Assembly: GCA_016844685.1 (NCBI GenBank)
Contig: JAENJF010000011.1
Coordinates: forward strand, 1-32,963
Length of the DNA: 32,963 nucleotides
Direction of reading: 5' to 3'
From: Candidatus Nitrosotenuis sp.
GTDB lineage: Archaea > Thermoproteota > Nitrososphaeria > Nitrososphaerales > Nitrosopumilaceae
Below, piece by piece: positions 1 through 32,963 of this stretch. Positions within the stretch are counted from its first letter, which is position 1; every line of letters starts with the position of its first letter. The notes under the pieces were generated by a model that saw only the letters and a list, made by a program, of their open reading frames with translations, had not been told where the DNA came from and did no database searches. Made by a program: the position numbers and the translations under genes.

Positions 1-208
1 TTAGATTATCAATGTAAAGATCACCTACCTTGCCAAGCTTTGGTGGCGGTGGACCATCGCCAGTCCAAACCCGGTTCTTTTTGGCAGGGTTACCATCATG
101 TTGATCATCATCACTGTCTGCAAATGCAAACGGTAATGACGTTGTAAAAGCTCCAGATATTAGTACTAGAATAGTTAAAAAAACAATTATTTTGTTTGCC
201 AAGGCCAA
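1..208 (-). CDS. Secreted protein, N-terminal part (runs off left edge)
   Basis: Only the first 67-69 codons are in the window. The frame is open from TTG codons at 208 and 202 to the left edge. Residues 1-28 form a typical signal peptide: Lys near the start, a long hydrophobic core (IIVFLTILVLISGAF) and an AFA-type cleavage site, followed by an Asp-rich stretch (DSDDDQHDG). After that comes VWTGDGPPPPKLGKVGDLYID, which resembles the W..G.G.P....G..GDLYID signature found in collagen-like and tail-fibre proteins. A TATA-like box (229-238) lies about 27 nt before the TTG at 208, which suggests a leaderless transcript starting there. The protein is probably exported or cell-surface. The rest, and hence the function, cannot be seen. 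Confidence 0.6.
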   Translation of the reverse strand, partial: MALANKIIVFLTILVLISGAFTTSLPFAFADSDDDQHDGNPAKKNRVWTGDGPPPPKLGKVGDLYIDNL

Positions 209-228
209 TTTTTGGGTCGTTTAACGCT

Positions 229-238
229 ATTTAAATAT
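229..238 (-). promoter_or_regulatory. TATA box of the left-edge secreted-protein gene
   Basis: The sequence atttaaatat is centred about 27 nt upstream of TTG 208 on the minus strand, the archaeal TATA-to-start distance expected for a leaderless mRNA. Confidence 0.5.
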
Positions 239-370
239 GATCGTAATAAGATGAGGTTTTACGATCAGAACAATATTAATCAAAAATTCTAATTTTGAGT
301 ATTTTGATGTCAGATTGGTAAGATTTGTTTTGTTAACAAAAGCATTTTGTAGGAATTATTAAAATGCAAT

Positions 371-1462
371 CTATCCTTTGATAAATTTCTCTAGTTCATT
401 TTTTGCATCAGGATCACTCATTTGTTTTGGAGGATGCTTCATCAAATAAGCGCATGCAGGAATTATTGGTCCCCCCATTTTTCTATCCAAGGCCAGCCTT
501 GCCAAACGTACTGCGTCAATTACTATGCCAGCAGAGTTTGCCTTATCGTCTACTTCTAGTCTTACTTCCATGTTGTATGGGATGTTTGCCCACTGTCTTC
601 CTTCAATTCTCATAAACATTAGTTTTGTATTTCCTAAAAATGGAATAAAGTCAGACGGCCCCACATAGATTTGATCATCGTCAAGTCTTTGCTTTAGTTG
701 GCTTTGAACACTTTCAGTCTTTGAAATTCTTTTGCTCACCAGTCTTTCTTGTTCTTTCATGTTCAAAAAGTCTGTATTACCACCAACGTTGATTTGGTAA
801 GTTTTTTCAATTTTTGTTCCACGATCGTCACATAATTTGGCAAGTGTCCTATGAACTATGGTTGCCCCGACCTGACCTTTTATGTCATCCCCAATTACTG
901 GGATTTTCTTTTCTGCAAATTTTCTGCCCCATTTTCCTTCTGATGCAATAAATGACGGAATACAATTTACAAATGCAGTGTTAGTGTCAAGACACATCTG
1001 AGCCCAATACTGGGTTACTTTATCAGAACCGACAGGCAAATAGGAAACAATTATTTCAACTCCGGTTTCGTCGAGTTTTTGTTTAATTTCTTTTGTGATT
1101 TGTTCTTGGGTTTTTTTACTTTTTAGTGGCTTTACCCTGTTTTCAACCCAAATTCCAACTCCGTCAAGAAGTGGGCTTTCATGTACACGTCCCGTTGATT
1201 TTGGCATCTTTTGCTTTGAAACCCAGTTCACCATGTTTGGGTATTCATAAATTGCCTCGTTGATTGTCTTGCCAATTTTGTTTATGCCGACGTCAAAGCC
1301 GGCTACAAAATCAAGATCATAAATTGAATAATCCCCTATTTTCTCATGCATTAGTCCTATTACTTGCTGCTTTGGATTTTTCCTATAGTATTCAATTCCT
1401 TGAATTAGTCCAGAAAAACAGTTACCAATTCCAACCAGTCCTACTTTGATTTTTTTTCCCAA
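371..1462 (-). CDS. ino1: myo-Inositol-1-phosphate synthase
   Basis: A 363-aa NAD-dependent enzyme that converts glucose 6-phosphate to inositol 3-phosphate, the precursor of inositol phospholipid head groups and soluble inositol compounds. The N-terminal Rossmann motif is VGLVGIGNC (residues 7-15). The family signatures VSYLPVGS, GDDIKGQVGAT, NVGGNTDFLNM and NSAGIVIDAVR follow in the usual order, and the protein ends in PIIPACAYLMKHPP as in the short actinobacterial/archaeal branch. Length is normal for that branch (about 360-370 aa). The start is TTG 1462. A TTTAAAT box at 1491-1497 lies about 32 nt upstream, giving a very short leader, so this gene probably has its own promoter and is not just the tail of the cbf5 operon. 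Cytoplasmic. Confidence 0.93.
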   Translation of the reverse strand: MGKKIKVGLVGIGNCFSGLIQGIEYYRKNPKQQVIGLMHEKIGDYSIYDLDFVAGFDVGINKIGKTINEAIYEYPNMVNWVSKQKMPKSTGRVHESPLLDGVGIWVENRVKPLKSKKTQEQITKEIKQKLDETGVEIIVSYLPVGSDKVTQYWAQMCLDTNTAFVNCIPSFIASEGKWGRKFAEKKIPVIGDDIKGQVGATIVHRTLAKLCDDRGTKIEKTYQINVGGNTDFLNMKEQERLVSKRISKTESVQSQLKQRLDDDQIYVGPSDFIPFLGNTKLMFMRIEGRQWANIPYNMEVRLEVDDKANSAGIVIDAVRLARLALDRKMGGPIIPACAYLMKHPPKQMSDPDAKNELEKFIKG

Positions 1463-1529
1463 GGCCTAGTTTGGATGTCGATGGACTTGTTTTAAATTTT
1501 CCTGCTAGGCTGCCTTTAAAATCTGGCAA

Positions 1530-1973
1530 TCACTCGAGTACGTTAATGGTAATCGAGTCGGTAATTTTTTGCTCATTTTCTGTAAATATGCTGGATTCCA
1601 CGACATATCGACCGCCGATTACTTGGGTGCCGTCATTTTTTGTTTGATTCCAGGCAAATAACGACTCTTGTTTTGGCTCGAGCCTTGAATTTTGAATATC
1701 TGATGAAAAGATTGTAGTGCCATCAAGTGCCCTGATGTGCAATTTTGGGGCATTGTCAGAAAACATCAAGACTTGTGTCCCGGAATTGATTATTCTAATT
1801 TGTACACTCTCTCCGGCCAGATAGTTTTGCTTGTCTGTTATAATAGACAGTGATGGGCCCTCAATGAATTCCAGTCCTTGTTTTTTGGAATGTACTTGTT
1901 CTAGATAGATACCAAATATTACTGCAGATATTATTCCGGTGCAGACTGCAATTACAAGTCCTTTTGGAAACAT
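1530..1973 (-). CDS. Membrane-anchored protein with a BsuPI-like beta-sandwich domain
   Basis: 147 aa. An N-terminal hydrophobic helix (residues 5-23, LVIAVCTGIISAVIFGIYL) acts as a signal anchor. It is followed by a roughly 100-residue beta-rich exported domain. The pattern YLAGESVQIRIINSG, then LEPKQESLFAWNQ, then G.YVVES resembles intracellular proteinase inhibitor (BsuPI)/Ig-like domains. The similarity is by motif only and a true inhibitor role is unproven. The ATG is 1 nt from the cbf5 stop codon, so it is probably co-transcribed as the last gene of the operon. No cysteines or catalytic motifs stand out. Confidence 0.7.
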   Translation of the reverse strand: MFPKGLVIAVCTGIISAVIFGIYLEQVHSKKQGLEFIEGPSLSIITDKQNYLAGESVQIRIINSGTQVLMFSDNAPKLHIRALDGTTIFSSDIQNSRLEPKQESLFAWNQTKNDGTQVIGGRYVVESSIFTENEQKITDSITINVLE

Positions 1974-1974
1974 G

Positions 1975-2973
1975 TTACTTTGGGCGAACGGCCTTTGTAC
2001 GCCAGCTTTTTGGATAGGTGTTTGGCGCCATAATTATTCTATTTGTGGTAAACGCGTATCCCTTTGTTGCATCCTTGATTTCGTTTTCTGACAAAAGAGC
2101 TTCTGCAAGTGCTACAATTTCTCCCTTTTGCGTGTATATTCCAACAAGATCTCCCTTTGAGAGATTTGGTGAGATTTGAAGAATTCCAGGTATTGCAAGT
2201 TGTGCTCCATGGCACAGTGCGTCAACTGCAGAATCCCTTATTACAACTGACTTTATTTCAGTCAACGCAAATTCTATTGGAAGAATTAATTTGTATAATT
2301 TGGAATCGTCCTTTTTTTCCTCCCATTGTGCATATGCGTCTGTAAGCTCATGGAGGGTGACTAGCTTGTGAGATTCATTGAATTGGTGTACACGCGAACG
2401 GCGAAGTTCAATCATTGTTGCTCCCGGTCCCAGTATTTCACCGATGTCGTAGTATAGTTTACGGATGTAGGTTCCAGCTTCGCACAATACTCGCAAAAGC
2501 AAGAGTCGCTCTTTTTGTTCCATCAGTTCTAGTTCGTATATGGTTCTTGTTCTGGTTTTGCGCAAAACTGCAGAGCGTTGAGGTGGCTTTTGATAAATTT
2601 CTCCAAGAAATTGATTTAGGACGGCATCGAGTTTTTCTTTGCTTGGAAGAGAGTGTAGTCTTCCCAATCCATAGTATTCCTTTGGTCCCAGCAACAAAAC
2701 ACCAAGCGCCTTTGTTGCCTCTCCAAGACCAAGTGGTAATATGCCCGATACCTGCGGGTCCAAGGTTCCACTGTGACCAATCTTTGGGAGTTTTAGGATT
2801 CTTTTTGCCCAGGCAACTGCTTCATGGCTTGTCGGTCCTGGCGGCTTGTCCAGTAGAATCAGGCCGTAATTTAGAAGGTCTTTGATTGTCCTTTTGTTGT
2901 AGTATACGCCATGCTGGTCATTTGTGATATCATCATCAAGTACAACCAAATTTTGCAGTTGTGGAAGCTTCAA
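1975..2973 (-). CDS. cbf5: Cbf5/TruB-family RNA pseudouridine synthase
   Basis: 332 aa, the usual length of archaeal Cbf5, the catalytic subunit of H/ACA RNPs that isomerises uridine in rRNA and can act on U55 of tRNA. The catalytic motif HSGTLDPQVSGILP carries the nucleophile Asp72, preceded by LLDKPPGPTSHEAVAW. GTYIRKLYYDIG is the second conserved active-site block. The C-terminal part (about 240-320) contains the PUA domain (VRDSAVDALCHGAQLAIPGI and GDLVGIYTQKGEIVALA). It overlaps the upstream cmk gene by 4 nt, indicating translational coupling. The cmk-cbf5 order is the usual end of the archaeal spc-like operon. The L14e and L34e genes that often sit here in other archaea are absent. Confidence 0.96.
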   Translation of the reverse strand: MKLPQLQNLVVLDDDITNDQHGVYYNKRTIKDLLNYGLILLDKPPGPTSHEAVAWAKRILKLPKIGHSGTLDPQVSGILPLGLGEATKALGVLLLGPKEYYGLGRLHSLPSKEKLDAVLNQFLGEIYQKPPQRSAVLRKTRTRTIYELELMEQKERLLLLRVLCEAGTYIRKLYYDIGEILGPGATMIELRRSRVHQFNESHKLVTLHELTDAYAQWEEKKDDSKLYKLILPIEFALTEIKSVVIRDSAVDALCHGAQLAIPGILQISPNLSKGDLVGIYTQKGEIVALAEALLSENEIKDATKGYAFTTNRIIMAPNTYPKSWRTKAVRPK

Positions 2974-3530
2974 AATATTTTGTGCACCTTTTCTATTGCA
3001 GTTTTTAGAACATTTCCTGCATCGAGCCCATCAGTATCTATCATAATGTCAAACACGGATAAATCATCTCCAAAGTCAAAGCCGTATAATTTTTTGTATA
3101 AACTCTTGTTTTCTTGGTATCTCTTTTTGACAATGTCAAGTGCTTCTGAAAGTGGCATGTTGTCTCTAATTTGCATGCGTTTTGCGCTGTTTTCCTGCGA
3201 GCCCGCAAGCCAGATTTTCACTCCATCTTTGACAAGCCACGGTAGAGTATAACTTGTTATGACCACGTTTCCTTTAAGAAAAATATCTTTTAATTTTTCA
3301 TCTACCTTTTTGTCAAATGTATAGTTGTCTTTTCTTTGGTTTAGGAATTTCATTCCGTCTTTTGTGTCCCACCAGTCATCACCTTCTGTTTGAAATCCCT
3401 GCTCTTTTGCAAAGTTTTTTAGAACATCGCCGCCACTCAAGCTTTTTAGGCCAAATTCTTTTGCAAGTCCTTTTGAAATTGTGGTCTTGCCAATAGCTGG
3501 AGGTCCAGAAATGATTATTGATTTTATCAA
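2970..3530 (-). CDS. cmk: Cytidylate kinase, archaeal type
   Basis: 186 aa. Phosphorylates CMP/dCMP to the diphosphate with ATP. The P-loop is at residues 9-16 (GPPAIGKT) and is followed by LAKEFGLKSLSGGDVLKNFA, the substrate-binding strand seen in archaeal Cmk. The later block RMQIRDNMPLSEALDIVKKR is the lid/ARG region, and LYGFDFGDDLSVFDIMIDT matches the conserved C-terminal block. The archaeal enzyme is shorter than the bacterial one because it lacks the large NMP-binding insert, and this length fits. It lies 1 nt downstream of the EMC3-like gene and overlaps cbf5 by 4 nt. Confidence 0.93.
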   Translation of the reverse strand: MIKSIIISGPPAIGKTTISKGLAKEFGLKSLSGGDVLKNFAKEQGFQTEGDDWWDTKDGMKFLNQRKDNYTFDKKVDEKLKDIFLKGNVVITSYTLPWLVKDGVKIWLAGSQENSAKRMQIRDNMPLSEALDIVKKRYQENKSLYKKLYGFDFGDDLSVFDIMIDTDGLDAGNVLKTAIEKVHKIF

Positions 3531-3531
3531 G

Positions 3532-4155
3532 TTACGATAAATCCATCGAGGTTTTAGTTAGTTTCATTACTATACCACTAAATGTAATTGATGCCAAAAA
3601 GTACCAGGCCCAGAAATAAACATCATTTACATTGTTGCATATTTTTCCGTCAATTTTTTCAGCAATACAAGTAAGCTCAAAGAATCCACCAGGAATTACG
3701 TTTAATGAAATTGGAGATACCGCTACAGTGTATGAGAATAGTGGTGGCAATACAAAATAGAAAACGAGAATCAGAGGAACAAATGTAATCATCATTGGCC
3801 TCATGTTCATTTGCATCATTTCTTGGTTGAGTTTGCTCATGTAAGTGGATTTTTTGTTTAGCTCTGCCTGTTTTTCAGTATCCTTTGCTCTAAATGCCGC
3901 CATGCGTTCTTTTTGCCAAGCCTTTGTTTCTTTCATGATTCGTTTTAGTTTTTGCTGATCAACCAGCTTTCTTCGCACTACAGCATTAAACAAATTTAGA
4001 AGAATTGCTATCCCTGTGATTCCAAACATTGCTGGAATCATTCCCTTGACTAACGGATCTGCACTGCCAAGTGGCCCACTTTGTATGCCAAGTAGATCAC
4101 CTTGGAGAAATATCGATTGTAAAAACTGTAATATTATAATTGGCTCCATGTTCAA
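3532..4155 (-). CDS. EMC3/TMCO1/YidC-like membrane insertase (DUF106 family)
   Basis: 207 aa, or 205 if the second Met (MEPIII) is used. Topology fits the archaeal DUF106/Ylp1 family: TM1 near residues 43-60 (AMFGITGIAILLNLFNAVV), a long charged cytoplasmic coiled coil (RRKLVDQQKLKRIMKETKAW to MSKLNQEMMQMNMRP), TM2 (MMITFVPLILVFYFVLPPLF), and TM3 near the C terminus (VYFWAWYFLASITFSGIVM). The family is the archaeal relative of YidC/Oxa1 and EMC3 and helps insert membrane proteins. Its position next to secY and adk is the classic archaeal arrangement and supports a role with the translocon. It overlaps adk by 4 nt. Confidence 0.9.
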   Translation of the reverse strand: MNMEPIIILQFLQSIFLQGDLLGIQSGPLGSADPLVKGMIPAMFGITGIAILLNLFNAVVRRKLVDQQKLKRIMKETKAWQKERMAAFRAKDTEKQAELNKKSTYMSKLNQEMMQMNMRPMMITFVPLILVFYFVLPPLFSYTVAVSPISLNVIPGGFFELTCIAEKIDGKICNNVNDVYFWAWYFLASITFSGIVMKLTKTSMDLS

Positions 4156-4730
4156 AATCCTATTGCGCTTATTACCTCTTCAGCTGCCTCTTCAACTTTT
4201 CCTTCCGTGTTCAATATGGATTTCATTGGGGAGCCAGTCAATACTGCACAGCTTGAAAGCATTGCGTCTTGGACAGCCAGTTCCTTTTTTATGCTATCTA
4301 TTGAGACTATGTCTCTGTTTCTTGTGGTGTCTTTCATTCTTCGATTATAGATTTCCTCAGGCCTTGCAGAAACTGAGATAAAGTTTTCAGGTTTGAGTTC
4401 CTCAAGAACACGATGGGGCAGACCGGGGTAGAATCCTTCTTTGGTTGAGATGAATGCGTGTGTGTCAATGATTACAACATTATCGTTAAATCCCGAGATT
4501 TTTTTGGCTGCTTTTGTTTGAAGTTCTCTTTGTTGGGCTACAGACAATTTTCTTAGCTCGTCTCTGTCTTGAATTCCCATTTTCTTTGCTTCTTCAAACA
4601 TTACTGTTCCAAAACTGTGAACGCTGACACTTTTTTTGCGATTGTTTAGGAGTTCAACGATTTTTGCCACAAGTGTTGTTTTGCCAACACCGGCAATTCC
4701 AACCATTACGACTTTTTTACTTTCGCCCAA
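4152..4730 (-). CDS. adkA: Adenylate kinase, archaeal AdkA type
   Basis: About 192 aa. Interconverts ATP + AMP and 2 ADP. The P-loop is VGIAGVGKTTLVAK, followed by FGTVMFEEAKKMGIQDRDELRKL as in the trimeric archaeal adenylate kinases. The distal block NRRMKDTTRNRDIVSIDSI is the lid/arginine region. The open frame reaches TTG 4757, but that would put about 40 nt inside secY and add LCHVWVRY, which does not fit the family. TTG 4730 gives MGESKKVVMVGIAG, matches the family N terminus and has GGTG a few bases upstream. ATG 4706 is too close to the P-loop. With TTG 4730 the overlap with secY is 14 nt. Confidence 0.9.
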   Translation of the reverse strand: MGESKKVVMVGIAGVGKTTLVAKIVELLNNRKKSVSVHSFGTVMFEEAKKMGIQDRDELRKLSVAQQRELQTKAAKKISGFNDNVVIIDTHAFISTKEGFYPGLPHRVLEELKPENFISVSARPEEIYNRRMKDTTRNRDIVSIDSIKKELAVQDAMLSSCAVLTGSPMKSILNTEGKVEEAAEEVISAIGF

Positions 4731-6144
4731 GTAACGCACCCAGACGTGGCATAACAACTTCGACTTGTTCTCGAATCAACTGCTGGTAATAGTTAATCAG
4801 AATATCTACCATAAGCAATATGCCTACTCCACCGCCTATAACTCCAAGGACATCAGACACGCCTGCTAACGCACCAAGTATTGCCGAACCAATTATTGTT
4901 ACAGATGGAATGTATTTGTTAAGGAGTGCTTCTACTGGTTGATTTGATCTTCTAAATCCTGGAATTTGTACGTCTGCATCAAGTAAGCTTTTTGCTGCGC
5001 TTTTTGGAGACAGGCCGCCAAGCTCTACCCATAATTTTCCAAATATGATTACAATTGCAATCATAAACAAAACGTAAAGTAAGGCCCGTATGGGATCAAG
5101 TGCGGCTATTGTAAATCCCCTTGGAGGAGTGATGTAGTAAATGATTCCTCCTATCGGTGTTGAGGGGCTTGTAGGATCAAACTGTCCAATTATGTTGAAA
5201 AGCTGATTGTTGTTTCGTGGATTAAGGTTTGACCACAGCATCTGGCCCATAAACACTGCGTTTGCAGTAAGTGCGGATGCAAGAATGACTGGGATGTTTG
5301 AAACATACATTAGTTTGATTGGATATGTTGCAGAAAATCCCCTGTATTTTGTAGAGACTATTGGGATTTCAATTTTCATCCCTTGCGTGTAAACTAGAAT
5401 CAACAGTATGCCAGCAGTCATTGACATGCTAAGTAAGCTTGGTAAGTTATTGCTCCTAAATATTATGTCGGATAAATTAGCACTTGTAATAGATTGCCCA
5501 ATAAATGGCACAAGCCCAACCATGCTTCCGTCTCCTGCAGGAATTGGACTAAAGAGGCTCCACACTATTTGTTGTGCAACTCCTGCCATGATGAAAACGC
5601 TGATTCCACTGCCTAGACCCCATCCCTTCTGGACAAGCTCGTCAAGGAACATTATCAGTACAGATGCTGCGATTAATTGTCCTATTATCACATAGAGTAC
5701 ATTTGGGGTAACTCCAGGTCCATAAACTGCAGCAGCATACACTACGGCCTCAGCTGTAATGACAATATACGTGACTAGTTTTGTGGCAGTCTGAAAGATT
5801 CCTCTTTCATCAGGCTTTGTAAAGTCAAATTTGAGAATTTCCGATCCCTTTAGCAACTGCATCAAAAGTCCGGCCGTGACTATCGGTCCAATTCCAAGCT
5901 CAATCAGTGTTCCTTGCTGGGATGCAAAAATTACTCTGGCGAATGCTAAAAAGTCAAATTGCGGTGTAGTTGCTCCAAAAAGCGGAGTCTGTCCCATTAT
6001 TTGGTAAATCAGTAAAACAAGTCCTGTCCAAATAAGCCTAGTTTGTAATGAGAGTTTCTTTTTTGGTTTTGGTACTTGGACGAGATATGGTTCGGTTTTT
6101 TCTACTATTTTTTTAACTAGATGTTGTATTGTGCTTTCAGCCAA
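4717..6144 (-). CDS. secY: Protein translocase channel subunit SecY (Sec61 alpha)
   Basis: 475 aa with ten hydrophobic segments spread along the chain, the length and layout of archaeal SecY. The plug/TM1-2 region (GLVLLIYQIMGQTPLFG), the LGIGPIVTAGLLMQLL block and the basic cytosolic loop ending PGFRRSNQPVEALLNKYIP are conserved landmarks. It forms the membrane pore with SecE (17767-17937, same window but a different operon); SecG/Sec61 beta is not seen here. The start is TTG 6144, inside the last codons of uL15 (8-nt overlap), giving MAESTIQHLVKK. Part of the uL15-secY-adk cassette universal in archaea. Confidence 0.97.
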   Translation of the reverse strand: MAESTIQHLVKKIVEKTEPYLVQVPKPKKKLSLQTRLIWTGLVLLIYQIMGQTPLFGATTPQFDFLAFARVIFASQQGTLIELGIGPIVTAGLLMQLLKGSEILKFDFTKPDERGIFQTATKLVTYIVITAEAVVYAAAVYGPGVTPNVLYVIIGQLIAASVLIMFLDELVQKGWGLGSGISVFIMAGVAQQIVWSLFSPIPAGDGSMVGLVPFIGQSITSANLSDIIFRSNNLPSLLSMSMTAGILLILVYTQGMKIEIPIVSTKYRGFSATYPIKLMYVSNIPVILASALTANAVFMGQMLWSNLNPRNNNQLFNIIGQFDPTSPSTPIGGIIYYITPPRGFTIAALDPIRALLYVLFMIAIVIIFGKLWVELGGLSPKSAAKSLLDADVQIPGFRRSNQPVEALLNKYIPSVTIIGSAILGALAGVSDVLGVIGGGVGILLMVDILINYYQQLIREQVEVVMPRLGALLGRK

Positions 6145-6559
6145 CGACTAACACCTCTCCCCCGACCTTTTTGATCTTGTCCTCTGCAGAGGCTGTGTAT
6201 TGTTCAACCTTGACTAGATAGGCATTCTTTACCTGGCCTCCGCCAAGAAGTTTGTCATATCCTAGACTAGTAAGATCTATTAGCTTTCTGTTTCCTTCCA
6301 GTTTTCCATGTTTTGCAAATAGATCGTCCAAGTCCCTTACACTAGCCCATTTTTTTATTATATTTGGGTGAGGTGGATGAGTGGAATCATGACCAAAGTG
6401 ATCAGGATCAAATTTTAGTAAAGTGCTGTATAGATGCTTGTGCAATCCTGATTGTCCTAGTCCTCCTTTGTGACCACTTGCTCTGTGTTGTCCAATTTGT
6501 CCCCAGCCATGAGTTCTAGAACCCCTGAACTTTCTTGTTTTTCGCAGTCTTGTTGCCAT
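6137..6559 (-). CDS. rpl15: Ribosomal protein uL15
   Basis: 140 aa. A large-subunit protein with the Gly/His-rich N terminus typical of archaeal/eukaryotic uL15 (RGSRTHGWGQIGQHRASGHK, then GGLGQSGLHKH) and the C-terminal globular block LIDLTSLGYDKLLGGGQV. It follows uL30 with no gap (stop and start adjacent) and overlaps secY by 8 nt, so expression of the ribosomal proteins and the translocon is coupled. Confidence 0.96.
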   Translation of the reverse strand: MATRLRKTRKFRGSRTHGWGQIGQHRASGHKGGLGQSGLHKHLYSTLLKFDPDHFGHDSTHPPHPNIIKKWASVRDLDDLFAKHGKLEGNRKLIDLTSLGYDKLLGGGQVKNAYLVKVEQYTASAEDKIKKVGGEVLVVG

Positions 6560-7027
6560 CTAAATCATTTTCCTAACAAGTTCGATTAGATCTTTGTTTT
6601 TTCCAAGTATACCGCCTTCTCCATATGTTTTTCTTGTGCTTCGCTTAAAGCCACGTCTTGGTGGAGCAAGTGCAAACCATGGTTTGAGTGGTTTTACTTT
6701 GTTTAATGCAATGGTACCTTCGTTTAGTGAAACTGCAAGATCATCTATTGTTTTAAAACCAAGTTTTTCCATGTCTTCATTTGTGATTTTTTTGTATCCT
6801 TCTTTTCTGCCCTTTTTGTTTAGAAGTTCTTTTGTGATGTCAAGGCTTGCCTCTTGGTATGAGATATAGTGTTTTACTTTGTCCAGCATTCCCAGAGTAT
6901 TGTCTTTGGCTGGAATTATTGTAGCTCTAAATTTTTTATCTAGTTTTAAGAGTTCTAGCGTTGTTTTTGCCCAGTGTGGGACATTAATTTGCCCGCTCAT
7001 TCTTACTACAAGATATGCTTTTGCCAT
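6560..7027 (-). CDS. rpl30: Ribosomal protein uL30
   Basis: 155 aa, the long archaeal/eukaryotic L30/L7-type form (bacterial L30 is about 60 aa). It begins with the conserved strand AYLVVRMSGQINVPHWAKTT, continues with the family block ATIIPAKDNTLGMLDKVKHY, and has the C-terminal extension FALAPPRRGFKRSTRKTYGE with the usual basic rRNA-binding residues. It sits between uS5 (6-nt gap) and uL15 (no gap) in the spc-type operon. Confidence 0.95.
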   Translation of the reverse strand: MAKAYLVVRMSGQINVPHWAKTTLELLKLDKKFRATIIPAKDNTLGMLDKVKHYISYQEASLDITKELLNKKGRKEGYKKITNEDMEKLGFKTIDDLAVSLNEGTIALNKVKPLKPWFALAPPRRGFKRSTRKTYGEGGILGKNKDLIELVRKMI

Positions 7028-7033
7028 TTTTTA

Positions 7034-7723
7034 TCAACCCTGACTAAATGTCTGTCTTAGACACTCTAGTATTGCTTTTGATGTAGAATTCATTGTGGCA
7101 GTGGAACCCTTTGCTGTGGTCCACGCATCTTTAAGACCTGCAAGTTTGAGAAGATTTCTGATTTTTCCGCCAGCAACCAAACCTAGTCCTCTTGGTGCAG
7201 GTACGATTTCAACAACAACACTGCCGCCCTTTCCACGCACTTTGAATGGAACGGAATGGGGTTTGTCACATCTGCATTCCCAGCTTCCACAGCCAAGTTT
7301 TACTGGACTGACATTAAGGTAAGCATTAGTTGTTGCTTTTTCAATTGCAATTCTCATTTGTTTTGATTTTCCTTGACCAATGCCAAGATAGCCGTTTTCG
7401 TTTCCTGCTGCAACCAGTGCCTTGAATTTTGTTCGTTGTCCGTTTGGCGTCATTGTTTGAACCATTCCGACATCGATTACTTCGCTTTTCAGATCAGGTA
7501 ATAATTTTTTGATTATTCCTGCTTCTTGTATTCTAAGTCCATTAGCATAAATTTCAGCCATTGTTGTTATGAGACCGGTGGCAACTTTTTTGCCAAGCTC
7601 TGTACGAGGCACCCAAACCTCTTCTTCTTTTTTGTATGAACCACGTCTGTCTGATCTTGGTCTGTCTGATCTTGGTCTGTCTGATCTTGGTGCAGCTGAT
7701 CGTGGTGTTTGTGTTCCACTCAT
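7034..7723 (-). CDS. rps5: Ribosomal protein uS5 with repeat-containing N terminus
   Basis: 229 aa. A small-subunit protein of the mRNA entry and decoding region. The central double-stranded-RNA-like fold is clear (VGMVQTMTPNGQRTKFKALV, then GNENGYLGIGQGKSKQMR), followed by the archaeal block LGCGSWECRCDKPHSVPF and the C-terminal domain (PAPRGLGLVAGGKIRNLLKL). The first 30 or so residues are a low-complexity basic tail with the pentapeptide RPRSD repeated three times (see the repeat at 7646-7690), so its length may vary between strains. It starts 2 nt after the uL18 stop. Confidence 0.95.
   Translation of the reverse strand: MSGTQTPRSAAPRSDRPRSDRPRSDRRGSYKKEEEVWVPRTELGKKVATGLITTMAEIYANGLRIQEAGIIKKLLPDLKSEVIDVGMVQTMTPNGQRTKFKALVAAGNENGYLGIGQGKSKQMRIAIEKATTNAYLNVSPVKLGCGSWECRCDKPHSVPFKVRGKGGSVVVEIVPAPRGLGLVAGGKIRNLLKLAGLKDAWTTAKGSTATMNSTSKAILECLRQTFSQG
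7646..7690 (-). repeat. Three perfect 15-bp tandem repeats in the uS5 gene
   Basis: The plus-strand unit tctgtctgatcttgg occurs three times in tandem (7646-7660, 7661-7675, 7676-7690), with a degenerate fourth copy at 7691-7705. It encodes the Arg/Ser/Asp/Pro pentapeptide repeat in the uS5 tail. The unit is a multiple of three, so changes in copy number keep the frame. Confidence 0.9.
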
Positions 7724-7725
7724 GT

Positions 7726-8208
7726 CTACTTGACCTCACTATCAATTGCTGATTTGATTTTTGCAATATCATTTTTTACTTTAAGGTGTTCTCCGTTTAT
7801 TCTGTCATCACTTGGAAGCGATTCTTCGCCTGCAGGAATTGCTAATCCTGCGTCAATTATTCCTTTTAGTGCAGCAGACATTCTCTGGGTGTACCTTCTT
7901 GTTCCGCTATACATTATTGCGTCCTTGGCTCCTTTTGAGAGTGCTTTTTTTCCTGCAAGATAGCCTGTAAGATATGCTGCTGGGACATTTTTTCTTGAAC
8001 CCATCCAACCCTTTTGTATTAAGAATCGTGAGTGTGCAGATGCTATTACCAAATCGCCCTTCATTTCTGGTTTATGAATTTGAACTAGAGTATTTTCATT
8101 AGAAATCTGAATTGTAACAAAATCACGCCTGCCCATTAGCATTAGCTTGCGCTTCTTATAGTTAGTTTTCTCATTACGTAATCGTCGTAGTATGGTGGAA
8201 TAAGCCAT
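7726..8208 (-). CDS. rpl18: Ribosomal protein uL18
   Basis: 160 aa. Binds 5S rRNA in the central protuberance. The N-terminal archaeal block RRLRNEKTNYKKRKLMLMGR and the strand DFVTIQISNENTLVQIHKP are followed by the conserved AAYLTGYLAGKKAL and IIDAGLAIP. It is the first gene of the spc-type block here. In many archaea uL6-eL32-eL19 come before it, but here argF does. A TATA box lies just upstream (8237-8244). Confidence 0.95.
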   Translation of the reverse strand: MAYSTILRRLRNEKTNYKKRKLMLMGRRDFVTIQISNENTLVQIHKPEMKGDLVIASAHSRFLIQKGWMGSRKNVPAAYLTGYLAGKKALSKGAKDAIMYSGTRRYTQRMSAALKGIIDAGLAIPAGEESLPSDDRINGEHLKVKNDIAKIKSAIDSEVK

Positions 8209-8236
8209 GCGATATTGATGAAATTTTTGAACTACT

Positions 8237-8244
8237 CTTATAAA
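8237..8244 (-). promoter_or_regulatory. Candidate internal promoter (TATA) for the uL18 operon
   Basis: On the minus strand this reads TTTATAAG, centred about 32 nt before the uL18 ATG (8208) in the short gap after the argF stop. It implies a leader of only about 5 nt and would let the ribosomal/secY operon be transcribed independently of pfdA-ftsY-argF. Confidence 0.55.
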
Positions 8245-8246
8245 CG

Positions 8247-9152
8247 TTAGATAGAAAGAGATACAAGTAATGCCTTTTGGGAATGAAGCCTATTTTCTGC
8301 CTCATCCCAGACAACAGATTGTGATCCATCAATGACAGAGGCAGTTACCTCCTGACCTCTTTTTGCTGGAAGGCAGTGCATGAAAATGGCATTTTCGTTA
8401 GCTTTTGCCATAAGTAAAGAATTCACTTGATACTTTGGAAGGAATTTTTTGAGTTGTTTTGGATCGTCGTGAATTGATACGAATGTATCTGTAACTATAA
8501 CATCAGAATTGGACACTGCCTTTTGTGGATCTAGAGTTAGTTCAATGTCGATTAGTTTTTTGCAATTTTGGATTATTTTGTGATCAGGTTCAAATCCCTT
8601 TGGGGTTGCAATAGATAGGGAAATTTCTGCCTTGGCACAGCCATAAATCATCGAATTACATACATTGTTTCCATCGCCAATCCAAGCAAGTTTTAGTCCT
8701 TTGAGTTTTCCTTTCTTTTCTTTGATAGTCATTAGATCTGCTAGAATTTGGCATGGATGGAATGAATTAGACAAACCATTGATTACTGGAACTTTGGAAT
8801 GTTTTGCCAAAGTCTCAACGACAGAATGCTCGTAAACTCGCGCCATGATGACATCTGCATATCTAGAAATTGTTTTTGCAGTATCCTCAATTGTTTCTCC
8901 TCGCGATAGCTGTAATTCCTGTGAGGAAAGATTCAGCGCATGACCTCCAAGTTGGAACATTCCTATTTCAAAGCTTATACGTGTTCGAGTTGACGGTTTT
9001 TGAAATATCATTGCAAGTGTTTTATTTTTTAATAGTGGTTTTGAGATTCCTTTTTTGAGATCTTTTTTTAGTTTTATTGCAAGGTCTAGTATTTGCAATA
9101 GCTCTTTTTTGTCAACCTCATCCAGTGTTAGTACATTTTTAGATTTTATCAT
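8247..9152 (-). CDS. argF: Ornithine carbamoyltransferase
   Basis: 301 aa. Joins carbamoyl phosphate and ornithine to give citrulline in arginine synthesis; cytoplasmic. The carbamoyl-phosphate site STRTR is at residues 54-58, the HPCQ motif (132-135) is typical of transcarbamylases, and the ornithine-side residues lie in TDTFVSIHDD and HCLPAKRG (259-266). The SMG-type loop reads VSIHDD rather than the more usual VSMG, a small deviation. It overlaps the ftsY stop by 4 nt. An amino-acid gene between ftsY and the ribosomal block is an unusual neighbour and may be a local insertion. Confidence 0.93.
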   Translation of the reverse strand: MIKSKNVLTLDEVDKKELLQILDLAIKLKKDLKKGISKPLLKNKTLAMIFQKPSTRTRISFEIGMFQLGGHALNLSSQELQLSRGETIEDTAKTISRYADVIMARVYEHSVVETLAKHSKVPVINGLSNSFHPCQILADLMTIKEKKGKLKGLKLAWIGDGNNVCNSMIYGCAKAEISLSIATPKGFEPDHKIIQNCKKLIDIELTLDPQKAVSNSDVIVTDTFVSIHDDPKQLKKFLPKYQVNSLLMAKANENAIFMHCLPAKRGQEVTASVIDGSQSVVWDEAENRLHSQKALLVSLSI

Positions 9153-10387
9153 TTAAACCAACCAAAACGCCGCCTCTTCTTTGGTTCCTCTTCTTTTTTA
9201 TCTTCTTTTTGTTTTTCTTTAACCTCAGGTTCTTTGGTTTCCGGTTTTGATTCGAGTTTTTCCTGTTTCTTTGGTTGCTGGCCTGGCATTGGGCGACTGT
9301 TAGCTATCCAATTTCTAATATTTTTGGAAAGAGTAAACGCATCATCATCATTTTCAGGGGGCGGAACGTCGTACAAATCAGCGTATGTAGAGATGTCTTG
9401 ATCTTTAATTCCTTCAAACGGGTCTGAGCCTTTTTTTGACATTGGTTCTGGTTTTGGTTCTGGTTTTGGTTCTGGTTTTGGTTCTGGTTTTGGTTCTGCC
9501 TCAAGAAACACTTGCTTGTCAAATGGCTTTAGGTCTGAATATTCCTGACCTACTCCGACATACAAGATTGGTTTTGAGGTGATTTTAACTACAGATAGTG
9601 CTGCCCCTCCACGAGCATCAGCATCGCTTTTTGTCAGTATTGCACCATCAAACTGTACATGCCGATAGAATTCCCTTGCTTGGTTGACAGTATCATTTCC
9701 AGCTAATGAATCGCCTACAAAGATCTTTAGATCTGGTTTTACTACCTTGGTAATTTTTTCGATTTGATCCATGAGGTTTTTGCTTGTCTGCATTCTTCCT
9801 GCAGTATCAATCAAAACGCAATCAATTTTGTGGGATTTAGCATAAAGTACGGCATCTCGTGCCACTGCTGCAGGATCAGAGCCATAATTTTGAGCAATTA
9901 TTCTAATGTTTAATCGGTTTGCGTGTTCCGTTAGCTGCTCTATTGCTCCTGCTCGGAATGTATCTGCAGCTGCAATTACTACTGAGAATTTATTTTCCTT
10001 TAAAAGATACCCGAGTTTTGCAAGAGTCGTTGTTTTTCCAGTTCCATTAATTCCAACAAACAAGATCACACATGGCTCGCCAGAATTTTTCTTTGAGTTG
10101 ATGTTTGATATTATATCAACAGAGCCTACAGCATCAAACAGTCCAGAAATACTTTGAATTAGACTATTTTTGATAAAGGATTCAATTTCTTTTTTATCAA
10201 CAGATGTGCCGATTAACTTTTTTTTAAGGTCAGACTTGATTGTATCAATTACTTCAGTTGCAACATCTGACTCCATTAATTCGATTTCTAACTGGAATAA
10301 AATGTTGTCAATGTCATTTTCTTTTAGTTCCTTTTCACCAAGACTTTTAGCTACGGATGAAAAGGTGCTACGTAATTTATCAAACAT
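9149..10387 (-). CDS. ftsY: Signal recognition particle receptor FtsY with long C-terminal tail
   Basis: 412 aa. Membrane-associated GTPase that receives SRP-ribosome complexes and hands them to SecY. An N-domain helical bundle (about 1-95) is followed by the G domain: P-loop GINGTGKT (112-119), the insertion-box motif DTFRAGAIEQL (142-152), DTAGR (194-198), TKSDADARGG (252-261), and closing helix DLKPFDKQVF (285-294). The usual end of FtsY is there, but about 116 residues follow: a (EPKP)n repeat, an Asp/Pro-rich segment (YADLYDVPPPENDDD), a Lys/Glu-rich stretch and a basic-aromatic end (KKRRRFGWFK). In bacteria the charged A domain is N-terminal; here it is appended at the C terminus. It lies 6 nt from pfdA and overlaps argF by 4 nt. 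Confidence 0.95.
   Translation of the reverse strand: MFDKLRSTFSSVAKSLGEKELKENDIDNILFQLEIELMESDVATEVIDTIKSDLKKKLIGTSVDKKEIESFIKNSLIQSISGLFDAVGSVDIISNINSKKNSGEPCVILFVGINGTGKTTTLAKLGYLLKENKFSVVIAAADTFRAGAIEQLTEHANRLNIRIIAQNYGSDPAAVARDAVLYAKSHKIDCVLIDTAGRMQTSKNLMDQIEKITKVVKPDLKIFVGDSLAGNDTVNQAREFYRHVQFDGAILTKSDADARGGAALSVVKITSKPILYVGVGQEYSDLKPFDKQVFLEAEPKPEPKPEPKPEPKPEPMSKKGSDPFEGIKDQDISTYADLYDVPPPENDDDAFTLSKNIRNWIANSRPMPGQQPKKQEKLESKPETKEPEVKEKQKEDKKEEEPKKRRRFGWFK
9444..9498 (-). repeat. 12-bp tandem repeat in ftsY coding EPKP repeats
   Basis: The plus-strand unit ggttctggtttt is repeated four times (9444-9491) with a partial fifth copy (to 9498). It encodes the Pro-Glu-Pro-Lys spacer between the FtsY GTPase domain and its C-terminal tail. 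The unit is in frame, so the spacer could lengthen or shorten by slippage. Confidence 0.9.
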
Positions 10388-10393
10388 AAAATC

Positions 10394-10816
10394 TCACTGT
10401 TGAGGAGTGTTTGCAGATTGTATTAATCGATTCATTTCTTGTTTTAGTTGCTCTAATCTCATCAAGGCTTGATGTTTTTGCGAAGCAGTCTCGTTTAGTG
10501 CTACTTGGAGTTCCTTTATCCTTGATTCAAGATAGTTAATGGCAGAATCGTGCTCCTTTTCTACTAGGATTCCTGCACCCACATCGAGCAATACCTTTGA
10601 TGTTCCAGAAACGCTGGCCTTGACGTATGTTCCAAGTCCTACAGGAATTAATGATTCAAATTCTTGATTTTGGTTAATTCCCCTGATTGATTCAACTGAA
10701 GATATTGCTTCCCGCAAAAAAGTCATAATTGCCTCTTCTTTTTGATCCAAGCTTGTTGTGTAGGATTCAAGCATTTGCATTTGGTAAAGAAGCTGCTGGG
10801 CTTGTTCTTCGCTCAT
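10394..10816 (-). CDS. pfdA: Prefoldin subunit alpha
   Basis: 140 aa. Part of the hexameric chaperone that passes unfolded proteins to the thermosome. Two long coiled-coil helices flank a beta-hairpin region: helix 1 about residues 1-50 (QAQQLLYQMQMLESYTTSLD), the hairpin block LIPVGLGTYVKASV and KVLLDVGAGILVEK, and helix 2 about 90-137 ending in Gln/Asn-rich residues. The hairpin signature is the family hallmark. The pfdA-ftsY order is common in archaea. A TATA box (10842-10849) is about 29 nt from the ATG, so the message should be nearly leaderless and likely heads the ftsY-argF operon. Confidence 0.92.
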   Translation of the reverse strand: MSEEQAQQLLYQMQMLESYTTSLDQKEEAIMTFLREAISSVESIRGINQNQEFESLIPVGLGTYVKASVSGTSKVLLDVGAGILVEKEHDSAINYLESRIKELQVALNETASQKHQALMRLEQLKQEMNRLIQSANTPQQ

Positions 10817-10841
10817 TTACAAAAAAATCAGTTCAGATGCC

Positions 10842-10849
10842 TATAAATG
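10842..10849 (-). promoter_or_regulatory. TATA box of the pfdA-ftsY-argF operon
   Basis: On the minus strand it reads atttatag, centred about 29 nt upstream of the pfdA ATG at 10816. Confidence 0.5.
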
Positions 10850-10859
10850 CATTTGTTGG

Positions 10860-11294
10860 ATGAAAACCAATACAAATGATTTCAAAGAGAAATTGATTAT
10901 TTGTCAAGTCAAAAACAAAATGGATTCACCCATACAAGGATCATCCAACAGACAGATTAAAGATCAAGTTAATTCTTAATGAAAAAATCAGAGGGAATAG
11001 AATAGTTGGACTTGAAGCACGAATTGAATCAGGAGATGTGCATCAGTTGCACATTCACAAAAATGAGTATGTTCTTGTTTATTCTCTTAAAGGGAAATGT
11101 ATTGTAACGGTTGGAAGAAAAACGAAAACAGTTTTTCCTAATACAATGATTTTCATCCCACCCATAAATGATGTGGGTTTTCCCGCTCGTCATTTCATAA
11201 ATTCTCAAATCCTTGGAAGGGCATAGCGTTTGCAATAGGAACTAAAGCAAGGATCAATAACGTCTGGATGGAAGACAATAAAAAAAGAAGATAA
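10860..11294 (+). pseudogene. Frameshifted small cupin-domain protein gene
   Basis: No single frame spans this region, but three joined frames read as one small cupin. Frame one opens with ATG 10860 (MKTNTNDFKEKLIICQVKNK) and stops after about 39 codons. The main frame is open from 10897 to 11226 but has no ATG, GTG or TTG before 11038. It carries KWIHPYKDHP, RIVGLEARIESGDVHQLHIH, NEYVLVYSLKGKCIVTVG and NTMIFIPP, i.e. the metal-site HxH-type strand and the glycine-rich cupin core. A third frame after about 11219 gives GIAFAIGTKARINNVW, ending at TAA 11294. At least two frameshifts are needed, one near the A-rich run at 10911-10920 and one near 11215-11222. This is either a decayed gene or sequencing error; it would otherwise be a metal-binding beta-barrel of unknown substrate. 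Confidence 0.6.
11279..11287 (-). terminator. Oligo-T tract downstream of superoxide dismutase
   Basis: About 10-17 nt past the sod stop the minus strand has a run of seven T residues. Archaeal termination typically occurs at such U-rich tracts. There is no hairpin. Confidence 0.35.
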
Positions 11295-11295
11295 A

Positions 11296-11916
11296 TTATT
11301 TAGCTTTGGAATAACGTTTTTCTACTTCATCCCAATTTACGACATTCCACCATGCAGTAACATAGTCTACTCTTTTGTTTTGATATTTGAGATAGTATGC
11401 GTGTTCCCAAACATCAAGACCAAGCAATGGAACCAGTCCCTCGGTTCTAGGACTTGTTTGATTTGGCATTGATTTGTATTCAACACCATTTGATTTTAGA
11501 TTGAAGACTAGCCAGCCCCAACCGCTTCCTTGAACACCGGTGGTTTTTGTCGAAAATTGTTCCTTGAAGGAATCAAAACTGCCAAATGTTTTGTTGATTG
11601 CGTCTGCAACTGAGCCGCCTGGTTTGCCTCCACCATTTGGTTTCATGTTGTTCCAAAATAGCTTATGATTGTCATATCCACCACCGTGGAAGTTGATTGC
11701 ACCGCGTATTGTATCTGGTACTTGGTTTATGCTTGCAAGAACATCAAGGAGATCCTTTTGTTGTAGGTCAGAGCTAAGCTTGTCCCACGCATCATTTAGG
11801 CCATTTGTATAAGCTTGGTGATGTTTTGTGTGATGGATTTCCATTGTTTTTGCGTCAATGTGTGGTTCTAATGCATCATATGCATATGGTACTTCAGGAA
11901 GTGTGAATTTTCCCAT
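11296..11916 (-). CDS. sod: Superoxide dismutase (Fe/Mn family)
   Basis: 206 aa. Dismutes superoxide to peroxide and oxygen. The N-terminal helical hairpin has the conserved [14 protein letters not shown] (first metal ligand His); the second His comes from the [17 protein letters not shown] block, and Asp and the last His from [17 protein letters not shown] is the family core strand. Fe or Mn use cannot be decided from sequence alone. A TATA box (11938-11946) lies about 25 nt upstream of the ATG, consistent with a leaderless, single-gene transcript divergent from the subtilase. The absence of a signal peptide indicates a cytoplasmic enzyme. Confidence 0.96.
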
Positions 11917-11937
11917 GACGTATTAAACAAATGTTCA

Positions 11938-11981
11938 TAATTTAATGATTTGTCCCATGTTCACCACTATGGAATAATTTA
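11938..11981. promoter_or_regulatory. Divergent promoters of sod and the subtilase gene
   Basis: Two TATA-like boxes lie in the 84-bp gap: taatttaat (11938-11946) serving sod on the minus strand, and ataattta (11974-11981) serving the subtilase on the plus strand. Each is 24-27 nt from the corresponding start codon. Confidence 0.5.
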
Positions 11982-12000
11982 CCACAAGTAAAATCCAAGC

Positions 12001-14070
12001 ATGAGTTTTATTCCGTTAGGAGAAGGACAAATAGTGAAATATCAAAAGATAATTTTTTGCGCATTTGTTGTTTTGATTGGAGTTATTCTAGTTTCCCAAA
12101 AAATACAGCCAGATATCACACTAGAAATTCTTCTTGATAAGAGTAGCAAATATGTCGGTGCAGACTATCCCCATGATTTAGGTTTTAATGGAAATGGGAT
12201 CAAGGTTGCAGTAATTGATACTGGGGTAGACTATAATCATCCTGACCTTTTTGGGTTTGGTCCGTCTGGTAAGGTAGTTGGAGGATATGACTTTATTGAA
12301 AACGATTATTCCCCAATTGACACAAATGGACATGGAACTGAGGTTGCCGGAATAATTGCTGCAAATGGAACTCTAAAAGGAATTGCGCCATCTGCAAAGA
12401 TTCTAGCTTATCGCGTTTCAGATACTGGTGAAGGGGTATCATCAGATCTTATCATAAAGGCAATACAACAGGCAGTTACTGATGGTGCAAACGTGATTAA
12501 CATAAGCCTTGGTGTTAATCGAACAAATGAAAGAATTGATGAGGCAATCAACTATGCAGTAAAAAAGGGAGTCATAGTAGTAACAGCTGCGGGGAACGGC
12601 GGTCCTGATCTAAAGACCATAGGCAGTCCAGGAAAGGATCCCAATACGATTACGGTTGGTGCCACGTATAATAATATCACATCTAGTCTTGTTGCAACAC
12701 TTCAAATCGATGGCGAGCGTGTGCAGGTCTTACCAATGGCTGGGATTAAACCAACAAGCGAGCCAGTTTTGGCCGAAATTATTTTTGGCAAATACGGTAG
12801 AGTTGAGGATCTTGTTGGAATTGATGCAAAGGGCAAAATTTTGTTAATTGAAAGAGGCAGTGATAAAAAAGGCGAGCTTGTTTATTTTTCAGACAAAGAA
12901 AAAAATTCTGCAATTGCAGGTGCCAAAGCCATAATAGTGTATAACAATGAGCCTGGAATATTTCTTGGGGAATTAACCCACAAGCTTACAGGTCCTGATT
13001 ATATCCCGATGATCCCTACAGTGTCCATGTCAAGAGAAGACGGCTTGTGGTTGAGAAACATAATTCAAAACAAGACAATAGGCACGCTCAACATGTTTTA
13101 CCATCCCGACTTTGTTTCATTTTTTAGTTCACGCGGCCCTGTTTCTCCGTTTTATATCAAGCCCAACTTGGTAGCACCGGGGGTTTTTGTGAACGCCACC
13201 TCAATCAAAGGCAGTTATAATCTGACAAGTGGAACTAGTTTTGCAGCTCCCCATGTTTCTGGTACAGCCGCCATTTTACTGCAAAAGAATCCAAAGTTGA
13301 CACCGCATGAGGTTAACTCTATAATTTCAACTACTGCTGATCCAATATCGGATACATATGGAACGCCATTTCCACTTGAAATAAGTGGAGTTGGTAGACT
13401 AAATGTAACAAAGGCATTTAATGCAAATCTTGTCATAATGCCAAACTATGTTATTTTTGATTTGTCGCCATATGCCAAAACACAGACTAGTTTATTGCAG
13501 CTAAAAACAATCAACGGTGAGGCTCCAACGGTAAAAGTAGATTTCAAAATAAACACGGATGCAGTAAATTTTGATTATTCTCTTGACGGTAATCGTCTTT
13601 ACATTATATCCAAGCTTTCAAAGGAAATTACAGGAGAGTATCAAGGAATGATAACAATAGACGGCGGTATCATACAATATCATGTTCCCATATTGGTAAG
13701 AATAGGAACAAGCTCAGTTGGCGTCATAACAGATGATGGGAAATTAGACTTTAGAGTTTACTCTAATGACATTTGGACCTATGCAAAAATCACAGTATAC
13801 AATGACGATTACAATCTTATTGATACTACATCGATAACACCCACAAAAAATGCACCTGTGTTTATTCGTGAATCGGGGCAGTACTGGATTGAGGCAAATA
13901 TTAAAGATGGAAATAATACAATCAATGCGTACAATACTATATTTGTCGAATCGCCTATAAAAGATCAAATTGATTTTAGTACAATTGGAATACCTCAAAG
14001 GCAGCTATTGGTCATAATTGGAATTATTGTTACAATAGCAACAGCTGGAATGATAATTAAGAAGAAATGA
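12001..14070 (+). CDS. Membrane-anchored subtilisin-like serine protease with PA domain
   Basis: 689 aa, peptidase family S8. N-terminal hydrophobic signal/anchor (about residues 17-32). The catalytic triad is complete: Asp73 (VIDTGVDYNHPDL), His111 (TNGHGTEVAG), Ser413 (SGTSFAAPHVSGTAA), with the oxyanion Asn in TAAGNGGPD. A protease-associated (PA) domain is inserted between the His and Ser blocks (about 230-370; GKILLIERGSDKKGELVYFS, then AIIVYNNEPG). After the catalytic domain comes a beta-rich region, then a C-terminal TM helix (LLVIIGIIVTIATAGMII) and a KKK stop-transfer. It is probably an extracellular protease tethered to the membrane. ATG 12001 fits a TATA box at 11974-11981. GTG 12034, preceded by ggagaagga, is an alternative that gives a cleaner signal sequence (MKYQKIIF). 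Confidence 0.92.
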   Translation: MSFIPLGEGQIVKYQKIIFCAFVVLIGVILVSQKIQPDITLEILLDKSSKYVGADYPHDLGFNGNGIKVAVIDTGVDYNHPDLFGFGPSGKVVGGYDFIENDYSPIDTNGHGTEVAGIIAANGTLKGIAPSAKILAYRVSDTGEGVSSDLIIKAIQQAVTDGANVINISLGVNRTNERIDEAINYAVKKGVIVVTAAGNGGPDLKTIGSPGKDPNTITVGATYNNITSSLVATLQIDGERVQVLPMAGIKPTSEPVLAEIIFGKYGRVEDLVGIDAKGKILLIERGSDKKGELVYFSDKEKNSAIAGAKAIIVYNNEPGIFLGELTHKLTGPDYIPMIPTVSMSREDGLWLRNIIQNKTIGTLNMFYHPDFVSFFSSRGPVSPFYIKPNLVAPGVFVNATSIKGSYNLTSGTSFAAPHVSGTAAILLQKNPKLTPHEVNSIISTTADPISDTYGTPFPLEISGVGRLNVTKAFNANLVIMPNYVIFDLSPYAKTQTSLLQLKTINGEAPTVKVDFKINTDAVNFDYSLDGNRLYIISKLSKEITGEYQGMITIDGGIIQYHVPILVRIGTSSVGVITDDGKLDFRVYSNDIWTYAKITVYNDDYNLIDTTSITPTKNAPVFIRESGQYWIEANIKDGNNTINAYNTIFVESPIKDQIDFSTIGIPQRQLLVIIGIIVTIATAGMIIKKK

Positions 14071-15672
14071 TTATGGTTTTGTCCCTGCGTTTACAATTTC
14101 TGTGGCCACATTCTTGAACTTGGCAAAGTTGTCTACAAACATTTGAGCCAGTTTTTTTGAAGAAAGGTCGTATGCGCCCTTGTCTTGCCAGGTAGCTTTT
14201 GGATCCAAGACCTCTGATGGTACCCCGGGGCATTCTGTTGGAACGTCAAGGTTGAATAAATCATCATGTCGATACTTTACAATATCTAGTGATCCTGTAA
14301 GTGCAGCAGTAACCATTGCCCTGCTGTACTTTATGCTTACTCGCTTTCCTACGCCATATTGTCCACCAGACCAGCCTGTGTTGATCAGGTACACTACGGT
14401 GTTGTGCTTTCTGATTTTGTCACCCAAAAGATTTGCATAAACTTCTGCAGGTCTGGGCATGAATGGTGCTCCAAAACACTCTGAAAATGTTGCCTTTGGT
14501 TCTTTGATGCCCCTTTCTGTTCCTGCCAATTTACTTGTATAACCAGACATAAAGTGAAACATTGCTCCTTCTTTTGTGAGTCGTGATACTGGTGGCAACA
14601 CTCCTAATGCATCTGCTGTAAGAAACACTATTACTTTGGGATTTCCTCCAACACTTGGAAATATTGCAGTTGGAATGTATTCCAGTGGATATGCAGCTCT
14701 TGTGTTTTCGGTAAGTGAGCCATCATCAAAGTTTGGCTTGAGGGTTTGTTTGTCAATTACAACATTTTCAAGTACTGCGCCTGACTTTATCGCGCTCCAG
14801 ATTTGTGGTTCCGATTCTTGGTTTAGGTTGATGCATTTTGCATAACAGCCACCCTCAAAATTGAAAACGCCCCTGTCTGACCAGCCATGCTCATCATCGC
14901 CAATCAGCATTCGGTTTGGATCAGCAGAAAGACTTGTCTTGCCTGTCCCGGAAAGACCAAAGAACAATGCAGTGTCACCTTCTTTTCCAATGTTAGCAGA
15001 GCAGTGCATTGGAAAGATTCCCCTCTTTGGGAGTAGGTAATTCATTATTGTAAACATTGACTTTTTCATTTCACCAGCATAGCTTGTGCCGCCAATCAGA
15101 ACAATCTTTTTTGTCAGGTTAATTAGAATGAAAATGTTCGACGTGGTTCCATCTACTTCTGGGATTGCCTCAAAATCATTTGTGCACATCATAGTAAAGT
15201 CGGGCTCGTGATTTTCAAGCTCTGCTGCAGATGGCCTTACAAACAATTGCCTTGCAAAAAGACTTTGCCAGGAATGATCATTGATTACTCGAATTCCAAG
15301 ACGGTTTTCAGTGTCTGCCCCTACAAATCCATCAAATACAAACAGTTCCTTTCCTTCAACAAATTTTTTCATCTTGTTGAGAATTTTATCAAATCTGTCT
15401 AGCGGAAATGGATGATTAATCTTTCCCCAGTCAACAGTATCATGAGTTTCATCGTCATCTACAATATAACGGTCATCAGGAGACCTTCCTGTGAATTTGC
15501 CTGTCTTTACAGCAAGGGAACCAGTAGTTATAAGCATGCCCTCGTTTTTTTGCACTGCTATTTCGACTAATTTCTCAGACGAGAGATTTCGGTGAATTTT
15601 TGATGGTTTTATGCCAAATGCCTCAATCTGAGAAACAAACTTGGTAGTAATGGTAGATTTTGGATCATTCAT
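14071..15672 (-). CDS. pckA: Phosphoenolpyruvate carboxykinase (ATP)
   Basis: 533 aa, the length of ATP-dependent PEPCK. Converts oxaloacetate and ATP to PEP, CO2 and ADP at the start of gluconeogenesis. TGRSPDDRYIV, the kinase-1a P-loop GLSGTGKTSLSADP, the metal site block LIGDDEHGWSDRGVFNFEGG and the substrate-site TRAAYPLEYIP are all present. Its stop codon abuts the subtilase stop (TGA at 14068-14070, complement of TTA at 14071-14073), so the two convergent genes have no spacer. GAGGT lies 9 nt before the ATG, so this message may use a Shine-Dalgarno and a short leader rather than be leaderless. Confidence 0.96.
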   Translation of the reverse strand: MNDPKSTITTKFVSQIEAFGIKPSKIHRNLSSEKLVEIAVQKNEGMLITTGSLAVKTGKFTGRSPDDRYIVDDDETHDTVDWGKINHPFPLDRFDKILNKMKKFVEGKELFVFDGFVGADTENRLGIRVINDHSWQSLFARQLFVRPSAAELENHEPDFTMMCTNDFEAIPEVDGTTSNIFILINLTKKIVLIGGTSYAGEMKKSMFTIMNYLLPKRGIFPMHCSANIGKEGDTALFFGLSGTGKTSLSADPNRMLIGDDEHGWSDRGVFNFEGGCYAKCINLNQESEPQIWSAIKSGAVLENVVIDKQTLKPNFDDGSLTENTRAAYPLEYIPTAIFPSVGGNPKVIVFLTADALGVLPPVSRLTKEGAMFHFMSGYTSKLAGTERGIKEPKATFSECFGAPFMPRPAEVYANLLGDKIRKHNTVVYLINTGWSGGQYGVGKRVSIKYSRAMVTAALTGSLDIVKYRHDDLFNLDVPTECPGVPSEVLDPKATWQDKGAYDLSSKKLAQMFVDNFAKFKNVATEIVNAGTKP

Positions 15673-15782
15673 GGTGATTATACCTCAATTTCAAAGAACA
15701 TAGGCATGAACATCAAATATTCGATCCGAATGCGAATTCATTATTATCTCTTACTTTTTTACGCAATTACTTATTCAAGTAA

Positions 15783-15791
15783 CCTATTTAT
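15783..15791 (+). promoter_or_regulatory. TATA box of the eL32-eL19 operon
   Basis: cctatttatt centred about 27 nt before the GTG/TTG starts at 15812/15815. Confidence 0.5.
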
Positions 15792-15811
15792 TGTAAAATC
15801 TAAGAGCTTGT

Positions 15812-16219
15812 GTGTTGACCATCAATAAGGAAAAACTGGCATTAAGAAAAACAATTGCCGAACACAGACCAGACTTTGTAAGACAGGAAAGTTGGAGATA
15901 TGTAAGAATTGGGCTAGCTTGGAGAAAACCAAAGGGAATAGACAACCATCAAAGAAAACAAAAGTTCAGAAGTCGACCTGGACTAGTCAAGGTGGGATAT
16001 GGTGGTCCAAAAATAGCAAAGGGCTTGCATCCATCCGGATTTACAGATAATTTAGTTCACAATGTTACTGATTTAGAAAAACTAAACTCAAAGACAGACG
16101 GCGTAAGAATTGGCCATGGGGTAGGAACAAAGAAAAGATTACAAATAGTTACAACGGCAATGGAAAAGAAATTCAAAGTTTTCAATGCGAGAGTGAGGAC
16201 TAGTGGTAGTAAATCTTAG
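15812..16219 (+). CDS. rpl32e: Ribosomal protein eL32
   Basis: 135 aa. A large-subunit protein found only in archaea and eukaryotes. The block RPDFVRQESWRYVRIGLAWR, then RKPKGIDNHQRKQKFRSRP and VKVGYGGPKIAKGLHPSGF, is diagnostic. The start is either GTG 15812 or the next codon TTG 15815 (MTINKEK). A TATA box at 15783-15791 is 25-28 nt upstream, indicating a leaderless mRNA. In most archaea this gene lies between uL6 and eL19 in the spc operon; here it starts a two-gene operon of its own with eL19. Confidence 0.94.
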   Translation: MLTINKEKLALRKTIAEHRPDFVRQESWRYVRIGLAWRKPKGIDNHQRKQKFRSRPGLVKVGYGGPKIAKGLHPSGFTDNLVHNVTDLEKLNSKTDGVRIGHGVGTKKRLQIVTTAMEKKFKVFNARVRTSGSKS

Positions 16220-16658
16220 GGCCAAAAAACGCCTCGTATCTCGAGTCGTTGGAGTAGGACTAAGCAGAATTAAATTTGATACTGAGAGTTCAGATGATAT
16301 TGCAGATGCAATTACTCGTGAGAACATTCGAAGTCTCATAACTGCAGGCGCAATTACAATCAAACCAGCCAAGGGAACATCTCGTGGAAGATCAAAATTC
16401 AAGAAATCACAAAAATCCAAAAGAGGAGCTACTACTGGTTCAAAGAAAGGAAGGAAAGGAGCTCGTGTCGGAAAGAAAGAAGTCTATGTAAAGAGAACAC
16501 GTGCGTTACGATATAGACTCAAAGTAGCAAAGGATAGAAAAGAAATTACAAATCCTGAATTCTGGGAACTTTACAGAAAGGTAAGTGGAAATACCGTAAA
16601 AGACTCTGCTCACCTAAGAGGCTTAGTTGAGGAAATAAAGGCTAGACGTAAAGCTTAG
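16203..16658 (+). CDS. rpl19e: Ribosomal protein eL19
   Basis: 151 aa, specific to archaea and eukaryotes. N-terminal LRAKKRLVSRVVGVGLSRIK, then a very basic middle (SRGRSKFKKSQKSKRGATTG, then GSKKGRKGARVGKK) and the conserved helical block RTRALRYRLKVAKDRKEI. It overlaps the end of eL32 by 17 nt, indicating translational coupling. The 3' end overlaps the convergent ogt stop by 4 nt. Confidence 0.95.
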   Translation: MVVNLRAKKRLVSRVVGVGLSRIKFDTESSDDIADAITRENIRSLITAGAITIKPAKGTSRGRSKFKKSQKSKRGATTGSKKGRKGARVGKKEVYVKRTRALRYRLKVAKDRKEITNPEFWELYRKVSGNTVKDSAHLRGLVEEIKARRKA

Positions 16659-16957
16659 AATCGAAAAACCGTTTTTTCCCAATTTTGAATTTTTCCGCTT
16701 TTAATTGTAATTCCTTCTTTTGAGAGCATGTTAGTTTTTACGCCTTCGCCGTAAAAATAGCCGCCAATTTTTCCATCAGACTTGACAACGCGGTGACATG
16801 GAATTATGACTGGAAACGGGTTTTTGTTCATAATTTGACCAATCACTCGCTGACCGTTTGGTAGAGAAATTGCTCTTGCAAGCTCACCATATGTTGTGAC
16901 TTTTCCTTTTGGCACCTTGAGCAATTTTTGATAAACTCTACGTTCAAGATCATTCAA
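16655..16957 (-). CDS. ogt: Methylated-DNA--protein-cysteine methyltransferase (short form)
   Basis: 100 aa. Removes alkyl groups from O6-alkylguanine by transferring them to an active-site Cys (suicide enzyme). The acceptor motif IPCHRVV has Cys54. The DNA-binding HTH precursor is GKVTTYGELARAISLP, with the arginine finger region NGQRVIGQIM. Only the C-terminal catalytic domain is present; the N-terminal domain of typical Ogt (about 160-180 aa) is missing. Because the Cys is retained, this is more likely an active transferase than a Trp-containing alkyltransferase-like protein. It overlaps the dtdA stop by 4 nt, so the two are probably one operon. Confidence 0.9.
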   Translation of the reverse strand: MNDLERRVYQKLLKVPKGKVTTYGELARAISLPNGQRVIGQIMNKNPFPVIIPCHRVVKSDGKIGGYFYGEGVKTNMLSKEGITIKSGKIQNWEKTVFRF

Positions 16958-17727
16958 AGTTTTATCATCTCAATATCTGCATCTTTGCATAAATTCATTA
17001 CCTTTTGTTTGTTTGATCCCAGTCCTCCCCAATCAAGCAATGCGGTTTTTACCTTGTTTCTATCCAAAATATGAGAAAAGAGGGATTTGTCAAGAAATTC
17101 AAGCGCGTGTTTTGGAATTACTGTCCCCAAGGCATGTTTTCCTTCAATGAGTTCTTTTGTGAATTTTTCAGGATAGTGAGTACCGCCAAAACATATTGCT
17201 ACAGGATAGGTCTTTATTGATTCAGACAAGGTTTGCAGTACTAGTTTTGCAACAGAGTTGCAGAGTGATTCATTGTTCCACTGTTTTTCTGTGGTGCCAA
17301 TCTCAATGAATATGGCAGGCTTGCTCAGAGCAGTAGGCCCATGATGAGTGGCCTCTATAGTGATTTGAAATTCGGAAAAACTGCGTCTATTTTTCCATAG
17401 CGTTTGTAGGTATGATTTTTGCAGGTGCGGATGTGGAACTGCAACTTGTCTTTCATTTCCGCCAAATTGCGCAGTATCAAAGTTTCCAGTGCTATGGCAC
17501 GTTAGAGCGAGTTCTCCAGATTGTGCTGCATGTTTTGACAAAAAGACAAATCCATCATAATGATATTTTTCCTCAAGCCAGTCTGCAGAAATTGCAGGAG
17601 TTGAAATAACTACTAGATCAAAATTTTTTCCCCGATAAATGTCACCATCTTTTTTCATTTGTTTTGAGAGGAATTTTGCCATGTTATGGCCAGCAGGGTC
17701 TTGCTCATACGCAACTAGTAATTCCAT
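16954..17727 (-). CDS. dtdA: D-aminoacyl-tRNA deacylase, archaeal DtdA (GEK1) type
   Basis: 257 aa. Hydrolyses D-aminoacyl-tRNAs, a translation quality-control step. Family signatures run in order: AYEQDPAGHNMAKFL, FLSKHAAQSGELALTCHSTGN, EATHHGPTALSKPAIFIEIG, CFGGTHYPEKFTK, and ALGTVIPKHAL. The many His/Thr/Cys residues in these blocks are the zinc-binding/active site of the family. The length agrees with archaeal DtdA. The promoter overlaps that of the divergent secE. Confidence 0.94.
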   Translation of the reverse strand: MELLVAYEQDPAGHNMAKFLSKQMKKDGDIYRGKNFDLVVISTPAISADWLEEKYHYDGFVFLSKHAAQSGELALTCHSTGNFDTAQFGGNERQVAVPHPHLQKSYLQTLWKNRRSFSEFQITIEATHHGPTALSKPAIFIEIGTTEKQWNNESLCNSVAKLVLQTLSESIKTYPVAICFGGTHYPEKFTKELIEGKHALGTVIPKHALEFLDKSLFSHILDRNKVKTALLDWGGLGSNKQKVMNLCKDADIEMIKL

Positions 17728-17735
17728 GAGATAAG

Positions 17736-17760
17736 AGATATAAGGCCACTTTATTAATTT
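17736..17760. promoter_or_regulatory. Interleaved divergent promoters of dtdA and secE
   Basis: The 39-bp gap between the two start codons holds two TATA-like boxes. gatataag (17736-17743), about 28 nt before the secE ATG, faces right. ttattaattt (17751-17760), about 27-28 nt before the dtdA ATG, faces left. Each box lies between the other box and that box's gene, so transcription factors on one should block the other. Confidence 0.5.
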
Positions 17761-17766
17761 CCAGCG

Positions 17767-17937
17767 ATGGATCTAGTAAACACCTTCAAGAACATGGCAA
17801 ACACATTGAAGCTTGCCAAAAAGTCAGATAAAGAGGACTATATGCAACACTTGAGACTGGTTCTTTTAGGAGTAGCTGCCATCGGGACAATTGGATTTAT
17901 AATTCAGTTTGTTTTTTCAGTGTTTAGATTCGGATAG
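17767..17937 (+). CDS. secE: Protein translocase subunit SecE (Sec61 gamma)
   Basis: 56 aa. An amphipathic cytosolic helix (DLVNTFKNMANTLKLAKK) is followed by one TM helix (VLLGVAAIGTIGFIIQFVFS). Size and topology match archaeal SecE, which clamps SecY halves together. TAG at 17935-17937 is followed directly by the Spt5 ATG, with no gap. The secE-spt5-uL11 order is a conserved archaeal (and bacterial secE-nusG) arrangement and supports the identity. The TATA box at 17736-17743 suggests a leaderless start. Confidence 0.92.
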   Translation: MDLVNTFKNMANTLKLAKKSDKEDYMQHLRLVLLGVAAIGTIGFIIQFVFSVFRFG

Positions 17938-18399
17938 ATGGAATTGTCACAAGAAATTAAATCACATCTTTTTGCAATCAGAACCACAGGAGGTCAAGAA
18001 AAAGTCGTATTGAACTTGTTACAAAACAAGATCAAGACAAACAAGATTAACGTTCTTTCAGTTTTGCTAGTTGATAATCTAAAAGGCTATGTTGTAATTG
18101 AGGCAAAAGACGCAAATGCCGCTTTTCATGCTCTGCAAGGAATTAGACACATTCGTGGCCAGCTCAGAGGAGAATTGGAATTCAAAGACATTGAAGGTTA
18201 TTTGGTAACTAGAACAAATGCGATCCAGTTGGCAATAGATAACATTGTAGAAATCATTGGCGGGCCGTTCAAGGGAATGAAGGCAACAGTCACAAGAGTA
18301 GATAATGAAAAGGAAGAGGCCACTGTTATTCTCTTAGATGCGCCATACCAGTTACCAGTCACGGTTGATAGTAACTATCTCAAAATATCCACGGCTTAG
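17938..18399 (+). CDS. spt5: Transcription elongation factor Spt5 (NusG)
   Basis: 153 aa. An NGN domain (HLFAIRTTGGQEKVVLNLLQ, with the conserved RGQLRGELEFKDIEGYL segment following) that binds the RNA polymerase clamp with Spt4, and a C-terminal KOW domain (VEIIGGPFKGMKATVTRVDN, ATVILLDA) that can contact the ribosome. It links transcription to translation. The gene starts immediately after the secE stop and is followed 36 nt later by uL11. Spt4 is not in the window. Confidence 0.95.
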   Translation: MELSQEIKSHLFAIRTTGGQEKVVLNLLQNKIKTNKINVLSVLLVDNLKGYVVIEAKDANAAFHALQGIRHIRGQLRGELEFKDIEGYLVTRTNAIQLAIDNIVEIIGGPFKGMKATVTRVDNEKEEATVILLDAPYQLPVTVDSNYLKISTA

Positions 18400-18435
18400 G
18401 AAGGATTAAATCTTCACTCAAAAAAAGATGAAAAT

Positions 18436-18918
18436 ATGTCTGATACTCAATCTGTTTCTGCACTAGTAACAGGTGGGCAAGCTTCTGCAGGCCCGCCATT
18501 AGGTCCAGCACTAGGTCCGCTTGGTGTGAACATCATGCAGATTATCCAGACAATAAACGACAAAACTAAAGATTTTGAGGGAATGAAGGTACCAGTAACA
18601 GTTAACGTCAATACCAAAACAAAACAATGGGATGTAGTTGTCGGAATTCCATCTGCCGCTGCATTGCTTCTAAAGGAGGCAGGAATTCAAAAAGGCTCAG
18701 GAGCTTCTGGCTCTACATGGGTTGGAGACATTAAAGTGGAATCTATTGTCATGGTAGCAAAGGCAAAACAAGAAAAATCTTATGCGAGCTCCCTAAAATC
18801 AGTTGCAAAAGAAGTTGTTGGAACTTGTCTTCCACTAGGAATTAAAATTGAAGGTAAAACTCCCAAAGAATTCACTGCAGAGATTAATGCAGGAAAATGG
18901 GATGAGAAGCTAAACTGA
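18436..18918 (+). CDS. rpl11: Ribosomal protein uL11
   Basis: 160 aa. Stalk-base protein that binds the GTPase-associated 23S rRNA region. The N-terminal domain has ALVTGGQASAGPPLGPALGP and GVNIMQIIQTINDKTKDF; the C-terminal RNA-binding domain has GTCLPLGIKIEGKTPKEF. It is the third gene of the secE operon. In related archaea uL1 usually follows; here an inverted Lrp gene intervenes and its 3' end overlaps uL11 by 9 nt. Confidence 0.96.
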   Translation: MSDTQSVSALVTGGQASAGPPLGPALGPLGVNIMQIIQTINDKTKDFEGMKVPVTVNVNTKTKQWDVVVGIPSAAALLLKEAGIQKGSGASGSTWVGDIKVESIVMVAKAKQEKSYASSLKSVAKEVVGTCLPLGIKIEGKTPKEFTAEINAGKWDEKLN

Positions 18919-19377
18919 GTTTTTAGAAACCAGATAGGAATGCTCTTTGTCAGTCTTTTGTAGCTCAACAAAAGTTTCAGTGCTTTGAATTCCGTCTATT
19001 TTGCCAATTTTTTCAATGACAATTGTGTGTAGCTGTTCAAGGCTTTCTGCATGAACGTTAACCATGATGTCAAATCTTCCAGTGACTTCGGAGATTGAGA
19101 CAATCTCTGCGGTTTGGAATAATTGCTTGTGAATCGCATCCTTTAGTTTTGGGTCCCTGTTGATCCCAATTGTTGCCTTCACAGAAATGCCAAGTTGTGC
19201 CTCATCAACTAGGACAGTGAATTTTTTGATGATCTTCTTTTTGGTCAGTCTTTTGATTCTGCTATACAAGACAGACGCATTGATTCCCATCTTTTTTGAA
19301 AGATTTGGAACAGAAATGCTTCCATCCTTGGTTAATTCGTAGAGGAGATTCATGTCCAAATCATCTAATTTATGCAA
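18910..19377 (-). CDS. Lrp/AsnC family transcriptional regulator
   Basis: 155 aa. An N-terminal winged helix-turn-helix (about 1-60; MNLLYELTKDGSISVPNLSK, GINASVLYSRIKRLTKKKII) and a C-terminal RAM ligand/oligomerisation domain (about 70-140; GRFDIMVNVHAESLEQLHTI). It is of the one-HTH, one-RAM class, so an amino-acid-responsive or architectural regulator is likely; the ligand is unknown. It is transcribed away from uL1, from TTG 19377 with a TATA-like ttaataaa about 28 nt upstream. The strong dyad at 19431-19447 between this gene and uL1 is a plausible autoregulatory site. Confidence 0.9.
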   Translation of the reverse strand: MHKLDDLDMNLLYELTKDGSISVPNLSKKMGINASVLYSRIKRLTKKKIIKKFTVLVDEAQLGISVKATIGINRDPKLKDAIHKQLFQTAEIVSISEVTGRFDIMVNVHAESLEQLHTIVIEKIGKIDGIQSTETFVELQKTDKEHSYLVSKNSV

Positions 19378-19430
19378 TGTTTACAAAATTGTCGATTTGA
19401 TGTTAATAAATGTAATTTTTATTATCAGAA

Positions 19431-19447
19431 TTTGTATATAATACAAA
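19431..19447. promoter_or_regulatory. Perfect 7-bp dyad between the lrp-like gene and uL1
   Basis: TTTGTAT and ATACAAA form perfect 7-bp inverted arms separated by ATA. It lies in the 165-bp divergent gap, 54 nt before the regulator start and 96 nt before the uL1 start. Lrp/AsnC proteins bind short AT-rich dyads, so this is a candidate operator. It has no hairpin-plus-U-tract layout of a terminator. Confidence 0.45.
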
Positions 19448-19512
19448 GCGACAGAGTCAATTTAGAAAATTTTACAATTTTTGTCAAGTTTTGGCTTACA
19501 AGCGACAAACGA

Positions 19513-19539
19513 TTTTAAATAGGCTTTCGCGGAAAAGCC
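19513..19539 (+). promoter_or_regulatory. uL1-uL10 promoter with inverted repeat before the start codon
   Basis: TTTTAAATA (19513-19521) is centred about 26 nt before the TTG of uL1, as in a leaderless promoter. Directly after it, GGCTTT-cgcgga-AAAGCC (19522-19539) forms a 6-bp inverted repeat ending 3 nt before the TTG. It may be a protein-binding site on DNA, or a 5' hairpin if transcription starts further upstream than the box suggests. Confidence 0.5.
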
Positions 19540-19542
19540 GTA

Positions 19543-20196
19543 TTGATCAACGAATCTGAATTAACCAAGATGATAAAGGATGCTAAAACAACAGACAAGG
19601 AACGCAAGTTCAGGCAGTCTGTGGAAATGTATGTAATTCTAAAGGATATTGATGTTAAGAAAGGATTTGCAATGAATGAGACAATCCAATTGCCAAAAAA
19701 ACTCAGCACCCCAACAACAGTTTGCATAATGGCAGGCGGAGACATGGGACTAAAGGCAAAAAGTGCAAATGCTGACAGAGTTATCAGCGGTGATGAAATC
19801 AACGCACTTGCAGCAAACAAGCGTGAGGCGCGTAAATTCATCAACAATTATGATTTCTTTTTAGCAGATACACAGCTCATGACAACTGTAGGTAAGGTTT
19901 TAGGTCAGCTCTTGGGTCCAAGAGGAAAGATGCCAGTACCAGTCCCATTTAATGCCCCAATTGAATCGTTCTTGGATAGATTTAGATCATCAATTAGAGT
20001 CAAGGTGAAAAACTCATTATCATTAGCATGCAAGATTGGCGATGAATCAATGGATGATGCAGATTTGGCTTCAAATGCACATGCGATACTAAGTGCCATT
20101 GAAAAAAAATTGCCAAATGGAGAGAGAAACATTAGAAAAATAATAATCAAGACATCAATGGGAAAACCAATCAAACAAGTACAACAGATGAAATAG
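19543..20196 (+). CDS. rpl1: Ribosomal protein uL1
   Basis: 217 aa. Forms the L1 stalk at the E site and, in several archaea, represses its own mRNA. TTG 19543 gives MINESELTKMIKDAK, matching the family N terminus. The conserved blocks FRQSVEMYVILKDIDVKKGF, FFLADTQLMTTVGKVLGQLL and LGPRGKMPVPVP are diagnostic. It is followed 1 nt later by uL10. The inverted repeat just ahead of the start is a candidate control site. Confidence 0.95.
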   Translation: MINESELTKMIKDAKTTDKERKFRQSVEMYVILKDIDVKKGFAMNETIQLPKKLSTPTTVCIMAGGDMGLKAKSANADRVISGDEINALAANKREARKFINNYDFFLADTQLMTTVGKVLGQLLGPRGKMPVPVPFNAPIESFLDRFRSSIRVKVKNSLSLACKIGDESMDDADLASNAHAILSAIEKKLPNGERNIRKIIIKTSMGKPIKQVQQMK

Positions 20197-20197
20197 T

Positions 20198-21064
20198 ATG
20201 AGAGAAAACAGAACACAGTATCCTAAAAAGAAAATGCAGATGTATCAAGAATTGCAAGAACTCCCAAAAAAATACAAAGTTACTGCACTAGTCCGAATGG
20301 AAAAGGTAAGATCATCTCAGCTTTTACCGCTCAGAAAAAAGTTTCTCAGTGATGTAAAGATAGTAAGCATAAAGGACCAAGTTGCCAAAAAGGCACTAGC
20401 CACGCTTGATGTTCCCGGAATTTCAAAAATGATAGAATCCCTTACTGGCCAGTGCGTTTTGATGTTTACAAACATGTCACCCTTTAAGCTAAATGTTCTT
20501 CTTGGCAAGAACAAAGTAATGATGTTTGCACGTGGCGGGGATATCGCAAGCATAGACGTTACAGTTCCAGCAAAGAACACAGGAATTGCCCCAGGCCCAA
20601 TGTTGACAGAATTCAAAGAGGCAGGAGTTCCAACAAAGATTGATCAGGGAACAATTTGGATTACAAAGGATGTGACTCCAGTCAAAAAGGGTGGAGCCAT
20701 ACCGGATAAGCTAGCTACATTATTGCAAAAGCTTGACATAAAGACAATCGAGGCAGGAATTGCTCTAGAGGCAGCACTTGAGGAAGGACTGTCATACAAA
20801 CGAGAAGAATTGGCAATTGACCTTGACAAATACAGAGAACTGTTTGCAAGAGCACACCAAGAAGCGGTATCACTGTCAATTGAGGCAGCATATATCACAC
20901 AGGACAACATAAAGCTCATTCTTGCAAAGGTAGCTCAGGGCTCACGCTCAGTTGCAATTGAGGCAGGCTATGTTACTGACGATACCAAAGATGCAGTATT
21001 GCAAAAGGCAAATGCCCAAGCACAGTCAGTTGCCTCAAAGGCAAAAGGCTACACTCCAGCATAA
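20198..21064 (+). CDS. rpl10: Ribosomal protein uL10 (P0), without the usual acidic tail
   Basis: 288 aa. Stalk base that carries the P1 dimers. The N-terminal rRNA-binding domain (YKVTALVRMEKVRSSQLLPL, NTGIAPGPMLTEFKEAGVPT) and the long helical spine with two tandem P1-binding segments (VSLSIEAAYITQDNIKLILA, then RSVAIEAGYVTDDTKDAVLQ) are clear. The chain stops at KGYTPA. The charged hinge and terminal LFG-type tail normally shared by archaeal P0 and P1 are missing, although the P1 protein in this window has it. Archaeal P0 is usually about 310-340 aa. The frame closes in an ordinary TAA with no sign of frameshift. It converges on the TRIC gene with a 3-nt gap. Confidence 0.93.
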   Translation: MRENRTQYPKKKMQMYQELQELPKKYKVTALVRMEKVRSSQLLPLRKKFLSDVKIVSIKDQVAKKALATLDVPGISKMIESLTGQCVLMFTNMSPFKLNVLLGKNKVMMFARGGDIASIDVTVPAKNTGIAPGPMLTEFKEAGVPTKIDQGTIWITKDVTPVKKGGAIPDKLATLLQKLDIKTIEAGIALEAALEEGLSYKREELAIDLDKYRELFARAHQEAVSLSIEAAYITQDNIKLILAKVAQGSRSVAIEAGYVTDDTKDAVLQKANAQAQSVASKAKGYTPA

Positions 21065-21067
21065 AAA

Positions 21068-21697
21068 TTATTTTTCTCTGGCTCTTGGCAGATTCCAGTT
21101 GTATTTCATTGCAACAAGTCTTAGAGAGGTAGTAATTATGATTCCACTAACAGATGCAATGTACATTGGCGCATCACCAGCCAACAAAAGATAAAAGCCT
21201 ACAATTCCCACAAAGCTTGCCGTTGCGTACAATTCTTTTATAAAAATAATTGGAACTTCGTTCACAAAAACATCTCTAAGTATTCCACCACCAACTGCGC
21301 TAAGAATACCTGCAAATGCCATTGCAAGAAAATTTAATCCAAAGATATCATATGCAAAGGTTGCGCCGGTTATGGAAAAAACACCAAGTCCGATTGCATC
21401 AAATTTCAAAAATACGTTCCAATGCTTTTTCAAATGTGGATAAAGGAAAAACAAGGCAATGCCAGACGCAACAGAAACTATCACGTATGACGGATCAATG
21501 ATTGAGTTTGGTGGGAATTTTCCAATTATGACATCGCGGATTGTACCACCGGCAACACCTGTGATTACTGAGAGAATTATTATTCCGACAATGTCGGATT
21601 TGTGCTCAATTGCCTTGAATGCGCCAGTCACCGCAAATGCCATTGTGCCAAAAAGATCAAAGGCATAGATCAAAATAGCAAATGGTATGTCTTGCAA
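21068..21697 (-). CDS. TRIC-family cation channel (UPF0126) membrane protein
   Basis: 209 aa with about seven TM helices arranged as two homologous halves. Each half carries the signature glycine/arginine-aspartate motif: first GVAGGTIRDVIIGKFPP, second SAVGGGILRDVFVNEVP. This internal repeat defines the bacterial/archaeal UPF0126 group, structurally homologous to the trimeric intracellular K+ channels of the animal ER. The physiological role here is unknown. TTG 21697 has a TATA-like box (21720-21727) about 27 nt upstream. It is inserted, inverted, between uL10 and the P1 stalk gene. Confidence 0.9.
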   Translation of the reverse strand: MQDIPFAILIYAFDLFGTMAFAVTGAFKAIEHKSDIVGIIILSVITGVAGGTIRDVIIGKFPPNSIIDPSYVIVSVASGIALFFLYPHLKKHWNVFLKFDAIGLGVFSITGATFAYDIFGLNFLAMAFAGILSAVGGGILRDVFVNEVPIIFIKELYATASFVGIVGFYLLLAGDAPMYIASVSGIIITTSLRLVAMKYNWNLPRAREK

Positions 21698-21757
21698 CTA
21701 GAATTGATAATACGTAATGATAAATAAGAATAAGGTAAAAATGAAAATTTTGATGAT

Positions 21758-22057
21758 TTAGCCGAACAGTGAAGCGAGGCCTTCCATTGCTTGCTCTTCA
21801 GACTTTCCTGCTGCTGCCTCATCTTTCTTTGCTTCTCCGCCACCTGCTGGTGCTGCTGCAACTGTTGCTGCTGCAACTGCTACTGGTGCTGCCTTGATTG
21901 CCTCTTCGATGTTAACATCGGCAAGTGCAGACACTAGAGCCTTCACCTGGGCATCATTTGCTGATTGGCCAGTGGCTTTGATTATACTAGTAATGTTAGC
22001 TTCACTAATTTCTTTTTTTAGTTTGTGCAAAATTAATGCGGCGTAGACATATTCCAT
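21758..22057 (-). CDS. rpl12: Ribosomal stalk protein P1 (L12e)
   Basis: 99 aa. An N-terminal dimerisation/P0-binding domain (MEYVYAALILHKLKKEISEA), an Ala-rich flexible hinge (APVAVAAATVAAAPAGGGEA) and the factor-recruiting tail EEQAMEGLASLFG. It is the expected partner of uL10. In archaea it usually follows uL10 in the same operon; here it is on the opposite strand, beyond an unrelated channel gene. A TATA box lies about 28 nt before the ATG, so it is likely a leaderless single-gene transcript. Confidence 0.95.
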   Translation of the reverse strand: MEYVYAALILHKLKKEISEANITSIIKATGQSANDAQVKALVSALADVNIEEAIKAAPVAVAAATVAAAPAGGGEAKKDEAAAGKSEEQAMEGLASLFG

Positions 22058-22099
22058 TGTATCGTGATTTTCTTTGGGGATAATATAAAACTATGTAGA

Positions 22100-22609
22100 C
22101 TAGACGAGGATCTTAAGACTTCGACAAACAGAGTAAAGGTTTTGTTTTAGGTTCTTGTCGTATAGTGTTTCCATTCTTCGTTTTAGGATGCGCTTTGCTT
22201 CCTCTTTTTCAGTGCCTTCTGGCAGCGACAAAACATTGTTGATTAATTCAGGCAGTGATTCTCTTATCCATCCATCCAAAACAGAATGTGCTTTTTCAGA
22301 AATTGGAATTATCCTACCAGAATCCAAATCAATGATGTCGTTAAAGTTTTCATGTTCAGTTCGATAGATAAATGCAAATATACAATTTTCAGGAGTTGGA
22401 GATTTTAGAATCTCTTCAGATCTCAGCCCTGCCTTTCCCTGTGATACTTTATTTTTTAGACCTATAGGATTGACAATTAACCCGCTGATGCCAATTTTTG
22501 AGCCATCTACGCCACTAACCATACCAAAAATTATGTTTTTGTAATCACCGTCTTGTTTTGATGAAAAAACATAATCTCCTTCTTGAATTCCTTTTTTACG
22601 GCCAAACAT
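22100..22609 (-). CDS. Conserved-looking hypothetical protein, function unknown
   Basis: 169 aa; I do not recognise the family. The N-terminal half is beta-rich (GDYVFSSKQDGDYKNIIFGM, VSGVDGSKIGISGLIVNP) and resembles a small barrel. The C-terminal half looks helical (SVLDGWIRESLPELINNVLS, TEKEEAKRILKRRMETLYDK). No signal peptide, membrane helix or metal motif is present, so it should be cytoplasmic. It is divergent from alaS and seems to share a symmetrical TATA element (22631-22640) located 27 nt from its ATG. Codon use looks like that of the neighbours, and its length and start support a real gene. Confidence 0.75.
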   Translation of the reverse strand: MFGRKKGIQEGDYVFSSKQDGDYKNIIFGMVSGVDGSKIGISGLIVNPIGLKNKVSQGKAGLRSEEILKSPTPENCIFAFIYRTEHENFNDIIDLDSGRIIPISEKAHSVLDGWIRESLPELINNVLSLPEGTEKEEAKRILKRRMETLYDKNLKQNLYSVCRSLKILV

Positions 22610-22630
22610 GATTCGATGTCATTAGGTATT

Positions 22631-22640
22631 GTATTTAATT
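22631..22640. promoter_or_regulatory. Shared divergent TATA element of alaS and the unknown gene
   Basis: gtatttaatt is read TATTTAA to the right and TTAAATA to the left. It is about 27 nt from the leftward ATG (22609) and would give alaS a leader of about 25 nt before ATG 22688. No second box of equal quality is visible in the gap. Confidence 0.45.
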
Positions 22641-22687
22641 TCTTGGAATCGACAGTTCTTAATATTGGTCAGTTTGAACCTCAGAAG

Positions 22688-25393
22688 ATGGACAAGGAAG
22701 AGATCCTTGCAAAGTTTTCAAGTGAGCCGGACAGATACTACAAGGTAAAATTATTTTCCGAGCAGGGCTTTGAGCGCAAATCGTGCTCAGTTTGCAAGAG
22801 ATTTTTTTGGACCTTGGAGCCACAAAGAAAGACTTGCCCGGTTCATTCTGAAGACACTTATTCGTTTATTGGAAATCCTCCCACAAAAAAGAGATTTGAT
22901 TACACCGAAGCATGGAAGCAGGTGGAATCATTTTTTGTGAAAAACAAACACACATCGGTCTCAAGATATCCTGTTGTGTGCAGATGGCGAGATGATCTTT
23001 ACTTTACTATTGCGTCAATTGTTGATTTTCAAAGAGTAATGGGCTCAAAGGTTGTTTTTGAGTTTCCTGCAAATCCACTAGTAGTGCCACAAACGTGTCT
23101 TCGATTCAAAGACTTGGAAAACGTAGGAGTAACGGGAAGACATTTTTCTAGTTTCTGCATGATAGGACAGCACAGTATTCCAAACGGAAATGGCTACTGG
23201 AAGGATGAATGCGTTGATTTGGATTTTAGACTATTGACAGAATCTTTTGGAATAAACAAAGAAGAAATTGTTTTTGTTGAAGATGTTTGGGCCGGAGGGG
23301 GCTCTTTTGGATCATCACTTGAATTCTATGTCAGAGGATTAGAATTAGGAAATGCCGTATTTACGGAATTTCAAGGAGAGCTTGGACAACACACAACGTT
23401 AGATCAAAGAATTATCGATATGGGTGCTGGCCTTGAAAGATTTGCATGGATTACCATGGGAACACCGACTGCCTATGATTGTTGTTTTGGACCAGTAACA
23501 CAAAAGCTGATTCAAAAAGTAGGAATTGATACAGACTCGAACATTCTAACAAAATACTTTACAGAAATTGCAAAGAGTTTTGAAAAATATTCCGACCTCT
23601 CACAAGTAAGAAAAGCTGCAATAAAGGCAACAAATCTTTCTGATGATAAGGTAAACAGAGTCATCACACCGCTTGAGGGAATTTACACAATAGCAGACCA
23701 TCTAAGGACATTAATTTTTGCAATATCTGATGGAGCACTTCCAAGTAATGTTGGCGGAGGGTACAATCTAAGAATTATTCTGCGAAGAATCATGGCTACG
23801 ATTGACAGACTAGGCTTGAGTTTAGATTTGAATGATCTAATTGACAGCCACATTGACTACCTCAAGGCAACATACCCTGAGCTTGAACAATACCGAGAGG
23901 AAGTCAAGACAATAATTGGAATCGAAGTGGAAAGATACCATGATTCCAAATCAAGAATGGTAAAGATTGCAGAGAATCTCAAAAACAAGAATCTAAACGT
24001 CGATGACATGATTCGATTGTACGAATCAGACGGTGTGACTCCAGATTATCTAAAGGAATACAAAATAATTGCTGAAATTCCAGATAGTTTTTACACCAAA
24101 CTATCGGACCTTCACCAATCAGAAAAAAATAAAACGCATGAGGAATTTGATCTAAAAGGAATTCCAGATACCGATTTATTGTTCTACAAAGACGACCCAA
24201 TGAAATTTGATGCCAAGGTAATCAGGGTAATAAAAAACAAGTTTGTCATATTGGATAAAACTTCATTTTTTGCAAGAGGCGGGGGTCAAGAACCAGACCA
24301 TGGAAAAATAAATGGCTCTGAAGTACATGATGTGACAAAACACGGCAACATCATACTACACGAAATAAAGGGAGCCATTCCAAGTGATGGCGCTACAGTC
24401 AGCTGTGAAATTGACATTCCAAGAAGAGAAAACATAACAAAACACCACACAAGCACTCATGTGGTAAACTCGTCTGCAAGAAACGTTTTGGGCTCTTGGG
24501 TATGGCAACATTCTGCATTCAAAGAAAAGGAATACGGTAGACTTGACATTACACACCACTCCAGCCTAAGTGATGAGGACGTAAAAAAAATTGAAAATTT
24601 TGCAAACTCAATAGTTCAAAAAAATCTCCCAGTTACAATAAAAGAATATGATCGTGGTCAGGCAGAACAAACATTTGGTTTTAGAATATACCAAGGGGGG
24701 GTCGTTCCTGTAAAATCGGTAAGAATCGTAAAAATCGAGGACTTTGATGTGGAGGCGTGCGGTGGCACACATGTGAGAAGAACTGGAGATCTGGGACTGA
24801 TCAAAATTACAAAATCAGAAAGAATTCAGGATGGGGTTGTAAGACTAGAGTTTGTTTCCGGGGAGGCTGCAATCAGATATGTGCAAAAACAGGAAAGTGA
24901 CATGTCCATAATAATAAAATCACTTGGGTCAAATAAAGAAAAACTAGTCAAATCATTTGAGCATGCCATGAATGATTCAGAGTTTGCAAAAAAGAAACTA
25001 AGGCAGTTAATCAAGAGGACCAGCAGTACTGTAGCAAAGCAGGCAGTTGATAATGCCAAAGTCTTTGGAGCATTGAAATTTTATTCTGTAATTGATGAGG
25101 AGTTGGACGAAGAGTTTCACATTGCAGTGGGCCAGGACGTAATCATGCAAAGTCCATCTGCCATTTACTGCGCATTGATTGTAAAGGAAGGAATCAGAAT
25201 TATTGTTTTTGCGGGAGCAGAGGCATCAAAGACATTCAAGGCAGGAGATTTGGTAAGGGAGATTTCTGCAAAACTTGGCGGCTCTGGTGGAGGTGATGCA
25301 AGATTTGGACAGGGTGGAGGAAAGGATGCATCGAAGCTTGCTGACGCACTTGCATACGCAGAATTGTTGATAAAAAAGACCGTGAATCTATGA
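22688..25393 (+). CDS. alaS: Alanyl-tRNA synthetase, archaeal type
   Basis: 901 aa from ATG 22688. Charges tRNA-Ala and edits mischarged Ser/Gly. The archaeal N terminus DKEEILAKFSSEPDRYYKVK is followed by a zinc-type Cys cluster (KSCSVCKRFFW), the class II catalytic core (motif 2 region FSSFCMIGQ, motif 3 block VGGGYNLRIILRR), the editing domain metal-site HHTSTHVVN and CGGTHVRRTGDLG, and a C-Ala domain ending GGSGGGDARFGQGGGKD. The frame is open 35 codons further up to 22583, but that would overlap the divergent gene and is not part of the family. The stop overlaps the leuS ATG (ATGA). Confidence 0.96.
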   Translation: MDKEEILAKFSSEPDRYYKVKLFSEQGFERKSCSVCKRFFWTLEPQRKTCPVHSEDTYSFIGNPPTKKRFDYTEAWKQVESFFVKNKHTSVSRYPVVCRWRDDLYFTIASIVDFQRVMGSKVVFEFPANPLVVPQTCLRFKDLENVGVTGRHFSSFCMIGQHSIPNGNGYWKDECVDLDFRLLTESFGINKEEIVFVEDVWAGGGSFGSSLEFYVRGLELGNAVFTEFQGELGQHTTLDQRIIDMGAGLERFAWITMGTPTAYDCCFGPVTQKLIQKVGIDTDSNILTKYFTEIAKSFEKYSDLSQVRKAAIKATNLSDDKVNRVITPLEGIYTIADHLRTLIFAISDGALPSNVGGGYNLRIILRRIMATIDRLGLSLDLNDLIDSHIDYLKATYPELEQYREEVKTIIGIEVERYHDSKSRMVKIAENLKNKNLNVDDMIRLYESDGVTPDYLKEYKIIAEIPDSFYTKLSDLHQSEKNKTHEEFDLKGIPDTDLLFYKDDPMKFDAKVIRVIKNKFVILDKTSFFARGGGQEPDHGKINGSEVHDVTKHGNIILHEIKGAIPSDGATVSCEIDIPRRENITKHHTSTHVVNSSARNVLGSWVWQHSAFKEKEYGRLDITHHSSLSDEDVKKIENFANSIVQKNLPVTIKEYDRGQAEQTFGFRIYQGGVVPVKSVRIVKIEDFDVEACGGTHVRRTGDLGLIKITKSERIQDGVVRLEFVSGEAAIRYVQKQESDMSIIIKSLGSNKEKLVKSFEHAMNDSEFAKKKLRQLIKRTSSTVAKQAVDNAKVFGALKFYSVIDEELDEEFHIAVGQDVIMQSPSAIYCALIVKEGIRIIVFAGAEASKTFKAGDLVREISAKLGGSGGGDARFGQGGGKDASKLADALAYAELLIKKTVNL

Positions 25394-28266
25394 TAGACTG
25401 GAATGGAATAGAGGAAAAGTGGAGGAGAAAATGGCAAGACTCTAAAAATTTTGAGACCGACCCAAATTCCAAAGAAAAAAAATTCATCACGGTGGCATAT
25501 CCGTATCCAAATTCACCTCAGCACATTGGCCATGGAAGAACCTATACACTTGCAGATGTCCATGCAAGGTTTTTGCGCATGAAGGGCTACAATGTGCTTT
25601 TTCCAATGGGATTCCATTATACTGGAACACCCATTTTGGGAATGGCAAAAAGAATCCAAGAGGGCGACAAAGAGCTAATACAAAACTTTAGGGAGTTATA
25701 TCACGTTCCTGAGGACAAGATAAAGGAATTCGTAGAGCCGGTAAAAATTGCAGACTATTTCCATGAAGAAATAAAATCAGGAATGATAGAGATGGGATAT
25801 TCTATTGACTGGAGACGGGAATTCACCACAATTGATCCTGCCTATCAGAAATTCATCGAGTGGCAAATCAACACACTAAGAAAAAAGAACCTCATCATCC
25901 AGGGATCTCATCCTGTTGGGTGGTGTCCAAAGGACCAAAACCCAGTATCACAACATGATACGCTTGGAGACGTAGAGCCAGACTTTACCGAATACATTTT
26001 GATAAAATTCCGCCAGGAGGATTATGTCATACCAACTGCAACACTAAGACCGGAAACGCTCTTTGGTGTAACAAACCTCTGGGTGAATCCGGATATTGTT
26101 TACAAAAAGATCAAAGTTGATGGGGAAAACTGGATAGTCAGCGCAGAGTGCGCCCACAAACTGGAATATTTGGACAAAAAAATAACATATGAGGGAGAGA
26201 TCAAGGGCTCTGAGCTTTGTGGAAAGAAAGTCCAGATTCCACACAGAAATGATTCTGCGATAATGCTTCCAGCTAGTTTTGTTGAATCCCATACTGGCAC
26301 TGGCATAGTGATGTCAGTTCCTGCCCACGCGCCATTTGATTATCAGGCCTTGCAGGATTTGAAAAATTCCAATAATCTAGATGTCTCCCTTGCAGGCGAA
26401 ATTCAAAAAATAGAGGCAATTTCCATCATAGAAACAGAAGGATATGGAAACATTCCAGCAAGAGAAGCAATTGACAGACTTGGAATAAAGGATCAAAACG
26501 ATTCCAGATTAGAAGAGGCAACAAAAGAAATCTATGGAAAAGAATTCTATGGCGGAAAGCTAAAGCAGAATACGGGTCAGTTTGCAGGAAAAAAGGTAGC
26601 CGATGCAAAAGATGTCGTAAAAGACTGGCTAATCAAGGAAAAATTTGCAGATATTCTATTGGAGTTGACAAATGCTCCGGTTCGATGCAGGTGTGGTGCC
26701 GAATGTGTTGTCAAAATTCTAAACAACCAGTGGTTTTTGAATTATTCAGATAAGGCATGGAAGGAAAAGGCAACAAAATGTCTTGATGGCATGAGTGTTC
26801 TTCCCCAAGAAATAAGGCCAGAATTCAATTATGTTATTGGATGGTTACGAGAAAGAGCGTGTGCAAGACAGCACGGCCTTGGAACAAAACTTCCATGGGA
26901 TAAAGACTGGATAGTGGAGAGTCTCTCAGATTCTGTTATTTACATGGCGTACTATATTATTGTAAAATTTGTCAATTGTAACGAGATAAAGCCAGAAAGT
27001 CTTGAGCCGGAATTTTTTGACTATGTGTTTTTGGGGCTAGGTAGTTCCGACTTGGTATCAGAAAAGACAAAAATTCCAAAAGAAAAAATTGAACAAATTA
27101 GAAATGAGTTTTCGTATTTTTATCCCGTAGATTCAAGACACTCGGGGCGTGATTTGGTGCCAAACCATTTGACATTTTTCATTTTGAATCATGTAGCTAT
27201 TTTCCCAGAAGAAAACTGGCCGCAGGAAATTGTGGTAAATGGCTCTGTTCTGATGGATGGAAAAAAGATGTCAAAGTCCATGGGAAATATAATTCCCTTA
27301 CGAAAGGCAATTCGTGACTATGGTGCAGACCCAATTAGATTGGCAATAATTATATCAGCAGAACTGCTCCAAGATGCAGATTTTAATTTAGAATCAGTGT
27401 CAGGGATAAAGCACAAATTAGAAGCATTACTGGAAGAATGTTCAAGACTAAAGCCAGAAGCCCAGGACAAGCTAGAGCCAGAAGACAAGTGGATAAAGAG
27501 TAAATTGCAAAGTGTTGTGTCTGAACTTACTTCATCAATTGAAAAGATGCGGCTGCGAGAAGCACTTCACAATATTTTATTCTCATTTGAATCAGACCTG
27601 CAGTGGTATATGAAAAGAGTAAATGTAAAACAAAGAACCAATACTTTGGGCATTTTACATGAGATAAACTCTGCCAGAGTTGCAATGTTGTCCCCATTTG
27701 CACCACATATTGCAGAGGAAATGTGGGAAAAACTAGGTCATTCTGGAATGGTGTCAACATCAGGCTGGCCCCAGGCATCAGGGAAAATTGACGGATATGC
27801 GATACAATCAGAAGAACTGCTAAAATCAATCATTGACGACATTACAAATATTCTCAGGGTAACTAAAATCACGCCTCAAAAAATTACCATATATACTGCA
27901 GATTCTTCCAAGTCAAAGGCATACCATGTGATTTTGGATAAAATCATGAGTGGCCAGACCAATATGGGCGTAATAATGAAAGACTTGATTGCAAATAAAG
28001 AGACGGAAGAGATAAAGAAAAATCCAGACTTTGTACAAAGAACCATCAAAGATATTTTGTCAGAGCCAGTCAATCTAAGAAAGACGAAGCTGGAGACTTT
28101 GGATTTTGATGAAAAGGAACTGATTGCAAGCGAACTCTCAGGACTGGTCAGGACTGACTTTGGTGTTGAACTGCAGGTGTTTTCCGAATCAGACCCCCGC
28201 AAATATGATCCAAAAAACAAGGCAAAAACAGCAAGGCCTTTCAAGCCAGCCATATTGATAGAGTAG
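25390..28266 (+). CDS. leuS: Leucyl-tRNA synthetase, archaeal/eukaryotic type
   Basis: 958 aa. Class I synthetase. The HIGH motif is in PYPNSPQHIGHGRTYTL (residues about 38-54) and the KMSKS loop in DGKKMSKSMGN. The CP1 editing domain (TATLRPETLFGVTNLWVNPD; VPAHAPFDYQAL) is inserted after the first half of the Rossmann fold in the archaeal position. A Cys pair in the connective region (RCRCGAECV) looks like a zinc knuckle. The C-terminal anticodon and extension domains complete the expected length. It overlaps alaS by 4 nt, so two synthetases are made from one mRNA. Confidence 0.96.
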   Translation: MIDWNGIEEKWRRKWQDSKNFETDPNSKEKKFITVAYPYPNSPQHIGHGRTYTLADVHARFLRMKGYNVLFPMGFHYTGTPILGMAKRIQEGDKELIQNFRELYHVPEDKIKEFVEPVKIADYFHEEIKSGMIEMGYSIDWRREFTTIDPAYQKFIEWQINTLRKKNLIIQGSHPVGWCPKDQNPVSQHDTLGDVEPDFTEYILIKFRQEDYVIPTATLRPETLFGVTNLWVNPDIVYKKIKVDGENWIVSAECAHKLEYLDKKITYEGEIKGSELCGKKVQIPHRNDSAIMLPASFVESHTGTGIVMSVPAHAPFDYQALQDLKNSNNLDVSLAGEIQKIEAISIIETEGYGNIPAREAIDRLGIKDQNDSRLEEATKEIYGKEFYGGKLKQNTGQFAGKKVADAKDVVKDWLIKEKFADILLELTNAPVRCRCGAECVVKILNNQWFLNYSDKAWKEKATKCLDGMSVLPQEIRPEFNYVIGWLRERACARQHGLGTKLPWDKDWIVESLSDSVIYMAYYIIVKFVNCNEIKPESLEPEFFDYVFLGLGSSDLVSEKTKIPKEKIEQIRNEFSYFYPVDSRHSGRDLVPNHLTFFILNHVAIFPEENWPQEIVVNGSVLMDGKKMSKSMGNIIPLRKAIRDYGADPIRLAIIISAELLQDADFNLESVSGIKHKLEALLEECSRLKPEAQDKLEPEDKWIKSKLQSVVSELTSSIEKMRLREALHNILFSFESDLQWYMKRVNVKQRTNTLGILHEINSARVAMLSPFAPHIAEEMWEKLGHSGMVSTSGWPQASGKIDGYAIQSEELLKSIIDDITNILRVTKITPQKITIYTADSSKSKAYHVILDKIMSGQTNMGVIMKDLIANKETEEIKKNPDFVQRTIKDILSEPVNLRKTKLETLDFDEKELIASELSGLVRTDFGVELQVFSESDPRKYDPKNKAKTARPFKPAILIE

Positions 28267-28459
28267 AGATGAAATCTAGATTCCACTAAGAATTATCTTT
28301 TCATACGGTAAATTGGTAATGATCTATTCTTCTTGTTCTTGGGATTCTGAGAATGGATTATGACCATTTGTTAGAATGAGTTACTGTCTTTTAGCTTAAC
28401 TGAGAAACCATATACTTTGAGGAATTTAACGTTGTAATGATTTTGTTTTCCTTTTAGAG

Positions 28460-28588
28460 TCAATTACAAAGCAAGTAAGGAAGATTATCAAAACAAATCT
28501 GACCTAGTATCGCAAACCCGATAAATCCTACCAGTATTGGTATGGATATGGCAATTGTGATGTCTCTCCATAGTTTTTTTAGCATCAT
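28460..28588 (-). CDS. Small single-pass membrane protein (42 aa)
   Basis: MMLKKLWRDI is followed by a 20-residue hydrophobic helix (ITIAISIPILVGFIGFAILG) and a short tail with two Cys (ICFDNLPYLLCN). The positive residues before the helix predict N-in topology. TATTTAA (28609-28615) lies about 24 nt before the first ATG, the leaderless spacing seen for other genes in this window. Two ATG codons in tandem allow a 41- or 42-aa product. There is no homologue I can name. It may be a small component of a membrane complex. Confidence 0.5.
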   Translation of the reverse strand: MMLKKLWRDITIAISIPILVGFIGFAILGQICFDNLPYLLCN

Positions 28589-28853
28589 AATGTCTGTTAC
28601 AATTTTTGTATTTAACAAATCTCCAACAAATCACCCTTACGTAATGATTCTAGTTATGGCGAAAAAATTACGCACTGATGAAGCGTTCCTTTTTTACTCT
28701 TTATCAATGAATTCGTTTGTGGTCAGGTTCGAATCTATCTAGATTTGAACTAAGTTTTGCGAGAAAATTAAATGCATTTGGATATATTTGCAATTTTTCA
28801 ATAACCGTACAAACAAGTGTTAAAGTTGACTTTTGCTCTAATTTAGTTTTTTG

Positions 28854-28949
28854 TTATGATATTTCTCTAGCGCATTCAGAGGAACATGTGCCTTTATTGA
28901 ACACACTCTCAAATTCTCTTCCACAGTGAACACATTCTCTAAAACTCAT
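28854..28949 (-). CDS. Zinc-finger-like mini-protein (31 aa)
   Basis: 31 codons from ATG 28949 to TAA. Four cysteines are spaced CxxC-x12-CxxxC (C6, C9, C22, C26) in the pattern ECVHCGREFES and GTCSSECAREIS, strongly suggestive of a single zinc-binding treble-clef or ribbon-like knuckle. A TATA box (28971-28980) is about 27 nt upstream, the exact spacing for a leaderless start. It would be missed by gene callers with a length cut-off. Role unknown; similar one-finger peptides in archaea are presumed nucleic-acid or protein binders. Confidence 0.6.
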   Translation of the reverse strand: MSFRECVHCGREFESVFNKGTCSSECAREIS

Positions 28950-28970
28950 GCCTCATACAGTTCACATTTA

Positions 28971-28980
28971 TTATATTTAA
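28971..28980 (-). promoter_or_regulatory. TATA box of the zinc-finger mini-gene
   Basis: ttatatttaa (ttaaatataa on the minus strand), centred about 27 nt upstream of ATG 28949. Confidence 0.55.
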
Positions 28981-29204
28981 GAGATCTTTGCCCGATGATC
29001 ATACCGCTAAATATTACACAAAACAAAACAGAAATTAGAAAATCTTTGAACAAGAATTCAATTTGTGTATACGATTCAAACATCATACTAGATAATAGCT
29101 TGAATCACTTTACAGTAATTGGCATTTGTAGCTGTCGTCAAATTACTAACATTTTTGGCCTTAAGCTGTAGATGCCGATTTTTTCGCTTATGATTTCAAA
29201 ATAT

Positions 29205-29263
29205 CTTTCATTCTAGACTAGCCAAGAAAAATCAATATTGTATTTATTAGGTTAGAATGAAAG
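29205..29263. promoter_or_regulatory. 11-bp inverted repeat flanking the reductase promoter
   Basis: ctttcattcta (29205-29215) and its exact complement tagaatgaaag (29253-29263) flank the TATA-like gtatttatt (29240-29248). The right arm lies between the box and the TTG start at 29274. The geometry suits a regulator dimer or a DNA loop closing the promoter. Confidence 0.45.
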
Positions 29264-29273
29264 TCATTCAGAA

Positions 29274-30284
29274 TTGAAAATTGCTATTTGTGGAATGGGT
29301 GTTGCTGGAAGCTACCTCCTTTCAAGACTAAAAAACGATCATGAGGTTGTGGGATTTGAGAGAATGCCGCAGGACAGACACGATTCCATTTGCGCCTGGG
29401 GTGCATGCAAGCCGAGGATGGAAGAATTGTGCGCCAAATCAGGGGTTGATTTTAACGATTACGTGATTCATAATGGAAAAAACATGTATGTTGAAATGAG
29501 CAACAATGAAAAATTCAACATTGGACTACATGGTCTTTGCACCTATAATAAAATTGGATTAATCAAGGACTTCATCAAAGATTGCAATGTCCACTATGGT
29601 ACCAGTCCAAAACTCGAAGACCTGGAATCAGAGTTTGACATCATAGTTGATTGCACAGGATTTCATAGAGTGTATCTGCCAAAATTAGAAAAAGACTTTT
29701 TCTTGCCAACATATGAATACAAAGTTGAATACGAAGACAAGGTTCCATATGATGACTTTTTCATAAAACCATTTGCCAATATGACTGGTTATTTCTGGTA
29801 TTTCCCACTTGGCGATAAGCATGCCCACATAGGTGCAGGAGACTATATGAAAAGACACGTTGAGGAAACTGATGACTTTTTCAAAAAATATGGAGGAAAG
29901 ATTATCAAAACAGTTGGAAGGCCAATCAGACTGGCCACCCCCAATCTCTGCAAGCCATTTTACAAGGGTAAGGTAGTCGGAGTCGGCGAGTCAATTGGAA
30001 CAGTTTACCCCCTCTTAGGTGAGGGAATTATTCCAAGTATGGAGTGTGCAGATATTTTTGTTAGAAATCTAGGCAACAATGAAAAATACGAAAAAGAGGT
30101 AATGGAGCACTTTAAGATTTACGGAAAAGTGTTCAATTTTGTAAAAAGTAAACTGAATAAGGACTTTAGTTTGATCAAACAACTACCAGACGTGCTCTCC
30201 ATTTTCAGATACATGAAAAAGAATGAAGCTCGTTTTGGAATGGAAATTCACATGCGAGATTTAATGAAAGTGGCAAAAGCCTAG
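29274..30284 (+). CDS. Geranylgeranyl-reductase-like FAD-dependent oxidoreductase
   Basis: 336 aa. The N-terminal dinucleotide-binding motif is CGMGVAGSYLLSRL (GxGxxG), with the acidic strand end GFERM. DIIVDCTGFHRVYLP is the second FAD contact, and VVGVGESIGTVYPLLGEGII carries the conserved GD/GE motif plus P(L/x)xGEG typical of the family that reduces isoprenoid chains of archaeal lipids. WYFPLGDKHAHIGAGDYM fits the substrate-cavity strand (YxWxFP-like). It could instead act on another polyprenyl substrate. TTG 29274 with TATA about 28-30 nt upstream gives a leaderless start. Its TAG overlaps the YkgJ gene stop. Confidence 0.82.
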   Translation: MKIAICGMGVAGSYLLSRLKNDHEVVGFERMPQDRHDSICAWGACKPRMEELCAKSGVDFNDYVIHNGKNMYVEMSNNEKFNIGLHGLCTYNKIGLIKDFIKDCNVHYGTSPKLEDLESEFDIIVDCTGFHRVYLPKLEKDFFLPTYEYKVEYEDKVPYDDFFIKPFANMTGYFWYFPLGDKHAHIGAGDYMKRHVEETDDFFKKYGGKIIKTVGRPIRLATPNLCKPFYKGKVVGVGESIGTVYPLLGEGIIPSMECADIFVRNLGNNEKYEKEVMEHFKIYGKVFNFVKSKLNKDFSLIKQLPDVLSIFRYMKKNEARFGMEIHMRDLMKVAKA

Positions 30285-30985
30285 ACGAAATTAGCCAGAC
30301 TAAATCCTTCCCTTGTTGTTCTGGTGTATTTCATGTTGTAATCATAAATTGTTACAGAATATTCTTTGAGCACTTCCTTCATTGGATCAAGTGTCTCAGA
30401 AAGATAAAACCCTGGACAGTCTCCAGTAAATTGAAATGTAGAGTGGACTCTTGCCCTATCATTGTCATTTTCAAGCCATGTTGAAAACGGATACAAAAAG
30501 CACACACCCGGCCTGCCCGGATGAATGGAGCATGCACCAGTTTTATCAAGGAATCTGCATGGGATATGAGTTCCATCGTCTGATTCGGTTTCGTCTGATT
30601 TGCGTTTTAGGTTAATCGATGTCATTATGGTATCAGTTGATGCTGGTCCTGCCTCTTTCCATGTTGCAATGAGTGTTTCCTTTTTGATAAAGTCCGAGGT
30701 TTTTTGGTATTTGAGTCCCTTGCCAATTGCAATTAGATCATCCGATGTAAGAGGCAGCCTTCCCTGGCGCTCACAGCAGTTGTGGCAGTCAGGCCAAAAA
30801 CATTTCCACAAGATGAACTTTTTTTCATTTGCCAAGTATGGAATATGAAATATTACATCTTTTACCTTAACTGGATAATCAGAAACATCGGTGCATTTTC
30901 CAAGCATAAAGTCTTTTAATATTGGATCAATTTGCCAATTCTTTTCTAAAAGCTGCAAAGATTCTTCGATTTCTTTTTTAAACAA
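30281..30985 (-). CDS. YkgJ-family cysteine-cluster protein
   Basis: 234 aa. The N-terminal cluster WPDCHNCCERQG (C67, C70, C71, with C62 just before) and the second cluster CRFLDKTGACSIHPGRPGVC are the hallmark of the UPF0153/YkgJ family, believed to bind zinc or an iron-sulfur centre. No enzymatic role is established. No signal peptide or membrane helix is present. The convergent flavoprotein stop overlaps in a shared palindromic CTAG (30281-30284). The neighbouring FAD enzyme makes a redox partnership conceivable, but they are not in one operon. Confidence 0.82.
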   Translation of the reverse strand: MFKKEIEESLQLLEKNWQIDPILKDFMLGKCTDVSDYPVKVKDVIFHIPYLANEKKFILWKCFWPDCHNCCERQGRLPLTSDDLIAIGKGLKYQKTSDFIKKETLIATWKEAGPASTDTIMTSINLKRKSDETESDDGTHIPCRFLDKTGACSIHPGRPGVCFLYPFSTWLENDNDRARVHSTFQFTGDCPGFYLSETLDPMKEVLKEYSVTIYDYNMKYTRTTREGFSLANFV

Positions 30986-31012
30986 CTATGTAATTATATC
31001 TAAATTGTCCAG

Positions 31013-31342
31013 ATGTTATTAGTGTTGGGCGAAAAAGGCAAGCATGCATCGGGAACTGAGAACAGGAGACTTGTATGGAAGGAAGTCGTATGGCCTCTTA
31101 TACTGGAACTAAACAATGTCTCATTTACTTTATCAGAATATCAGAGAAAACGTAACGAAGTTTGCACAAAGTTTGGAATACCAGTCACTGTTACTTCAAG
31201 GGGACTAGTCTCGCTTTTGCAAAAGAACATCCTGTTTAAAGAAAAGGATCTTTATTCCATTCATTATAAATTGATCCCATATATGCGATTGAAGGTAGAA
31301 TGCAACTATGCAACTATAATTAAAGAAGTGCGCTCCAAGTAA
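31013..31342 (+). CDS. Hypothetical protein, possible winged-helix fold
   Basis: 109 aa from ATG 31013; I do not recognise the family. Helix-rich residues about 20-50 (VWKEVVWPLILELNNVSFTL) followed by a helix-strand pattern (VTSRGLVSLLQKNILFKEKD, YSIHYKLIPY) would fit a small winged-helix domain, but this is an impression only. A TATA-like aattatat (30992-30999) is only about 17 nt from ATG 31013 but about 26 nt from GTG 31022, so the true start may be GTG 31022 (MLGEKGKHAS). No membrane segment. It ends 37 nt before the tRNA gene. Confidence 0.6.
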   Translation: MLLVLGEKGKHASGTENRRLVWKEVVWPLILELNNVSFTLSEYQRKRNEVCTKFGIPVTVTSRGLVSLLQKNILFKEKDLYSIHYKLIPYMRLKVECNYATIIKEVRSK

Positions 31343-31345
31343 TAA

Positions 31346-31354
31346 TTTTATATT
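31346..31354 (+). promoter_or_regulatory. TATA box of the tRNA-Gln gene
   Basis: ttttatatt centred about 30 nt before the first base of the mature tRNA, an appropriate distance for a short 5' leader removed by RNase P. Confidence 0.5.
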
Positions 31355-31401
31355 CCAACACATATGCAGTTTTTTCAGTAGCCCGATAGTCTAGCGGCCA
31401 A

Positions 31402-31417
31402 ATGAATTTCAGGTTAT
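31402..31417 (+). other. Non-canonical 16-nt tRNA intron in the D loop
   Basis: The sequence atgaatttcaggttat interrupts exon GGCCAA from GGAT. Central helix GGCC/GGTT, 3-nt bulges AAA and ATG, and inner helix TGA/TCA around ATT make a bulge-helix-bulge. Cutting after the second base of each bulge removes exactly this segment and restores the D arm. Confidence 0.8.
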
Positions 31418-31433
31418 GGATTTCGCGCTCTGG

Positions 31434-31448
31434 ATCTTATGAGAGGAT
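31434..31448 (+). other. 15-nt tRNA intron at the anticodon loop (37/38)
   Basis: Removing atcttatgagaggat joins CTCTGG to ACGCGG, giving the anticodon loop C-U-CUG-G-A. CTCT can pair with AGAG, but the 3' bulge then has four rather than three bases, so the splicing motif is relaxed. The boundaries could shift by one base without changing the product. Confidence 0.75.
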
Positions 31449-31484
31449 ACGCGGAGACGGCAGTTCGAATCTGCCTCGGGCTAC

Positions 31485-32084
31485 TTATCTAGATGCTTGT
31501 GCTATTCTTTCTAGCTCGTTCTTTTTCCTGACAGATGGAGCGTTTCCATCATTTGTTGATGCAGCGATAAGATGGTCTGCAAGGTATTCTTCCATTGACC
31601 TTGGATTTGAAAATGTTGCTTCTTTTACGCCATCTGCGATAAATCTCAATGCCAAGTCAACTCTTCTTAGAGGAGATACATCAACTGATACATGGTATGC
31701 AGTGCCGCCGTAAACTATTCTTGTAGTATCCTCGTTTGGCGCCGAATATTCGATTGCTCTAACTAGTACCTCGACTGGATTCTTGCCAGTCTTTAGGTGA
31801 ATTATATCAAATGCTGCTTTTACGGTATTGATTGTACGAGCTTTTTTACCGCCCATTCTTCCAGTGTTCTTTGCATATTTTTTTCCAAAGTGCATTAGCT
31901 TGTTTGCAAGTCTCTCTGCAATGTTTACTTCGAGTTTGTTGAACCGCTTTAGTGAGGAGCGGCCAAATGTCAACGGCATTACTGATTTTTTAAGTGAGAT
32001 TGTGGTTTTGAGTCCAGGATCCTTTATCTCGATTCCAGAAAGATCCCATTTTCTAAATAACAAAAGATTTGGTGTGTCTGTCAT
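31485..32084 (-). CDS. rps7: Ribosomal protein uS7
   Basis: 199 aa. Small-subunit head protein that nucleates assembly. Conserved blocks VERL-like NIAERLANKLMHFGKKYAKN, NTVKAAFDIIHLKTGKNPVE, VLVRAIEYSAPNEDTTRI and RRVDLALRFIADGVKEATF mark the archaeal form. The start ATG is preceded by GGAG six bases upstream, within the uS12 stop region, a clear Shine-Dalgarno for an internal cistron. It follows uS12 with a 2-nt gap. The last codon lies 1 nt from the 3' end of the opposite-strand tRNA-Gln. Confidence 0.95.
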   Translation of the reverse strand: MTDTPNLLLFRKWDLSGIEIKDPGLKTTISLKKSVMPLTFGRSSLKRFNKLEVNIAERLANKLMHFGKKYAKNTGRMGGKKARTINTVKAAFDIIHLKTGKNPVEVLVRAIEYSAPNEDTTRIVYGGTAYHVSVDVSPLRRVDLALRFIADGVKEATFSNPRSMEEYLADHLIAASTNDGNAPSVRKKNELERIAQASR

Positions 32085-32086
32085 TT

Positions 32087-32524
32087 CTATCTCCTTGGCT
32101 TTTCTTTTCTTCCTCTGACTAGTTCTCTTAGCGAAGTTCCGTTTACCTTGAATACTTTGAATCTAACTCCGGGGATATCTCCCATTGCTCCACCTTGTGT
32201 TGCTCCCATTCCTTCTAGGTGAACCTCGTCGTGTTCGTCAATAAAGTTCATTGCGCCGTCTCGCGGTAAAAATGCCGTAACAGTTTTTCCGTTTTTGATT
32301 AGTTGTACTCTAACACATTTTCTTACAGCAGAGTTTGGCTGTTTTGCCTCAACTCCTACTTTTTCTAAAACAATACCTCTTGCCTGTGGTGAGCCGCCAA
32401 GTGGGTTTGATTTTCTGTCAAGGCCAAGCGTTCTTCGCTTATATCTTCCAATTGACCAGCGTTGTCTTTTTCTTTTTGACTTTAGTACGCGACCTGCAAA
32501 TAGACCAAGTGGAGACTTTGCCAT
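32087..32524 (-). CDS. rps12: Ribosomal protein uS12
   Basis: 145 aa. Decoding-site protein. The invariant [20 protein letters not shown] and [19 protein letters not shown] blocks and the basic N terminus ([20 protein letters not shown]) are diagnostic of the archaeal/eukaryotic form. GGAG precedes the ATG by about 8 nt, overlapping the end of the NusA gene. nusA-rps12-rps7 is the standard archaeal str-type order, downstream of the RNA polymerase genes (outside this window). Confidence 0.96.
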
Positions 32525-32528
32525 ACTA

Positions 32529-32963
32529 TCACTCCATCATTTTATCAGGACTGTTAATTAAAACGCTTGTAATGTCAAAATATCTTTTTGCAAGCAAGCG
32601 TGCCTTTTCGGCATTTCGTCCTTCTCGTCCAACTACAATTCCTTTCTTTTTTTGGTCGACCAAAACTATTGCCTGGGTTGTTCCATCAAGTCTTTTGTTT
32701 AGCTTTACATCAGTAACAAGTTTTGGGTTTAGCATATTTTTCAAAAATTCAATAGGATCATTAGAATATTCAACAAGCTCAACACTTTTTTTGACAATGT
32801 TTTGAAGATTTTTAATATGTGAGCCGCCCTTGCCAATTGCAAGTCCCATTTTTCCTTCGCTGACTACAAAAATAACTCGGTTCTGTTTTTCATCCTCCAC
32901 ACAATCACGAGCTGATGCACCTGTAACATTTTGAAAAAGTGAGATTAAACGCATTTGATCAGT
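32529..32963 (-). CDS. nusA: NusA-like KH-domain transcription factor (5' end beyond window)
   Basis: Two KH domains fill most of the chain: KH1 about residues 25-60 ([20 protein letters not shown], the GxxG loop IGKGG) and KH2 about 95-130 ([20 protein letters not shown], loop GREG). The C-terminal extension and S1 domain of bacterial NusA are absent, as usual for archaea. ATG 32954 gives 141 aa, but the reading frame continues to the right edge as [10 protein letters not shown], which resembles the interior of the family N terminus. The true start is therefore probably outside the window and the gene is listed as partial. It is the first visible gene of the nusA-rps12-rps7 operon. Confidence 0.9.

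Follow-up and report, generated by a model that had tools for sequence, protein, structure and literature searches.

A C-terminal tail of the SRP receptor FtsY in ammonia-oxidising archaea, with a conserved mini-domain and a basic-aromatic tip that may tether it to the membrane

The SRP receptor FtsY encoded in the window (the whole stretch of DNA analysed, 32,963 nucleotides of Candidatus Nitrosotenuis sp.) carries a long tail behind its GTPase core. The tail holds a mini-domain as constrained as the GTPase core and ends in a basic-aromatic tip similar to the motifs with which E. coli FtsY binds lipid. We think it rather probable, by comparison with E. coli, that this tail is a C-terminal membrane or translocon tether, a functional mirror of the bacterial A domain, joined to a docking mini-domain. 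The A domain of bacterial FtsY is N-terminal and strongly acidic, and it binds anionic lipids and SecYEG. To our knowledge, little is understood of the way in which archaeal FtsY, lacking both SRbeta and an A domain, gets to the membrane.

The ftsY gene and the parts of its tail

The ftsY gene lies on the minus strand at 9149..10387 and codes for 412 residues. Its NG GTPase core (residues 1-296, 9500..10387, minus strand) is defined by Pfam SRP54, which spans residues 105-296, by NCBIfam ftsY (TIGR00064, residues 26-296, 302.1 bits against a cut-off of 260.7), and by AlphaFold2 with Foldseek, the top structural match being P. furiosus FtsY (3e70, E 1.2e-31, TMt 0.87). The ffh model stays under its cut-off on this protein (226.9 vs 473.2), and the nearest PDB sequences are archaeal FtsYs. 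Its nearest relatives among FtsYs belong to Ca. Nitrosotenuis, and the window genome has archaeal amoA, which makes the host a Nitrosotenuis-like ammonia oxidiser. The ATG stands 6 nt past the stop of pfdA (prefoldin alpha), which leaves no space for an A domain at the N terminus. The protein starts directly with alphaN1, an amphipathic helix (MFDKLRSTFSSVAKSLG, residues 1-17, 10337..10387, minus strand) with a hydrophobic moment of 0.60 over residues 1-18, modelled as a helix at 2-15, whose role is assigned by comparison with published work (PMC2572998, PMC5533587). The stop codon overlaps the start of argF. Further downstream, on the same strand, lie the genes for L18, S5, L30, L15 and SecY, followed by one like adenylate kinase and one like EMC3/TMCO1. 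The names of argF, the ribosomal genes and the kinase were assigned by eye from the translations.

Does the GTPase domain end normally at about residue 296, as the initial annotation had it? The end is indeed at 296, but about nine residues at the end of helix alpha7 (VFGSGDIAH), present in close relatives, are absent from the window FtsY. At the junction of core and linker (9496-9503) the window reads FLEAEPKP where close relatives have FLEAVFGSGDIAHEPKP. Either the deletion is real or the assembly went wrong at the repeat. As a separate observation, the best FtsY match in two genomes of the same genus (G071 and G148, 98% and 93% complete) reaches only the level of SRP54-like proteins, so that ftsY is missing from these assemblies.

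The 116 residues from 297 to 412 run in one frame with the core, in agreement with the extension first noticed. They begin with an EPKP linker (residues 297-320, 9428..9499, minus strand), and the EPKP repeats reported before were found again as 4.8 perfect copies of a 12-bp tandem DNA unit at 9442..9498 (minus strand). Next comes the mini-domain, here called the module (residues 321-368, SDPFEGIKDQDISTYADLYDVPPPENDDDAFTLSKNIRNWIANSRPMP, 9284..9427, minus strand). It had been taken for two separate segments, one acidic and proline-rich and one helical-looking, which turn out to be one continuous conserved unit. A disordered spacer rich in Lys, Glu and Pro (residues 369-401, 9185..9283, minus strand) leads to the tip (residues 402-412, PKKRRRFGWFK, 9152..9184, minus strand), so that the Lys/Glu tail ending in RRRFGWFK was described correctly. 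The net charge is -6 in the module, near neutral (-1) in the spacer and +6 in the tip. In an AlphaFold2 prediction of the whole protein, made with 49 aligned FtsYs, pLDDT is below 50 across most of the linker, which is predicted to be disordered, and across residues 372-412.

The module has about 48 residues with the pattern DPFEGI..DI..Y..L.DVPPPEND..A..LA..I..WI..GRP, and its alignment shows 8 invariant columns in 36 rows. The predicted structure consists of a helix at 329-339, an extended PPPEND loop and a helix at 347-362, with pLDDT 93-96 within the full protein and about 93 when folded alone, both helices being retained. Selection was compared with the three closest relatives, all of the same genus (L004, L005 and L007, core dS 0.6-0.7). 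The dN/dS ratio is 0.02-0.05 for the module and 0.04-0.05 for NG, 0.05-0.22 for the last 12 residues with the tip, where there are very few sites, 0.16-0.40 for the spacer, and about 0.7-2 for the linker, which is homogenised. Thus the linker drifts as filler, while selection holds the module no less tightly than the GTPase. Linker length is highly variable across species.

The array also affects the assemblies. Two ftsY genes (L054, from 1501, and L022, from 3001) are frameshifted within it, with the module readable in another frame, through an altered A-run: A4 to A3 with an extra CCA, and A4 to A6. L054 comes from a single-contig genome, and the shifts are either sequencing error or true slippage. 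Contigs break inside the EPKP/EPTP array in L010, L021, L024, L026, L028-L033, L049, L059 and L064, so ftsY is often truncated in metagenome-derived genomes.

Could the whole tail be functionless low-complexity filler, grown by expansion of the 12-bp repeat? The perfect repetition of the array at the DNA level, its widely drifting number of copies and the lack of clear purifying selection on it all fit; but this describes the linker only, and for the module, with its invariant columns and a dN/dS equal to that of the GTPase core, filler is already refuted. For the tail as a whole we regard it as very improbable. Still less credible, and given almost no chance, is an artefact in which frameshift, fusion or mis-assembly joined FtsY to another frame. 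The frameshifted assemblies and the many contigs ending in the array would speak for it, but the tail of the window FtsY keeps the frame and has counterparts in dozens of independent assemblies, single-contig genomes included. More than 50 relatives have the same modules in frame behind the core, so the tail is not explained by a frameshift or a gene fusion, and the frameshift into another gene that the initial annotation had envisaged did not occur.

Distribution of the tail and its parts

How widely is the tail found? The survey took in 150 genomes of the class, 23 further genomes, the majority of them belonging to other families of the order, plus about 120 of the phylum. Among these, a C-terminal tail was seen only in two families: Nitrosopumilaceae (f1, assigned by named records; 56 distinct complete FtsYs were counted) and f3, which has large genomes with amoA and is probably Nitrososphaeraceae. 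Tails of 81-315 residues occur in 55 of the 56 complete FtsYs of the former and in all 15 of the latter. The tail implied to be unique is therefore shared across the family, and a 2010 paper had already described its repeats (PMC2905702). In families f2 (probably Nitrosocaldaceae) and f5 amoA is present and FtsY ends within 12 residues of the core, which rules out a simple tie of the tail to ammonia oxidation. The 32 outgroup archaeal FtsYs have only 2-16 residues beyond the core. Some longer open frames exist in other families of the phylum; for most of them the match starts further into the query, which suggests N-terminal extensions. On a tree of the FtsY core all tailed proteins fall in one clade with the amoA-positive families (98/98). 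The tree needs three changes in tail state, of which the starred branches force at least two, and one gain plus losses or two gains are both compatible with it.

Among the 56 FtsYs of Nitrosopumilaceae the module is present in 53 and a KKKRSLFGWFKK-type tip in 45, the latter being found in most of family f3 too; 43 have both parts, 10 just the module, 2 just the tip and 1 neither. The two with the tip only (L104 and L105) belong to reduced genomes, in which the tip is the sole conserved piece of the tail remaining. The one with neither (L128, genome G159) is an FtsY of 308 residues with no tail at all, a natural deletion. A module match in that genome was rejected as a chance match in a glucosamine-6-phosphate synthase-like ORF. 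As 10 of the 56 end after the module without a tip, and L128 lacks both, neither part is universally needed.

In the 15 tails of f3 the module is absent. Five end in a KKSRFGWFKKKK-type tip and ten (L073, L077, L080-L087) in a conserved acidic motif, VVYLTDEDIEDLLK, within the last ~15 residues, preceded by a stretch rich in Lys and Glu; eight of these ten have an internal tip-like motif upstream (e.g. KKSRFGGLFGRKK). The acidic end may possibly be another docking motif.

The module acts as a unit of its own, in that it is predicted to fold in isolation, is duplicated within one FtsY (L101) and is present in a second protein of the same genome (L120:1212-2867, minus strand; genome G037). That protein, the only one besides FtsY in which the module was found, has a degenerate copy followed by acidic repeats and coiled-coil-like repeats, with no Pfam domain. 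Searches by sequence and by fold gave no significant Pfam or PDB match for the module. The best fold matches, none of them significant, are the emerin LEM domain (E 2.2, TM 0.44-0.50) and the SF3B2 SAP domain. Foldseek E values for LEM/SAP/HeH folds were at least 2.2, Ish1 was the sole Pfam family matched by two module members (2 of 36, E 0.05), and the SURP domain 1x4o reached E 0.051 over 27 residues. LEM, SAP and Ish1 share with the module two helices joined by an extended loop, a resemblance of topology only, which serves as a lead. The module is probably a docking or an autoinhibitory domain.

Part of the tail has been described before. Zwieb and Bhuiyan named the C-terminal proline-rich repeats of marine Crenarchaeota, as in N. 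maritimus FtsY, the "R region" (PMC2905702). The window tail has the same plan, EPxP/EPVV-type repeats C-terminal to NG, and its EPKP array is a member of the R region. That account, in the parts cited here, deals with repeats only, leaves their expression and function open, and has neither a folded module nor a basic-aromatic tip (PMC2905702). The tail also goes beyond the R region in its relatives, since the two genomes without module keep the tip and f3 tails are without EPxP repeats. A 2021 evolutionary study places the membrane-targeting region of FtsY in or before the N domain, with a C-terminal extra domain typical of Ffh only (PMC7987157). In the open-access papers searched we found no text on EPKP in FtsY and no description of module or tip. 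The repeats have thus been known since 2010, while the module, the tip and the match of the tip to E. coli motifs appear to be undescribed before. P. furiosus FtsY (3DM9/3E70) also has the N-terminal helix alphaN1, but it is described as an NG protein, and its solved chain ends at about the end of the NG match, without a comparable tail.

Likeness of the tip to E. coli motifs and the role of the tail

What might the tip do? A profile of 10 positions was built from 27 tips of Nitrosopumilaceae, without any E. coli sequence. Its top match in E. coli K-12 FtsY is residues 6-15 (KRGFFSWLGF, 13.9 bits), and the second is residues 192-201 (KEGFFARLKR, 12.3 bits), which include Phe196. The best background score was 9.7 among 35,870 windows of 143 E. 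coli ORFs; as this background is a 100-kb genome sample, ribosomal protein operons included, the result is a strong indication rather than a genome-wide test. When the profile was built from both families, its best score on E. coli FtsY was reached by 0 of 500 shuffles of that protein. The two matches coincide with the lipid-binding motifs alphaA1, the first 14 residues of E. coli FtsY, which serves a dynamic membrane mode, and alphaN1 at the A/NG junction, which with Phe196 serves a stable mode, as a single-molecule study describes (PMC5533587). Such likeness over ten residues argues for similar use and not for common descent. The window tail resembles the E. coli A domain with alphaA1/alphaN1 in having a charged or proline-rich linker beside the NG domain, predicted here to be disordered, that ends in a Lys/Arg and aromatic motif. 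It differs in standing C-terminal rather than N-terminal to NG, in its near-neutral linker and in its extra folded module, and homology between the two is not detectable.

As the tip is conserved and its profile matches the E. coli motifs (13.9 against 9.7 bits), a membrane or translocon contact at the opposite terminus, as first proposed, is the best reading. The picture of a bare charged tail like the A domain has to be given up, the most conserved part being a predicted folded mini-domain for which no bacterial counterpart was found. The C terminus of FtsY in ammonia-oxidising archaea would then do the job of the bacterial A domain. The tip may insert at the archaeal membrane interface or on SecY, making a fast and reversible first contact like that of alphaA1, and alphaN1, retained at the N terminus, would give the stable contact that is linked to the forming of a complex with SRP. 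Between core and tip, the EPKP and Lys/Glu stretches may be flexible spacers that tolerate changes in length and leave the NG domain free to search near the translocon, and the mini-domain would dock most likely on a membrane-side partner such as SecY or an EMC3-like insertase. Attachment would take two steps as in E. coli, with the first contact moved to the C-terminal side. The geometry need change little, because the N and C ends of SRP GTPases are close together (PMC2572998) and a tail would set out from about the same point whichever end carries it. As the N terminus keeps alphaN1, membrane contact was probably added to that end's contact and not moved from it. We also count for the tether that ftsY shares its strand with secY and the EMC3-like gene, that the tip recurs in f3 tails and that it outlasts the module in the two reduced genomes. 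Against it we count the family members with no tip or no tail, the tail-less ammonia oxidisers of f2 and f5, and the near-neutral spacer where the E. coli A domain is strongly acidic.

Two other roles deserve consideration. The tail might be mainly autoinhibitory, its acidic module folding onto NG/alphaN1 in free FtsY and being released at the membrane, which would raise fidelity. The negative charge of the module and the adjacent N and C ends (PMC2572998) fit this, as do two published effects of the A domain in E. coli, which inhibits the stable membrane mode (PMC5533587) and also shields the SRP site (PMC8082313). On the other side, prediction has the module folding on its own, and the distance between it and NG ranges from about 30 to 150 residues. 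We consider autoinhibition as the main role doubtful, though it is compatible with a tether. Less likely again is that the basic tip binds RNA or the ribosome, at the exit-tunnel region or SRP RNA, and helps FtsY to find SRP-bound ribosomes. The positive charge and the aromatic residues of the tip would suit RNA stacking, and the small-domain helices of N. maritimus SRP RNA are eroded (PMC2905702). Against RNA binding, the conserved core F-G-[WF]-[FLM] beside a Lys cluster matches the motifs by which E. coli FtsY binds lipid, and in the E. coli sample, with its many ribosomal proteins, no window scored as high as these motifs.

If the C-terminal tether is the right reading, what does it mean for this abundant group of archaea? 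More tentatively than the tether itself, the module may be a new receptor domain, so far only in Nitrosopumilaceae, by which FtsY docks on the translocon or an EMC3-like insertase; together with the tip, membrane attachment would then be the reverse of the bacterial arrangement, and other archaea would have nothing comparable. The module offers a defined bait for the neighbours of the translocon in ammonia-oxidising archaea, and the tail-less FtsY of L128 is useful as a comparison. A tail tip that resembles the lipid-binding motifs of E. coli would let the dependence of SRP receptor attachment on the terminus be tested.
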